DNA of 64,000 nt from positions 11,346,683-11,410,682 of the forward strand of contig OY735212.1 of assembly GCA_963457665.1 (NCBI GenBank), in the 5' to 3' direction. The notes under the pieces are model-generated. The model saw only the letters and a list, made by a program, of their open reading frames with translations, was not told the DNA's origin and did no database searches. The DNA comes from Thysanoteuthis rhombus (taxonomy: Eukaryota > Mollusca > Cephalopoda > Oegopsida > Thysanoteuthidae). Positions within the stretch are counted from its first letter, which is position 1. Each line of letters starts with the position of its first letter. Shown here in pieces: positions 1 to 64,000 of this stretch. Made by a program: the position numbers and the translations under genes.

Positions 1-364
1 GTCCACAGTCCCAGCAACATGCACAGAGACCCAGGGTGCCAAGTGTTAAGGGGCAATTATCATGTGTCCTAGACAGTAGGGACTTTCCAAATACAAATGG
101 GTAAACAAATTAATTGAACAGAATAAAAACAATCAAAATAAGAGAATTCACGAATGTGAAATTAGATTTTTTAGGAAAACAAGATAATACTATACTTAAG
201 GAGGGCGCCAAATTTCAGCTGGACCAGGGTGCCAGGAACAGTATGCATGAGAAGTGAATAAATAAGGAAAGGAAAATTTATAAAAAAGAGAAGAATAGAG
301 AGGGAAAGGCAAAACTTAGACAGGAAAAGAAAAAAGAAAAGGAAATACAATTCTGGGTATTTAC
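1..364. other. intergenic, nothing recognised
   Basis: AT-rich sequence with an A/G-rich stretch near 260-350. No exon-like block, RNA gene or repeat family is recognised. Confidence 0.6.
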
Positions 365-795
365 CATCAATGTCTTTCAGCAGTATGTTATGTTGAGAAT
401 GATCAATTAAACAATTGGAAAAAGGGGTGATCAATGAATAAGTTAATCCTTTCACCTTTAGGTGCATTACTTGGGTGTCCGAATTTTCAAAAAACATGGG
501 TGAATGCTGACTGACACAGACTATGGGACAAATTTTTCTTAAACTTTAATAGTTAATTGATGCCGCCACTGAAAACGTATTTTGAATGGAATTTTCAAAA
601 GTAAAAATAACATCCTTGCAAGACATAATAAGGAGTAAATATTTAAATTTTCAGCCCTCTAGTTCTATTGGTGTGGTTAGTAGATGCAACACATACTAAG
701 ATAGAAAACCAGCCAGCCAAGCAGAATCACTTAAAAATTCAAGAAACCTATGATGACTCATGTTGGCAGTTTTGGTTGATGGTTTCTAATGAATT
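365..795 (-). repeat. dispersed repeat family A, copy A1
   Basis: Read on the minus strand this matches the other A copies. It has the end motif close to AAACCATCAACCAAAACTG (about 770-790), the GGCTGGCTGG block, an AATTTAAATATTTACTCC block near 630-655, and the paired TTGATCA motifs near 400-435. The element has no visible coding capacity and no clear terminal inverted repeats. It is unclassified. Confidence 0.7.
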
Positions 796-1434
796 ATTAA
801 CCAATTGCTTTTGTCCGGAGAAACAAAGGAAATATATTTCAATAATTGCAGGTGCAACTGCAAGTAACCCCTCTATTAAAATCCTGTATGATATTGGCTC
901 TAAGGTATCAAAATTTAAGATGAAACATTGTCGTTATTTCAGGTTTTCCCATCTCCAAAGTTGAACGTTCCCCTGATGAACCCTTTGTAAGCTGAAATGG
1001 TACAACACAAAGAACCAATTTTCATTAATTTATAATGGTAAAATATTTGAGCGTTCCCAGGCTAATAAAATGGTGATGATGGTATTTTCAGTTCACTTGT
1101 AGGAGGTTGGGGTAGATATTAGAGGAAGAGGGTATGTGTTACCTCTATAATGAATCACTGAAAAGTATCAAGCTTATTCATGTGTTCTTACATTCATATG
1201 CATTTATCTATCTATGATAAATTATGGATATTAGTGTTTCCGAAAATGTGAATAAGGAAAGATTTAGTTTATCTAGTTCCTTAAACTATCTTCCCTCTCT
1301 ATGTATCTATCTGAAATATGCCCAGTCCTTACTGTTCATTGTGGGAACTAGAAATTTTGCACACACAAACTCCTCTGAATGAGTACGGAAAATGTTCTGT
1401 TTCATCATTTGGAAAATGCCCACCAAAATATGTT
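796..1434. other. intergenic, nothing recognised
   Basis: AT-rich DNA. A weak family A resemblance may begin near 1340 but is not clear. Confidence 0.5.
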
Positions 1435-1625
1435 TTTAGTTGGGGTTCAATATGCAATGTAAGTTTATGCCAAACTGGTCACTAGTTTGAGCCTGCTTGC
1501 TTTTTTCAGCCTTTTCTTTCAGCAATCACAGTTCAACAAAAGTTGAGAGAAGTAACTTATTCATTGATCACCCCTTTTTCCAACTTTTTACTTGATCACC
1601 CCAAACACAACATATTTTTCTTGCT
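1435..1625 (+). repeat. family A, partial copy A2
   Basis: Carries the middle and right part of family A: GGGGTTCAATATGCAATG, then GCCAAACTGGTC, AAGTTGAGAGAAGTAACTT and the two TTGATCACCCC motifs about 35 bp apart. The left part is missing. Confidence 0.75.
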
Positions 1626-3044
1626 TTTTAACAGAATACTTAATTTATTTTCACATTCTCTGACCATTAAGTAAGCAGCATGAAATAAAGAAATAGCTTC
1701 CAACAACATTTGAACTCACTCTCACATAAGTAAGAATATAGCCCTATGACTAAATAGGAGTAACACCTGCTTATTAGCTTTCATAACCTAATCAATGACA
1801 ACCTCACAAGGACATACAAAGCATTAAAAATTTTAGCCACTGGCCAGTCTTTTGATGTACAGGGGGGAAGCAGATGTAATAAGCAGTCAATAACAGTATA
1901 ATAGGAAGTAAATATTTATAATTAAAAAACCAAAAGTGACTTATCACTGTTAACAAAATCATATTAAGCCACTATGCACATAATTATCAATCCATTTGTA
2001 GAACAGTTGTATGTATTGGAAAAAAGGTTTCCTGTTTGGCTTCAATGTTAAAAGTGAAATATTTTCCACTTTCACAGGCTTCAAGATATTCTCAATCAGA
2101 AAAATGTAATCTTCAATTTTTCAAGCCATTGGAAAGGTATAATTGTCAAGATGGCTTCTGCCAAATCCTTATAAGACTCATCATTTATTATTCATCCTAG
2201 ACAAGTTTCCAGTATTTTCTGTTTTTTTTTTGTAGTAACAAATTTATTCAATAGAAAATCTAGTCTACCACAGTCTGACGAAAAAATAGCTACAAGAGTT
2301 TCTCGACATTTTTTTTTGTAATATCTGGCATGCTCAAAAACATACTAAAAGTCTGGCCCCTGGAAATCATAATTTTCAAAATGGAGTCCAAAGCAAGAAA
2401 CCAAATACTTAGAAACTATACAAATGATAGTAAGTAAATGTTTGTTTTAGCATTGTAAGCATATTGTAAATAAAACTCTTCCTCTAAACTTTTTAAAAAT
2501 TGTACATTACATCTTGTCACAAAAGTTAGTCTTGGAATAGTGTTGATATCTTGAAATTGCAAGAGCAGAAGAAATGCCAAAAATGAGCGAATCAAAATAC
2601 ATTATCCAAAAAAATACATGATACAAAAAGGACAAGATTTTGCTTGTGCATGTGCAATCACACTAATGAAATTGAAAAAACTTCAAATACAGCATTGATT
2701 CAAAAACCTAATCATTTGCTAAAATTTCCAACATCTTTTTGGAATGAAGGGCGATCAAGAATATATAACACTGAGTTGCACACTTCCCTCCATGAATTCC
2801 CAGGGTTTTTGTACGCAATAATAAAAAAAGAAAATTCCAATTAACTATTGTATAAAGATGTTTTGTATTGTGTAATATTATTGACTTCCTATTACTTCAG
2901 CTCCACCCAATAGAGGTAGCCTTACCACAAGAACCATCCACCAGGAACAAGTAATTTAAAAGTAGGCTACAACTGTTATTAATGAGAAACAATTAACTAA
3001 ATAAGTCAACATCAACATAAATTACTTCTCTTGCCTCTTGTTTG
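1626..3044. other. intergenic, nothing recognised
   Basis: AT-rich sequence with several A and T runs. A 66-codon frame at 2644-2844 has no recognisable product, and no splice-supported exon is seen. Confidence 0.55.
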
Positions 3045-3356
3045 GCAGTGATTACTAAAAGGATGAATTTTCAAAAAACAAACATGAACTCTGCCTGAAA
3101 CAAGCTGAGAGACAATTCAATGTAAGCTTTAACTGAACCCCAATAAAAACTCGATTTTTTTGGGGGGGGGGGGGATTTAGAAAAAAAAAAAATGCCTTTT
3201 TCAGATATAATAAGGAGTAGATACTGCTCTCTAGCTCAATTGGTATGGCTTGTTGGTGCAACATATACCAATAAACATAGCCAGCCAAGCAAGCAGAATC
3301 AATTAATAACTGAAGAAGACTATGTTTACAGTTTTGGCTAATAGTTTTTAACGTGT
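3045..3356 (-). repeat. family A, copy A3
   Basis: Minus-strand A copy with the TAATAAGGAGTAGATACT block, CTAGCTCAATTGGTATGG, the AGCCAGCCAAGCAAG block and an end motif close to the other copies at about 3320-3356. A run of about 14 G lies at 3163-3176. It lies head to head with copy A4. Confidence 0.72.
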
Positions 3357-3547
3357 CTGTTTAGAGCTAAAAAAGAATCAAGCCTTGTACCAGGCTTTGG
3401 TTCATCTGGATAAAGCAAAGCCCACACCAAGGAGAGACTTCCACACAACAAGCAATTCTCTAGCTTTACTTTTCAAATGAAAAGTTACAGAGAAAAGTTG
3501 GCACCTGAATCATTTCGAAAGAAATAAGAGCTCAAGGTGTGCCACAT

Positions 3548-3995
3548 CATTAGAAACTATCAACCAAGACTGTCAACATAGGTTTCTTCAGATTTTTAAG
3601 CTGGTTTGGCTGGCTATGTATCTACGTATGCATGTATTACACTGGCAACCTGGGTTTATGTACGTATGTATCATACATCGAGACCTCACTAATCAAATAA
3701 GCACGCTGAAAATTTAAACATTTACTCTTTATTATGTCCACAAAAGAAACTTGGGGGGGGGAGTCACTTTGAAATGTAGGTGTATGCCAAATTGATCCCC
3801 CAGATTGTGCCCACTAGTTTTTTGGAAGATTCAGACTTTTTAGTGATCAATGCTCAACAAAATGTGAGCAAATAAACTTATTCATCATTCACCGCTTTTT
3901 CCGATACTTGAATTGATCACCCCCTACTGTGGCATGATGCCAAAAGATGTTGGTCAAGTAACGGTTTCGATTGAGTGATTAACCAGACCATTTCA
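3548..3995 (+). repeat. family A, near-full copy A4
   Basis: The fullest copy, about 450 bp. It starts at AAACTATCAACCAAGACTG and runs through GGTTTCTTCAG, a GGCTGGCTATGTATC block, TTTACTCTTTATTATGTCC, and two GATCACC motifs. It ends near GGTTTCGATTGAGTGATT and AACCAGACC. I used this copy as the reference for the family. Confidence 0.78.
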
Positions 3996-4214
3996 TTTTT
4001 ATCTCAAAGAGAATAATCAGATTGATAAATGGGTGTGGAATGCTGCCTTTGGCCTTGGGATATAAAAATGGGCTTTTTTTAAAAAAAAATCATAATTGGC
4101 CTCATTCACTTTAGTGCAGACGTGCAGAAATTCACATTTTCTTCAGATCTCTTTCTTTCACTGTTTATTCTATGGAAATGGTTATTCTCGATATTTCACA
4201 CTTGGAATTATATT

Positions 4215-4440
4215 CTACAAACTTTTGCTATAGGTATCACTCAAACAGTGTTGCCTATTTAGTGCTTTTCATGCTAAATTCAGTGCGTTTCTGGTTTTAG
4301 CAATGCAAAAAGGCACTTAATTAGCATGGATGTGCTTAAACATCTTGGCTGTTTCTTGAAGTTCTTGAACTTCAAAATACTTTTAGGTATTTTTTTTAAA
4401 TCTAGCAACTTCAAGTTGGCAACACTTCACACACATATAA
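4215..4440 (+). repeat. dispersed repeat family D, copy 1
   Basis: Low-complexity-looking but shared sequence containing GTGTTGCC at the left and AGTTGGCAACACTT at the right. In between are repeats of TTTTAG/GCAAT words. Similar blocks bounded by GGCAACACT occur at 6100-6255, 6425-6585, 33480-33705, 47145-47625 and elsewhere. Unclassified, possibly a short DNA element. Confidence 0.45.
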
Positions 4441-4604
4441 AAAGAATCATATCTATAGTGACCAATAATACATCAATTCTGATGCTAAGTCAGCTGTCTT
4501 TACTAGGCCCAATTGCAATAAGTGAAGTTGACTTGCAGGCAACAAGTACCCAAAGTGGAGTCACTCACTTTGCTCTCCATTATTCAACTCATAACTCGGA
4601 GGAG

Positions 4605-4735
4605 TGATCGATTCATGCTTTTTCCAAGAGCATTAGTATGGAGTGAACACCAACTGTCCCAGCCAGAGCTTGAACTCAGCTTGTTTAGTCTATTCCCAGA
4701 ACCACTACCTACCACTCAGTATCACTTATCATTTA
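4605..4735 (-). mobile_element. tRNA-headed SINE fragment (family S)
   Basis: The reverse strand gives a box-B-like GAGTTCAAGCTCTGGC, followed by GTGTTCACTCCATAC and AATGCTCTTGG. The same order occurs in the SINE copies at 7425, 9880 and 41575. The 3' tail seen in those copies is absent here. Confidence 0.65.
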
Positions 4736-4770
4736 TAGAGCCAAATACAATTCATTTATCTTTTGTAGAA

Positions 4771-4944
4771 GTCGAGTCTAATACATATCTAATACATACT
4801 TTTATACAGTCGAGTCTAATACATATCTAATACATACTTTTATACAGTCGAGTCTAATACATATCTAATACATACTTTTATACAGTCGAGTCTAATACAT
4901 ATCTAATACATACTTTTATACAGTTGAGTCTAATACATATTGTT
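4771..4944. repeat. 38-bp minisatellite, about 4.5 units
   Basis: The word GTCGAGTCTAATACATATC recurs at 4771, 4809, 4847 and 4885, with a one-base variant at 4923, giving an exact 38-bp period. Units are nearly identical, so the array is young or homogenised. There are no spacers, so this is a minisatellite. Confidence 0.95.
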
Positions 4945-5159
4945 CATCAAAAACAAAACTGATTAGATAAAACCTTAAAATAGAAAAAAAATTACGGATC
5001 TAAATGGATTTTTGAACTTGAGCAAAATCTATCTCTACAAACACCATAGTTTACAGCTTAGTTACACTGAATTTATTGTGTTCATATCCAAGTTTGTAGA
5101 TCAGTCACAACTTTCTTAATTTACGTACATATCATCAGCATACGTCAGAATACAGTGGA

Positions 5160-5620
5160 ACTTTCAGAAAAGGATTTTCGCACTTAGAGCAGATTTTAGA
5201 CCCTTTTTAGAATCATATGAGGTGGCGGATCAATAAAGTACGGGATAGGTTTTTAATTGTTTTAAAGTAATAAACAGACTGCTCCCAATCAGTACATCTT
5301 ATATAAGGGTTGCCCTGAACATAATAAGGAGGACTGGTTTCCTAATAGTATTATGTAACAAACTGATCCCCCCATTATCAATACTTTACATGAATATAAT
5401 TTTTAGTCCATGTAATGCATTTTGAATTAAACGTATACCTATATATCATAAATTGAAATATTTCAGCATAAAGCAGATTTTAGACAGCTTTTAGAGTCTC
5501 TGTACTTGAAGTAGGGATCAGTATGATAAGGATCCCTTTCTCATTATTATTGAGTAATGAACTTAACCCTCTCATGATTGATGAACCATCCATATCTTTT
5601 CCTATAAACACCATGGTCGG
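5160..5620. repeat. degenerate direct repeat
   Basis: GCAGATTTTAGACC near 5188 and GCAGATTTTAGACAG near 5472 are each followed by a TTTTAGAATC/TTTTAGAGTC word and then TAATAAAC or TAATGAAC. These look like old, diverged copies of one unit. No coding frame is supported. Confidence 0.35.
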
Positions 5621-6099
5621 TGGTTTTGCAATGCTCAGAACTAGTCATGGTTGTTTTTTAAGTAACGTTTCATGAGAGAAAAATTAAAGCTCTGTCACTA
5701 TAAATCTTCCAGAAATAAAGTAGCATTTATGTAGTTAGGATTTGATGAGAATCGGTCACTTTAAATAATTAATTTTCTGGATTTGGAAAGAAATATGGTT
5801 CTTTTTATAAGAAATATAATGGAGAATACATTTGCTTACATTGTGCGTCTGTTAACTGTAAAATAGTTCCAGTTATAAAGTGAGAGTTGAGTTGATTCCC
5901 CTTACCCGCAAGTGATGAAAGCCCGCTTCTGTTTGGAAGCTTTTATTGGACAGCTAAATAGGGGTGACCAGAAAAGAGAAAACTTGACATCATCCAGAAT
6001 GTATAAGTATATTCTCAGCATTTGAATACAGTCAAATGAGAGATAATATTCTAAAAAGATTAGGTGCATCTTTAGATGGTATGCTTGCTGAGATTTGCC
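5621..6099. other. intergenic, nothing recognised
   Basis: AT-rich DNA without a recognised feature. Confidence 0.5.
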
Positions 6100-6255
6100 A
6101 GATAGTTGGTGACTTTTCCAGCCAAAAACACCTAAGAAAAAAATGACCATAAAATGGACAAATGCCAAAATTGTTTATAAAACATTGAAATATTGCATTA
6201 CACACCAAAAAAAACAAATTTATAAAAAATACCACTGCAACAAAATCAACTCAGC
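6100..6255 (-). repeat. family D, copy 2
   Basis: Contains CAAATGCCAAAATTGTTTAT, which recurs as CAATACCAAAATTGTTTAT at 6457 and as AAATGCCGAAATTGTTTAT at 38723. It shares the GGCCAAA-type words with the other D copies. Confidence 0.5.
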
Positions 6256-6284
6256 TCTGTCAATCTTATTTTTCCCTGTCCTAA

Positions 6285-6420
6285 AGAAGGGGACCCCAAA
6301 CTTTTCAGACTATTGACCCCTTCAAGTAATCCTTCACTACTAATCAACCCATAGCCATTAAAAAAAATGGTAATGGAGTAGACACACAGTTTTAGGCATA
6401 GCTTTATTTCATTTTAGTTA
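6285..6420. mobile_element. hAT-like element end, degenerate
   Basis: GGACCCCAAACTTTTCAGA followed by TTGACCCCTTCAAG resembles the ends of hAT-superfamily elements, which often carry a CAGTGGTTCTCAAAC..TTTT start and a nearby GGACC/GACCC block. Only one end is suggested and no target duplication was found. Confidence 0.35.
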
Positions 6421-6424
6421 GTTT

Positions 6425-6585
6425 CATATTTTCAATTAAATTGGTCAGAAAATAGCTCAATACCAAAATTGTTTATAAAATGAAAAGTATACATGGCCAA
6501 AAAAAAAAAGGAAAAAAAAAAGCTAGATTTGTCAAATTTGGCCATAAAATTTCTAAAATGGCAACACTGAGTTGAGCTTGAACTG
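6425..6585 (-). repeat. family D, copy 3
   Basis: Holds CAATACCAAAATTGTTTAT, GGCCAAAAAAAAAAAGG, GTCAAATTTGGCCAT and AAATGGCAACACTGAGTT. The terminal GGCAACACTGA word recurs at 33676 as GGCAACACTGACTG. Confidence 0.5.
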
Positions 6586-6821
6586 CCCTGCCGATGAAGG
6601 TGTGTCTCACCAAAGAGAAAATTTTCCCTTGTTAAAATTCCATATCAAGCCTTTTTTTTCCAGAATGTCAGTTTAGATCATTCAAACTGTCTTTTTTCTT
6701 TTTTCATCTCTTTTTTACTTGGTTGAAAATAATTATGATGCAAGACTTGCCAAAGCCAGTCCTTTAATTATAGAAGGGGCTGGGTTTTCAGTGACTTGTT
6801 AATTGAGAATTTGTTCATCAA

Positions 6822-6823
<2 letters not shown>

Positions 6824-6880
<57 letters not shown>
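6824..6880. repeat. (TA)n microsatellite
   Basis: Uninterrupted AT dinucleotide array of nearly 60 bp, immediately left of a LINE 3' end. Confidence 0.97.
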
Positions 6881-6884
<4 letters not shown>

Positions 6885-7148
6885 CATCTCATCATCATCA
6901 TTTGGACAAAGGCCTCTCCCATTTCCTTCTATAATTTTGATTGAGCTAACATCCTCCATGTTTTAGCAATAGTCTTTTCTATCACATCCCTCCATTTTGT
7001 GTCTGGTCCTTTCCTGCTGCTGTTACTGTCTGATGGGCACAAATCTGTGAACTCTTTGCACCATCTGTTGACCTTATCCTTGCCCAGTGTCATGATATCC
7101 TTTGCCTAAGTCCACCCTTGGATCCATGTTGATCGTTTTCTATCTCGT
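6881..7148 (-). mobile_element. RTE-type LINE 3' end, subfamily 2
   Basis: On the minus strand the sequence runs through CACAAAATGGAGGGATG and a GAGAGGCCTTTGTCC word to an ATGATGATGAGATGG tail. This is the usual layout of the C-terminal end of RTE-clade ORF2, which encodes a short post-reverse-transcriptase region, with a triplet tail. It differs from the main LINE family of the window (21265, 29160, 53415 and others). It is 5'-truncated and lies between two (TA)n arrays. Confidence 0.7.

Positions 7149-7150
<2 letters not shown>

Positions 7151-7187
<37 letters not shown>
7151..7187. repeat. (TA)n microsatellite
   Basis: Second TA array bounding the LINE fragment, followed by a short GAGAGAGA. 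Confidence 0.96.
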
Positions 7188-7189
<2 letters not shown>

Positions 7190-7424
7190 TGAGAGAGAGA
7201 CTGTCACTTATTGTGATCACTTTAGGACAGGGTCTTTAAACTGTCTGATAATCTTCACATTATATAAATCAATATAACTTTTATTTTAAAAGAAACACAA
7301 TTTTTTTCAAATACACTGTATTGGACTGATTAATTTTGATCAAAACAATACTAATTTGATAATATAATTAATAGTGATTATAATAAACGGATTCCTTTGT
7401 ATTGATAGATTTTTGAGAAGTGTT

Positions 7425-7722
7425 GGTGACCAATTGGTCAACAGTGTGGAAAACGGACCGAGCAAGTTGAAACTCTGATTGAGACCAGCACTAATGCACT
7501 TCTGAAAGTCATGAATCAGTCCCTCCCTGCCCAAGCTATGAACAGAACAGTGTACGATGAAATTAGTGATGCAACATCATGTGTTTGTCACCTCCAAGTC
7601 TATTTCACATATTGCAAACCTGGAAAGACTAGACGAGGCAGAGAAACTTGTGATACATGTTGTCCGAGCAGGGACAGCTGATGACATAGCCAGTGTAAGG
7701 GCACTGCTCATTTACTTTAAAT
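7425..7722 (+). mobile_element. tRNA-headed SINE, family S, near full length
   Basis: A tRNA-like head carries box-A-like GACCGAGCAAG and box-B-like AGTTGAAACTCTG. The body contains CATGAATCAGTCCCTCCC and CACCTCCAAGTCTATTTC. The tail, GAGCAGGGACAGC..ATAGCCAGTGTAAGGGCACT, also occurs in the 5S-headed copies at 29750 and 36545. About 300 bp, non-coding, presumably pol III derived. Confidence 0.75.
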
Positions 7723-8074
7723 GATAAATTTTAGGCTCTGATCATGGTGTTCAGCTGCTGGTATGCCGAGACAAAGAACAATAGGTATAGACTAAAGAGT
7801 AAGATACAATTATGGCTGGCACTGACCCCTTTCCACCTTACCTGCCTGGCAATTACTTCTTTACTTAGCCATTTGTAGGGTGTATTTTGTCATTTTTAGT
7901 GTTATTACAGACCCAAGGCTAAAGTAGGGGTAGGGGCGAGGGGACGAGCAATCACTTACAGAGTGAAATGACATCAATTTGTTTTTTACCCATTAATCAA
8001 TTTACGGAGCCTTGATGGCCATTGGCTTCTATTTCCAACCCCTATGTCTTTGTTTCTATTTTTACATCTTTCTC
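7723..8074. other. intergenic, nothing recognised
   Basis: Short non-repetitive stretch with a GGGTAGGGGCGAGGGGACG island near 7928. No gene evidence. Confidence 0.5.
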
Positions 8075-8690
8075 ATTTCTCAGTTACTTTATCGTTCTTT
8101 CGTCCACTCTCTCTTTCTTCTTCCCCTTTTTTTCCCCCATTCCTTTCCTCTCTTTTTTCCTATCTTTCTTTTTCCCTCCCTCAGTTTTCAGGTGTATTTT
8201 TTGTCTTGATTTCTTGCTTTCCTGTCTCGCTTCCTCCCTTTCATTCTTTCTTCCTCCCTTTCCTTTCTTTCTCCCTCCCCTCTCCATCTTTCTTCCATCC
8301 GGGTGTCTCTTTCTTCTTCCCAATTCCATCTTTCTTTCTTCCTTTCTATCCTGTCTCTCTTCCTTCTTCCTTCTTTTCCTTCCTTTCTTTTCTTTCTTTC
8401 TCCCTGTTTTTCTTTCTTCCTAGTTTTTCTTTCTTCCTCCGTCTCTTAATTCTTCCTTTTTTCATCTCTTTCTCATTCTACATTCCTCTCTTTCTTCATC
8501 CCTCCCTCTCGCACTTCTTTCCTCTCTTCTTCTAATACATTTTCCTCACTTTCTTCTTTCTTTATTCCTCCAATTATTCTCTTTCGCTCTCCCTTCCATT
8601 TTCTTCTTTCTTTTTTCCTCTTCCTGTTCCTCTCTTTCCTTTCTTCCTCTCTTTTCCTTTCTCCCTTTCCTCCTCTTCTTCTCCATTCAA
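8075..8690 (+). repeat. 600-bp polypyrimidine (C/T) tract
   Basis: Almost entirely CTTT, CTTC and CCTT words on the plus strand with very few purines. Long open frames cross it in three frames only because the tract lacks stops, and their products are S/F/L-rich and not genes. A mirror tract of polypurine occurs at 17945-18600. Confidence 0.92.
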
Positions 8691-9419
8691 CCAGATTTGA
8701 AGCAAACGTTTCTGATTTTCATACAGACATCTTCAATGCTCAGTAATTTTTTCAATTTTTTTTTTCTAATATTTTAATCTTTGCTCAAATTACAGCCAAT
8801 TTTGAAGCTGTATTAATATGTTGAAATCAACTTTCATGAAACTATTAGATACTTTTCACACTCACTGTATAGATACCTGTTATAGTAGATGAATTACCTG
8901 AAGCATCCTGAAAAAAATGACTTCAAACTGGATATCAACAAGTTCGTTCAACAGGTCACGGAGTCTAAATCTATTGATCACTTCATAGGAACATATCAAT
9001 TCAAAAATGCCTGGAATTCCTTTTACAAACTTGACAAATAGAAAGAGAAAAAAATGTGCCATGGCCATTGCCCCACGTTCATTTTTTTTATGTTATAAGC
9101 TACCCCTCCACACAAAAATCCGAAGGACCTGGTCGGTCTTCTTATTTTCAATCCTGGTCTTCCAAGTTTATCACCCGACCCCAGCTCTTCCTCGACTGTC
9201 CCAATATTTGCATTCCACTCTGTCCTCTTCCAGATATGGAGTGTTTTGCTTTAGTGGTTAGATTAAGGGCCAGGCGAGTGAGAGGTTTCTTTCTTTCTTT
9301 TTTGCCCTCCTGCTTTCCAGGTAATAATAAACTTTTATCTTGCTCTTGTGTTACTCCCTCTCATGTCATTCCTTCCTTCCCACACTACAACGTTCATGTT
9401 TCTCTTTTTTTAGTAACCG
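8691..9419. other. intergenic, nothing recognised
   Basis: A 133-codon frame at 9056-9457 runs into the adjacent family A copy and has no conserved look. No exon with credible splice sites was found. Confidence 0.5.
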
Positions 9420-9845
9420 CTAATCAAAACTGTCAACATAAGTTTCTTCAGTTTTGAAGTTGGGCTAGCTGGCTATGTATGAATTATGTGTACAGACCAC
9501 ACCACTGGAGCTGGAAATTTAAACTCTTATTCCCCATTACGTCAAGAAAAAACTTTTTTTTTTTGCTCTTTCACCCATTCCTTAGGTTTTAAGTGGGGGT
9601 TCAATTTTCATTGCAAGCTTATGCTAAATTGGTCCCTTATTTTGAGTCCAGCAGTATCCATGCTTTTATTTTTTTCTATTCAGTTCTTTTCACTGATCAC
9701 AGCCCAGCAGATGAAGAGAGATGTAACTTGTTCATTGATTACTTCTTTTTTGAATTTTTTTTAATGGTTACCCCCAACTCAGCATGTTGCCAAAGATGTT
9801 GGTCAATGGACGGTTTCTATAGAGTGACTAATAGGACTTTGTCTT
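9420..9845 (+). repeat. family A, near-full copy A5
   Basis: Begins at AATCAAAACTGTCAACATAA and continues with GTTTCTTCAG, GCTGGCTATGTATG, CACTGGAGCTGGAAATTTAA and GGGGGTTCAATTTTC. It ends with GTTGGTCAATGGACGG and GACTAATAGGACTTTG. The same order is seen in A4. Confidence 0.8.
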
Positions 9846-9877
9846 TTTAATTACTCTCTTATCCCATCAGCCCGGAG

Positions 9878-10158
9878 GAGGTCCAGGGTGACCGAGCGAG
9901 TAACGGCACAACGAGTGGTCAGCGAATCGAGTTCAAACTCGGACTGAGACGGTTTCTGTTCACTCTGAATTTAGTAAGGCATGAATCCCTCTCTCCCGTC
10001 AGCTATGGATGGTGTAAGGCAGGGTGAAGTGGGTGACGTCACTGCAGGTGCTGGTTGCCTCCAAGTCTCATTCACTGAGTACGTGGTAATGTGACATGAA
10101 GTCAAACCAGAGGCCACTGAAGCCGCAGTCAGCGTAAGGGTTCTATTTACTTACCACC
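9878..10158 (+). mobile_element. tRNA-headed SINE, family S, near full length
   Basis: The head has box-A-like GTGACCGAGCGAG and box-B-like GAGTTCAAACTCGG. It is followed by GTTCACTCTG, GGCATGAATCCCTCTC, GCCTCCAAGTCTCATTCACT and a tail of CACTGAAGCCGCAGTCAGCG plus TAAGGG. The gene-like head retains good pol III promoter spacing. It lies 32 bp downstream of family A5. Confidence 0.78.
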
Positions 10159-10955
10159 CTATCTTTTATTGTTTCCCAAATAATCTCCCCACAACAAGAA
10201 AGAAACTTGGCTCTCTGCGCATGTTTTAGGCAATATCTTTCAGCCTGTCTGTCTGTCCAACCAGTATCGCCAAAAGTTTTCGATTAATTTTACGGAGAGT
10301 TTACAAGAGAGTGGGCCAACGGATAAGTTATTAGATTTGGGGTTGGATCCTGGAATTTATTTTCGAGCAAGTTGGGCGTACGACGTTGGCAAAGGTACGC
10401 ACTCTCTGTCTCCATTTCCTTGTTGTTCACCTCAACCGACAAAGTTCGTTGGAAGAGGTATCAACATTCCACACAAAAGTTCTCAATTAAATTCTAGTGT
10501 TATCTTCCCAAAAGCTGGATCACATAGTTCTCATATCAAAACAATATTTATGGCAATATAGAAAATCGAACTTTACAGTTACCTTCATGCATTCATTTAA
10601 TCGATTGCATTTATTTTTTATGTAATACATCAGACATATTTGTCGTATAATCTTACTCCAGAGCAAATGAAGAAGTTTAATTACTAAGCAAATAAAAATA
10701 TGCGTGTTTTGATATTCATATGTCTCTTTTAAATTTAGAACTCCCTTATAATATATGCTACATGCCCCGTACTAACTCAATCCAGCTCTGCAAATGGCTG
10801 TAGGTGCTTGTAATGAAAAAAATACTGATAAATATGCCAGACACTATCAGATTATACGAGGTCACAGAGTGAGCATAGACCATCAGTAAACCAAGCTATT
10901 TTTATAAACATAAAAAGTGCGTCAATTATATTAGGTGCATATAAAAGTATTATCA
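10159..10955. other. intergenic, nothing firm
   Basis: AT-rich. A short GTCTGTCCAACCAGTATCGCC near 10250 weakly resembles the P repeat. No gene evidence. Confidence 0.45.
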
Positions 10956-11230
10956 GCTCGGGAAGTGTAATGGTAAGCACGTTTGCCTCACACCCAGAAG
11001 GTCCCAGGTTTGAATCCTGGAACGACCGAAGAGTGTGGAAAACTTTTCATTAGGAGAAATTCTAGCTTTCCCGGGACACACCAGGAAATCCGATTCAAGT
11101 TGCCGAATATCTTAGAAACGTTCGTGACAGAATCAATGGAGATCGTCCTCGGATCATCTGAGGCGATTCGTTTGTCTTTGAATTCATGCCAGTGAAGTGT
11201 TAAAAGAAGATTCGCAAAATCTTGCCTCAA
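10956..11230 (+). mobile_element. tRNA-Val(CAC)-derived SINE, copy V1
   Basis: The first 73 bp fold as a tRNA relic with box-A-like AGTGTAATGGTAAGCACG, an anticodon loop CTCACAC (CAC, valine), and box-B-like GGTTTGAATCC inside a CCAGG/CCTGG T-stem. A non-tRNA body begins GAAGAGTGTGGAAAACTTTT, a word shared with V4 at 44134. The acceptor stem is not closed, so this is a SINE or pseudogene. Confidence 0.7.
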
Positions 11231-11284
11231 TTGCTCACATAAGACAAAAAAACAAAAAACAATCGTTTGGATGTGGGCCAAGAT

Positions 11285-11585
11285 TTTGAGCGAGGGAACA
11301 CTGACACTATCAGAGAGAGGGGAAACACCGTGTTGTTTTGGCAGCCCAGAATTCAACATTTATCGGGACTTTCGGCGCTATTTTCCAGCGATTTTAATTC
11401 TTTTCTAGACATTTTAGACTAATCAAGCCATTTTCAACAACTGAAAAGGGTCATAAAGAGTTTACTGTGTTGTTTTTCTTCGCACGTTTTAGCGTTTGGG
11501 GACACTTTTAGTTCGATTTAACAAGATTTTTTTTCTTGAATAGGCAACACTGGGGTGACACCAATCCTAAGAACGCCACTGGCTT
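11285..11585 (+). repeat. dispersed repeat family E, copy 1
   Basis: Shares with 26405-26735, in order, AATTCAACATTTATCG, TTTTCCAGCGATTT, CCATTTTCAACA, TTCGCACGTTTT, and GTGACACCAATCCTA followed by CGCCACTG. The GGCAACACTGG word relates it to family D. Non-coding and unclassified. Confidence 0.65.
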
Positions 11586-11699
11586 AGAGTAAAAAAAAAA
11601 TAAACATTACTTATACTGATACCACTACAACTTACATAGGCATTAACTTAGCTCAGGCTTATTCTCTCGTTTTAATAATGGCTCTAAGATTTTGATGAT

Positions 11700-11800
11700 A
11701 AAATTAGCGAGTTTTTCTTTTCCCCAGGAGTCGATTTTCCGCCGAAGTTTCATACTCACATGTACTGATTAAAATCACGAGGGTGTTGCCAGGTAACAAT
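11700..11800 (+). repeat. dispersed repeat family N, copy 1
   Basis: GATTTTCCGCCGAAGTTTCA, then a CTGATTAAAATCACGAG word, recur at 12676-12760 as GATTTCCTGCCGAAATTTCA and CTGATTAAAATCACTTTCC. Two direct copies lie about 1 kb apart. Confidence 0.5.
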
Positions 11801-12084
11801 CTAGAACATTTTGATTGATTGCCGTATCGTAGCAAAAATACCCCCCCCCCCAAAAAAAATAAAAACAGATTGATCAACGATTCGGCTGAGCTACAGTTCG
11901 CTGAAGGGAGTTGTTTAAACAATTTATAAGCATTCTAAAGCCTATGAATCCAAGGTCAACATTGAAATTTGGACCAGAATTATTTATCACCAAAGGTCAA
12001 CTTGATAACATTCGGTAGATAAGTCACTCGGCATTAGTTAAGATTATGACATGAAGTGAGCACCGGTCTTTCCGTTTGATAATC
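11801..12084. other. intergenic, C run only
   Basis: Contains a run of about ten C near 11840 and otherwise AT-rich DNA. No feature is supported. Confidence 0.5.
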
Positions 12085-12190
12085 GCACTCAAAAACTGAA
12101 AAAAAATAGTCGTTAGGACACAAACGGGGCGCAGATTTTAAATTTCCCTCGAAGTGCATAAAACCTTTGCCCGATTCTAGTCTCGCCAAG
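12085..12190 (+). repeat. dispersed repeat family G, copy 1
   Basis: AAACTGAAAAAAAATAGTCG, GGGGCGCAGATTTTAAATTT and GTGCATAAAACC..TTCTAGTCTCG match the copies at 25320 and 27855. Confidence 0.55.
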
Positions 12191-12248
12191 AGAACATTAT
12201 GCCAAACAAATATGTATAACAGTAGGAGGTAAATGTAAGACATTTGAC

Positions 12249-12570
12249 CAGTGGTTTTGAAACAGGGGGTCATGGACTCCTAGGGTCCGACAAATAATCC
12301 TCGGAGGCCCGAAACACTGTTTCCGCAAACCCTGATATTGCTAATCTTGTGGCAGAGAAACATCACTGTCCATCGCAGAGCTATAAAAAAACAAAACAAA
12401 ACACATACTTATTGTACACAGACCTGTACCAAGTATCAAAATTCAACTAAATGTAATACTATAAAGAATTAAGAAGATTTTTAATAATCAAATATTGTTC
12501 ATCATTTTTCTTCATTAAAAACTGAATACAAAAAAGGGTTCTGCCAACAATATTTAGACTATCCATTGTT
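12249..12570 (+). mobile_element. hAT-like nonautonomous element H1
   Basis: Starts with CAGTGGTTTTGAAACAGGGG, followed by GGACTCCTAGGGTCCG, a typical hAT left end. The interior GCTAATCTTGTGGCAGAG and GTCCATCGCAGAGCTAT recur in the copy at 63600-63960, as does a GGGTTCTGCC/GGGTCTGCTGG word near the right end. No transposase frame is present, and the right terminus is unclear. Confidence 0.65.
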
Positions 12571-13071
12571 CACAAAATTTTGTACAGCTTGAACCTCAGT
12601 AATCCGGCATATGCTGCAATAATGCATTCTCTGAACCAGTGGAGCTCACAGGGAAAACGGCGTCCACCCCCCTATCCCAACCCTGAGTGCGGATTTCCTG
12701 CCGAAATTTCATATTCGCGCGTACATAACAATAACAGCCTGATTAAAATCACTTTCCAGGACTATCGAAGCTGCTGGGCTAGTGAATCCCGGTTAAGTGA
12801 GGTTCAACTTGGATCACGCCTGTTTCAATTATTTGTCACGACGTAAACTATTGATATCGTCCAAAAGGAAGGACTGCGATTATACCCCAAGTAGGAGGAA
12901 GCATCGCCATAGGCCTTGATTAATAATCCCTACTGTTTAGTGCGTTTGATTTTAACTGGGCGCATTACACTTGCTCACGAGTGTTGGTGTGTAGGGGGGG
13001 GCAACAGTAAGTTTTTAGATGCCAGAGCTGACAAAACGGTCGCACATTACCAATATCCACTCTCTTGCTCG

Positions 13072-13080
<9 letters not shown>
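12571..13080. other. intergenic with family N copy 2
   Basis: Holds the second N copy at about 12676-12760. A frame at 12580-12846 crosses it without conserved features. A GGGGGGG run lies at about 12995. Confidence 0.45.

Positions 13081-13127
<47 letters not shown>
13081..13127. repeat. (TA)n microsatellite
   Basis: Pure AT dinucleotide array preceded by CTCTCTCTC. Confidence 0.97.
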
Positions 13128-13129
<2 letters not shown>

Positions 13130-13254
13130 GGGAGAGATTTAATACCCTATTAGAAATTGGATTTAACTTTTGTAAACATTGCTCTATTTCGGTGAAACAA
13201 ATTTCATTTTGGTCCTTGGATTAGTAGAAATTGATTTATTTTCGCCATCAGGTA

Positions 13255-13460
13255 ATGGTTAGCTAGCTAGTTAAGCACACCGTTGCTGTTGTGTAATCAA
13301 CTATTTCTAGCACCCCTGCAGCTGTGACCTCGTGTCGGACAGAGCAAGGCCAAGTAAATACATGTGGACGTCTCACTTTGAGGTGATGGTGAGAAAGCTG
13401 ATCAAGCACGCCGTTACTAATGTACAGTAAGTTTGAGTAACTTTGTGTCGGACTAAGCTT
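13255..13460. repeat. imperfect tandem duplication, about 130-bp unit
   Basis: GTTAAGCACACCGTTGCTG near 13270 and ATCAAGCACGCCGTTACTA near 13400 are each followed by a GTGTCGGACAGAGC or GTGTCGGACTAAGC word. The two units are diverged and not coding. Confidence 0.5.
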
Positions 13461-13714
13461 TGTAATCAAATATAGTTAGCCTCTTTATGAACTACTTTTT
13501 GACTAATCTGCTTGAAGCAGAAGCTGTTGGCTAGATGCTTGTCAAACACATGCGAAAAAATATAGTTTTTTATGTGTAGGTAGATTGAAACGTGCTGAAT
13601 CCGGTTATCCTTTTTTTCTCTGGGGCGCGTAGTACCCGATTTATGAGAGTACAAACATATACACATAACTACTTCAGATTCATATAAACCACAACATTCG
13701 CTACGGATGGGAAC

Positions 13715-13800
13715 ATTTATTTACTACAGACATAGCTCGGTGGCAAGAGAGAAGGCTGTAAAAATGTGAGGTTCTTGGTTTAATTACAAGTTTGTAATAA
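13715..13800 (+). mobile_element. tRNA-like head, SINE relic
   Basis: CATAGCTCGGTGGCAAGAG resembles a box A and GGTTCTTGGTTTAATTAC a weak box B. The anticodon region is not convincing. Probably a decayed tRNA-derived element. Confidence 0.3.
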
Positions 13801-15225
13801 AATAAATCTGGTTTAAATTCAAAATGTTTCCCTCCCCCTCCCCTTGGGTCATTTTTATATTTGGGAAATTCGGTGTACCCCGATCAGGGCCGTCCCGAGC
13901 CTTCACGGGGACCTTGGCAGAATTTGATTTAGGTTTCCCTATCGCCTCTTTGGAGCCCTCTAGTCGCCATGGGGTCCTAAGCAGCCGCTTGGCCTATGTA
14001 TGCGTTGGGTTGGCTCTCTGCCCATCCCCTCAGCATAGTCACTCCTGTAAAGATATGATAATTTATGAGAGGTTCTGTTGGAAATATTCGGCAGTGAAAT
14101 AGGGACCGGAATCTGTTCCCACCACTTGTGGATAAAGCTGTGAATTCGAAATAACGTGACAATAAAAAATCCGTGCGAGCTTCTGTGATTTGTGTATATA
14201 TAGTGCGTGAAACCAGGACTGCCAGTAGCTTATCCCCCAACCCCCAAAGAGTCCGTGTTAAACCCTGATTCTGCACAACACATATAACTTAGAAAGACAG
14301 GTTTATTATGAATGTTTCAACAGTTACTAGTTAGCAACATCATAGATACTATTGATGGTTGATTTTATTACAATCCATCGAAATCTCCATAAATTTACTC
14401 AATTTCGTTTTTCGTGGCTGTTTCCAGACTTTTAGTATGTTGCACCTTCCCAAAGAAAAGTTATTTGTTTCATGACGTGAAAGAGGATGAATTTATCATA
14501 TTCTGAAAAATAGATATACGTTAATTTCATATACATTTAACAAACAGTTTGGGATACATAATAGTGCAAAGTCCACAAAAGGTGAAATATTTTCAAGTCA
14601 AAAAGTCGTTTCCGGTTGCCTTTCTAAGTAATAAAACACTTGAGAAACTGTAATGTAATGACCAAAATTAGATTTGATCAAATTCCAAGTAGAGTAAAAA
14701 AAAAACAGAAGCACAAACGGGTATCAAAGAACATACAAAGCGTTGAGAGCTTTGCGTGAAATGTGCAAAAGACCGAGTAAGGATTCAGTCCAGAAACCGT
14801 TTTTCGTCAATTTAACAGGGCGAATCTAGCAACAAAAATTGGCCTTTGAATTTATTCTTAGAAAAACTATTTCAGATGAGAGGGGGAAAAAGTAAATGCC
14901 TACGGGGTTAACATGGCCTTCAGATAAGATCTGAGCAGATCTGGAAGCCTTTCAAAAATCTTTCATATATTTTGAGAATACTTTTTGGAATATTTGATTT
15001 ATCTAAACACTTTGACGCTCTTTCTTTCGGGGGTAGGAGTTTGTCAGTTAAAGATTGTCCTGCTGTTCGCATTAACAGCGCGCATTCTCTCTCTGTCGCA
15101 CACCAAGGATGCGAAATAACTTTTTTTTTATTCATTGTGTCCACATTGCTGTTCCCTTGGGTGTATAAACAAGTTACATTTGCAGTTTCGCAACATGTAT
15201 TTTCGTCCTCGCTCGTCTTTCTCAG
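13801..15225. other. mostly unassigned; upstream flank of candidate gene
   Basis: A CAGGGCCGTCCCGAGCC word at 13885 resembles the start of family F. The rest holds no recognised repeat. If the exon pair at 15226 is real, earlier exons should lie here or farther left, but I could not pick one out with confidence. Confidence 0.4.
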
Positions 15226-15421
15226 CAGTACTGGTACCCCTATAAGTTGCCTTATGAAGATTCGATACTATTCAATCCGGCAAACTCCAATAACGCAACC
15301 TTTTCTTTGCAACACGGGAGGCATCAGCAAAGTCAAGTGGACCCAGCTGGTCGACAATTTGTAGAACAGAAGAAAGGAAAGGCAGAGAAAAACAGAAGAA
15401 ACTGCCGAAAAATAACGCCAG
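15226..15421 (+). CDS. candidate internal exon, unrecognised protein
   Basis: I do not recognise this protein. A pyrimidine-rich acceptor (TTTTCGTCC..CTTTCTCAG) precedes an open block that encodes QYWYPYKLPYEDSILFNPAN and then an N/Q/H-rich middle. It ends in a basic KKGKAEKNRRNCRK stretch and then ITPG. The block is visibly less AT-rich than its flanks and has no in-frame ATG, so it would be internal. It ends at CCA-G|GTAACG, a phase-1 donor. The next open block starts after TTTGATAG|GT with two bases that complete a glycine codon. That phase agreement across a 90-bp intron is the main support. The basic stretch could be a nuclear localisation or furin-type site, but that is speculation. A second AG three bases downstream could shorten the exon by one codon. 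Confidence 0.4.
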
Positions 15422-15511
15422 GTAACGAAAAAATGTAAGATTTCAAATGAATTTTTCATTTGACAACTTTTTGAATACTTTTGACACCTTATTATAACCT
15501 TTTTTTGATAG
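15422..15511 (+). other. putative 90-bp intron
   Basis: Starts GTAACG and ends in a T-rich tract followed by GATAG. Its 90-bp length is usual for short invertebrate introns. It contains an in-frame stop, so the two flanking open blocks are not one simple reading frame. Confidence 0.38.
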
Positions 15512-15972
15512 GTCAACATTTGAGAGTATCAGAAGTAATCATTGCCACCGATGATATGCACACCAGGGGAATATCAGGTATTTTAAATGTCACAATGATA
15601 ACTAGGAATTATTCAGAGAGCACACGCCCCAGCCAACACTGTACATTCGCTCAATCAGAGAAAATTCATGGCTCTGACCTAAAATTCACTTACTTCCTTC
15701 TCCGCTCATTGCCTACCCGTCCACAAAATTCCATTGAATATATCCGGGAGCTCGTCTTTCATGGACGACACCTAGATCGAACAGTGAAAGTACTTCATCT
15801 TGGAATTCCAAATAACTCAGCACTGTATATCATTTGTTTCTGTTTGTTCAATGGTTCAAATATTATATCAACAGCGGAGAGCGGCGGTGATGGGATGGCG
15901 TCCTTGATACAATTTACTATGCTTGATCTGTGCAAAAACTACATTGATTTTGTTGAAAAATTCACTCGTTGA
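15512..15972 (+). CDS. candidate terminal exon of the same unrecognised gene
   Basis: In the frame set by the upstream exon, this block begins GQHLRVSEVIIATDDMHTRG and stays open for about 153 codons to a TGA at 15970-15972. An AATAAA follows at 16161, which fits a last exon with a 190-bp 3' UTR. This is one of the longest non-repeat open frames in the window. Internal segments include KVLHLGIPNNSALYIICFC, a hydrophobic patch, and a C-terminal CKNYIDFVEKFTR. No family is recognised. Alternatively, a GT at 15578 after ATATCAG would make a 66-bp internal exon (15512-15577), and the rest would be intronic. The first reading is simpler. Expression data would decide. Confidence 0.33.
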
Positions 15973-16160
15973 AGGAAAGTTGTTTCTAGGGCCCGTCAGT
16001 TTAAGCTTCGTTAGTTTTATAATAGATCGGCCTCTGCAAACACACAGTCATGTATATATAGGGGGGAGGATTGTGTAGAGAAAATCCTTAATTAATACAC
16101 GTTTTATCAAAGGCCACCGACGAAGATTTTTTTTAAATGCTTGTATATCGGTGTTAATCA

Positions 16161-16166
16161 AATAAA
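16161..16166 (+). promoter_or_regulatory. possible poly(A) signal
   Basis: Canonical AATAAA located 189 bp after the TGA of the candidate terminal exon. In AT-rich DNA this hexamer is common by chance, so its position is only supportive. Confidence 0.25.
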
Positions 16167-16714
16167 CTATGCAAGTATATATTCTATCCACATATGAATC
16201 GGTACTTCTGTTTAGGGTCAAAATATTTTTTAAGTGATATTAATGTAACATCCCATTTAGTAATGTACTTATTGCGACATAACAGACTATCGACATCCGA
16301 ACTTCAAAGAAAAACTGGCAGTTTCTGAGAGACCTTCAAATCTGACTCAGAATTTCACAGTTACAAGTCAGAAAACGAGTTCAAAGAAGCTGACTATGTA
16401 ATATATCTCATTCTGCTTACTATCTTATTAGTGGCAAGTTAAATTTTTAGTATCATCCTGAGTTTCCTGGCGGCTTCGTCTGTAAAATGAGAAAAAAATG
16501 GACGCATTTTTTTGTTCTCCAAGCATTTATTGACTTTCTTTGAAGTATTAATATAGATGCGTAATTTTTTTGTCTATCTCTCAGTGTAAAATGTCGATGG
16601 TGAAAAAGAAAATCGATCATAAATTGTAAACGACTTTGAATTTGCTTGGATAACTTTTTGCACGATCAATATAGTTTTTTTAAGTTTCCAAATATTTAGC
16701 TCTTGCATCCGTTT
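16167..16714. other. intergenic, nothing recognised
   Basis: AT-rich, no exon or repeat recognised. Confidence 0.5.
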
Positions 16715-17040
16715 TCTTCAAGGCTAAAGCAGGGTTTTAAACTTTCTTTCCCCTCATACTACATTAAAAATGACTATTTAACATCAGTGGTCTTTGCAGT
16801 AGTTTCAAAACTTTTAAAAACTCAACTGATCCTTCCCAGAAAGGAAATGTATTTTTGGACCCCCATTTTAGGCTCTAATCAATGAATTACAACAAGTAAC
16901 AATTAGGGAACTTGAACAATCACAACTTCGAAAGATACAGAACACAAGGACTCAAAGGCCCCCTTCTATCAAGGAAATATCTTGGTGGACCCCTATTTTC
17001 AACATTCAATTGTTAAGGAACAGAAATAATGAACAATTTT
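16715..17040 (+). mobile_element. hAT-like degenerate element H5
   Basis: A left part with CTAAAGCAGGGTTTTAAACT resembles a hAT start. Two related modules follow: AAGGAAATGTATTTTTGG plus ACCCCCATTTT near 16845, and AAGGAAATATCTTGGTGG plus ACCCCTATTTT near 16973. The duplicated module suggests tandem or nested right ends. No transposase frame. Confidence 0.4.
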
Positions 17041-17224
17041 CGACTATAACAAATTTTGTTAATTCTTATTGGATAACTTTTATTTAAATTCTGATACATG
17101 GTACAGGTCAGTGTAAATATGTTTTTTGATTGGTGAAAGTTTTGATGTTGCGCGGTTGAATAATCTGAAAAACACAAAGAGAGCGCTCCCATATGACAAC
17201 GCCATCATCGAGGGGAGTAATTAT

Positions 17225-17610
17225 CAGTGAATTAGCCCCCTAAAATTGATCACTTTTTCGTAGTCTATTGTCCACACTCCCACAAAATTATATAAAAATT
17301 GAGAACTTCTGAATACATCCTATGAACAGATATGAGCGAGCGTACACATAAACGTATTGAGGAGGAGAAAAAACACAAAAAACACAAAACGGAAAAGTAT
17401 CTCCCGATCAAAAAAAAAGAAAAAAAGAAGATCACTCCCATTTTTAACCACTTCTTCCTGGCCCCGTTGCCAATCCCTCAACGAAATATCATTGAAATTC
17501 ATGGGGTACTTTTGGAGATATCGTGTAGACAGCCAGGCGGACAGACGGAAAGATGCAAGTAAATACATAAACCTCTCCAAAATTCGGAGGCAGAGTTGGT
17601 GATATTACAG
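17225..17610 (+). repeat. dispersed repeat family P, copy 1
   Basis: The part near 17262-17300 has AGTCTATTGTCCACACTCC and CACAAAATTATAT. The part near 17465-17560 has CAACGAAATATCATTGAAAT, GGAGATATCGTGTAGACAG and GGCGGACAGACGG. The same motif order recurs at 22480-22815. An A/G-rich stretch separates the two halves. Reading frames over this repeat are not genes. Confidence 0.6.
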
Positions 17611-17944
17611 TTTCAAGGAAGGCTAAATTCAGTATCGCTTAGGCACTGAGTGCCCTGGGAGCCTTAAGATCGACCCTGGCCTTTACCACTGAGCGGAACC
17701 TTCAGTTGTGCACATGGACATACGTACTTAGCCATCGGCAATCCTGCACACACAGAGACATGCTAATACTCGGCCTGAGCCTTCTCTATTTACCTTAGTA
17801 TTACCATACTACGGTCATGCTTCCCTTCCATAGCGTACAGAGTGCAGGTCAGGGGGAAGTGGAGCGGGGTGGGGGGGATTCAGCTACCTGTTGAATTAGT
17901 CATCCAACAGGTATGTTCACATCTCACCTGTGTCAGGTAGGCAA
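17611..17944. other. unassigned
   Basis: Moderately GC-rich stretch with GGGGTGGGGGGGATTC near 17868. No match to the families defined here and no exon support. Confidence 0.4.
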
Positions 17945-18461
17945 GTTTTTTCTTCTCTCCTTCTTTTTCAGTCGGCCAAATGTCTACTGGATACGAAAGC
18001 TGGAGAGACAGTTAGTAATGTATACTTGAACGCCCGTAGAGAGACGCTTTTCAGTGAGGAGTGGTAGTAGTAGAAAGGGTCGTTGAGGGGGAGAAGAGAC
18101 TGGAGGAGTTGTTTAGAGAGGGGCAATGCAACAATCAGAAAAGGTGAGAGAGGGACAGGAAAGAGGAAGTTTGAAAGAAAGAAAGATATAAGTAAGAGAG
18201 AGTGCACGGGTCTTTAGAGAGGAAAAATACAGAGAGAGAGTAGAAAAAGGGAAAAGATACAGAGGGGAGAGAGAAAGGGGGAGAGAGAATGTATGAAAAG
18301 AAAGCATGAGTAAGGGAAAAATTATAGGGGTGGGTTAAAGAGGCGAAATGCAATGAAAAGGTAAGATATTCGACGAGAGAGTATGAAAAGGATGAACGTT
18401 ACGACTAAGGGAGAACTTTCGGGTCGGTTAGAGAGAGAGAGAAATGAGAGGGTACATATTC

Positions 18462-18509
<48 letters not shown>

Positions 18510-18600
18510 GTGTGGAAAGAAAAAAGATGGAGGGAGTGAAAATGGTATAAAAAGAAAGAATATACGTGGGGAAGAATTTAAGCTAAGTTCATTCAGGCAC
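17945..18600 (+). repeat. 600-bp polypurine (G/A) tract with (GA)n core
   Basis: GAGA, GAAA and AAGG words dominate the plus strand, with a pure (GA)n array at about 18464-18503. Minus-strand S/L/F-rich frames across it are low-complexity artefacts. Confidence 0.9.
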
Positions 18601-18737
18601 AAGGCTACAAGGAAATCAACCACACCTCAGTAAACGCCTGGTAGCACATTGCAACGACTATAGGTAGACAAGAAATAATACTCCTAATTGTTCGGAATGA
18701 AGTGGGGGCTCCCCTGCTCTCGAGTTTCTGTTTATAG

Positions 18738-19270
18738 CAGGCGTGGGCAACTTATGGTCCGAGGGCCTCATGCAGCCCTTTCTCATTTCCTGTGAAGTAC
18801 GTTTAATTTCATGATTATACCAGCATAATCACTCTTTATTCGAATCTTGGATACTGCAAAACATTGGAAACTTTATAAAAAATACCCAACGTCAAGCTAC
18901 TCTCTAAAAGTACTTTCTTCGTCATTATTTCAATTTTTTTTTCTATGACAATTTGTTTACCTTCATCTTACTTCCACTGGTTACTGAAGATGAAGGTCAT
19001 GAAAAAAAACAACAAAGATAGTAATGATGAAATAAAGATTGAAATAATAATAAAAATCGAAAAAGAAAACAGAAAAAGTACTTTCTTTCTATTTTTGTTA
19101 TATAATGGTACTGTGAATTATCTTTAAAAATAGTTTTATTTTGGTGTATTTCGTACAAAATATGATGTTTGTTATTTTTTTATTTTCTATTTTCTATTTT
19201 TTTTCGTGATGAGCAATATCTCATGAGACCCGCCGCTTGGAATAAAAAAAAGAAGCTTGCCAAGTCCTTG
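18738..19270. mobile_element. hAT-type MITE with target site duplication
   Basis: The left end is CAGGCGTGGGCAACTTATGG, followed by CCGAGGGCCTCATGCAGCCC. The right end reads GAGACCCGCCGC..AAGCTTGCCAAGTCCTTG, which is roughly the inverse. Both fit hAT-superfamily termini. The element is flanked by 8-bp direct repeats, GTTTATAG at 18730-18737 and GTTTACAG at 19271-19278, with one mismatch. At 533 bp with no transposase frame, it is nonautonomous. Confidence 0.82.
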
Positions 19271-19278
19271 GTTTACAG

Positions 19279-20039
19279 TTAGAGCCAAAAGAAAAATAAT
19301 TTCCTTCGTAATAAACAGGATGGATAAATGTGGGATTTCACCACCTATGTACGCACATGTAAAATTGTAAAATTCTTCTTATCGCAGGTAACACATAAAT
19401 GATTTGAAATTAAAATGAATTTCCATCTGAAAATATCTAGATTCTGAAGAATCTACATGTTGTTAAGAAGCCTCTTAGAATAAACCCTGGTCAAAAAAGT
19501 TTTCCTTCTATAAATAAAAAGATACTCTCAAAAGGGGTCTATTGGAGTACTGATGCCAATTTTCAAGTCTGCAGACTCAACAGTATGGCCAGGAGCGTTG
19601 GAATACACAAACATAAAAAGGGATAGACCCCTTCGCCATCTTTGATGGCTACAATTGTTCGATTATACATACCTGATAATATGCCTGACCCTTTAAACAT
19701 CTTGTGCTAATCCCAGATCATATCCTGGGGGCTGATTTCAAAAGGTCTAGAAATCTGTTAGCTTAAAGCATATCGTATAACAAGGAATGCATTGCTGTAG
19801 ACATCAGGATGTTCACCATACCCTACCCTTCTTAGTGCAATGAGGAGTTGCTATCTAAAGGACGATTACCTGGTCATCAGGCTTCAATTATTCTATTTGG
19901 GGGGGGGGGGTTGAGACATGCATGATTCGAAGCAAGAGAATGGGCAAAGCAACAACAACGACAAAAAGAAATTGGAAGGAAGGGAGGAGATATAGAAATG
20001 ATGGGGAGGACAAAAAAGAGAATAACATGCGTGTGTGTA
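19279..20039. other. intergenic, G run only
   Basis: Unassigned DNA with a run of about ten G near 19900 and A/G-rich sequence after 19930. Confidence 0.5.
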
Positions 20040-20066
20040 TGATAGAGAGAGAGAGAGAGAGAGAGG
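20040..20066. repeat. (GA)n microsatellite
   Basis: GA dinucleotide array within a broader purine-rich stretch (19920-20150). Confidence 0.9.
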
Positions 20067-21264
20067 ACGATAAAAGAAGAGACGATTGAGAGAATAAATG
20101 GGAGAGAGGGGGGTGAGAGATACTGAAGAAAAGAAAAGAGGGGGATGTGGAATGGGACTGAATTAACGACTTGATCCCCGACTCGTAATCCTAATTCTCT
20201 TTGGAAAAAAAAACTACAAAAAAAAACATCAAGCAAATTGAATAACTAAAAGCTAAAAAGAAAAACGAACAATAAGAAAAAAAAATTGATGAGGGTTAAG
20301 TGGTAATGACAGTGCCAACGTTGAAAGGAGTGAAAACCTTGGATAAGGTTTCAAGCCTATAATCAGTTGATTCTTCATCTGAAGGTGTTTTAGTTTTTTT
20401 ATTGTCGTTGAAATTTTTCCTGTCACCATTCGTTGTCGTCAGCGCACCAACATGTCTCCGTTTTGTTATTACCCTTGTTTTTCATTTCTTTTTCTTCCCC
20501 CCCGAGGAATCATTTCTTGAAACGCAGGAGCAAGAGATTTCGAGGGAAGAAGAAAAAAAAGGACTCACAGAAATTTGGGACCTGAGAAGTTTAAGGGATA
20601 AACGATTTGAAAAACTATAAAAAGAAATTCAAGATATATCTTGTAGGAAAAGAGTAATGATATACAACTGGTGGAAGACTCGACCGACCTCCCCCTCCCC
20701 ATATCCCAACCGAAGAGGGGGCTAGCTACAGCTGTTGGCTGGAAACTATGTGGACATTGTCACCGCTCCTCCCAAATCCCGAGCACAAACACATGACCTG
20801 CTTTTTACAACATTAACTGCTGATCTGACTGCTGCTCAGAAGCTGTTAGCTGGATAATTTTCGGGCACAAAATTTTTTTTTAAATGAACGTGAAAAAGTC
20901 GATAAAATTCAAAAAAAAAATGTGCTCCATTTAGAATGGGATGCGTTGAATTCAATTATAGTTTTATTTTTTGTCTGTGATGCGTATGTATTGAGTTATT
21001 AGATCAGGAACATACATTGCAGAAATCTATATGCGTATGGAGATCGACCCCTACTTAACATAGTAATGGGCAGGGGACCACAAACCGAAATAAACGCAAT
21101 CAATCGAAATGCATTGAAATAGCCTAATTGTAGTCAGATTACCAACATTACTCTCTTGACCTAAAAATTACATATTTTTATATGACCTACACCTAGTCTG
21201 TTTGGATAGGTAATGATAACGTAAGAATAGTCAACTTTGGATTATTGCATCCTGGTCCCTCTAA
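20067..21264. other. intergenic, nothing recognised
   Basis: Several T and A runs, and C/T-rich DNA near 20690. No exon or known repeat is supported. Confidence 0.5.
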
Positions 21265-22032
21265 AGTACCCGCCCCCCGCTTTGGATAGTAATAGATGAA
21301 CAGAATCACTGAACTGGAATCAAAAGCTTGCAACGAACAAAATCAAAAATGCAAAACTTGAGAAAGTAGATCACTACATCTACCTGGGACTACGAATCTC
21401 TATGAAATCCTCAGAAGAAGGAGAAATCAAGTGAAGAATCATTTTAGGTTGTCAAGCTTTCGGTAAATTAATCTCGACTTTCAAGAACAAGAAAGTCATG
21501 CTAGTGATAAAAAGAAGGGTATACAGCCAATGTATCTTTTCGGTAGTTACCTATGGAGCTAAAACATGAAACCTAACCAAAAGACTGGCCCTTGAATTGA
21601 GAACCATGCAACGTGCACAAGAGATAATCATGTTCAACCACACATTGAGAGATCACAAGACAGCACTTTATATTAGAGGAAAACAGGAGCCTAAGATATC
21701 ATAGAATCCATAAGAAAACTTAAATGGCAATGGGCCGGTCATGTTACGAGATTGGTAGACAACCACTGGACATCTACGACTCGCAACGTAGATCCCAAAA
21801 GATCACTTGAGAAACTGGGTCCAATAAAATATAAGATGACGTGACGAACTAGACGAGTTCAGAAAGTACTGTCTCCGTGACGCCCACGATAAAGAGGTCT
21901 GGCAAATCTTGGGGAAGGTCTACATCTAACGACTGACGCTAAAAGGCTGATGATGAAATATTTAACGACGGATCCTTGAAATTGCGGAGCCCGTAGGAAA
22001 TGCTAGCAACTTTTCCCACATTGTTGAAACGG
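21265..22032 (+). mobile_element. RTE-type LINE 3' end, longest copy
   Basis: Conceptual translation in shifting frames shows the order typical of the C-terminal part of RTE-clade ORF2. It runs YIYLGLRIS, then EEGEIK and AFGKL, then VVTYGAKTWNLTKR, then MQRAQE, RDHKTA, KLKWQWAGHV and DELDEFRKY-like words. It is a 5'-truncated dead copy with several stops and frame changes. A GATGATGAAA tail is followed by about 75 bp (TTAACGACGG to TTTTCCCACA) that also occurs, inverted, at 53490-53560. That stretch probably belongs to this LINE subfamily. Confidence 0.85.
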
Positions 22033-22479
22033 CATTAATAGAAACGCCATGAAAATGTAGAAACGAGGATAATGTGTTTTTTTTCTCTCATTATTTTTCA
22101 ACTACAATAGATTCTTTCTAGAAATAATGGAAATGTTCACACGAGAATCAATTGTTGTTTTTTTGTTTCATTTGTCGAACAGATTTCAGAAAAGGTTCAG
22201 TTCTAGGTACAGAGTGGTGTGGGGGCTTGGCAAATTGCAATGTGGGTTTAAAATAAAACTTTTGAACTTAAGGCAATGAATCTAAAGAAACACATCTGTC
22301 ACGAGCATAGTGGTAATTTGAAATTTAAAAAAAAAAAGAGGAAAAAAACAGGTTTTATGACCAACTTAATTTTTGACTTTCATCTTGATTTTATTAGTTT
22401 TTCATTGCTACTTCACGTTACAAAAAAAGCATCCAGGGAGCGCATATCAACGCCACGGTCAGGGGGGAGTAATTTGTGC
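22033..22479. other. intergenic, nothing recognised
   Basis: AT-rich flank of the LINE. No gene evidence. Confidence 0.5.
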
Positions 22480-22815
22480 GTGGATCCCTTCCCAAAATTC
22501 AATTAGTTCTTCCGTAGCATATTATCTATTCTTCCACAAAATTTCATTGAAATCTAGTAAGAGCTTGCGTATATATCATGTGGACAGACATGGGGTTTGG
22601 GTGATAATTTGTGGCTCAGACATGTAACGAAGATATATGGTAGGTAATTGTGCATGGAACTTCTCCAAAATTTAATCAGTTCTACCACAGCCTATTGTCC
22701 ATCCCTCTACGAAACCTCAATGAAGTTCATTGCGCCCTTTCGGAGATATCGAATGAATAGACAGACCGGACCAAATACGTATACCCCTCCAACTTCGTTG
22801 GCAGGTTTGATGAAA
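22480..22815 (+). repeat. family P, two tandem units
   Basis: CAAAATTCAATTAGTTCT, CACAAAATTTCATTGAAAT and ATATCATGTGGACAGACA in the first unit are echoed about 165 bp later. The echo reads CAAAATTTAATCAGTTCT, CTACGAAACCTCAATGAAG and GGAGATATCGAATGAATAG plus ACAGACCGG. It matches 17225-17610 and, inverted, 35005-35220. Confidence 0.72.
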
Positions 22816-23225
22816 ATCAAGATAATAACAATGTAGCTAATACTAATAGTGTACGTAAAAAAAATAAATAAATATGGTACCGAAAAATTCACAGAGCGTA
22901 AAGAAAGTATTTAAGGGTTAGATTTGATCTTATGCCAACCCTAAAAGCTCTGGCATCTCAATCAAAGCTTATGGAGATCCTGGGTTGCCAAGACGAAAGA
23001 ATCACCCCTTCGACCTAACTAATGTAGTCCAGAGGGAAACAGAGCATGATGCACCCGGCGTCAGATAGGGCACAGTAGCTCCCGAAAGGATATCAAAATT
23101 GGCATCTAATTGCCTTAGGGGAACTCCACTCCCTGGTTTGGAATCAGTTCTACTTCTCCTAAACTGGTTGCCAACCCATACATAGAAAGCCCAGTCTTCC
23201 CCACTATTTTATCTATAGCTGTGGG
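22816..23225. other. intergenic, nothing recognised
   Basis: No feature supported. Confidence 0.5.
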
Positions 23226-23295
23226 GGAGAATATATAAATTCATGACTTTACCAAGGGCATTAGTACAAAGTGAACGCCACTCGCCGCTGTTTCA
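23226..23295 (-). mobile_element. SINE family S, small fragment
   Basis: TTTACCAAGGGCATTAGTAC and AAAGTGAACGCCA match the segment after the head in the minus-strand S copies at 4605 and 41575. Confidence 0.5.
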
Positions 23296-24334
23296 GGCAT
23301 TATCGTATAGATGAGGTTTTAGTAGTTACCTTTCACTGGCAAAAGCATCTGCCGTCCCTGCGCGGGTTTTACAAATCACAAGAAGATCGTACTCGAACCT
23401 GTACGTACAAGGTGATTTAGTCACGAACGTTAACTCAGTAAAATCTCCATTTCTTACAGATGAAGATTAAACTCGAAAAATGTTAAGTATGTTTACATTA
23501 CCATGTTGTCGACAATCAGACATGTTTTTTAACCAACAGATAGTACAGGGTGCCATACCTGTAAAAAAAAAGAAAGAAAAACTATTAGAAGAAGAAAAGC
23601 TTGTGAACAATTAATTTATAAAAATGGTCTGCTACCTAGGACAGGCCGAGCAGGGTTCCTAGCGCCCTGAGCTAGCTAAATTACGTTTCCCTTTAAAGTA
23701 TAGTATTAACCTGAAATATTTATTTGAAAATCTGACTTCGCGTCTGTTAATCTACCTTCTTTGACTGTTTAAAGAGTTTGATTTGTTCATTCTCCCATTG
23801 TTCTATTTGTAAAGTTCTATTGTATCAGACATATGAGAGGCGCTATTTAGCATTTGGCGCCCAGGGCGACTGCCCATGTTGCCAGTACCTTGGGAAGGTT
23901 TATGTGCTACCCAATAGTTTGGGGAACATATGACACGAAATGGCTTCCCCAGAGAAAGAAAAAAATGAGGTTCTGTATTTCCTGGTAGAGTGACTTGGAC
24001 AGAAGTATACAAGGTTCGACGAGACACGGAAATGCCAGCGAACATGGTAGACGGATAGTTCCATCAATATCTTCGAATTCCTGGATTTTTCGCGTTTCAC
24101 CTTCTATACACACACACGTTTGTGATTAAATATACTTATTTGAATCATATGTATTTAGGCAGCAGTCCTTAATTTAAACAAGTTTGATTGAAAGCAGCGC
24201 ACACGATTTTTTCAATACTTAGTTACCTTTTCTTATAAATGTATGAGAAAATACGCACACGAACACACTGAGTGGTAATTACATATCCAATACCGAATGT
24301 GTATGGTCTTGGGACCAAATTCAATAACTTATAT
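23296..24334. other. intergenic, nothing recognised
   Basis: A GGCGCCCAGGGCGACTGCCC word near 23857 hints at an F-like element. Otherwise unassigned. Confidence 0.45.
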
Positions 24335-24430
24335 ACCAAAATAATCAAATAACTTGAAATCCATCTTCAGACCAAATTTTGAAGCTTTAGTATCAAAATA
24401 ATCATATAACTTGAAATCCATCATCAGAAT
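24335..24430. repeat. 57-bp tandem duplication
   Basis: AAAATAATCAAATAACTTG plus AAATCCATCTTCAGA at 24338 is repeated at 24395 with two changes. A CCAAATTTTGAAGC spacer separates the copies. Confidence 0.85.
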
Positions 24431-25080
24431 AAGCTTGCAGAAAAATGGATAGAAATACACAATTTTAATCTATAGTTCACGTATATTGATATCGAGTGTA
24501 AGGGATCGTTATTTTCAATAAGTTTTCCTCCAGTACAAAATCTTCATTTTAGGAACCAAATAGCTTTGTTTAGTACCAATTTCGCTTTTGACTGATACCA
24601 GATGACCAACCTAACTCAAATGAGGAAGCATCGTATAATCTTGTGCTGACGCAATTGCTAGACGTCCTTTGCCGCTCAAAGACCAAATTTGTATGATCTC
24701 CAGAACTAAAATGATCAAAGATTCAAAAACAATCCTTGATATTTGTATACGTGGACAATCGCCTCTCTCTCTTTTCCACGAATATGCTCCTTTCTTTAAC
24801 GTAAGTATGACGTGCATATAACGTGCGCATCCTATCCTGCACTTATATAGACATATTTATAATGTCGATATGCGTGTATGTCGAGAAGGCTGAACTTGAG
24901 CAATCGTGTCGACGTCAGAAATGGAAAGAATTCCACACAGGACATTAGTAAACAAAGTGTCAGGTCAGAGGCACACATTACACGTAACGTACAATCCGAA
25001 TGAAAACAAAGAAATAGAATAATACGTGTCAGTAGTCAAAAGAGACGAATATGTTGACCAATAACCAACGATGTGGCAAC
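24431..25080. other. intergenic, nothing recognised
   Basis: No supported feature. Confidence 0.5.
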
Positions 25081-25084
25081 AGTT

Positions 25085-25310
25085 TGTGTGTGTACACGCC
25101 CCTGTCAAAAGTGAGTGTGAGCATGTGTATGTGTACGCAACGCTGTCAAGTGTGTGTATGTCTTTGTGCGTATGCGTACACGACCCTGTCAAATGTGTCT
25201 GCGTCCGAGTACACGTGCCTGTCAAGTGCGTGTTTTAACAAGCGCCTGTAAACTCAGGGTGTTTTTGCACATATCAAGTGTGTGTGCGTGTGCGTGCGCG
25301 CGCAGGTCTA
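25085..25310. repeat. degenerate TG-rich minisatellite
   Basis: Four units share ACACG/TACGC..CCTGTCAA followed by GTGTGTG-type words, at about 25093, 25134, 25177 and 25211, with uneven spacing of about 35-45 bp. It ends in GTGTGTGCGTGTGCGTGCGC. Frames across it are not coding. Confidence 0.75.
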
Positions 25311-25314
25311 GTCT

Positions 25315-25480
25315 GTCCATTAAGTGAACCTAGACGATCGCCTGAGGTGCATAAGTCCCAAGGTCACATTTTAAACTGAAAAAAAAAAAATAGTCGTTAT
25401 AGTACAACTGGGGGCACCAATTTCAAGTCTCGCCTAGGGCGCATGAAACCCTTGTGAAAATTTCCAAGTGGCATAGAGTG
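25315..25480 (+). repeat. family G, copy 2
   Basis: AAGTGAACCTAGACGATCGC, CATTTTAAACTGAAAAAAAA, ATAGTCGTTATAG, TCTCGCCTAGGGCGCATG and AAACCCTTGTGAAAATTTCC follow the order seen at 27855 and 12085. Confidence 0.68.
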
Positions 25481-25829
25481 GTGGGGCCCCTAATGAGGAT
25501 CAAATTTACTCCCCAAGCAGTGTCGTGTGAGACCACCTAACTAATCATTTCCCCAGGGGAAGACGCCCTGGGTGAGTGACTGAATGTGCGTGTGTTCATC
25601 TTTGAATGTCCACATGGAAATATGTAATGTGAGAACTCACAGACGGGTACAAGTCGTGTCAAATGAACCATTTGCTGATTTACAGACAATGTGGATTACA
25701 TTTACTCAGACAGGTAAATAGTAGGAGATAAATACATAAGTTGAGAGTGGAAGACCATCAGCGCCCATTTAGTGTGTGTGTGTGTGTGTGTGGAGGGTGT
25801 ATGAGGGCAGTACTCTGGGTTTATAAGAA
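25481..25829. other. intergenic with short (TG)n
   Basis: A (GT)n array lies at about 25771-25791. Nothing else is supported. Confidence 0.6.
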
Positions 25830-26165
25830 ACCATCAACCAAAACTGTCAAGATGGACATCAAGTTTTTTTTTCTCCAGTTTTTAAGCTTACTGGTGAGCA
25901 AATATTGTGTGTATGTATGTGTTATACGCGCAGGTGGCACCAATCTAGAGGGCTGGAAATTCAAACCTTTACTCCTTATTATGTTCTCCCATCCGACCCC
26001 AGGAAAAAGAATCTAGAAAGGGGGTTAAATTTATAATGTAAATTCATGTTAAATTGATCCGTTGGTCTGTGTCCAGTGTTCTCGCAAGTTACTTTTTTGA
26101 AGATTCAAATTTTTTCTCTTTGGCGACAGAAGTAATTCATTCATTGATCATTCCATTTTCATTTT
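25830..26165 (+). repeat. family A, copy A6
   Basis: AAACCATCAACCAAAACTGTC, shortened inside, is followed by TTTTTAAGCTTACTGG, GGCTGGAAATTCAAACC, TTTACTCCTTATTATG, GTTAAATTGATCCGTTGG and TTCATTGATCATTCC. A small (GATA)n follows at 26178-26210. Confidence 0.7.
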
Positions 26166-26404
26166 TTTGATTGAGTTGGATGGATAGATAGATAGATAAA
26201 CGGATAGATGGATAGATTGATTCAAATATAGTAGCTTATCTTATTCTGTGTAAAAGATAAAACCCACTGAAAAAATATAACAGAACTTACAAAAACATAT
26301 TGGGAAATAATTGAATGAAATGACAAAAACTTTTGGATTTTCAAAAATGTTATATATATTTAGTGTTTAAAGCTGTAAAGGCTGCAATACGCATAACATG
26401 TTAA
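26166..26404. repeat. (GATA)n-like and AT-rich DNA
   Basis: GATGGATAGATAGATAGATA and variants at 26178-26220, then unassigned AT-rich DNA. Confidence 0.7.
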
Positions 26405-26735
26405 ATAATTTCAGAGCGAGGCCTGGAACTGCACGAGGGGAAGCCCGCCCCAGTAACACCATCAGAGGGGCGATACCAAAATGTTTAATACCAGAAAATT
26501 CAACATTTACCGCAACATTTATCGCTGTTTTTCAGCCATTTGAGTCGAGTCTAGCCACTTTCAACTATTAGGAATAGCTAAAAGAAGCTAACTATTCATT
26601 CGCACGTTTTGGTGTTTCCTGACATTTTTTCGAGGCCAATGCAGAGCGGAAGAAAATTCGAACCGGCAAAACTAGGGAGACCTGAGTTACCGCCCCGTGT
26701 GACATCAACCCTAGGATCGCCACTGTTGACATTTC
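26405..26735 (+). repeat. family E, copy 2
   Basis: Second copy of the sequence at 11285-11585. Shared words in order include AATTCAACATTTACCG, CGCTGTTTTTCAGCCATTT, CCACTTTCAACTA, TTCGCACGTTTTGG, and TGACATCAACCCTAGGATCG plus CCACTG. Confidence 0.65.
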
Positions 26736-27054
26736 ATTCTAATGTATTATTTCTAACGATTTTCGAATGAGTAAATTCAGAGAAAGTGACTCTAACTTGG
26801 GTATATTAGTCTTAATCCCAGCCTGAATCTTTCAGAATGTAAAATAAGATCTTCGATAATCGTTGGTTATATTTAAAAGCTGCAGAATAAATGTTCATGA
26901 GTTGGAGAAAGGTGCAGATAATTACTATGTCGAACTTGAACAACGCTCATACTAGCTATCATATTTAGTTTAGATATTTCGAGATGAAACATCGAGTTTT
27001 CAAACAAATAATTGTCGACATTTTGCATTCGGGATGAAATTGTTCTGCGATGAA
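26736..27054. other. intergenic, nothing recognised
   Basis: No feature supported. The minus frame at 26873-27190 is not conserved-looking. Confidence 0.5.
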
Positions 27055-27190
27055 ATGCAGGGGCGGATCCAGGATTTTTGAGAAAGGTTAGGGGGTTCCA
27101 AATGGGGAAAATTTGAGGGGATGAGGTGGCTATTGCAAATGGAAAAATATTTTTACAAATGAATTCGTGAGAAAAAACAATTTTAAACAT
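27055..27190 (+). repeat. GGCGGATCCAGG-type dispersed repeat
   Basis: GGGGCGGATCCAGGATTTTT and GGGGGTTCCAAATGGGG are found here. Related starts occur at 33013 (CACGGATCCAGAGGGTGGGG) and 35105 (GGGCGGATCCAGGAATTCC). The short shared start followed by G-rich words suggests a dispersed family, not further classified. Confidence 0.5.
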
Positions 27191-27324
27191 AAATGTTTTA
27201 AAGGTTGATTACGTGGGTACATTTTGTTTTTTTTATTTACAAAATTTCTTCATCTGTATATCTAAAAGTAATTATCAATTGTGCTTTGCCTGAGTTGGCG
27301 GCGGGGGCCCGACCCCCAACCCAT

Positions 27325-27480
27325 GGATCATCATTAGTCTTTTAACGTTCGTCGTTGGACATAGACCATCCCAAAGATTCGCCACAATTTTCTATCATGG
27401 GCGTTGCGGAGCCAAAAATTCTCACTTTAAAAGACTGTTTTGCCCTGACGGCCTTCAGCGTTTCACTATTCAGTTTTATC
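27325..27480 (-). mobile_element. RTE-type LINE 3' end fragment
   Basis: ATCATCATTAGTCTTTTAAC, then GTCGTTGGACATAGACC and AAGATTCGCCACAATTTTC are the inverse of the main LINE family tail. Only the last 130 bp or so remain. Confidence 0.78.
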
Positions 27481-27854
27481 ACATAAATTTGACTGAATCT
27501 TATGTTGATTTAACATTTACGCAAAAATATTGGACATGAACAGACTGGAATACGTCAGGAGTGTTCATACGTTTATTCCTATTTTATTATTTACAACTAT
27601 TTTCCTCTTCCAGAGTCTTAATGATGCTTTATATTCCGATATCGTGACGTAAAAACATTCCCACCATTTTTTTCACTTCTAACATTTTAGACCTTTTGGA
27701 GATCTTCGTAAATTTATTTCCAACATTTTTATTCATCTCCTAGTCTTTTGTTTGCATTAATCATCATTTTTTATTATTTTTTCCACATCAGCCCACATTA
27801 TTGTGACTCATTCTGGTCGCAAATATGAGTTTGAGAATCACTCTGTGACCAGGC
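27481..27854. other. intergenic, nothing recognised
   Basis: AT-rich with T-rich runs. No feature supported. Confidence 0.5.
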
Positions 27855-28015
27855 CGACCAATCCTTTAAATGAACCTAGGCGGTCGCATAGGATGCAAAG
27901 GATTCAGGTGCACATTCTAAACTAAAAAAAAAACAGTTGTTAGAATATAAATCTTGCCTGGGGCGAATGAACCCCTTGCGCAAATTTCTAGTCTCGTCTA
28001 CAGCGTATGGAAACC
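27855..28015 (+). repeat. family G, copy 3
   Basis: AATGAACCTAGGCGGTCGC, CACATTCTAAACTAAAAAAA, CAGTTGTTAGAATA, CTTGCCTGGGGCGAATGAAC and AAATTTCTAGTCTCG follow the G order. Confidence 0.68.
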
Positions 28016-28495
28016 TTGCGCTGACCCCGCTCAGCATAATATACGTCACAGATCAAGAATTTAGCCATTATGATGTTCTGTGTTGTTTGTATATCGAACA
28101 CACGAGATCTGATTGTTATGATTACAGTATTGAATTTCAAGACACAGGGTTCTGCTGTTCAATCACCAAGGTTAGTGAAGTAAGACAAACCTTGTCTAGC
28201 ACAGAAGGACGTAAAATGATCTTAAAGTAAAAACTGAGAACAGCGTTTACCTCTCTGGTTTCTACGTAGAGCACTTATACCATCTCTGTTACACCTGACC
28301 TATCCTGTCTTGTTATTTCTAGAAGTTTTTAAAAAAATAAACAGACCTATTTCTTTTTTTAGATGCGCAAGCATCTCTAGTACTGACAGTCACTGATTGA
28401 CTGAATGACAGACTGATATGCCGAAACACGCCCACCACCTCTCGTTTCTGCACTTCAGCGTTTGTTAGTTTTTTTTTTTTTTTAAAGGGGGTTGT
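28016..28495. other. intergenic, nothing recognised
   Basis: A frame at 27937-28230 crosses the G repeat. A poly(T) run lies at about 28469-28482. No gene support. Confidence 0.45.
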
Positions 28496-28497
28496 GA

Positions 28498-28785
28498 ATA
28501 ACGTCCCTTGCTAGAACTTCACGCAAGAAAAGATGTCGTCTGCTTCCATCAATATGAACTAGCCTGAAAGGCTGACCTAGAAGATCAGTCTGAATATAAG
28601 ATAGACAGATATCGTCAATATGTCAGGTTGTCAATCAAATTGATCAGACAGGTCATTTTGACGCGTTGTATTGACATGCCGGTCTCATTTGACAGCCTTC
28701 AAGGGTGACAATCCATAATATTCAACTAGTGCATCTATGGCCTGACTTTCGGGATTGTTACTTTTTATTTTTGTAGGAAAAAAGG
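28498..28785 (+). repeat. dispersed repeat family Q, copy 1
   Basis: CCTTGCTAGAACTTCACGC plus AAGAAAAGA and, 220 bp later, AGTGCATCTATGGCCTGACT plus TTC recur in compact form at 29558-29640. That copy reads CCTTGCTCGATCTTCACAC plus AAGAAAAGA, then AAGTGCATCTATGGTCTGGC. Copy 2 may lack the middle of copy 1, or copy 1 carries an insert of about 190 bp. Confidence 0.5.
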
Positions 28786-29159
28786 AGCATGTTAATATTT
28801 TTAATGTTGAGTAATATTTTAATAAAATAGACGATAAATTTTCAATACATTAAAAATCTTCATGATTTTATATATATATACATATATATCTAGAGATTCA
28901 AGATATTCCAAGTAGTCCAGGCAAAATAGGGTTAAACCAGGAATTAATTAGAGACTAAACATGTTCGTTACACAAGCTAATAAGAACGATGAATTTTATT
29001 CTTAAACCCTGTCGTAATCAAACGTTTATATCTTCTTTTCCCCAAAAAGCCAAGGAGGAAGGATTTACACAAGTTAATCTACATCAAATGAGCTTTTCAA
29101 TGATACTAAATATGTTTAGTCTTCAACTAATTGCCAGTTGACCAGCATATCAACTAATT
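28786..29159. other. intergenic, nothing recognised
   Basis: Contains a short TATATATATACATATATAT near 28870. No gene evidence. Confidence 0.5.
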
Positions 29160-29498
29160 TCGTCATGGAGAGATCACAAGACAGCACAGTATGTATATAA
29201 GGAAGAAAACAGGAGTCAGAGACATCATAGAATCTATTAGAAAACTTGAATGGCAATGGGCAGGCCATGTTGCAAGAATGACAGACAACCGATGGACATT
29301 ATGACTCACAGTATGGATCTCCAGAGATCACATGCGAAACCGAGGCTGACGGAATACAAGATCGAGAGATGAACTAGATGAATTTAGAAAATACTGGCTC
29401 CATGATGACCACGATAAAGTGTGGCGAATCCTGGGGAAGGTCTATGTCCAACGAGTGACGTTAAAAGACTGATAATGATGATGATGATGATGATAGGT
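29160..29498 (+). mobile_element. RTE-type LINE 3' end, short-tail subfamily
   Basis: GGAGAGATCACAAGACAGCA, GAATGGCAATGGGCAGGCC and GGCGAATCCTGGGGAAGG correspond to the RDHKTAQY, WQWAGH and RILGKVY segments of RTE-clade ORF2. It ends in TTAAAAGACTGATAATGATG plus further ATG triplets, a classic RTE tail. It is 5'-truncated and its frames are broken. Confidence 0.88.
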
Positions 29499-29554
29499 GA
29501 TTAACGATGTTTTTTTTACTCAAATTCAAATGCACACCTAAAAATAAAGTTGGT

Positions 29555-29645
29555 CATACTGTCCTTGCTCGATCTTCACACAAGAAAAGAACAAGTGCAT
29601 CTATGGTCTGGCTTTCATGTTGTCTTTTTAATAATTTTGAAACTA
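29555..29645 (+). repeat. family Q, copy 2 (compact)
   Basis: See the copy at 28498. The two ends of that copy are here separated by only a few bases. Confidence 0.5.
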
Positions 29646-29749
29646 TTTTTTTTTTTATGTATTCAAGCTTAACATTTAAGCCCATTTCTGATGTTACTAA
29701 AGTGCCGACTTAGTTGTTAAGGTACAAGAGATTAAAATTCCTTTGCAGT

Positions 29750-30030
29750 TAGCAGAAGCCAAATCCCGTCAGGTAAACCAGTTTTTGTATGATCTACGAA
29801 GTTAAGCAACATCGAGCCAGGTCTGTACTTAGATCGGTGAGCAATTGTGGAAACTAGGTGCCGTAAGCGAAAAAGGTGATATGAGAGACACCACTTCGGG
29901 AACTTGTCGCATATTGCAAATGTAATAAGGGATAGAAGCATATCGTAAAACTTGTAATATGGATGGGAAGCCCGAGCAGGGACGATTGATGCTGTAGCCA
30001 GCGTAAGGACACTAGCTGGTAAGCAATAAA
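29750..30030 (+). mobile_element. 5S rRNA-derived SINE
   Basis: About 29791-29868 is clearly related to 5S rRNA. It has CGAAGTTAAGCAACATCGAG, then CTGTACTTAGATCGGTGAGC (the internal control region and helix IV side) and AGGTGCCGTAAG. A non-5S body follows with CATATTGCAAATG, AAAACTTGTAATATGG and a tail GAGCAGGGACGATTG..TAGCCAGCGTAAGGACAC. The tail matches the tRNA-headed SINE at 7425. 5S-headed SINEs (SINE3 type) are known in other animals, and such a head would supply a pol III type-1 promoter. Confidence 0.82.
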
Positions 30031-30144
30031 GATTTCAAACATGCATCACTTGATATGGCAGGCTTTTATATTTGTTGAGACCAGAAATTGTGGAGTTATT
30101 TTCAAAAGGAAAGCGAGTCTGGTTAGTCATTCAGTTTTTCTGTG

Positions 30145-30388
30145 GGGCGTCCAGTTTGCTATAAGAGTCAATGCTAAATCAGTCCCTTAGTTCGACAGCG
30201 TCCACGCTTGTTTATAAGAACATTTCTTCAATGATTACCGCTTAACAAAAAGCAAGAGAGGCAATTTATTAATTGATCGCCCCTTTTTTCCATTTTTTTT
30301 ATTAGATCACCCCCAATACGGTATGCTGCCAAGAGATGTTAGTCATGTGACGGTTTCTGCTGAGTAACTGAACAGACCTGTTCCTTTT
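30145..30388 (+). repeat. family A, partial copy A7
   Basis: Right part of family A: GTCAATGCTAAATCAGTCCC, ATTGATCGCCCC, GATCACCCCCAATACGG, then GTTAGTCATGTGACGG and GAGTAACTGAACAGACC plus TGTT. Confidence 0.75.
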
Positions 30389-30463
30389 TTTTCTTTCTGT
30401 ACCCTTTCTCTTGTTTCCCTTTTTAAAAATTTGCTTTTCATTCTCGGAATTCTGGCTGGATGC

Positions 30464-30467
<4 letters not shown>

Positions 30468-30519
<52 letters not shown>
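30468..30519. repeat. (GA)n microsatellite
   Basis: Uninterrupted AG dinucleotide array of about 50 bp. Confidence 0.97.
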
Positions 30520-30523
<4 letters not shown>

Positions 30524-30711
30524 CACGGCCAAAATAGCCTCTTTATTCATGTGCAGGTGTACAAAACATAAGTAGCAGAGGAATGTCGCCTTTTTTCCCC
30601 TACATCGCTTTCTTTGATTTTCTTATTCGTCTAATTTTCATTCAAATTTATGCGTACTGCCCTTTATTTTTATTTTTCAGGTCAAGAAAAAATCCACACC
30701 ACTTTCGGTGC

Positions 30712-30788
30712 CACTCAGGGCCGTCTTATCACATGGGTATACTGGGCAGTTGCCAGGGGGGGGGGACTGCACGATTTTCAGCAACAGC
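30712..30788 (+). repeat. dispersed repeat family F, left end
   Basis: CAGGGCCGTCTTATCACATG, then ACTGGGCAGTTGCCAGGGG and GCACGATTTTCAGC match the start at 58475 and the inverse at 51190-51290. Confidence 0.65.
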
Positions 30789-31062
30789 AGCAGCCATCCT
30801 TTCATGCCCATCGTTAAACATAAACCCTTCCCAAGATTCGCCAGACCTCAATCGCCGAGCGAATACTTTCAGCACTTGTCAACATAATAACATCATCGTA
30901 CTTTTGCCAGACACAGCTTTGCATTTGATCTTTTTGGATCCACGTTGGGAGTCATGATATCCAGCGGTTGTCCAGCCCATTGCCATTAAAGTTCTCTAAT
31001 GGTTTTTATGAGATCTCTGACTCCACTTTTTTCCTTCAATAATGTCTTGTGATCTTCTATTT
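30789..31062 (-). mobile_element. RTE-type LINE 3' end, broken copy
   Basis: On the minus strand, words for RDHKT, GVRDL, WQWAG and the 3' AATCTTGGGAAGGG segment are present, but an internal part is replaced or rearranged near 30860-30930. Its 5' limit abuts an F-family body at about 31062. Confidence 0.7.
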
Positions 31063-31268
31063 GAAAAATAATAATCAAGGTTCATATTATCAAATAGCAA
31101 ACACAGAGATCCTTCTTTGAACCTATGTTTATATACATATTTAAAATCAGAACTTGACTCTTTATCCAATCCATGTATTGAATCAGGATCGGAACTTCGG
31201 TCTGTGGGCCAATTCCAGTACATTGTTTTGTCCAAGGACCTCAAATATTCTGAAGGCGGCGTAGATGG
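31063..31268 (+). repeat. family F body
   Basis: ATAATAATCAAGGTTCATAT, TATCAAATAGCAAACACAGAG, shortened, and TCCATGTATTGAATCAGG recur at 58550-58725. On the minus strand both copies encode a GSLCLLFDN/GSLCLLYDN segment followed by MNLD/KNLN, so the repeat may derive from a coding region. That frame is open here, from about 31271 back. Confidence 0.6.
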
Positions 31269-31660
31269 CACTAGTATCTAGTTGGTATGATTGGGCGCTA
31301 CTAATCTTTACTTGGTTCAATTGGATAGAACAAATCTTTACTTGGTTCTATCGGGTGGTACTAATCTTTAGTTGGTTAGATTAAGTTATTACAACATTTA
31401 AGAGATCTTAGTTAGTTGCACTCCCGAGCAGATCCGCGCAGGAACTCTGTTTCAAATGTTGTACGACCCATGATGTTTTAAAATAAATGAATTCAAAAAA
31501 TGTTGTCAGACCTTTTTCTATTTTTTTTCCTCACCCTTACTTCAATTCTTACCCTGGGGGTGCCGATCTCAACTTGGTCTCATTGAGTGGCACTAATCTC
31601 CACCTTGTTTCATTAAGAGGTACTGATCTTCACTTGGGGATCTAAATGGTGCTGAGATTA
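31262..31660. repeat. degenerate 31-bp tandem repeat, interrupted
   Basis: A unit like GGTACTAATCTTTACTTGG plus TTCTATTGGGT recurs about four times at 31265-31388. Three more diverged units follow at 31562-31640 after about 170 bp of unrelated sequence. The period is not a multiple of three, so a protein repeat is unlikely. Confidence 0.75.
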
Positions 31661-32044
31661 ACCAAATCCATTTGGCAATCGGTGCACATAGGAAATTAAT
31701 GTACGCACAAAAAGTTAGTTATCTAAATAATGTAGCAATTAATAATTATATCTTTAATCATACTTACTGGAGATGATATCTTGGAGGACTGTCTCTGTTG
31801 ACTATTAAATCGGTTTTTCAAATGCCACACTTGAGAGTCACTAATTTCTACAAGTAGACAGCATTTTTTTAATCATCTACTCTACAAGTGGTACTTAGAC
31901 CAACTTTAAGTATTTAAACCTACATTAATTTTGTATATCTACATTATTACTAGTTTTGACTAGCTTTTTACCTCCATCCTAAATTTCTGTTGCTTTTTAT
32001 CAGAACAGAATCGGACCGTAATTAATTAAACAACGCAATCGGAA
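31661..32044. other. intergenic, nothing recognised
   Basis: AT-rich. No feature supported. Confidence 0.5.
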
Positions 32045-32047
32045 AGA

Positions 32048-32142
32048 GACAGCCCAACGGGAAGAATCGAGCTCACACTTGGTAGCCAAAAGGAGTCCAA
32101 TAAATGCCTGGCAGCTTTAACCATTCAGCCACGGGGACTTGG
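32048..32142 (-). mobile_element. tRNA-like SINE head (Ser/Leu-like D arm)
   Basis: The reverse strand has box-A-like GTGGCTGAATGGTTAAAGC and box-B-like GAGCTCGATTC, spaced about 45 bp apart. The long separation resembles a class II tRNA or a SINE with an insertion. No closed acceptor stem. Confidence 0.45.
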
Positions 32143-33479
32143 GAATTAAGCTGTAGCTTATTTTACACCTTAAACCCTACTCCCATGCGAGCAATTTTTC
32201 ACGCTCGATATTTGTAATTGGGACCTAGCAGTCTTTCAATACAGCGATATTTCCAAGTTTTTTTTCTATCTAAAAAATCATAAATGTATTTAGTCTAGTA
32301 AGTATAATATGAGGAAAAACTTACAAAATTTAGCTATAGCAAATTAGACCAACCTACTCTGAGTACATTTTTTCAGTATCTTACTTCGTAGAATGCGATT
32401 ACATTCGTCTTATATTAAAACATACCAATGCAGTTTTATTAGCCATGAGAGATAAGCTGTGCCAAAATTATCTTGAAACAATTTCAAGTTTACATTTGCA
32501 AGAAGATTCAGTGTGCACATACTTTTATCTTGGGGGGAATTGCAGAACATGAAGTTTTCACATACACAAACTACTAAAAAGTTGATGGAACATAGTACAC
32601 GGCCGTTTATTTTGTGTGAAACCCCACGTGCCGTAGCACCTTACATGGAGAAGACTCTAAACATTTGTAATTCTCACAGGCATCTGGGAATATCCAAGAC
32701 CGTATCCCTCTCACTGCAACAGGGTTTGATGGGTCCCCCTAGAACTAGACGCGTAAACGTAAATCTTTGGCAGCAAATGACCTTGAATTGAGATCTGGAG
32801 ATCAAGTGGGGGCTTTTATCTTTTGGATAACAGATTTTAGAAGAATAAAACTGATCTTTACCCTTACCTGTATATTTGTTCCAGTATTTGTCCATTTTTT
32901 TTTTTCAAAATCACACTGTGGGAGTATCATAATTCAAAGATTTTTTGCTTTCAGCTTATACTAAATTTCATTTGTTAGTATAGCATTACGTCAACCGTGC
33001 AATTCAAGAAAGCACGGATCCAGAGGGTGGGGTTCATAGGGCCTGGACACCCTTTCTGCTTGGTCAAAGTACAACTCAGAAAAAAAATTTAAGATCGAAC
33101 AATAAATTGGAAGTTTTCAAGACAGTAGACGATAATTAATCCTATCACTTTATATGAACGTGTATAACACGAGTTATTCTAAAATAAGATTTTTGCTCGA
33201 AATTTGGGTCGACCTATACATGGATAATATTCAAGTACTTATCTAATAAAATTTTTTTTTTCCATTTGAACCCAACCCTTTGGTCAAAATCCTGAGTCTA
33301 ACCCAGTCAAGATATCACTTTATCCTAAGTAAATATAGGTTACATCGATTAGTGCGATTAATTCGGGTCAACATTTTCCGTCATGTTTGAAAATGCATTG
33401 TCTAAAGTCCTATGTGTTTTTATTTCCAGCTTATACTAACTTACACTAATTTCTGTAGAAATACCTTGACTACACTACA
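32143..33479. other. intergenic, mostly unassigned
   Basis: Contains the GGATCCAGAGGGTGGGG word at 33017 and T runs at 32898 and 33251. Frames at 32513-32964 are not supported as exons. Confidence 0.45.
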
Positions 33480-33745
33480 TCAAAATGGCAACTTGTTTTG
33501 GCCATGCAAAAAAGCGGGCGTCTTTAAACATTTTGACCATTAGGGGACCTTTTTTTAACCATTTGCAGCATATTTTTGGTGTGTTTTGGCCATTTGGGGC
33601 TATGTATTATTAAAAGATTACCACTTGTTTTTTTCTTGACAGTCAAACCAGCGCGAACATATCTTTTGAGTTGGCAACACTGACTGTTGAGCCTGGGTTC
33701 AGGTTTATATTGTTGGTTAAATAATTGAACGCCCATCAAATTTTA
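33480..33745 (+). repeat. family D, copy 4
   Basis: CAAAATGGCAACTTGTTTTG, repeated GGCCAT/GACCAT words, and the right end GAGTTGGCAACACTGACTG. The right-hand GAACGCCCATCAAATTT also occurs as GAACGCCCACTTTTTC near 54893. Confidence 0.5.
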
Positions 33746-35004
33746 AATCGATAAAAATATATGACTTCAAAGTTGACTTCTGAGAAAGGTTTTGGATAAT
33801 AAAATAGAGAAGGAGAAAGGAGGGAGGGCAAAAGTCTGTCACGCTTCGTTGACGCTCTTGAAAACCGAGATAAGACAGAAAGGACAGCACACCTGCGAAT
33901 CATTGGTGTCACCTCACGCACGAGTACGTCTAAGTTCAGCAGGGTCGGGAGAAATTTCGATATAAAGGCTTACGACGTATTATAAAACACACACAAACGC
34001 TGACGAGTCCAAAGGCAAGCGTTTATACACAGAAACCGACACACACACACACATACATACATACATACATACATATAAATGCCCGTAGAGGAAACATACG
34101 CAAATGGTTTAGTGTACAACTATACACCATGAGCGGGTAATCTTAGTATACCTGCTTGAACTCAAGCACGTGTACATAGATATGCAACGAATTGTGACCA
34201 TTGCATTATTTGGTCATTCACGCAGAACACCTCTTATCTGAATTTATCTATCAATCTATCTGTTGGCAAACTTCTGCACAAGTGGCAGTTGACTTTGACT
34301 CCTCTATAACAACAAGAACAAGATGAATCCTCACAAAATAAACTCTTCACTAATGTCTATCCCGTCACGTTAAACCAAACTTATATATAAAATTAACATT
34401 TCCCTACAGTGATTCGAAATCGCAACCGAGTAATTGCTAAGCGGTTATCGTATCAGCTGATCTAAACTGACAAGTTTTATGTACCTAAGAATTTGTTTAT
34501 GGTATATACTAAACTAAAGTTGAGGTAATCGTATTCAATCGGAATTGCAGTAGGAGTGGAATTTGATCCTGCAGCAACCAGACTTGTTTATTTTTGCGTT
34601 ATCACGTTATATGGTACACAAATATTTCTATATTTGTTTCTTGGTATTTTTTCAGCGGTATATATACTGATCTTTATTCATTTCTTTGTGAGAATAGCTT
34701 TAGAAGAGGTACACACTCACAGAGCGTTTTCTAGTATCTATCATTATCAACCATCTTTTGTCCTACCGAAACTCACTGAATTGTTCCGAGAGTAACGAGT
34801 TTGAACCCGATTCCAGTCGTCAGGTTTCGAGTTGGGGCAAAAATCGAGGATACCAAAAGCTTATTGGTAAGTCAATATTTACCTGTCCAGGAGATTGACG
34901 CATCAGAAAATCTCTTTCTACACTCAGAACATTCTTATACATTATAATGTAAAAATATTGGTCTCCTCATATAAATCAGTTAATTACCTCTTAGAGGTAG
35001 GTAC
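33746..35004. other. intergenic with short (CA)n/(TACA)n
   Basis: CACACACACA and CATACATACATACATACATA arrays lie at about 34028-34075. The rest is unassigned. Confidence 0.55.
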
Positions 35005-35220
35005 TTGGTCGTGTCCACCTTTCCATCAGTCTGTCTGTCAGTCCATCCACACAGTGAGATTTTGTGGAAGGGTGGAGAATGAGACGGAGAAGCTATCAAA
35101 TTTTAGGGCGGATCCAGGAATTCCTTTCCGTTTCTTTTTCATCCATTAATGTATACGCACATTGCTGTCCACATGATCTCCAAAAGTGCTGGATGAATTT
35201 CAAATTAGATTTTGTTGCAG
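35005..35220 (-). repeat. family P, inverted copy
   Basis: CAGTCTGTCTGTCAGTCCAT, then CCACATGATCTCCAAAAGTG and GGATGAATTTCAAA are the inverse of the GGAGATATCGTG..GACAGAC order. A GGGCGGATCCAGG repeat start sits inside at 35104. Confidence 0.55.
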
Positions 35221-35379
35221 GACAGACAATCAGCTATGGAAGAAGGGATTCAATTTATTGGTTGGTCGATGCACACTTGCCTCCCCTACGTCGTAGTTAT
35301 GTATCCACGCTACATTATATCGCCAAAAGTAGCAAGAAGCGAATTCAAAATTTCGTCGCACAGTTTCCCATCATCCCGA
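35221..35379. other. unassigned
   Basis: Short stretch between repeat P and a LINE. No feature. Confidence 0.4.
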
Positions 35380-35760
35380 TGGTCACCAATGGAGCTGAAA
35401 CATGGAACTCAACTTGACCCCCAAGCCGAGAACCATACAACGTGTACTCGATAAAATCATGCTCGACCTCACATGGAGAGATCGTAAGACACCATAGTAT
35501 ATTAGAGAGAAGACGGGAGTCCAAGATATCATTGAAATCACTGGAAAACTCAACTGGTAATGGGCTAGACATATTGCAAGAATGTCAGACAACCGTTGGA
35601 CATTGCAACTCACAGCGTATGCGAAATTCTGGCCGACCGGAAGTAAGATGTCGTGATGAACTAAACAAATTTAGATAACACTGGATCCACGACGCCCACG
35701 TTAGAGAGGTCTGACGAATCTTGTAGAAGGTCCCTGTCCGGTGATGATGAAGATGGACTT
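35380..35760 (+). mobile_element. RTE-type LINE 3' end
   Basis: Starts near CAATGGAGCTGAAACATGG (the YGAETWN segment) and continues through ACATGGAGAGATCGTAAGAC, GGTAATGGGCTAGACATATT and the FR..H segment to a GGTGATGATGAAGATGG tail. 5'-truncated, with broken frames. Confidence 0.85.
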
Positions 35761-36149
35761 TCAAAGATAGCCCAACTCGCTACTTCGTATCCCAATCTAG
35801 AAACCCTGTGACTCGGCAGTCAGTCATATTTGTCTACATGTAAAATCTCAAATATGTATCTACCCCAACGTCTAGTCCTCCTATTTACATATCCGGTTTT
35901 GCATAGTCGACCTTTTTCAAAAGAGGACGCCATTATTTTGAACTCTTGAACCCCCCCCCCCCCACACACACACACAACACATTTTCATACATTGCCCTCG
36001 ATTCAAGATCCAAGATACAGAAACCTGTTACTAAGATTTTGAATTCGGGTTTTTACCCTTTTTCATAAATCCACCGTTTTCTTTTTAAACTTTTTTTTTT
36101 CATAACTGAAATTCAATAATACCTCACCTATAACAAACTTATCAAGATC
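35761..36149. other. intergenic with C run
   Basis: A run of about 14 C at 35950-35963 is followed by CACACACACACACA. No gene. Confidence 0.6.
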
Positions 36150-36480
36150 ATGCACACACACACACACACACACATGTTCAGATCAGTGCATACATACACA
36201 CAAACACACATCCAAATTATTACACACACACACACACACACGCACCTAGATCAGTACACACACACACACACACCTAGATCAGTACACACACACACATACA
36301 TGCACATCAGCACATACACACATGCACATCAGCACACACACACACACACATCAAGATCCCTACATACACATGCACATACGCATATCCAAATCACTACACG
36401 TGCATATTCAAATCACTTCACACACGTGCGCGCACACACACACACATACACACACACATTTAGATCACTACAAGCAAACA
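36150..36480. repeat. compound (CA)n / CATACA minisatellite
   Basis: (CA)n blocks are punctuated by GATCAGT, CAGATC and ATTTAGATCACT words roughly every 25-45 bp. Frames of H/T runs across it are artefacts. Confidence 0.92.
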
Positions 36481-36544
36481 TATATATGCATACAGACTTA
36501 TATACGTATATACTCACGTACACAGAGATATAGGAATATTGCAA

Positions 36545-36872
36545 GTTATCCAATGCAAGATAAAAGCCCAGTCTCACGGGTAGAACTGACAAGCTATCGA
36601 TCCCAATACAAAGGATATTCTGTTGTGTTTGTTCTAAAAGCAACGTCGAGCCTAGTCAGTACATAGATTAGTGGACACTTAGGAATACCAGGTTCCTCGA
36701 GTGAGAATAGTGATTTAAGTGAAGTAACTTCGGATGCTCGTTGACTCTATTTCACGCATCGTAAGCCGAGAAAAGGGGAACTTGTAATATGGGCGGGGAC
36801 AGGGCGGACAGGGACGGATGATTCTGTTGCCAGAGTAAGAGCACGAGCTAGGAATCGAACTTGCCATAAAAC
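36545..36872 (+). mobile_element. 5S rRNA-derived SINE, second copy
   Basis: The 5S part at about 36636-36697 reads AAGCAACGTCGAGCCTAGTC, AGTACATAGATTAGTGG and AGGAATACCAGGTTCC. The body and tail AACTTGTAATATGGGCGGGG, CAGGGACGGATGATTCTG and TTGCCAGAGTAAGAGCAC match the copy at 29750. A 90-bp leader before the 5S part also appears repeat-derived. Confidence 0.78.
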
Positions 36873-37294
36873 AGCAATAACGGAAGTTTCCGTCATCTGC
36901 AATTAATGCTTTGGTAACGAAGCTGATTTGTCCAGAGATTTCCCTCGTGTCAGTCATCGATCAGTATCGACTTCCATAATGAACATAACTCGAGGAAAGG
37001 GTTCTTTATGCGGGTTTAAAATCGAAATGTTACTCGACGTGGATGGGCCTGCTTCTTCGTTCAATAATGTGGCAAACATGATTAAGTATCGACCGGTATA
37101 TTACGCTGTTGTGGATTGCTGTATTGTATTCTTCAAGTTTTTATTTAGCTAAGTCTGACACAAGGCCATTAGAATGGGGCACTCGGTAAGAATCTTCTGC
37201 ACTTGAATAGTAATGTTTCTTCATTCGACATTTAAATGCTCTAATATCCTAGATTATAAAGATTATAAGAGAACAATTTTTTAACATGCAAATC
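36873..37294. other. intergenic, nothing recognised
   Basis: No feature supported. The 74-codon frame at 36928 lacks recognisable similarity. Confidence 0.5.
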
Positions 37295-37605
37295 CATACA
37301 CGGTAATATAATGGTTAGCAAATCTGCTAAACATGCGAAATTTCTATGTTCGATTCCCGGTATAAGTGAAGACTATGGAAAAATTTCCCTGTACTCACAG
37401 TAGCTAATTCAATACTATCTAAGCTGTGTAATTAAGGAGGAGCTGCCTCTTCGGTGGACTTGCCTTCTCCACACACCCCCACACCTGCGACCAGACTGGA
37501 AACTTGCAAGGATCATCAAACTGACACATTCATCACCGTCCGTTCATACTCCAGAGGGAGATGTCTCCTAAAAGACGGACACTTTATCTTACACACATAT
37601 TAAAA
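37295..37605 (+). mobile_element. tRNA-derived SINE, copy V2
   Basis: The head has GGTAATATAATGGTTAGCAA (box A) and TATGTTCGATTCCCGG (box B). In the body, GTACTCACAGTAGCTAATTC, TCTAAGCTGTGTAATTAAGG, AAACTTGCAAGGATCA and GGAGATGTCTCCTAAAAGAC plus GGACACTTTA match, inverted, 38035-38336. About 310 bp. Confidence 0.75.
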
Positions 37606-38034
37606 CACGTTTTGTTGAATATAAAGTTTGTCGATTCAATCAGTCTACCAGTTTTTCCAGTTGGCGAATAGGTGTCTCAACTCAAGAGATTGCAGGAATT
37701 TAAGAATAGTCCAAAGTTCATTGAGACATTCATACTAGCTCTTTCGACCATCATGGGTCATTATCAAGGATAAAATGTGCTAAATAGTGAGTTTGAATGA
37801 AAAATTGCTTCCTGAATAACCATTATTGAAATATTCACACATATATACATAGTTTTCCTTTTTCTATTTATCCGTTTCTTAATACATGTCACTTTAGAAG
37901 AAGCCAGTAGACCGAGAATGAGTGAGATGAGAATTTGGTATGAAAACTAGTAATTGGGTCTTTGCATTACCGACGGCAGTTCAGCTCAATGATACGGGCA
38001 TCGATACGTTGAAGCGGCTATATATGGTAGAGTA
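37606..38034. other. spacer between inverted SINEs, unassigned
   Basis: AT-rich. No feature supported. Confidence 0.5.
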
Positions 38035-38336
38035 AAGGTAAAGTGTCTCGTCTCTTAAGAGACAACTCCCGGTTACTGTGGCATGCATCAGCTCAGTGAT
38101 CCTTGCAAGTGTTAAATCTAGTCGAGAGCAGGACTTGATTACGAGAAGTTCGTATACGCACCATTCTGGCTGGATGCAGGTCTATCGAAGGAATGCTTCC
38201 ACCCTAATCGTGCAGCTTAGAATATATCCAACTAATTGCTGAGTATACCAAATGTAGAGTCTTCTTTGTTCATACCAGGAATCGAACCTTCTATCTGAGA
38301 GACAGACGTGCTAACCATAGCACTATCAGAGCTGGC
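38035..38336 (-). mobile_element. tRNA-derived SINE, copy V3
   Basis: The reverse strand starts with GATAGTGCTATGGTTAGCAC (box A) and GAAGGTTCGATTCCTGG (box B). It continues with TCTAAGCTGCACGATTAGGG, ACTTGCAAGGATCACTGAGC, and GAGTTGTCTCTTAAGAGACG plus AGACACTTTACC. It forms an inverted pair with V2. Confidence 0.78.
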
Positions 38337-38569
38337 ACACACATACATTTGTTTCCTATATACAAACCTCTGCACGAAGTGAGTACTCAGACACACGCTT
38401 GCACCACTGTGAGTGTGTGAGGTTAGATAGTCATGTTTTGCTTTCCGTTGAATTCTGGATAGAATCCAAACAGCTAGTTATTTAGCCCGGATTATTCAGA
38501 CGGTTCTTCAAGCCGCATTTAACACACACTTGAAAATAATTATTATTACAGTCAATGTGTGCCGTGAGG

Positions 38570-38660
38570 ATAGATTAAAAACTTATGATCAATGTTAAAG
38601 AATTCGCCCTCGAAGACACACTTCGTATTATATTTGGCTGGCTTACTGCTCGGTACCAGG
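38570..38660. repeat. dispersed repeat family J, copy 1
   Basis: AGATTAAAAACTTATGATCA, AAAGAATTCGCCCTCGAAG and TGGCTTACTGCTCGGTACC recur at 39783-39866 as a direct repeat. Confidence 0.65.
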
Positions 38661-38742
38661 ATTGCTAGATAGTTGGAGACCTTTCTGGCCAAGAAAACAG
38701 GCAAAGAAAAATCGGCCAAATGCCGAAATTGTTTATAAAACA
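38661..38742 (-). repeat. family D, copy 5
   Basis: GATTGCTAGATAGTTGGAG, TCTGGCCAAGAAAACAGGC and AAATGCCGAAATTGTTTATA place it in D. It abuts A8 directly. Confidence 0.5.
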
Positions 38743-39165
38743 GGTCTGGTTAGTTGCTCAATAAAAACCACCCCGTGACCCACGTCTTTTTGACAGAATG
38801 CTGTGTTGGGGATGATTAATTAAAAATAGGAAGGTGTGATCAATATATGAGTTACCTCACTTGCCTTCTGCAGCGCAGTGATCAAATGTTAGAATTACAA
38901 AAAAAAAAAAAAAAAAAAAAAGCTTGGAGTACTGCCGGACGAAAAGTAGGTATCAATTCACGTGGCAATTTCAACCCCCACCGAATACTTATTCAGGGAA
39001 AGGGGTTTCTAAGAACAAAACAACCACACGTAAAAAGAAATGATTTTTTTCAGTACTCCAACTCTCTTTGTGCCGCCTGTATGAGTGGTACATACGTAGC
39101 TAACCAGTCAGGCCAACTTAAAAACTGAAGACACCTGTGTTAACAGTTTTGGTGGCAGTCTGGGT
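38743..39165 (-). repeat. family A, copy A8
   Basis: Begins AACAGGTCTGGTTAGTTGCT (the inverse of the family right end) and has GTGTTGGGGATGATTAATT, AAGGTGTGATCAATATATGA, GCTAACCAGTCAGG and AACTGAAGACACC. A run of about 22 A at 38899-38921 interrupts it. Confidence 0.72.
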
Positions 39166-39659
39166 TGACAGTTAACATTGCAATACTGTTAAATACACCA
39201 AAAATGAGTATTTATTGAAAATACCTTCTGCAACGAAGTCAACTTATCTCAATCTATCCTATACTTCAAATTCGTGAAGTAAGGGTCCCCACCATTAGCG
39301 TCCGCAGCCACTTTCCCAGGGTGGGGTGAGAGAGCAGATTGACATATGACAGAGAGCAAAAAAGATATTTCCGCTTGTTGGTTGGCATGTAAAGGACCAG
39401 AGAGTGTCTAAGCTGTCACTTGACCTCCGATATCACTGTTCATAATGACCCAATCATCTGCAGTCACAATAAGGAACTATCTTTCAAATCAACTAGTCCT
39501 CTATAAGAATGCCTGATTCGGGGAAGGGCAAAAGCCCCGTTTGCAACCCCAGCGGACGCCTATGGTTCATACAATTTTTAGAACATAACCCCTTCATGCA
39601 ATCATTGATTTGTGATCGACCTCTATTCCTCAGTTGCTTGTTCCATTTTATATAATTGC
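39166..39659. other. intergenic, nothing recognised
   Basis: No feature supported. Confidence 0.5.
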
Positions 39660-39782
39660 AAAAAAGGGGGAGGGGAGAGAAAGGGGGATAAATATGGCCA
39701 AACCAAGAAAGTTCATGGCCAAAAACTTTTCTAAAAAAGCTAGTTTTTTTCAAATTTAGCCATAAAAATTAACCGAAAACAT
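39660..39782 (-). repeat. family D, copy 6
   Basis: ATATGGCCAAACCAAGAAAG, ATGGCCAAAAACTTTTC and CAAATTTAGCCATAAAAATT mark a D copy next to J2, repeating the D/J neighbourhood seen at 38570-38742. Confidence 0.5.
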
Positions 39783-39866
39783 AGATTAGAAACTTATGAT
39801 CAATATTAGAGAATTCACCCTTCAAGGCTCTTCATATTAGATTATCATTTGGCTTACTGCTCTGCA
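39783..39866. repeat. family J, copy 2
   Basis: See the copy at 38570. Identity is high over AACTTATGATCAATRTTARAG and the TGGCTTACTGCTC end. Confidence 0.65.
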
Positions 39867-40057
39867 CATTGACGTCGACCGACGAGATGGTGGGGTGGAG
39901 GGCACAAGTGGGGATTGAATCTCGGGGTTGGTGCGCCAGGGGTTAGCGTGTGCTCTCCAAGGAGATAATAGATGGATAGTTTGATTTGATTTGGAGATTT
40001 TCGGTTTTATAATTAATTCTATTTTTTCGACGACCAGACTTGGCATACACATACACA

Positions 40058-40071
40058 CATATATATATTTA

Positions 40072-40144
<73 letters not shown>

Positions 40145-40362
40145 ATACATATATATATACATATTTGTGTGTGTGTATACAGATATTTGTGTGTATATAT
40201 ATATGCGTATAGATATTTGCACGTACTTATGCGTGTGTATATGCGTATAGATATTGATGATTGTGTGCATTTACACACACACACGCATATATATGAGTGT
40301 GTGCGTCTGGCCGCCGAAAAGAAAAAAATCAGGTGCACACACACATACACACACATATGTAT
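40058..40362. repeat. compound (TA)n(TG)n microsatellite
   Basis: (AT)n at about 40074-40121, (GT)n at 40122-40143, then degenerate GTGTATACAGATATTTGTGT units to 40362. Y/I/C-rich frames here are artefacts. Confidence 0.95.
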
Positions 40363-40705
40363 GTGAGTACAGAAATGTTTTAATCGTTTAGCTCAACTCT
40401 ATACAAGAAATCAGACTTTCCAGTTCATGGAAGTTATTTCCAAGTCATCTAAACATTTTTAAAAACAATCATTCGAGCATCTCTAATCGACAGAGATTAG
40501 TATGAATTATTTTTTCTGTTTAATTTTTTCTTTCCCTCTTCTTATATATATGTATATATATATATATATGATAAACGTAGTAATACGTAAACCATACAAG
40601 TAATTCGGAGACCAACAGAAAACTAAAACAAAACTGGCCAGCTACCGGAGAAGGGAGGAATGAGGGGTGAGAGTGATACATAGACCCATGCTCACCGTAT
40701 CCGTA
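40363..40705. other. intergenic with short (TA)n
   Basis: A short (TA)n lies at 40543-40569. Nothing else. Confidence 0.6.
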
Positions 40706-40707
40706 CT

Positions 40708-40775
40708 GGTAGCTCAAACAATAGGAGTGGGCTACATAGGTGTTATATTGGTTCGAATCCCACCTGGGGGCTTAT
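40708..40775 (+). mobile_element. tRNA-like sequence, degenerate
   Basis: GGTAGCTCAAACAATAGGAG (box-A-like) and TTGGTTCGAATCCCACC (good box B) are spaced 35 bp apart. A stable anticodon arm is not visible. Pseudogene or SINE head. Confidence 0.45.
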
Positions 40776-41574
40776 TTCTTTTCAAGATCTGATTTAAAAA
40801 AAAAAAAACAGATTTCAAATATTAAACTCAAAGTAGATTGGCCTCACACTAAGAAAACTGGCGAAGAACAGTCCCCTACCCTATCTTGCCTTTTGACGTA
40901 CTATATTTTTCCTCATTTGGTCGTGTACTGAACTTGGGCTGACTATATATCAATAAGGTTTATCCGTATTCATTTCAAGACATCCATCTATCTGCACAAG
41001 CCAGTGTTCCGACCGTAGTGTAATTAATTCAATCTTGTCACCTTGTGCCAGATTAGACCAAGCTTTATAAAAAAAAGAAAAAACAAAAAAAGAAAACGAC
41101 ACACATACGCACATAATACAATGAAAAACGAAAGCTTTTTTTATGTTCTCTGGACTCACACACGGTAATTTGACATCAAGATAAAACATAGGATAGGTGG
41201 CACTGACTTTGAGTAACCTCTATGGGTGAATTCAGGCTTAAGTTCATTTTGCTATTCTCAAATCTAAAAGAAACAAGTTATTTTTTTAATGGTATTATCG
41301 ATTTCTAAGGCAAACTTTTTCATCAAATTCACACTACTTACTCTGCTTAAGACCCGTGCGAGTGCAAATCTTTCTTTTAGTTTTATCAAACCTTCATGAA
41401 ATATAGTTCGCTTTCCAGAGTTGATATATTTCAAGTTTTTCTCCGGGCAACGGCGGGTACCCCAACTAATACATATGCCTATACAGGTTGACAGAATCGA
41501 AAAAATAAACTAGTGCTGTATTCTTTTCAAAGACAAAACGATGTTATCCTTTCCTTTTGAACGTTTTTATATAG
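40776..41574. other. intergenic, nothing recognised
   Basis: AT-rich. No feature supported. Confidence 0.5.
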
Positions 41575-41785
41575 CGTAATTAGGCAGTGCCCTTACACTG
41601 GCAGCTGCTTCAGTCGTCCACACTTGGTTGTCACTTACTTAACCCTGTTGATACTCATTCCATACCTTTTCCAAGGGTATTAGTGTAAAATGAACGCAAA
41701 TTGTTAGAGCCAGAGTTTGAACCTCAACTCATTGAGTCCATTCCTCGTACCGATGACTGCACCGCTACGTCATACCTCCTTCACG
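41575..41785 (-). mobile_element. tRNA-headed SINE, family S, internally deleted
   Basis: The reverse strand has a tRNA-like GCGGTGCAGTCATCGG..GAGTTGAGGTTCAAACTC head, then GCGTTCATTTTACAC and CCTTGGAAAAGG. It ends with the family tail GACTGAAGCAGCTGCCAGTG plus TAAGGGCAC. The middle is shorter than in copies 7425 and 9878. Confidence 0.75.
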
Positions 41786-42448
41786 CACATCCACTAATCC
41801 GATCTAATCTTTTCTAGTATGGGACATTACTCTCAAAAAACGTAGTCCACACAAGGTCTCTCCCTTGCACTTTCAGACACATATATAGGTGGAGGGTACG
41901 AGAGGTGGTGGGAGTGTTTCAGTCTGTCAGTCAGTGACAATCGTTGGTACTAGAGATGCTAATGCATCTTGAGAAAAAAAGAAGTATTTTTCCTTCATTT
42001 TGACATCGTAGACGAATGCGGGTTCGATCTGCGTTGAACCGTGTAACTCTTATCTTTGTCGGCCATATTTCGTTTTGATTTACCATTTTTTTTTTTTTTT
42101 TTGCTTTTTTTGTTGCTCTATTCTTTCTCTTCTCTTTCTTGGTTTCACAACCCTTCTCTCTCTCTATTATTCTTTCTTTCTTTCTTTTTTTGATTTCTCC
42201 CATGCCGACCGTATCTGCCCATTCCATCTTTCCATCTTATCGTTACTATTCATCGGTTTTATCGCACACGTCATTCATTCTGTATTCTCCCATCAGTTAG
42301 TGTCCCACATAATCATTCCTTCCCATCATCCGTCACAAATCTCAAAACTACAAATCTCTTTCTCACCCTTTTCCCTTTTGGCTCGTCCATTTCGCTTCAG
42401 CAGTCGTCCCCTTCTTATAAAGATAAATAAATAAATTACATTATTATT

Positions 42449-42454
<6 letters not shown>
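41786..42454. other. T/C-rich intergenic DNA
   Basis: A run of about 17 T lies at 42086-42102, and CTTTCTTTCTTTC-type sequence at 42117-42195. The frame at 42075-42434 is low complexity. Confidence 0.55.

Positions 42455-42499
<45 letters not shown>
42455..42499. repeat. (TA)n microsatellite
   Basis: AT array preceded by ATTATTATTATTATAA. Confidence 0.97.
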
Positions 42500-42501
<2 letters not shown>

Positions 42502-42559
42502 TACTTTTCTTAAGAGTACTCAAGTGCCATTACCCTGACTAAACTATTTTTCCGTTAGT

Positions 42560-42756
42560 ATATATATATGGACACACAAATATATAAACATATACACACA
42601 GACACGCACACACATATAGACAAACGCATAGATATAAACATACACAAACATATGCACATGCACATTCATAAAAACATACACATACAAAAAACACACTAAT
42701 ATACACACACATATAAACATACAGACACATATGCACATAAACATACACACGCACGC

Positions 42757-42815
<59 letters not shown>

Positions 42816-42825
42816 TGTGTGTGTG
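42560..42825. repeat. degenerate CA/TA minisatellite ending in (TA)n(GT)n
   Basis: Units like AACATACACACACA and CACATATAAACATACA repeat to 42757, followed by (AT)n and then (GT)n to about 42825. Confidence 0.92.
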
Positions 42826-42915
42826 TTATACTTTGAAACTCTATTTGAAATGATATATACGATGAATATTTCATTTGGCTTCGACAGCATGAAAGTAGGA
42901 TAAACAATTCTCAAA
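42826..42915 (+). repeat. foldback family H, single arm
   Basis: TTTGAAACTCTATTTGAAAT, GATGAATATTTCATTTGG and CTTCGACAGCATGAAAG resemble the left arm of the inverted-repeat element at 45973. It lies directly beside a TA/GT array, as that element does. Confidence 0.55.
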
Positions 42916-44074
42916 AAAAAAAAAAAATGAATATCCAGTCGTTTTGAATATTTCGTGAGCCTTTTGCGCGACTTTGATTTAAGCATCAGTTCAGTTAGCT
43001 AGTCATTGCATTACCAAAAACCGTATCATTTCATTCTTAACGTCTTGTGCAGTGTATTTTGGCAAAACGAATCATCCACGTCACATAGAAAAAATAGTTT
43101 TTACAATAAAATAGGAGTGGGTTTTGGAACTAAGCATACGGTGAGGCTTAGTTTAAACAACTTGGTATTGTCGACATAAGTAAACATTCAACATACAAAA
43201 AACAAAAACAGAATTGAGAAAAAGCTTTACGCCGTGTGGTGATAACTGAACTTGGTTATCTACCTTTGTTGAAACTCACAAGTAATACCAGACTATGAAT
43301 ACTTAACTTCTACTGGGCTTTGTGCAGACATCAGTGATCGTGAAGATAAATCAAGTTTCTCAAGTTCTGTTCCTCGGATCTTACTCTTCATTACATGCCA
43401 TACATCGGTCGCCTCATTCTCAACCTTTGTAACAGGTTCTAATAATGACCGTCGGGAAGAGACCGTGAATATTTCAAGACAAATCAGAAGCACCGCGGAT
43501 GACATTCTGAATGTGCCTCATTTGCGATCAGTATTGCTTACCAACGGTCGAAGAATGAATATCTGGGTGATGCAGTGAAGAGTAACTGAACTTAAGATAA
43601 TCGAAAAATCTGACCATATAATGAGTTTATATGAAAGATTTTCTGGTTATTTATCTGTTCGTTGATTGAACTCAAATAGGATGATCTCGTCATTTGATTA
43701 ACCTTCCTATGATGACATAACAATAAAAATAACCTCATAGGTACTCTTAAAACCCCATGTCTGATCATCACACATTAAAACATCTTGAAACGAGTAGAGA
43801 CTTCAAAAAAGCATAATTGAATTATTAGAAATGAATAACTTGATAAAATAGCTTTTGGCTCCTCAGTGCAGATCCATACATAATTTAAAAGAAAATGATA
43901 TTTCTAAAGGGTATGTTTCAGTTGATAATAAAGGATGTGATTTTGTTCAACAGAACATTGTTTATGTAGACGAGAATCTCTGACGCATCCATATCAACTT
44001 TGTACTTGCAGTAAAGTAAATACTTACTTATTGTCATTACTTGATGCACAAATTAATACCACATCACTAAACCA
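42916..44074. other. intergenic, nothing recognised
   Basis: AT-rich. The frame at 43293-43505 (minus) shows no known motif. Confidence 0.5.
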
Positions 44075-44455
44075 GGCTTGGATAGTGTAATTCACTCATG
44101 GAGGGTCACGGGTTCGATTCCCAGTACCACCGATGAGTGTGGAAAACTCCTCATTTGACTGATTTCCCTGTGCACTCAATAGCTAATAGATTTCAAGCAG
44201 TGCGTTTAGGTCACAAGGTGTTTTAACAATGGTCACGTCCTCTCGCTTTAAAACCATGAGCTTAGGACACACTTGTAAGTTCTTCCAAGATATCTGGTCA
44301 GCATGGAAGGTTGGGCTAAACTGTGACCTCAATGACAAATGAGTGTCTGTCACGGGGCTCGCGCTTTCTGCAACCTAGGGAAAACGTGTTTAATCAGAAA
44401 AAAATAAAATAAAAATAAAATAAAATAAAAAATAAAAAACAAAACAAAAACGAGC
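44075..44455 (+). mobile_element. tRNA-derived SINE, copy V4, with A-rich tail
   Basis: The head has GGCTTGGATAGTGTAATTC (box A) and CACGGGTTCGATTCCC (box B). The body is GATGAGTGTGGAAAACTCC, TTTCCCTGTGCACTCAATAG and GTGCGTTTAGGTCAC. It ends in an (AAAAT)n tail at 44400-44445, as expected of a retroposed SINE. About 370 bp. Confidence 0.75.
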
Positions 44456-44467
44456 ACTTAGTCACGC

Positions 44468-44555
44468 GCACAGTAGGGCTCATTAAACCTTTTTTTCGTT
44501 GCGACCCAGTATGATTTTATTCAATAACTTCACGACCCACTGACGTATAATACAC
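44468..44555 (+). mobile_element. hAT-like left end
   Basis: CAGTAGGGCTCATTAAACCT followed by TTTCGTTGCGACCCAGTATG and CACGACCCACTGACG fits the common hAT start CAGTGGTTCTCAAAC plus GCGACCC. The right end was not found. Confidence 0.55.
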
Positions 44556-44837
44556 GATCCATTTTACTGTAAGGTTAAGGCTTGAACTCGACAATATTGA
44601 CGAAAGGGATTAATGCGATTGAAGCAACTTTTACACGAATAATTGAGCCAAAACATGTAACGGATACTAGGTTTTTTAAAAATCAACACTGATTTTTGCT
44701 TTGTTAATGCGGTGAGCGATCTTATTCTTTTCATTTGTTGAGTAGATGTATGGTAATCTGACCAGATGGTGGTATTCATTTGACAACGTGGAAGTGAGAA
44801 ATACGAGAGCAAGTATGTTACATCTCAAAATATGAGT

Positions 44838-45108
44838 TATCATTTGAGATTGGCTTGATGCATTTCGCTGAGCTTGTGTTAGCATTTTCAGAAGTTTTTA
44901 GTGATGTAGAAAACTGCAAAGAAAAAAATTGGTAGCTATTTACATGTTTGTGGTGTAGTAGTGAAGTAGAGAAAATTTTTTGGTATTGCTTTTTTTTTTT
45001 TTTTCACCACACCACAAAAATTGCTGAGGTTTTCTGCATCGTTAGGTGCTTTTGAAAATGCGAGCACAAGATCAGTTAAAGCATCAAGCCAATCTTTAAT
45101 AATTATAA
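44838..45108. repeat. long imperfect inverted repeat (foldback M)
   Basis: The left arm at 44843-44965 contains GAGATTGGCTTGATGCATTT, CTTGTGTTAGCATTTTCAG, GTGATGTAGAAAAC and TTTGTGGTGTAGTAGTG. The right arm at 45004-45101 gives the reverse complement of related words (AGATTGGCTTGATGC, CTTGTGCTCGCATTTTC, GATGCAGAAAAC, TTTGTGGTGTGGTG). Arms are about 100 bp and the loop is short and T-rich. It could be a MITE or foldback element, or a segment duplicated in inverse order. Confidence 0.75.
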
Positions 45109-45411
45109 ACTTTTGAAATATAAAATGCTTGTTCTAAAAAAAAGAATGCACTTTCACATTAGTACCACCATATAAAGCTTACTGAATATTTTTTATAGGG
45201 ACGCTACGTTCGTATACCAGGAAAACCTGTATCTAAATATCTCTAAGTGTCAGCTTCTTTTTCTATCTCTTCGTATTTTTCCTCTTTTCTTGTATGCACG
45301 TATTACCTTCTCTTTTCAAAACTTCGGTTTAATAGTGACCTTCCTCTTCTGTTTCTGGATTGATGGTTATGAGTAAACAATGGAACTCGTTCTCTTCTGG
45401 ATTCATACTTC
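45109..45411. other. intergenic, nothing recognised
   Basis: No feature supported. Confidence 0.5.
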
Positions 45412-45608
45412 GGTTCATGTTACTTCTTACGCCGTGAATCGGAGATAATACGAATTCTTGGTCTTGCAGATGTAAAATATGATAGTTGAACACGGTCAAC
45501 AAAAGCCCTAAAAGTCATATAAAGGCTCTAAAAAAGGTATAGATATACAACACGTTGATAAGATATTAACTCAGCATTGAAGTTAAAAGCCATTAATTTG
45601 TTCTTTTG
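45412..45608 (+). repeat. foldback family K, single arm K1
   Basis: GGTTCATGTTACTTCTTACG, GAATTCTTGGTCTTGCAGATG, trimmed, AAAGGCTCTAAAAAAGGTAT and GAAGTTAAAAGCCATTAATT align with either arm of the element at 55353-55782. No opposite arm is found here. Confidence 0.6.
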
Positions 45609-45895
45609 GTTGACGTTGTGAAAACTGAATCCTTTTCCTTAATGTAATTGATTTGATTTAGAATCGTGATAAAAATATGAAAATATTCAAAAGACGATAA
45701 TTCAGCATTGAATTGGCAAAATATTCTATTCTAAAACGTTTTTGTGGTTTTGTCCATGAGCCATATTGAATTCAAAAAGAGCTGGTATCCCTCTCGAGTA
45801 CATCTTTCAACAGCAAATCTACTGGATGATTTAATTTATTTTTGAATATTAATCTATATATATATAAATATTCATGGAGGTATTCTATTGTGTCT

Positions 45896-45898
<3 letters not shown>
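45609..45898. other. intergenic, nothing recognised
   Basis: AT-rich. No feature supported. Confidence 0.5.
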
Positions 45899-45964
<66 letters not shown>

Positions 45965-45972
45965 ATATATAT
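45899..45972. repeat. (TA)n microsatellite
   Basis: AT array with one T interruption, left border of foldback element H. Confidence 0.97.
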
Positions 45973-46420
45973 TCTGAATGCATTATATCATTTGAAACTC
46001 TACTTGGAATGACCTTTCGTTATTACACTGAGAATGTATCACTTGGCCTAGACAGCGTAAATAAAATCGGCAATTAAAGAAAATGGGGCTGTTGCAGGGA
46101 TCGAACAGATAGGTAGCCGCTTTAACGTAGTGTCGCTCTATCCATTGAGCTAAACAGCCCAACGGAAAAGCTCAAGCCCAAAATAACTGCTTAATCCCCA
46201 CGTTCTCATTTTGTTCATTCACTGTCCATGTCAACTCTAATGTTTCTCAGCGTAGACAATCATATCATCAAGGGATGGATATGTAATAATCATAAATAAA
46301 ATAAAAACAATTACGCTGTCTAGGCCAAGTTACACATTCTCCATGTTATAAACAGGTCATTTCAAATAGTAAAGCACATTCCTGATTATTCTGTTGTATT
46401 GTAGGTCAATAACATAACTA
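45973..46420. mobile_element. foldback element H with tRNA-like core
   Basis: The left arm at 45980-46056 contains TTGAAACTCTACTTGGAAT, GACCTTTCGTTATTACACTG and ACTTGGCCTAGACAGCGTAA. The right arm at 46311-46400 has TTACGCTGTCTAGGCCAAGT, ACATTCTCCATGTTATAAAC and AGGTCATTTCAAATAGTAAA, its near reverse complement. The arms enclose a tRNA-like sequence on the minus strand. (TA)n arrays border both sides. Confidence 0.72.
46085..46160 (-). pseudogene. tRNA-like sequence, probable tRNA pseudogene
   Basis: On the minus strand a perfect 7-bp acceptor stem (GGCTGTT / AACAGCC) brackets a TA plus GCTC..GAGC D arm with A-box TAGCTCAATGGATAGAGC. There is an intact T loop TTCGATC with box-B GTTCGATCC. 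The anticodon loop would be ACGTTAA (GTT), but that stem has only about three pairs and lacks T33. The T stem is mostly unpaired. The total length is about right for a tRNA. I read it as a decayed tRNA or a tRNA-derived module inside element H, unlikely to be a functional tRNA-Asn. Confidence 0.55.
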
Positions 46421-46424
46421 TATA

Positions 46425-46476
<52 letters not shown>

Positions 46477-46486
46477 ATATATTCCT
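46421..46486. repeat. (TA)n microsatellite
   Basis: AT array with small interruptions, right border of foldback element H. Confidence 0.97.
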
Positions 46487-46580
46487 CAAAACTAGAATTT
46501 AAAAAAACATGGAAAATCATTCGCCTGATGAGGCCCAGAGAGGGCAGAAACATGAGCTAGTTTGTGTAGCGAATCCACAT

Positions 46581-46581
<1 letters not shown>

Positions 46582-46638
<57 letters not shown>
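46582..46638. repeat. (CT)n(TA)n microsatellite
   Basis: CTCTCT array changing into TATATA, a junction also seen mirrored at 47895-47976. Confidence 0.97.
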
Positions 46639-46950
46639 GGTTATTTTCTTGGAAAAGGTGTTTTTCATGTTGGTCATTCTAGTTCGTTCATTGAAAAGCT
46701 TTCAACAGCCCTGAATCCTGACTTTGAACGTGATTAGTCAATTTTTATCCGAGTTGCCTACCGTATGGCTCTTTCAGGGGACATTCTTTTTCTTTCCTTC
46801 GTTTTTTTTTCCTGCTCTCTGAAGAATTATCAAGAGTCTTAGATCTACGTTTACCAATCCCGTACCCACCAACTTTGATAAAAGCAACTTTTATAGAAAG
46901 AAATAAAATATAACACCCACGCACACGAGCCAACCCATATATAGAAAGCA
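46639..46950. other. intergenic, nothing recognised
   Basis: No feature supported. Confidence 0.5.
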
Positions 46951-47012
46951 AGTCACTCACTGGTTAGCACTTGATGCAGAGGCGAAGGGGGTCCAAATCC
47001 CCAGGACTCCCG
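46951..47012 (+). mobile_element. tRNA-like sequence, degenerate
   Basis: TCACTCACTGGTTAGCACTT (box-A-like), GATGCAGAGG (a TGC-centred anticodon region) and GGGGTCCAAATCCCC (a T arm with 4-5 paired bases). No closed acceptor stem. Confidence 0.4.
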
Positions 47013-47144
47013 TTTCTTTTCAAACCTTTGGATACACGCTGTTTGATAAGGGAAGAAGTGTGCCAAGCTAAATGATGTCGGAAAAAAAGAACGTGGGGTC
47101 ATGCCTCAAATCAGTTCTTAACCTATGGTAAATTTACCCAAGGG

Positions 47145-47625
47145 GATAAATTTCCGGAGGGTTGCCATGTTAGCAATTTTACGGCCAAATTTGACAAATC
47201 TTGCCTTTTAGAGAGGCATATTTAGCCATGGGAATTTCGGTTTGGCCATATTCAAGTTTTTCGTTGTTCTGATTTTGTTGCATGAGGATTTCTAACAAAT
47301 CCTACATTAGGTATGTCCTCTCGTATCGCAATAAACAATCATTTTTTTTCTTCTTTATTCTCTTTCATGTTAATTTTCCAATTTCTTTTTGACGCAACTT
47401 TGATTCTCTGTTCATCAATGTAAAGTTGCCATAAAAAATGGAAAAATACATAGAAGTATTGAATTTTGAAAAAAAAAAAAGAAGATTTATCACACTTCAT
47501 TCGAAAGAAATGAATAATAAATAATCTCCTTTGTGTACAATTTGGGCATTTGGCTATTTTTGTCCTGTTTTTGACCGGAGAGTCTCCAACAATCTGGCAA
47601 CCCGGGTTGTAAGGGGTAGATTTTG
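47145..47625 (-). repeat. family D, longest copy
   Basis: Left edge GGGTTGCCATGTTAGC, then GGCCAAATTTGACAAATC, TTTGGCCATATTCAAG, and near the right ATTTGGGCATTTGGCTATTT, ACCGGAGAGTCTCC and AATCTGGCAACCCGGG. The minus frame at 47339-47635 crosses it and is not a gene. Confidence 0.55.
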
Positions 47626-47893
47626 GTTTGGGCAAACTAGCAACTACACATTCTGATAATGAAAAACAAATCTTGGTAGTATTTTAAAGATGTATATACA
47701 AATCTTTTCATTCTCTCATTTTTTATATTTTTGCAAAAGATGTCATTTTTCCCGATGAAATGTGTATCATTATATGTTTGTTCGCTGGTTCAACCTAGTC
47801 AACTCTTGAAATATCAGAATCACAGCCTTAAATGCGATCAAATGCATAGAGAGAGGGAGAGAAATGAGTGAGACAGGAGAGAAAGAATGATCT

Positions 47894-47894
<1 letters not shown>
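47626..47894. other. intergenic, nothing recognised
   Basis: No feature supported. Confidence 0.5.

Positions 47895-47976
<82 letters not shown>
47895..47976. repeat. (TA)n(GA)n microsatellite
   Basis: Two adjacent pure arrays, TA then GA. Confidence 0.97.
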
Positions 47977-47979
<3 letters not shown>

Positions 47980-48162
47980 ATAGATAAGGGTAATAGTATT
48001 CCACAAAACGGGTCCAATAAATATAAGCAGTAAGTAAAAAGTAGGGAAAAGCTACACTAATTGGAGAATGTTTGATACTCAATAACTTTGATATTTTGTA
48101 AAAAGGGGTTGTGTTTATAATTGGATTTCTCAGCTCACAAGAAAGATTTCTCCGATGAATTA

Positions 48163-48178
48163 CACACACACACACACA

Positions 48179-48226
<48 letters not shown>
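48163..48226. repeat. (CA)n(TA)n microsatellite
   Basis: CACACA array joined to a TA array. Confidence 0.97.
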
Positions 48227-48227
<1 letters not shown>

Positions 48228-48311
48228 GTTGGGCAATTATAAGCTACAATAGCAATGCTCTTCCAACTCTGGAATGGAGCACTCTGATGGATGAGGATAA
48301 TTCGGTCCTAC

Positions 48312-48378
48312 GTTCTGAGTAGGGCAGGGGTAGAATATCAGCCTCTGGCTCTGAAGCGAACGTTTCGATCCTACCTGG
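48312..48378 (+). mobile_element. tRNA-Gln-like sequence, degenerate
   Basis: GGGTAGAATATCAGCC (box A), CTCTGGCTCTGAAGC (anticodon arm with loop GCTCTGAAG, anticodon CTG) and GTTTCGATCC (weak box B) ending in TACC. Likely a SINE head or pseudogene. Confidence 0.4.
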
Positions 48379-48447
48379 ATAGTCTGTAGCCACACTGAAG
48401 AATTGTTATACAACGAAACAACTGTCTATGGGTGACTCAATTATTAT

Positions 48448-48449
48448 TA

Positions 48450-48498
<49 letters not shown>
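48448..48498. repeat. (TA)n microsatellite
   Basis: TA array preceded by ATTATTATTATATATG. Confidence 0.97.
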
Positions 48499-48501
<3 letters not shown>

Positions 48502-50079
48502 TTGGCTTAGCGAGCAAAGATAGTTTGGGGTGATATCCACAGTAGACGCCGGGGGCTTATGTAAAGAATGCCCCCTCAGCCGTATGTGTGCTTTTGTGAG
48601 AAATGAAACCATTGCCTTGTTAGCTGGAACGTAAAAAAGAGCGACAGGAAATGTACCAAATAATCTTTAATTCATTCAACGTTTTAGAAAGAAAGTTTCA
48701 AAGGATGAGCATAATCGTTATTTTGTTTTTAAAATCAAAGCACAATTAAAAAAAAAAAGTCTGAAAAAAGTTTTATAAAAAGCTCAAGAATCTAAAGGCA
48801 AAACATAAGTCACACTCATAATTTAATTACATTACGCTTTAAACCTAAAATTGAAACGAAACGAAGCAATATGAAGTGAAGCATGAAGAAAGCAGCTCAA
48901 AACACCGAAAGTTTGGTCGAATAATGAATTTAGTCTGGAAAGTTCTTCCAAGGCAAAAGTCGAAAAACACCAATAAGAAAAAATCGACTTATATTGCACA
49001 AGGGTACTAAAGAGATTGTATTGTTGAAAAGGCGCCATTCTTTAAGAACGTGCCCAGAGCGAGCAACTGCTCCCCTGTCTGCTTCAAGCTAAGCCACTGC
49101 CATCAGGTATTGTCCTTTGGTTATTTTGACTGGGTAAATATTTAAGCGAGTGTTAGTAACAGTATTTGGAAAGTTACAAAGACATGAATTATAGTTAATG
49201 AAGGACGCGCCCTTGGCGGAAGGTAAAAACTGAATTGCAAAAGAAAGCCTTGAATAAACACGAATTATTATGAATATTGAACATATTTCCAATAGTAAAA
49301 ATACGTCTTGAAGTCACCAAGTATGTAAAAAAAAAAGATACAACCATTTCAAATATCTCGAGATCAGGTTGTGCTGGCTTGATGTAACTCTTCAACTAAT
49401 AAGGGAACTTACTGTGCATGCATAAACAAAACTAAACTGTGAAACGCCATTGACTGAGCGTGCGTATTGTGACCATTGCATACACCATGACCGAACTAGA
49501 CATTTTTCACGTCTCATGCAGGACTTTTTCCCCTCAAATATCACTGTACCCACGTCTGGCAGCCCCCTCCCCACAGTCTGTTTTTAGAGGGGGGGGGTAG
49601 TGTTTTTTATATTACATGGCTTGATACATTGTGGACAAATTTTGTGGGCTGGGCACGCGCACGTTTAACTAGAAGGAGTGGTTAATTGAGCACTAAAGAT
49701 AACCCTTTATAAAAGACGGTTGCCATAGCTTGTTCAATAAAATTGAAATAGAATCATATATTTTTTTTCTAAATGAAACTTTATTGGCATTCATCCCTCG
49801 CCGTTCAGTCCCTCTTGTTGAGACGGTGTCATCCAAGTGATATGAGAACGGGGTCTGATACAAATAACTGACCTTTTGTTGACCCTGTCAATCGCTAGGG
49901 TCACTGACTGACGCCATATATGTTTGGTCCAGGGCTGGGCAGAGTAGGTAATAGTCTCCGCTCAAATCTACCGGGGCATGGTTCCGCCTCTTGTTTAAAA
50001 TCGTTACCAAGATGTTAATTGATGGAGAAAAAAAATAGTGAAAGACAAGGATTTGAAACTAAAGTCCGTCGGAAATGCA
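48499..50079. other. intergenic, nothing recognised
   Basis: Runs of A and G occur (a G run near 49590). A moderately GC-rich stretch at 49790-49990 is unassigned. No exon with convincing splice sites. Confidence 0.45.
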
Positions 50080-50320
50080 TATGCACATGCACATACGCAC
50101 AAATATACGTGTACGTATGTACGTGAATGGGAGTGACATATGCAAGTAACTGTATGTGTGCGAGTACGTGCAAGTCTAGATGTGTCAGATGAGTATGTTT
50201 GTAAATAGTATGTACACGCATACGAGGCGTAGGTTTTTCTGGTATGTGTGAGTACATATGATTATGCGTGTGTGTGTATTTGGGGTGAGTACGTGTATGT
50301 TTTTTGCATTTCTGACGAGT
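50080..50320. repeat. degenerate TG/TACG-rich tract
   Basis: Alternating purine-pyrimidine words such as ACGTGTACGTATGTACGTG, then GCGTGTGTGTGTATTTGGGG. Old, decayed microsatellite. Confidence 0.7.
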
Positions 50321-50899
50321 ATTTTAAAGAGTTTTTTTTTTTCTCCATAAGAGTTCGTTTTACACCCCTTTTTTGCTTTTACGAAAGACACTTATTAGGT
50401 TTTCCCTATAGACCGAAATGGCGTAAAGTGAAAAGTTCCATAAAAGCGATAAAGGAAAACACCTGTAGAGTGAAGAGAGACGCTAACATGAGTATAGATA
50501 TACGTATTCAGAACAGCTTTAGATACTGGACTCTCGCGCACATTTCTCATAATAAAGATGGCTTTTTTTGCAAGCAAGGTCAGATAAACGTACTATCGAT
50601 CAGGGCTTCGGAAAGCAGAGCCAACATGGGTTCAGAAGAACCAGGAAGAGGCCCAGGAGTTTACTGGGCAGAACTCCCTATTGAAACGTTCGATACGATA
50701 CGTCCATAAATAAAAAATAGATTAAGTATCGTTTACCACCAGCCGAACAGAGGATGGCGGTCTAAGAGGTTTATGACAGATGAACATAGAAATAGCTAAA
50801 GGACAGGTGTCTTTATGCAGTATATAAGTAGGGGGCGGCGAAAATAGCTTTGTATCATATCGTAAAATTTTCCTCGGGTATCCTACTACCATCATTCAC
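50321..50899. other. unassigned; 153-codon frame not supported
   Basis: The frame ending at 50709 starts in the TG-rich tract. Its second half is less AT-rich but shows no recognised motif or clear splice sites. Confidence 0.4.
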
Positions 50900-51290
50900 G
50901 ATCGATTTCCCACCAAAAGCCTTCACAAAATCCAAATTCGTTTGAATGAGTTTTATGAAAATTCGTCAATTGCCTTCGCCAATCGCGCATCAACTCCTGT
51001 CGGGAACCCTTCTGTTGCTCCTCGGTTAACTCTAAGAGTAAATTTTCTAGACATTCCTTCATGATAGTTCCGAGATTTCTCGACAGGAAATAATAGGACC
51101 ATCTTGAAAATATTTGAGGCCCCCTGCAAAATAATGAACTGACGCCCCTAACTCGCTGCAGACAATACCTGTGTCCCAAACAAATTAAAATTAGGTTCTT
51201 ATTTTCGGAATTTTGGGGCCCCTAAAATCGTACCCCAGACAGCTCCCCAGTGAGCCCATTTGATAAGATGGCCCTGGGATTTGACAGGTA
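50900..51290 (-). repeat. family F, inverted copy with unusual body
   Basis: On the minus strand it starts CAGGGCCATCTTATCAAATG, then ACTGGGGAGCTGTCTGGGG, ACGATTTTAGGGGCCCC and GAAAATAAGAACCTAATTTT, matching the F starts at 30712 and 58475. The adjacent minus frame (51179 to 50892) reads KECLENLLLELTEEQQKG and then a charged segment. Whether that frame belongs to the element is unclear. Confidence 0.55.
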
Positions 51291-51975
51291 TAAATACGGG
51301 CCCCCAGCCAAATCCATCTTTCAATGGGAAAATGATCAAGCTTTTCCAACTTGTTCGCAGTTCCGATAATGACACACACGATCCATTTCTTCACCAATGA
51401 GTCAGCCAACAAACGTCACAAAAGGGGATGAATATTTGTTTGAGCACAGCTCGTGTGGTGTGCACAAGAGAAACGTCCGAAAGTTACAGGAAGAGCACGT
51501 ACACGATTGTTATCAGCGTAAGGGTCTATGAAAAGTAGTGTGTACGCTTCTTCCGTAACGAAAAGAATTGGTCATAATGAGACTCACTTTACATTGATAC
51601 AGATGAAGCTACCACTTTTCATTCGCTCACTAGGTTTCCTGTCAAATAAAACCAAGAAAAATACAGAAAAAGTAATAGTTTCTTCAAGAACATATCATGG
51701 GATATTCTCTGAAGAATTTAGAACTTGCATCACTTATCCACGAGAGCCCGTCTGACACGGATGACACCACTTTGACATACTGCCTGTTTGTCTAGAGACA
51801 ATTTCAAAACGATCAGTTACAGTATAACCCCTTCACAGCCCTGTCAGGAAGCAAACTCGATCCCATCACAAAAAAAAATACTCGACAAATCCCAATCTGT
51901 TGGACATCTGACCCTAAATAAGTCCTTTTTTTTATACAGATAAATAAATAGATAGAGTGTTGATATATATATCAA

Positions 51976-51984
<9 letters not shown>
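51291..51984. other. intergenic, nothing recognised
   Basis: No feature supported. Confidence 0.5.

Positions 51985-52032
<48 letters not shown>
51985..52032. repeat. (TA)n microsatellite
   Basis: AT array after GTGTGTGTATATAT. Confidence 0.97.
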
Positions 52033-52034
<2 letters not shown>

Positions 52035-52740
52035 TCGTTGTTCTAAACACAAATTTTCCTAACATTTATGTCATTTCAGTCAACTATTTCCCAATATCTG
52101 TTGATGTAATTTATCTAATTTTCTCCCGTGTTTTTCCATGTTTTATATAGAATTTGATATTATGGTGCTATGTGATAATTTTTTCTGTTGGGATCATCAA
52201 TTGTTTACCATGTGACCGTTTCGGGGATTAAAAAACAAAACAGTAGATAAACACGCTTCTTTGGTAGTTTTGATCAACTACCAGACCAACTTCAACCATG
52301 ATTTTGATATAGAGTCCATGTCATACTACATACAGTTTGTTATTTTACATAGGGTTTTATCATAATGTATAGTACATCGAAGTCATTTTATAATAATGTT
52401 GATGTGAAGTGATCCAACAGAATATTGAAGAAAGTGACGATAAGAAAGTGAAGAGAAAAAACTTGCCAAAAACCCAGTGTTACATCTCATTTTTTTATAT
52501 CACCTGAGTATGTTTCGATGCATTACAACGAGTGTCAGTCATCTTTTTCAGAGACAAACTTGCAGCGGTACAGAGAAAATTTTGCTGTTAGCATGTTCAA
52601 GTTTGAGGAAAGAAGTGGGAATATTTCTATGTTGTTCAGTTGCTCGATAAAAAGATTGGGGGCTGTATCTGTATAGGTGAGAGTCAAATTTGGTCTGAAA
52701 TAAGAAGGGTATTGAGACGGCTAGTCAGAGGGTGTTTCCT
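52033..52740. other. intergenic, nothing recognised
   Basis: AT-rich. No feature supported. Confidence 0.5.
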
Positions 52741-52783
52741 GTCTCTCTCTCTCTATATATATATATATTATATATATATATTT
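52741..52783. repeat. (CT)n(TA)n microsatellite
   Basis: CTCTCTCTCT then TATATATATATATATTA. Confidence 0.95.
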
Positions 52784-53414
52784 CTACTGCTCTTCAAATA
52801 GATACAACACAAAAGATCAGTATTTTGACATTTCTTACGATACAATAACTACACCATTTCGATCTCGAAAGACAACATCTCAAACAAGATCAACAGCCAT
52901 TTTTTCACTCCAAAGAACGGGTAGTATTGTTAGTCTGTACCTCTTATTTGCAAAATATCCAGCTTTTCTTTCTATTTCTGATGACATTATACACCTCGTT
53001 TTCTTCTTCGGTCTCGGGTAAAGAATACAGTCTTTGTAGTAGCTATAACTAAAAGGTGCCTGTTCGTCCGGTCCAAATCTATATTCCATTTTGAATTGCT
53101 GACTGGACAACAAAAGACTTGGCTTTTGAATCACGCACACTACGAGGGCGACGATGGTGGGGAGAAAGGAATAATGACCTTTTACAGGAAGTATCATCAC
53201 CTACTTATATATTTTGTGTCACTTTTTTTTCTTTTTTTTTTTTTTTTGTTTGGTTATATCACTACTTTTCGGGGTGACTATCTCTTCAGATAAGAAAGTC
53301 GCCGGGATCCAAACACAAGCCGGTCGCTGGGAATTTTTTTTCGTACATCCTGTAAGATAACTAATCCAATAATCACAATCAAAACTTTTAAGTAGAGTGA
53401 TAGTTGATGTACAA
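52784..53414. other. intergenic, nothing recognised
   Basis: T run near 53232-53248. The 106-codon minus frame (53200-52880) shows no known motif. Confidence 0.45.
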
Positions 53415-54032
53415 CTCTCATCATCATCATCATCATCAGTCTTTTAACGTCCGTCGTTGGACATAGACCTTCTCTAGGATTCGCCACAATTATGTGGGAA
53501 AAGTTGCTAGCATTTCCTACGGGTTCCGCAATTTCAAGGATACGTCGTTAAATATTTCATCATCAGCCTTTTAGCGTCAGTCGTTAGATGTAGACCTTCC
53601 CCAAGATTTGCCAGACCTCTTTATCGTGGGCGTCACGGAGACAGTACTTTCTGAGCTCGTCTAGCTCGTCTCTCCATCTTGTGTTCTGTTGGCCTCGGTT
53701 TCTTATGTGATCTCTGGGGATCCATGTTTCAAGACGTGATGTCCATCGGTTGTCTTCCATTCTTGCAACATGGCCTGCCCATTGCCATTTGAGTTTTTTA
53801 ATGTTTCTGAGATGTCACAGACACCCGTTTTCTTCCTTATATACTGTGCTGTCTTGTGATCTCTCCATGTGAGGTTGAGCATGATTCTCTCATACGCACG
53901 TTGCATACTTCTCAGTTTGCAGGTCTGTCTCTTGATTAGATTCCATGTTTCAGCTCCATAAGTGACTACCGGGAGAATGCATTGGTTGTATACTCTTCTT
54001 TTTAGGATTATTGGGATCATCCGGATCATCTG
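53415..54032 (-). mobile_element. compound RTE-type LINE 3' end (two tails)
   Basis: From right to left on the minus strand, the translation shows RRVYNQCILPVVTYGAETWN, MQRAYERIMLNLTWRDHKTA and an IRKKTGVCDI segment, then WQ-type words and the terminal region. A first GATGATGAAA tail (about 53558) and 70 bp of subfamily sequence follow. A second short LINE end (GGCGAATCCTAGAGAAGG to TTAAAAGACTGATGATGATG) then finishes the unit. So one LINE 3' end is fused to a piece of another subfamily. Frames are broken. Confidence 0.85.
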
Positions 54033-54587
54033 GTTTCTGAAAGGTGCAACTCTCAGGAGACATTAACCCTAGTGAAGTTCCAACATGAGGGCTTATTGAC
54101 CTACGATAATGGGAGTTATGTTTCATTGGCATTTTCGGATAGTGGCACCCGTTTCATATGAAACTGTTTATTTGAAGTTGTTTTGGATTGATCAGAATTG
54201 CTTCTGATATTTCAATTATTTTCTATGTTATAAAAGATATCAAAGAATTTTTAGTTGTTTTTTCGATGAGAGGCGATTGCGTTTTTGTCTTAGATGTTGA
54301 CAAATAGAGCTATTGCCTGATAGGAGGCATAACACAGCGAATCAAATAGAATTACATCTTAGTTACGTTATTTCAGGTTGTACCAAGACGAGATATCATA
54401 AATACCGTTAAAAATCGAATATAGAGACGAATGACGTTTAAACCAACCTTGACAAAGACAAAAGATAGTCGAAAGTACTCAGTACAAAAAATTTTAAGAT
54501 AATACATTAATTTCGGTAAATTCTAACACCCCTTCAAACCGGCTATAAGACATAACATCAGAGAAGTCGAAAGAACCTAGAAACAAA

Positions 54588-54594
<7 letters not shown>
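54033..54594. other. intergenic, nothing recognised
   Basis: No feature supported. Confidence 0.5.

Positions 54595-54627
<33 letters not shown>
54595..54627. repeat. (TA)n microsatellite
   Basis: Pure TA array. Confidence 0.96.
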
Positions 54628-54630
<3 letters not shown>

Positions 54631-55352
54631 CCTTTATACATCGGAACCATGTTCTTTGAAACTTCTGTTCATTTCCCAACATCTATATTGATATACAGAA
54701 GTTTTTTGGTAAGTCTCAAAACTCTGTAATCTTTTTTTTTTTATTTTTTGTCAGGCCAATATAAACTTGAGAGTCTTTTGACTGAATCAGTTTATCATGC
54801 TCTTTCCGTTCAAAAAATCTTCTCCTATTCGGCCAGCATGCCCATTCAATGGACAAATTAGGGGATGGCTTGGTTGGCAAATCTGATAATTGAACGCCCA
54901 CTTTTTCAGCAAATAAAAAAAATCATCAGCTACGCTTCTGATATTCATCAAACATTCATAATCTACAAGCAAATCTTGAACTCTTCCAAATGATTCAGTT
55001 ATTTTAGTTGAGTGCAACGGCCGAAACGTTGTATGAAAAATAACCAAGATGAGGATGGTCCGAATATCAATAGAAATGATAATAACACCTCATCTCAAAA
55101 ATTCAGAGATATACAGTTATTTTAGCTTTGCACAATTTTGCCTTTCTCTTTGTCTCAAAGAAGAATTATCTTTCAATCAACATAAAAGTGAAGGTAAATA
55201 TTTTACCAAAAACTCGTTGACAATTCATCACGTCTTCGAAGGAAAAGGGTGAAATGTGATACCGTACCTGGAAAGAGAATGGAAAAGAAGTATAAGACTC
55301 ATGTACAATGCTTGATCTCAGAGTATAAGGTAACTATTGAATAAAATGAAAT
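54628..55352. other. intergenic, nothing recognised
   Basis: No feature supported. Confidence 0.5.
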
Positions 55353-55782
55353 GGTTCATGTTACTTGAAACGTCGTAAATTGAAAGTAATGGTAATTCTT
55401 GATCCCACGGATGTAAGACATGGCAGTTAAATACATGCACAGGCTTCAAAACACAGATATCAACCCAATAATGAGGTTAAAAGCCATTAATACATTCTTC
55501 ATCGGACATCCAGATTAGCTCAAAAAGAAATACCGACGACATTTTGGCACATCGGATTCACTGTCTCACTTGAATGAATTTATGATGTGCAATATTCTGA
55601 TTTAAGAACAAATTAATGGCTTTTAACTTCATTATTGAATTATTATTCGATCAAATACTTTTTTGAGCCTTTATAAAACTAATGGGGACCTTTGTATGCC
55701 ACGTTTAAGTACCAGATTTTACATTCATAAAACTATGGACAACAATTATCTCTTCATTACGATGCTTAACGTAATATGAACC
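55353..55782. mobile_element. foldback/MITE-like element K2
   Basis: The left arm starts GGTTCATGTTACTTGAAACG and ends near GAGGTTAAAAGCCATTAATA. The right arm, read in reverse, starts GGTTCATATTACGTTAAGC and ends near GAAGTTAAAAGCCATTAATT. Arms of about 150-175 bp enclose about 100 bp. The termini GGTTCAT..ATGAACC are exact inverses. No transposase frame. Target duplication was not identified. Confidence 0.75.
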
Positions 55783-55949
55783 AAAGAAATTCAAATATAC
55801 ACACTCATTCGAAAAATAACTCTCTCCTTGGCATTAGCAGTTACAAAACCGTGGTAGTAGTATTAAATGTTATCCTGAATATTTGGGGGTCGTCATTTAG
55901 TCTCGACATAACCTACTTAAAGTCTTCATGGTCTTGTATGTAAACTATT
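55783..55949. other. unassigned
   Basis: Short spacer. Confidence 0.4.
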
Positions 55950-56428
55950 GGAAACTATCATACAAAACTGTCACCAAAATAGGTTTCTTCAGTTCTCAAG
56001 TTGATCCGGCTGATGGCTAGCTATGTATGTACCACGCGTACATGCTACACCAATGGAGCTAAAGGGCCGAAATTTTCAACATCTACTCCTTATCAAATCC
56101 AATAGATAGAACTGTTTTTTTGTTTTTCAATTTTTTTTTATCTTTTTAATTTTTTTTCGTTTTTTGAAAATCCACACCCCAAGTAGGTGAGTGTTTTTTT
56201 AATGGGGAGATCGGGTGGCTGTGTGGGTTTATGCTTAATTCATCCTTTAGTTTGTGTTCGGGCATGTTTTCTTTTTTTTTTTTTTTAAATTCAGATTTTT
56301 TAAAAAGTGATCATAGCCTGACGAAAAGTGAGAGATGTAACTTATTCATTGGCCATCCCCTTGATTCTAATTTTTTTTAATTGATCATTTCCAACATGAT
56401 CACGTAACGGAGTGACTAACCAGACCTG
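55950..56428 (+). repeat. family A, near-full copy A9
   Basis: GGAAACTATCATACAAAACTG, trimmed, GGTTTCTTCAGTTCTCAAG, GATGGCTAGCTATGTATG, CACCAATGGAGCTAAAG, CTACTCCTTATCAAATCC, TTCATTGGCCATCCCC, TTGATCATTTCCAACATG and GAGTGACTAACCAGACCTG. T-rich insertions lie at 56117-56165 and 56270-56287. Confidence 0.78.
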
Positions 56429-57149
56429 TTTACAGTTTGCTCTTATTTTCTCTCAGTGTTTCATTTTAAACTGGCTAACTATAGCTCCGTCAATTTTGGT
56501 AAAAGGACACCTCGTAGCAAAATTGACATAGCAAGAGTCAGCCAGTTTAAAAGTTCTTAACTATCTGGTGGAGCTCTTCTGTGTTCAGAGATGAAAGTGA
56601 ATCCAAGATCCCACGCATGTAGTATATATTCTTTTTTATCAAAAGCCATGATTTTCTGCAGTTTCTCTGGTGGTATACTAAACTCAAATTATATCCCCAG
56701 TGTTCACCAAAACAACCAAAGTACAGAGAGGAATGAAATCGATTTTGGGGGTCAAACTCAGAGTACATATAATAATATAACAGACATGCTGTCTATGAAC
56801 ATTTTTCCCCCTCAAGACGTGGGCGTATTTTATGGTACACAGTAAAACTCATCCATTCAAATCAATCTTCCGAAAACACTGTTCCTCTTGATGAATCTTC
56901 ATTACTCATCCCCGACACTCACACTAACCCGCCCCCGCACAAACATCAAAACAAAAATCACTGGTTAATTAATTAATGTTTAATACATAACGATATTTTT
57001 CAGTGAAGCCGGCGGAACTGAGCTTTCATTTCTGATGTTCTGTCAAGAGCCCAAAAGCAGTTGAGCTGGATTTATGCCAGGCCATGCCAACAAAAAGCAG
57101 ATCTAGTCAGGTTCTATTCAATTCATGCGGTAGCATCCATAGTACCTAT
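56429..57149. other. intergenic, nothing recognised
   Basis: No feature supported. Confidence 0.5.
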
Positions 57150-57385
57150 GGTCGCCACTGGCTGAGTGGCTGACATACCAAAAAAAAATTGCCAATTTTA
57201 GCTCTTTAGGAGCGAGATCTTTTTTCCTATTTTGTACATTTAGCTCCGAAAAGTCACTGACTGACTGACATACCGTAACAAAATTTGCCGATTTAGCTCT
57301 TTTCTAGTTAGATTTAGCTCCATTTTTTGCGTATTTACCTCTTATTTCACCGACTGACCGACATACCAAAACAGAAATTTAAAAA
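57150..57385. repeat. about 90-bp tandem repeat, 2.5 units
   Basis: GCTGACATACCAAAAAAAAA, GACTGACATACCGTAACAAA and GACCGACATACCAAAACAGA begin successive units, with TTTAGCTC words inside each. Word use relates it to family D. Confidence 0.75.
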
Positions 57386-57737
57386 AAGGGTTTTTTAAAT
57401 TGAGGCCCTTTTCAAAAAGAATCAGGCTTTCAAAAGGAAGAGTGCTTTTGAAGGAATGGTCTTTCAAAGGAATCCATGAGTTTTGAACTAGCAAACCAAT
57501 GGTCTGACTTGCAGGCCTGTTTTCTTTGAAATCTTTCTTTCTTTTCTCTTTTTCTGCTTTGTCATTTTATTTATGTCTTCAATTGAATTTCGAACACTGA
57601 TTCATTCAAAGCAAACGTTCCCAACGAAGAAAAATTATAGTACCCAACACTACATTCGGTTAGCACGCAGTTATCAGTTTTCCCAGAATTGCAGGGAGTA
57701 TCTGATATATTTCTATACTGACTTGAATAGGCGGGAA
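57386..57737. other. intergenic, nothing recognised
   Basis: No feature supported. Confidence 0.5.
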
Positions 57738-57752
57738 TATATATATATTCAT

Positions 57753-57800
<48 letters not shown>
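57738..57800. repeat. (TA)n microsatellite
   Basis: Interrupted TA array; a pure block lies at 57759-57800. Confidence 0.96.
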
Positions 57801-57801
<1 letters not shown>

Positions 57802-57957
57802 CACACATGGTAAACAACTGATGATTCAAAAAAGGAAAATTCTCATATAGTACCATATAAAAATCAGTGAATAATATAAAAAAAAAACATGAATTTCAAT
57901 AACAGGTTTTTTAGAATAATCGGCTGAAATGACATAAATTTTTGGAAAATTCTTTTC

Positions 57958-57960
<3 letters not shown>

Positions 57961-58003
<43 letters not shown>
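57961..58003. repeat. (TA)n microsatellite
   Basis: Pure TA array followed by TTATATAC. Confidence 0.96.
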
Positions 58004-58008
<5 letters not shown>

Positions 58009-58474
58009 CAACACGATAACGTATGGTTAAATATGTGTCACTTTTTGATCACGAATCTGAATGTGTAAATATTCGTGTATGCATATGAGGCAGGGTGGTC
58101 GGCGAAGTTTATTGTACAGCCATCGCCCCCGTTTGACCGGTGGCATTTAAAACAAGAGTCTGCGGAATAAGCCTGCTATTATCCCGCTAAAGGCACACCC
58201 TGTTGTTTTACGGATAGGGAGATACATGCAAGCAAAATGATGGACAACGACTACACCCGCTGAAAGTATTCAACAGGATGCAGATGAAGATAATAACTGT
58301 TCCGAGAGGAAAAAAAAAAAGACTTAAAAACAATTTCTGTCACTGAATTATATTAAACAAAGGATGGAACCTATTTCGTTTTTCGAGTGGAAAATTCAAA
58401 GTAGCGGGTATTTGAAAATAAAAGAAATACTCCATTCAAATTCAAACAGGAAAAGAATTACTTTTACAGGGAGC
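58004..58474. other. intergenic, less AT-rich, unassigned
   Basis: 58080-58270 is less AT-rich than its flanks but has no clear open frame with splice signals. No repeat match noticed. Confidence 0.4.
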
Positions 58475-58730
58475 CGTCTTATTGTACCGGCACACCGGAA
58501 GCCAAACGATTTCATAGGCTCCGAAATTCAATTTGGAAAATAAGAATTAAGGTTTTTATTATCATATAGCAGACACAGAGAACCTCCGCTAAACGAATGT
58601 TTGCGTTCATGTTCAAATCAGTTTTTGACCCTTCAATGAATCCATGTATCACGTCAGGAGTCAGTGCTACGAACCACGCCTAAGATCCAGTACGTGTAGG
58701 GTTCAAATATTCTCATGACCTCCTTGGCAA
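58475..58730 (+). repeat. family F, most complete copy
   Basis: GAGCCGTCTTATTGTACCGG, AACGATTTCATAGGCTCCG and GGAAAATAAGAATTAAGG lead into the body TATCATATAGCAGACACAGAG, trimmed, and AATGAATCCATGTATCACG. This copy joins the left end seen at 30712 to the body seen at 31063, showing that they are parts of one repeat. Confidence 0.65.
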
Positions 58731-58867
58731 TGATTTCGTCTCTGTTTCATGAACGATCTATGGAAACCAAGTCAAGTTTTTACGAAGCCGGGCGCTGCTT
58801 GCCCGATGCCTAAGATGGGCTGTCTTGAAATGCTGAACTGTCCTTCTACCCACATACAACATGGGAG

Positions 58868-58918
58868 AAGAGGAATCATGCCTTTGCCAAAAGCGTTAGT
58901 CGTTATATTGAGCAGTTA
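58868..58918 (-). mobile_element. SINE family S, small fragment
   Basis: AATCATGCCTTTGCCAAAAG and GCGTTAGTCGTTATATTGAG are a diverged version of the post-head segment. Confidence 0.35.
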
Positions 58919-59034
58919 CTAATAATGTCTCTCACTCTCTTTCAGATCCACATGCGACCATTCACACACGTGTCAGTGTTTGGAATGAGAGAGAAACCAG
59001 ACTGAAAGGGAAACGCGCCAGAAGGAGAAATAAA

Positions 59035-59135
59035 TGAAGAAGAAGAAATAAATGATGAAGAAGAAGAAGAAGAAGAAGAAGAAGAAGAAGAAGAAGAAGA
59101 AGAAGAAGACCAGCAGCAACAACAACAACAACACT
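59035..59135. repeat. (GAA)n(CAA)n microsatellite
   Basis: GAAGAAGAA array of about 60 bp with a leading AATAAATGAAG segment, then CAGCAGCAACAACAACAACA. A CTCTCTTTCAG at 58940 could pass for a splice acceptor, but the frame after it closes within 20 codons. Confidence 0.95.
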
Positions 59136-59869
59136 ATAAAAAAAATAATATATTAATGGTTAGAACTATACGGCCAGACTGAGACAAATCGGAAAACAAA
59201 TGTTGTAATGGAGGAAAATTGATTGATTATGGCGAAGATAAAAAAAAAGTACTGCAAATGGATAACAGACCGGGTTTACATTATTTATTAGCCTAATTCA
59301 AAACGAAGTTGGATTTCTATGTTGTTGCTGCATCAACCTCGCTAGTATTGATTTGGAAGAACCCCGAAACCATTCTGTCTGTATATCGACCCTGGATACA
59401 CAACAGCATCTTGTCAGTGACTAGTAACCAGCATGAATGACCATCTCCTGACCATTATATAATCGTCCGGGCCGAATGGCCGAATTCAAATGTAGGTCGG
59501 GCAATGTGATGACTATGGCAATAGTAGAATTATGACAAGTAGGATTCTTCCAATCATCAGGGGTTTTGTTTTTGCTGCTGTATTCACTGACAGAGATATC
59601 ATGGAAAAAAGCGATTTTTATTCCTGGGAAGTGAATGTTATTTTTCGATTGATTATGTGTAAAACGCATAGAAAATGGCTATTATTCTCTTAACCATTTG
59701 CTTTTGCAGCCTGGATAGTGATATTCATGTTCAATTGTTTTTCTACCTCTTAAAAATGTGCAAAATTGCCTATTGTCCATTCGGAAAGCAAGAGTTACAT
59801 ATCACTCACTATGGAAAAAACCAAAAGCTTGAAATGATAACCAATTAATCATTCTTTAATCAAGGTTAT
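59136..59869. other. intergenic, nothing recognised
   Basis: No feature supported. Confidence 0.5.
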
Positions 59870-60152
59870 ATTAGCGAAAAAAAGAAGGAGCCAGACATAC
59901 CATAAAATCAATAAAAAAAAAAAAACTCAAAAGGCAATAAGCTGGTCATCTCGCAAGAATATTAGACGTCAACACTCACATCATGGATCTCAAGGAATCA
60001 TATGTAAAAATCAGAAAATAAGATGGCGAGGCGACTTAGACAAGCCCAGTAGATACTAACACCATGACGCTCGTGATAGACCTTCCCTAAGATTCACCAG
60101 ATCGTTCTATCTATATCCAACGATGGCTGTTAAGCAGCTGGTGATGATGTAT
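59870..60152 (+). mobile_element. RTE-type LINE 3' end, heavily decayed
   Basis: GAGCCAGACATACCATAAAATC, trimmed, AAAGGCAATAAGCTGGTCAT, GCAAGAATATTAGACG and ATAAGATGGCGAGGCGAC follow the order of the LINE family to GGTGATGATG. The last part is shuffled relative to other copies. Confidence 0.65.
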
Positions 60153-60369
60153 ATTGTTTCGTTTTAGACCTATTGCTATTGCACGCTTAGTAGACTACAT
60201 CATACAGTAAATATTACGTTGATATGCACTGGGAAACAAAAGGAAAATCGTGTGAATTGTGGTGATCTAGGATCGAACCTGCCTTATCGCCGAGGTAGGA
60301 CCAGATGAAAGTAGTGCAGGGTCAGTAGCATAGTTTATGAAGAGACCTCAAATTTGAAAAAAATATATA
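60153..60369. other. spacer between facing LINE ends
   Basis: GGATCGAACCTGCC near 60272 is a weak reverse box B. No firm feature. Confidence 0.4.
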
Positions 60370-60835
60370 TATCATCATCATCATCAGTCTTTTCATGTCC
60401 GTTGTTGAATATACATCTTCCTCAGGATTCGCTACACTTTACTATCATAGGTATCATGGAGCAAGTACCTTCTTAATTTGTTTAGTTCGTTTCTCCATCT
60501 TGTATTCTGCCGGCCTTGATTGCGCATGTGATCTTTGGGAATCCATGATGTGAGTCGTATTGTTCATCGGTTGCTATCTTTGCAACATGACCAGCCCATT
60601 GCCATTTGAGTTTTTTAATGGATTCTATGATGTCTCGGACTCCTGTTTTCTCCCTGATATATTGTGCAGACTTGTGGTTTCTCCACGTGAGATTGAACAT
60701 AATCCCTTTATGTACACGCTGCATGCTTCTCAGTTTACAGTTCTGTCCCTTGGTCAGGTTCTATGTTTCAGCTCTATCAGTGACTATCAAAAATATGCAT
60801 TGGTTGTATGCCCTTCTTTATAGATACAAAAACAT
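60370..60835 (-). mobile_element. RTE-type LINE 3' end
   Basis: On the minus strand the translation includes MQRVHKGIMFNLTWRNHKSA, QYIREKTGVRDIIESIKKLK and WQWAGHVAKI, typical for the region downstream of the RTE reverse transcriptase. The tail is (ATG)n at 60374-60386. The minus frame stays open for 80 codons (60724-60482), so it is one of the better kept copies. It is 5'-truncated. Confidence 0.88.
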
Positions 60836-61594
60836 ACATTTTTTTTTACTCACCTACTTACAAGTAAATCAAATATATTCATCTGCTATACAGCCAGATA
60901 TTACAAGTATGTCAGACATTTCAATATTAGTATTACTTCATTTTGATTTTGATTTTGTGTTGCGACTAAAAACTGTAGAATCTAGTTTCTTCGTATCTAT
61001 GTGTTGCACATGCATCACATAGATTCTAAACTCACATTAATTCCTTTATTATAATGACTCCGAAAGTGATAATTGTTTAAAGTCGATGTCAGTATAGTAC
61101 TATGTTCGTAGAGCAAGTGCAGAATCATAGAATCAGAATTAATACCTTGCAAGTATCCAGCGCAGGGCCCTTAAAATTGCTGGGCCCGTAGCACATGGAG
61201 GATTTGCTACATACTTAATCCTCCAAGGCACTCCTGTAGTGTCGTTTATGTTCATAACACCAGAGCAATTGGTGGGAAATATTTTTATTGACGAACATTT
61301 GCGGTTTCGTTCACTGGATTCTCTAAGTTGTAGAACAACACATAAATATTGCCAGCTCCTGTGTAATTGTATTAGTTACATGAGTGTTAAATAGAGCAGA
61401 ACTTCTGCTATCGTAATTCAAGCTTCTCAGTGGTTCAGTTTTATATATCAGTTTGCCTAAGTCGGTTTATATCGAGGTTCAAATCTGTTCACCTATTCTT
61501 GTCTGAATTTTGTTAGACAAGGTCTATTAATCATTGTACATGATATGGACACATAGGCGAGGAAAATAGTCCGACCATAGCTTACACAACAGCG
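60836..61594. other. intergenic, nothing firm
   Basis: GGGCCCTTAAAATTGCTGGG near 61165 faintly recalls the post-tail sequence of the LINE at 21265. No gene evidence. Confidence 0.4.
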
Positions 61595-61850
61595 GTTCAC
61601 CCATATCTCTTCATATCAAACTGTCTATTTTTTCTGTATCTTTTCATATCTACTTGTCTACACCATTTTCTTCATATCTATCTACCCCTCTCCATATTAG
61701 TCAATCTACCAGTCTAACCAGTTATATACTTGTCCATCAAATCCTCTTCATCTTGCAAGCTGTCAATTACATATTCTTCGCATCTATCTCGTTCTCCTTC
61801 TACCTACCAAGCCCATTCTCTTCATATACAAGCGAAACTGTTCATTAAAA
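61595..61850 (+). repeat. degenerate C/T-rich minisatellite
   Basis: TCTTCATATCTATCTACCCC-like units recur about every 30-35 bp with strong divergence. The 64-codon frame across it is an artefact. Confidence 0.6.
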
Positions 61851-63039
61851 TCACATAATTTTATCAATATGTTGTTATTAAAATCAGTTGGCCCCGATCA
61901 TTCTATTCAAAATGAATTGAACATTCATATTAATTTCATAATTTTTTTTTCAAAAAGGTAAAGTTGTTTATAGCAAAAAATTTAATAAGTTGAATTTCTA
62001 ATAATGGACGCAATTTAGCTTAATCTTATACAGAGCTATAATAGTGCAGTTCCCACTGAGAATCAAACTCAGTACACAAATCAATGATGAGAAAGACTTG
62101 ATTGATAACTATCGCTCAACGGCAGGGGCCAATGAGAAAGAAAATGTGTGTCGAGAAGAGAGGAAAAAGCTTGGCTTCTAAAAGGAATTTTATAGGCTGT
62201 GCAATGCTGTTGCCCCCATCCCTACCGCCAAACATTCTCATCCCACAAAAACACCCTGGTCCTGATCTTATTTTCATCTGCAATAGCTATTTTAGCATGG
62301 CATACTCTATCCAATTGCCAGAAAACGAATAAGTCAACTTATATAATTAATGGACTCATAGTATCAACTCTGAAGTTAAACTCTTGGCTCCATGTTTCCG
62401 GCCTCTTTTGGCCCTATGAGTCCCTCGCGCGATGTACCGGCAGCACCTCGCTCTCAGAGGCCTTACATGAGAGAATAGAATTTTTCTGGGGCCTATGATG
62501 GCCAAAGTTGACCATAACTGTTAGCAGCTGAGAATTACTCTGCCGAAAGACTTAGTATGAAGGAGGGATTATGTCCAAGTTGCACTTCAACCCGCTCGGT
62601 ATCTGCCGTATTTGTAGACTTACTTTTACTCGCTGTACATGTACATTTTTGTGATTTTGCCGGATGGGCCCTGTACTTACCCGTACCTGGATAGATAAAG
62701 ATAGCAAAAAATCAATGTATAGTGCCTGTATTTTGAAGCCGTCGGACTGAGAAGTCGATCAATGCCGCCCGGAGTTGCTTCCGATCACGGAATCCTTGAT
62801 CAGCAAGCTCAGGATTTCACAGGAATCGTCCAGTGACCAAGTCCAGCCTGTCCTAATGTCCCTGTGACATCAGTCTCAGGGATTTGGAGACCCTTGTACC
62901 CTGCAGCTACTCCCCACCTTAATCTCGACCATGGGTTCCGACCTTGTGTTGCATTTACAGTCGTATGTACTTGAATAAATTTTAGCCATGCCAGAGGCTT
63001 CCAAAGGAAAAAAAGTACCGAGTACGTTCAGCGTGACTG
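61851..63039. other. unassigned; GC-richer after 62370
   Basis: 62370-63040 is less AT-rich and has no recognised match. It could be the body of the 5S-derived element that follows, read on the minus strand, but its tail does not match the other 5S SINEs. Confidence 0.35.
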
Positions 63040-63150
63040 CAGAGAATGCCTATCCAGCCGGTTACGGCACCTAGCATTTCCAGGTCACCCATCTAGGTAC
63101 TGATCTGGCTTGACGTTGCTAAACTTCGTACGGGAACCAGTATATCTATT
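63040..63150 (-). pseudogene. 5S rRNA-derived block (pseudogene or SINE head)
   Basis: The reverse strand reads CGAAGTTTAGCAACGTCAAG, CAGATCAGTACCTAGATGGG, TGACCTGGAAATGCTAGG and TGCCGTAA. This covers the 3' two thirds of 5S rRNA and is closer to the canonical gene than the copies at 29750 and 36545. The 5' part (first helix) is lost. Confidence 0.75.
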
Positions 63151-63417
63151 GCGATTTGGCCGTGACCGTTTCAAATGCGATTTGGCCTGAACAGAATTCT
63201 ATACCTGTTATAATTAGATATTCACGCCATGTTTCAGGAACGGTATGAAAAAGCAATCAATGGATTTGTTATGACTTGTTTGGCGTGCGTCTTTGATTTC
63301 AGGAATAAATTACGATCGTTTGCGTGTCAAACTGCAACACTTAGGGAAAGAATAAGACTGACTGCTGCAGGGTCAAACTCAACTCCTACTTCTATTCCGA
63401 TTGAAAACTGCAACCTT
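63151..63417. other. unassigned
   Basis: No feature supported. Confidence 0.4.
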
Positions 63418-63437
63418 TATATATATATATATATATA
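63418..63437. repeat. short (TA)n
   Basis: About ten TA units. Confidence 0.9.
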
Positions 63438-63599
63438 GCAAATAAAAGATTATGTAATTATACAGTTTGTTTTGTTTTTTAAAATGTATTTACTTATTAG
63501 AATTAGATAAGATCGTGCGTATCACTATGATAATGTTTATTTATATACAAAACTTGCCAATTCAGCTCAACAGTAAAAAAAATTTCCTGGTAATGGGTT

Positions 63600-63960
63600 G
63601 GTCGTGAGTTCAAATCATGGTAGCAGTGGTTTCGAAACAAGGATCTGTGTGTCAATAAGGGTCCTTCGAATGATGCTCGGGGTCTGCATCAGTATTCCTT
63701 CTAAACCTTACATTGCGAATCTTGTGGCAGTGAGACAACATAATCCATCGCACAACTATCAAGAATTATTATTGGACAAAGACATGTGCCATATATCAGA
63801 ATACGAATAAGTTTGATTGATTTCAAGTAAATATGATTTGTAAAGGTCAAAAATTGCTTTTTATTGTAGTTCGTTACTCACTCTAAAAACTAAATGTGGA
63901 AAATAGGGGTCTGCTGGAATATTTTCTTTAAAGGACATTGAGTTTTCGAAGTTCCGACGA
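63600..63960 (+). mobile_element. hAT-like nonautonomous element, copy H3
   Basis: GGTAGCAGTGGTTTCGAAAC near 63620, GGGTCCTTCG, GCGAATCTTGTGGCAGTGAG and AATCCATCGCACAACTAT parallel H1 at 12249. The right part GGGGTCTGCTGGAATATTTT and TTAAAGGACATTGAG fits a hAT right end. No transposase frame. Confidence 0.6.
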
Positions 63961-64000
63961 CACAGCCTACTTGGGGACTGTAGATTTTACATAACATTTT

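Follow-up and report, generated by a model that had tools for sequence, protein, structure and literature searches.

5S rRNA-derived and tRNA-like SINE heads on a common body and tail in the squid Thysanoteuthis rhombus

The 64-kb stretch of Thysanoteuthis rhombus DNA analysed here (the window) contains copies of short interspersed elements (SINEs) of two classes, which differ at the front and agree at the back (Table 1). Copies A and B begin with a head derived from 5S rRNA; copies C, D, E and H begin with a tRNA-like head that is followed by a linker of about 80 bp. Body and tail, together about 140 bp, are common to both head classes and start at the same base, directly 3' of the 5S part. 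The boundaries of all window copies were set by alignment to consensi derived from the genome, and in these alignments all five copies named in the original prediction (A to E) proved to be real.

Table 1 Parts of SINE copies recognised in the window
Feature	Positions	Strand	Description
Copy A head	29758..29868	+	5S rRNA-derived; 91/111 aligned positions identical to the 5S-class consensus
Copy A body and tail	29869..30017	+	112/138 identical to the 5S-class consensus
Copy B head	36606..36696	+	Degenerate, 5S-derived; 69/87 identical to the genome-derived consensus
Copy B body and tail	36703..36851	+	113/143 identical to the genome-derived consensus
Copy C head and linker	7425..7552	+	tRNA-like; 93/125 identical to the tRNA-class consensus
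Copy C body and tail	7558..7714	+	Closer to the 5S-class body than to the tRNA-class body
Copy D head and linker	9877..10008	+	tRNA-like; 105/132 identical to the genome-derived consensus
Copy D body and tail	10023..10153	+	102/131 identical to the genome-derived consensus
Copy E head and linker	41657..41779	-	tRNA-like; 91/121 identical to the genome-derived consensus
Copy E tail	41577..41619	-	31/39 identical at 41619-41581; most of the body gone
Copy H head and linker	4575..4710	-	tRNA-like; 109/136 identical; a further copy, absent from the original prediction
Copy H first half of body	4500..4570	-	61/71 identical; tail degenerate
Piece I body and tail	23320..23420	-	Head not recognisable; absent from the original prediction
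tRNA-class linker of a second element	23202..23276	-	61/71 identical; runs on into the delta body
5S-derived head without the shared body	63062..63163	-	85/102 identical to the 5S-class head; other sequence downstream

Comparisons within the window connect the copies across the two classes. Self-BLAST aligned A with B (E = 3.5e-19) and C with D (E = 1.5e-10) and H (E = 7.5e-12), and also A with C (E = 1.4e-7). The tail pattern TAGCCAGCGTAAGGGCAC, allowing up to 3 mismatches, has 5 matches in the window against a mean of 0.01 in shuffles; four lie within copies A, B, C and E (in E at 41587-41604) and one (42524-42541) lies outside the recognised copies. The block CCGAGCAGGGACGG is matched 6 times, where shuffles lead one to expect 0.70 and give 5 at most; four of these matches are within A, B, C and piece I and two (13880 and 29559) outside recognised copies. 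A profile of the tRNA class made from C, D, H and E only matches copy A at 29873-30016 (E = 9.9e-13) and copy B at 36707-36845 (E = 6.7e-10), and both matches begin at model position 161. Conversely, a profile of A and B matches C, I, D, E and H (E = 5e-11 to 2.7e-3), beginning at model position 172-174 in C, I, D and H; copy E is without most of the body. The 5S-class profile likewise matches copy D at 10021-10149 (E = 3.6e-5) and piece I over 23451-23323 (E = 3.8e-6). Given these profile boundaries and a 5S part that ends at about 29868, the similarity between the two classes extends from a single junction to the end. Pairwise comparisons against 300 shuffles were less uniform: the observed score was reached by 153 shuffles for the middle piece of A against E, 299 against I, 10 against D and 4 against C; for the middle piece of B, by 92 against E, 149 against I and 3 against H; and for the tails, by 59 for A against H, 25 for B against D and 89 for B against H. 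The unfavourable pairs involve E, H and the segment used for I, which are without much of the piece, and D, which is simply diverged.

The 5S-derived head is identified by homology to 5S rRNA in Rfam, as in SINE3-type elements. Candidate boxes A, IE and C of the internal promoter match the patterns of these boxes at 20/21, 16/20 and 21/23 positions in copy A and at 15, 14 and 17 positions in copy B. Taken alone, the head of copy A scores 18.8 bits with the Rfam 5S model, under the gathering score, and copy B gives no match to this model. The sole 5S match in the window-wide Rfam scan is at 63167-63059 (-), where a score of 38.2 bits passes the cut-off; the heads of A (E = 7e-12) and B (E = 1.6e-4) both match part of this sequence (63130-63059). 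Among 20 genomic loci (L003-L022), 16 reach the Rfam 5S gathering score over model positions 1-120, with L006, L010, L020 and L022 below it, and the 5S-class consensus (22 loci and copy B) carries a complete 5S. The identity of the tRNA-like head is weaker than that of the 5S head and rests on box-A/box-B-like motifs, which D and E possess, C and H show in poorer form, and the consensus shows on inspection by eye. ARAGORN reported no tRNA in the window, and Rfam found none in copy D. Elsewhere in the window, at 10956-11028 (+), there is an Rfam tRNA-like match of 35.7 bits (gathering score 29) that ARAGORN does not report and that may head another SINE.

The two class consensi, both read off by eye, are about 270-305 bp long; with 357 exact tail matches in the genome, they describe a short, dispersed, multi-copy unit, as a SINE should be. 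Past the junction, identity covers 120 of the 136 aligned positions and 57 of the first 60, where the three differences are all T/C. Head against head, the consensi have no similarity above that of shuffles (their score is equalled or exceeded in 311 of 500 shuffles). The back module ends near GTAAGGGCACTA and a short tetranucleotide run. The 3' ends of the classes are unlike (GCTAGCTA versus CTTACTTA), and the two classes may therefore use slightly different ends. The original prediction had placed a common tail behind both heads and was to fall if the tails proved unrelated. The tails are related, as the consensi demonstrate; what changes is the extent of the common part, which takes in a body and tail of about 140 bp and not the tail only.

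The genome searched is a 2.73-Gb assembly of 514 contigs that includes the window. With copy A as the query, 40 of 656 candidates were scored and 44 places listed, 32 of which are covered by 28 loci (L002-L029; L002 is copy A itself). The tRNA-class 3' part (E ≤ 0.01) is present in 23 of the 28, beginning at model position 157-163 in 22 of them and at 170 in L007; the remaining five (L009, L014, L018, L025 and L027) have a 5S head without it. With copy H as the query, 40 of 1063 candidates were scored, 41 places listed and 20 loci read (L050-L069); these, with C, D and H, yielded the tRNA-class consensus. A chance insertion of 5S sequence into one tRNA-headed copy, the other finding that would have told against the prediction, is incompatible with the 22 loci that share a common start. 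Insertion into a single copy is ruled out by the multiple genomic loci, the 5S-class consensus and the reads of tail loci.

We counted 357 exact matches to the tail pattern TAGCCAGYRTAAGGGCACTA in the genome and none to its reverse. We drew 20 of these loci blind to the head (taking one place in five, in order, from the first 100 listed), counting a head when its score exceeded the best of 100 shuffles. The draw contains 11 tRNA heads, 4 5S heads and 5 loci without a recognisable head, with L100 called tRNA-headed from a partial linker match and L104 called 5S-headed from its first 35 bases; none of the 20 lacks the second half of the body. In a systematic sample of twenty 10-kb stretches from five contigs there were 8 tRNA-class and 3 5S-class profile matches. 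These matches, none of which has a 5S head, are too few for an estimate of copy number. The reversed control of this sample and the window gave no profile match. Exact-pattern scans of viral contigs gave 0, 0 and 1 matches; the single match (L001) is located in a G+C-rich stretch in which inspection by eye revealed nothing of a SINE, and we regard it as a 17-base coincidence. Together, the profile matches, the pattern shuffles and the controls with reversed sequences and patterns rule out chance similarity. The genome consensi and locus reads support the proposal that two head types of one lineage stand side by side in the window. As in the HaSE1/HaSE3 type, 5S-headed and tRNA-headed families with a common body and tail occur in one genome.

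To relate the two classes, bodies were scored against the consensus body of each. The 5S-class body is the better match for all 20 5S-class loci and for A and B, and the tRNA-class body for 17 of 20 tRNA-class loci; the other three (L059, L060 and L067) score higher against the 5S-class body. In the window, D and H prefer the tRNA-class body and E is undecided. The tRNA-headed copy C scores 149 against the 5S-class body and 127 against the tRNA-class body, in agreement with the tree and with the initial pairing of the copies at 7425 and 29750. On an unrooted, weakly supported tree of 73 copies (39 5S, 34 tRNA; 148 columns; no starred branch), of which 58 are window copies or were picked by similarity to A, H or the 5S-class tail, the head label changes 3 times, compared with a mean of 24.5 for shuffled labels and with none of 500 shuffles as low; the clustering is favoured by the selection of most rows for their similarity to A or H. 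The tree does not include window pieces E and I, the loci with tandem units (L029 and L081), the partial locus L017 or the headless loci. The tRNA-headed copies C, L067, L105, L109 and L060 cluster with 5S-headed copies on this weakly supported tree, a grouping that a 5S class derived from a tRNA-headed subfamily would produce. The simplest reading of these sequences would be a single exchange, in which the 5S class was born from such a subfamily.

Both classes bear the marks of retroposition. In the 30 copies with both ends, flanking direct repeats (8-16 bp) have a mean score of 3.63, compared with 1.77 for permuted ends (largest of 100 permutations, 2.53), and 5 of the 30 copies score at least 7, compared with 0.93 expected (largest permuted, 4). 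The four best duplications are 11-16 bp long with 1-2 mismatches; a score of at least 9 is reached in only 1 of 30 copies, and single cases are weak. A looser test without position limits was unconvincing: a score of at least 9 came up once in 46 copies and three times in 200 random pairs. An earlier test, on seven copies of the window, was weak; C alone stood out, with 5 of 150 random pairs doing as well. Copy C (7425-7714) is flanked by a possible 11-bp target-site duplication, TGATAGATTTT/TGATAAATTTT. The excess of target-site duplications indicates that both classes are retroposed units.

The common module, the common junction, the dissimilar heads, the amplification of both classes and the excess of duplications are direct observations. 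They are best read, and we consider this reading likely, as old copies of one modular SINE lineage, with a back module of about 140 bp that came to stand under two kinds of Pol III promoter, probably through a template switch. The module would be carried either by a tRNA-derived head and its linker or by a complete 5S rRNA-derived head. A reverse transcriptase copying the RNA of a tRNA-headed SINE may have jumped to a 5S rRNA template where the body begins, and the resulting 5S chimera would then have been amplified as a separate family. The tRNA head would thus have come first, both heads would be transcribed by Pol III, and a LINE that recognises the tail would presumably mobilise both classes. 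We infer an exchange of heads, instead of two joinings to one LINE 3' end.

The reverse direction, in which the 5S-headed class is the older and the tRNA head was gained later, appears unlikely. The direction is not fixed by the unrooted, weakly supported tree. However, the tRNA class is the more diverged from its own consensus (K2P 0.217, compared with 0.186 for the 5S class; 20 copies each) and tRNA heads are the commoner in the head-blind draw (11 versus 4), both of which are no more than indirect signs of age. Divergence on this scale implies that the elements of both classes are old.

It is improbable, too, that the common back half reflects a LINE to whose 3' end the two heads were joined separately, with no exchange of heads. 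A LINE-derived module would suit the identical start base of the shared part in both classes, and copies that begin inside the body do exist (L077, L078 and L083). The search for the LINE was shallow, covering 230-360 bp upstream of 40 tail loci, and no partner LINE was recognised there. However, a SINE head is present in 29 of these 40 loci, and the 11 headless ones have no upstream sequence in common (226-315 bp each, E 0.01), which is expected of random truncation and not of one LINE 3' end. For the tail query, 40 of 1525 candidates were scored and 20 read, comprising 14 5S-headed, 0 tRNA-headed and 6 headless loci, a composition biased to the 5S class because the query includes a 5S-class stretch. 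A pattern with four GCTA-type repeats has no exact match, and the translated upstream sequence of a tail-only piece (L043) shows no reverse transcriptase by eye. The occurrence of the 5S-class body under tRNA heads (C and L067; L105 and L109 on the tree) is also explained more simply by a single lineage.

The window contains LINE-like fragments, putatively of the RTE type; Pfam found nothing above its cut-offs in nine window open reading frames. LINE-like 3' ends with a GATGAT run lie at 53423-54062 (-), with relatives near 21508-22026, 29193-29490, 35416-35615 and 60371-60823; by eye, the 5S-headed locus L086 adjoins one GATGAT-type end. The upstream sequences of some headless loci match other dispersed or simple repeats. 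For example, what precedes the headless tail in L099 is similar to a dispersed repeat that recurs in the window (56163-55993 and five other places) and that many sampled stretches also contain.

Two further explanations are very improbable. The first is that the 5S-bearing copies are not SINEs but elements of LTR type (TRIMs with Pol III promoters, such as Ajax or Helenus). PMC10886601 describes elements whose LTRs contain 5S or tRNA sequence. Some copies might be solo LTRs, and the duplication scans covered lengths of at least 6 bp or of 8-16 bp, above the 4-5 bp range of such elements; however, more than one 5S unit occurs in just two of 28 loci (L023 and L029), within about 0.5-1.5 kb per side, the other 26 having a single 5S unit and not two LTRs each with small-RNA sequence, and flanking duplications of 9-16 bp are in excess. 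The second, that two unrelated SINE families end by chance in the same short LINE-recognised tail, is refuted in that form: short tails are common to many SINEs, but the common part here is about 140 bp long, the consensi are nearly identical at its start (57/60) and the profiles cross-match throughout the body.

Heads and bodies are mixed beyond the two main classes. A 5S head stands on a different body that is common to L009 and L014 (69.7% over 109 bp, E = 2e-12), and the sequence downstream of the head at 63163-63062 in the window weakly resembles that of L018 (E = 0.014). Some tRNA-class matches end at the junction and are followed by another body, delta, as at 23276-23202 in the window and in L042, L045 and L049. 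In this small set, the delta body of L042 matches that of the window element with 77.8% identity over 81 bp (E = 3e-12), that of a second element in L009 matches L045 (E = 3e-15) and L042 matches L049 (E = 1e-6). We tentatively suggest that these are cells of a grid of swappable SINE parts, in which two or more heads (5S; tRNA and linker) are joined, near one place, to three or more bodies, although we would lean slightly against so general a scheme of repeated exchange at one junction. Such exchange might be favoured by a structure in the body that pauses the reverse transcriptase. If the grid is real, type 1 and type 2 Pol III promoters would compete over the same retrotransposition module.

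Other repeats and arrangements were also noted; a pattern for a cephalopod repeat had 0 matches. Part of the sequence downstream of the head in L018 recurs in the window at 62588-62515, as if split by about 400 bp. At 23420-23202 (-), one SINE tail directly abuts the linker of another SINE with a different body. Locus L029 (G000:C47:20331500-20333100) consists of a 5S head and part of the body in tandem, in four units about 127 bp apart, and L081 has two head-to-tail units by eye, so that the two form SINE-derived tandem arrays. Another dispersed repeat is represented by 19694-19440 (-) in the window, which matches 277 positions downstream of the 5S part of L027 (66.4%, E = 7e-28). A 38-bp tandem repeat (4732-4959) adjoins copy H, and an 86-bp dispersed repeat has four copies of at least 60% identity (1517-1602, 3838-3923, 9688-9773 and 30226-30311), some with TTGATCACCCC-like ends.

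In DeuSINEs and AmnSINE1, one central domain occurs under 5S-type or tRNA-type heads. A search of the text of the literature for the 16-base tail returned no paper; figures lay outside the search, so publication elsewhere is possible. Because both classes have a common module that should be recognised for retrotransposition, the promoter would be the more direct explanation of any difference between them in copy number or age. The donor of the exchange becomes testable through the tRNA-headed subfamily closest to the 5S class, represented in the window by the copy at 7425.

Several known elements resemble those of the squid. Helenus and Ajax (PMC10886601) similarly have tRNA or 5S sequences in short non-autonomous elements; they have two LTRs, whereas a single 5S unit is present in 26 of 28 loci here. 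In Lepidoptera, the 5S-derived PxSE4 and the tRNA-derived ObSE2 have high mutual identity according to PMC8010984, but they belong to different moth species, whereas both squid classes are in one genome. The closest likeness is to Helicoverpa armigera, in which, as PMC3272025 describes, the 5S-derived HaSE3 has a body and tail in common with the tRNA-derived HaSE1, and template switching was proposed. There the tail matches a known LINE, HaRTE1.1 (PMC3272025), whereas no LINE was recognised in the 230-360 bp upstream of 40 squid tail loci. Compared by description, the two systems are alike in having both heads on one body and tail in one genome. Given the moth precedents, the kind of element is already known and the squid elements are a new case of it: beside the moths, another clear example of 5S and tRNA promoters on one SINE body within a single genome.
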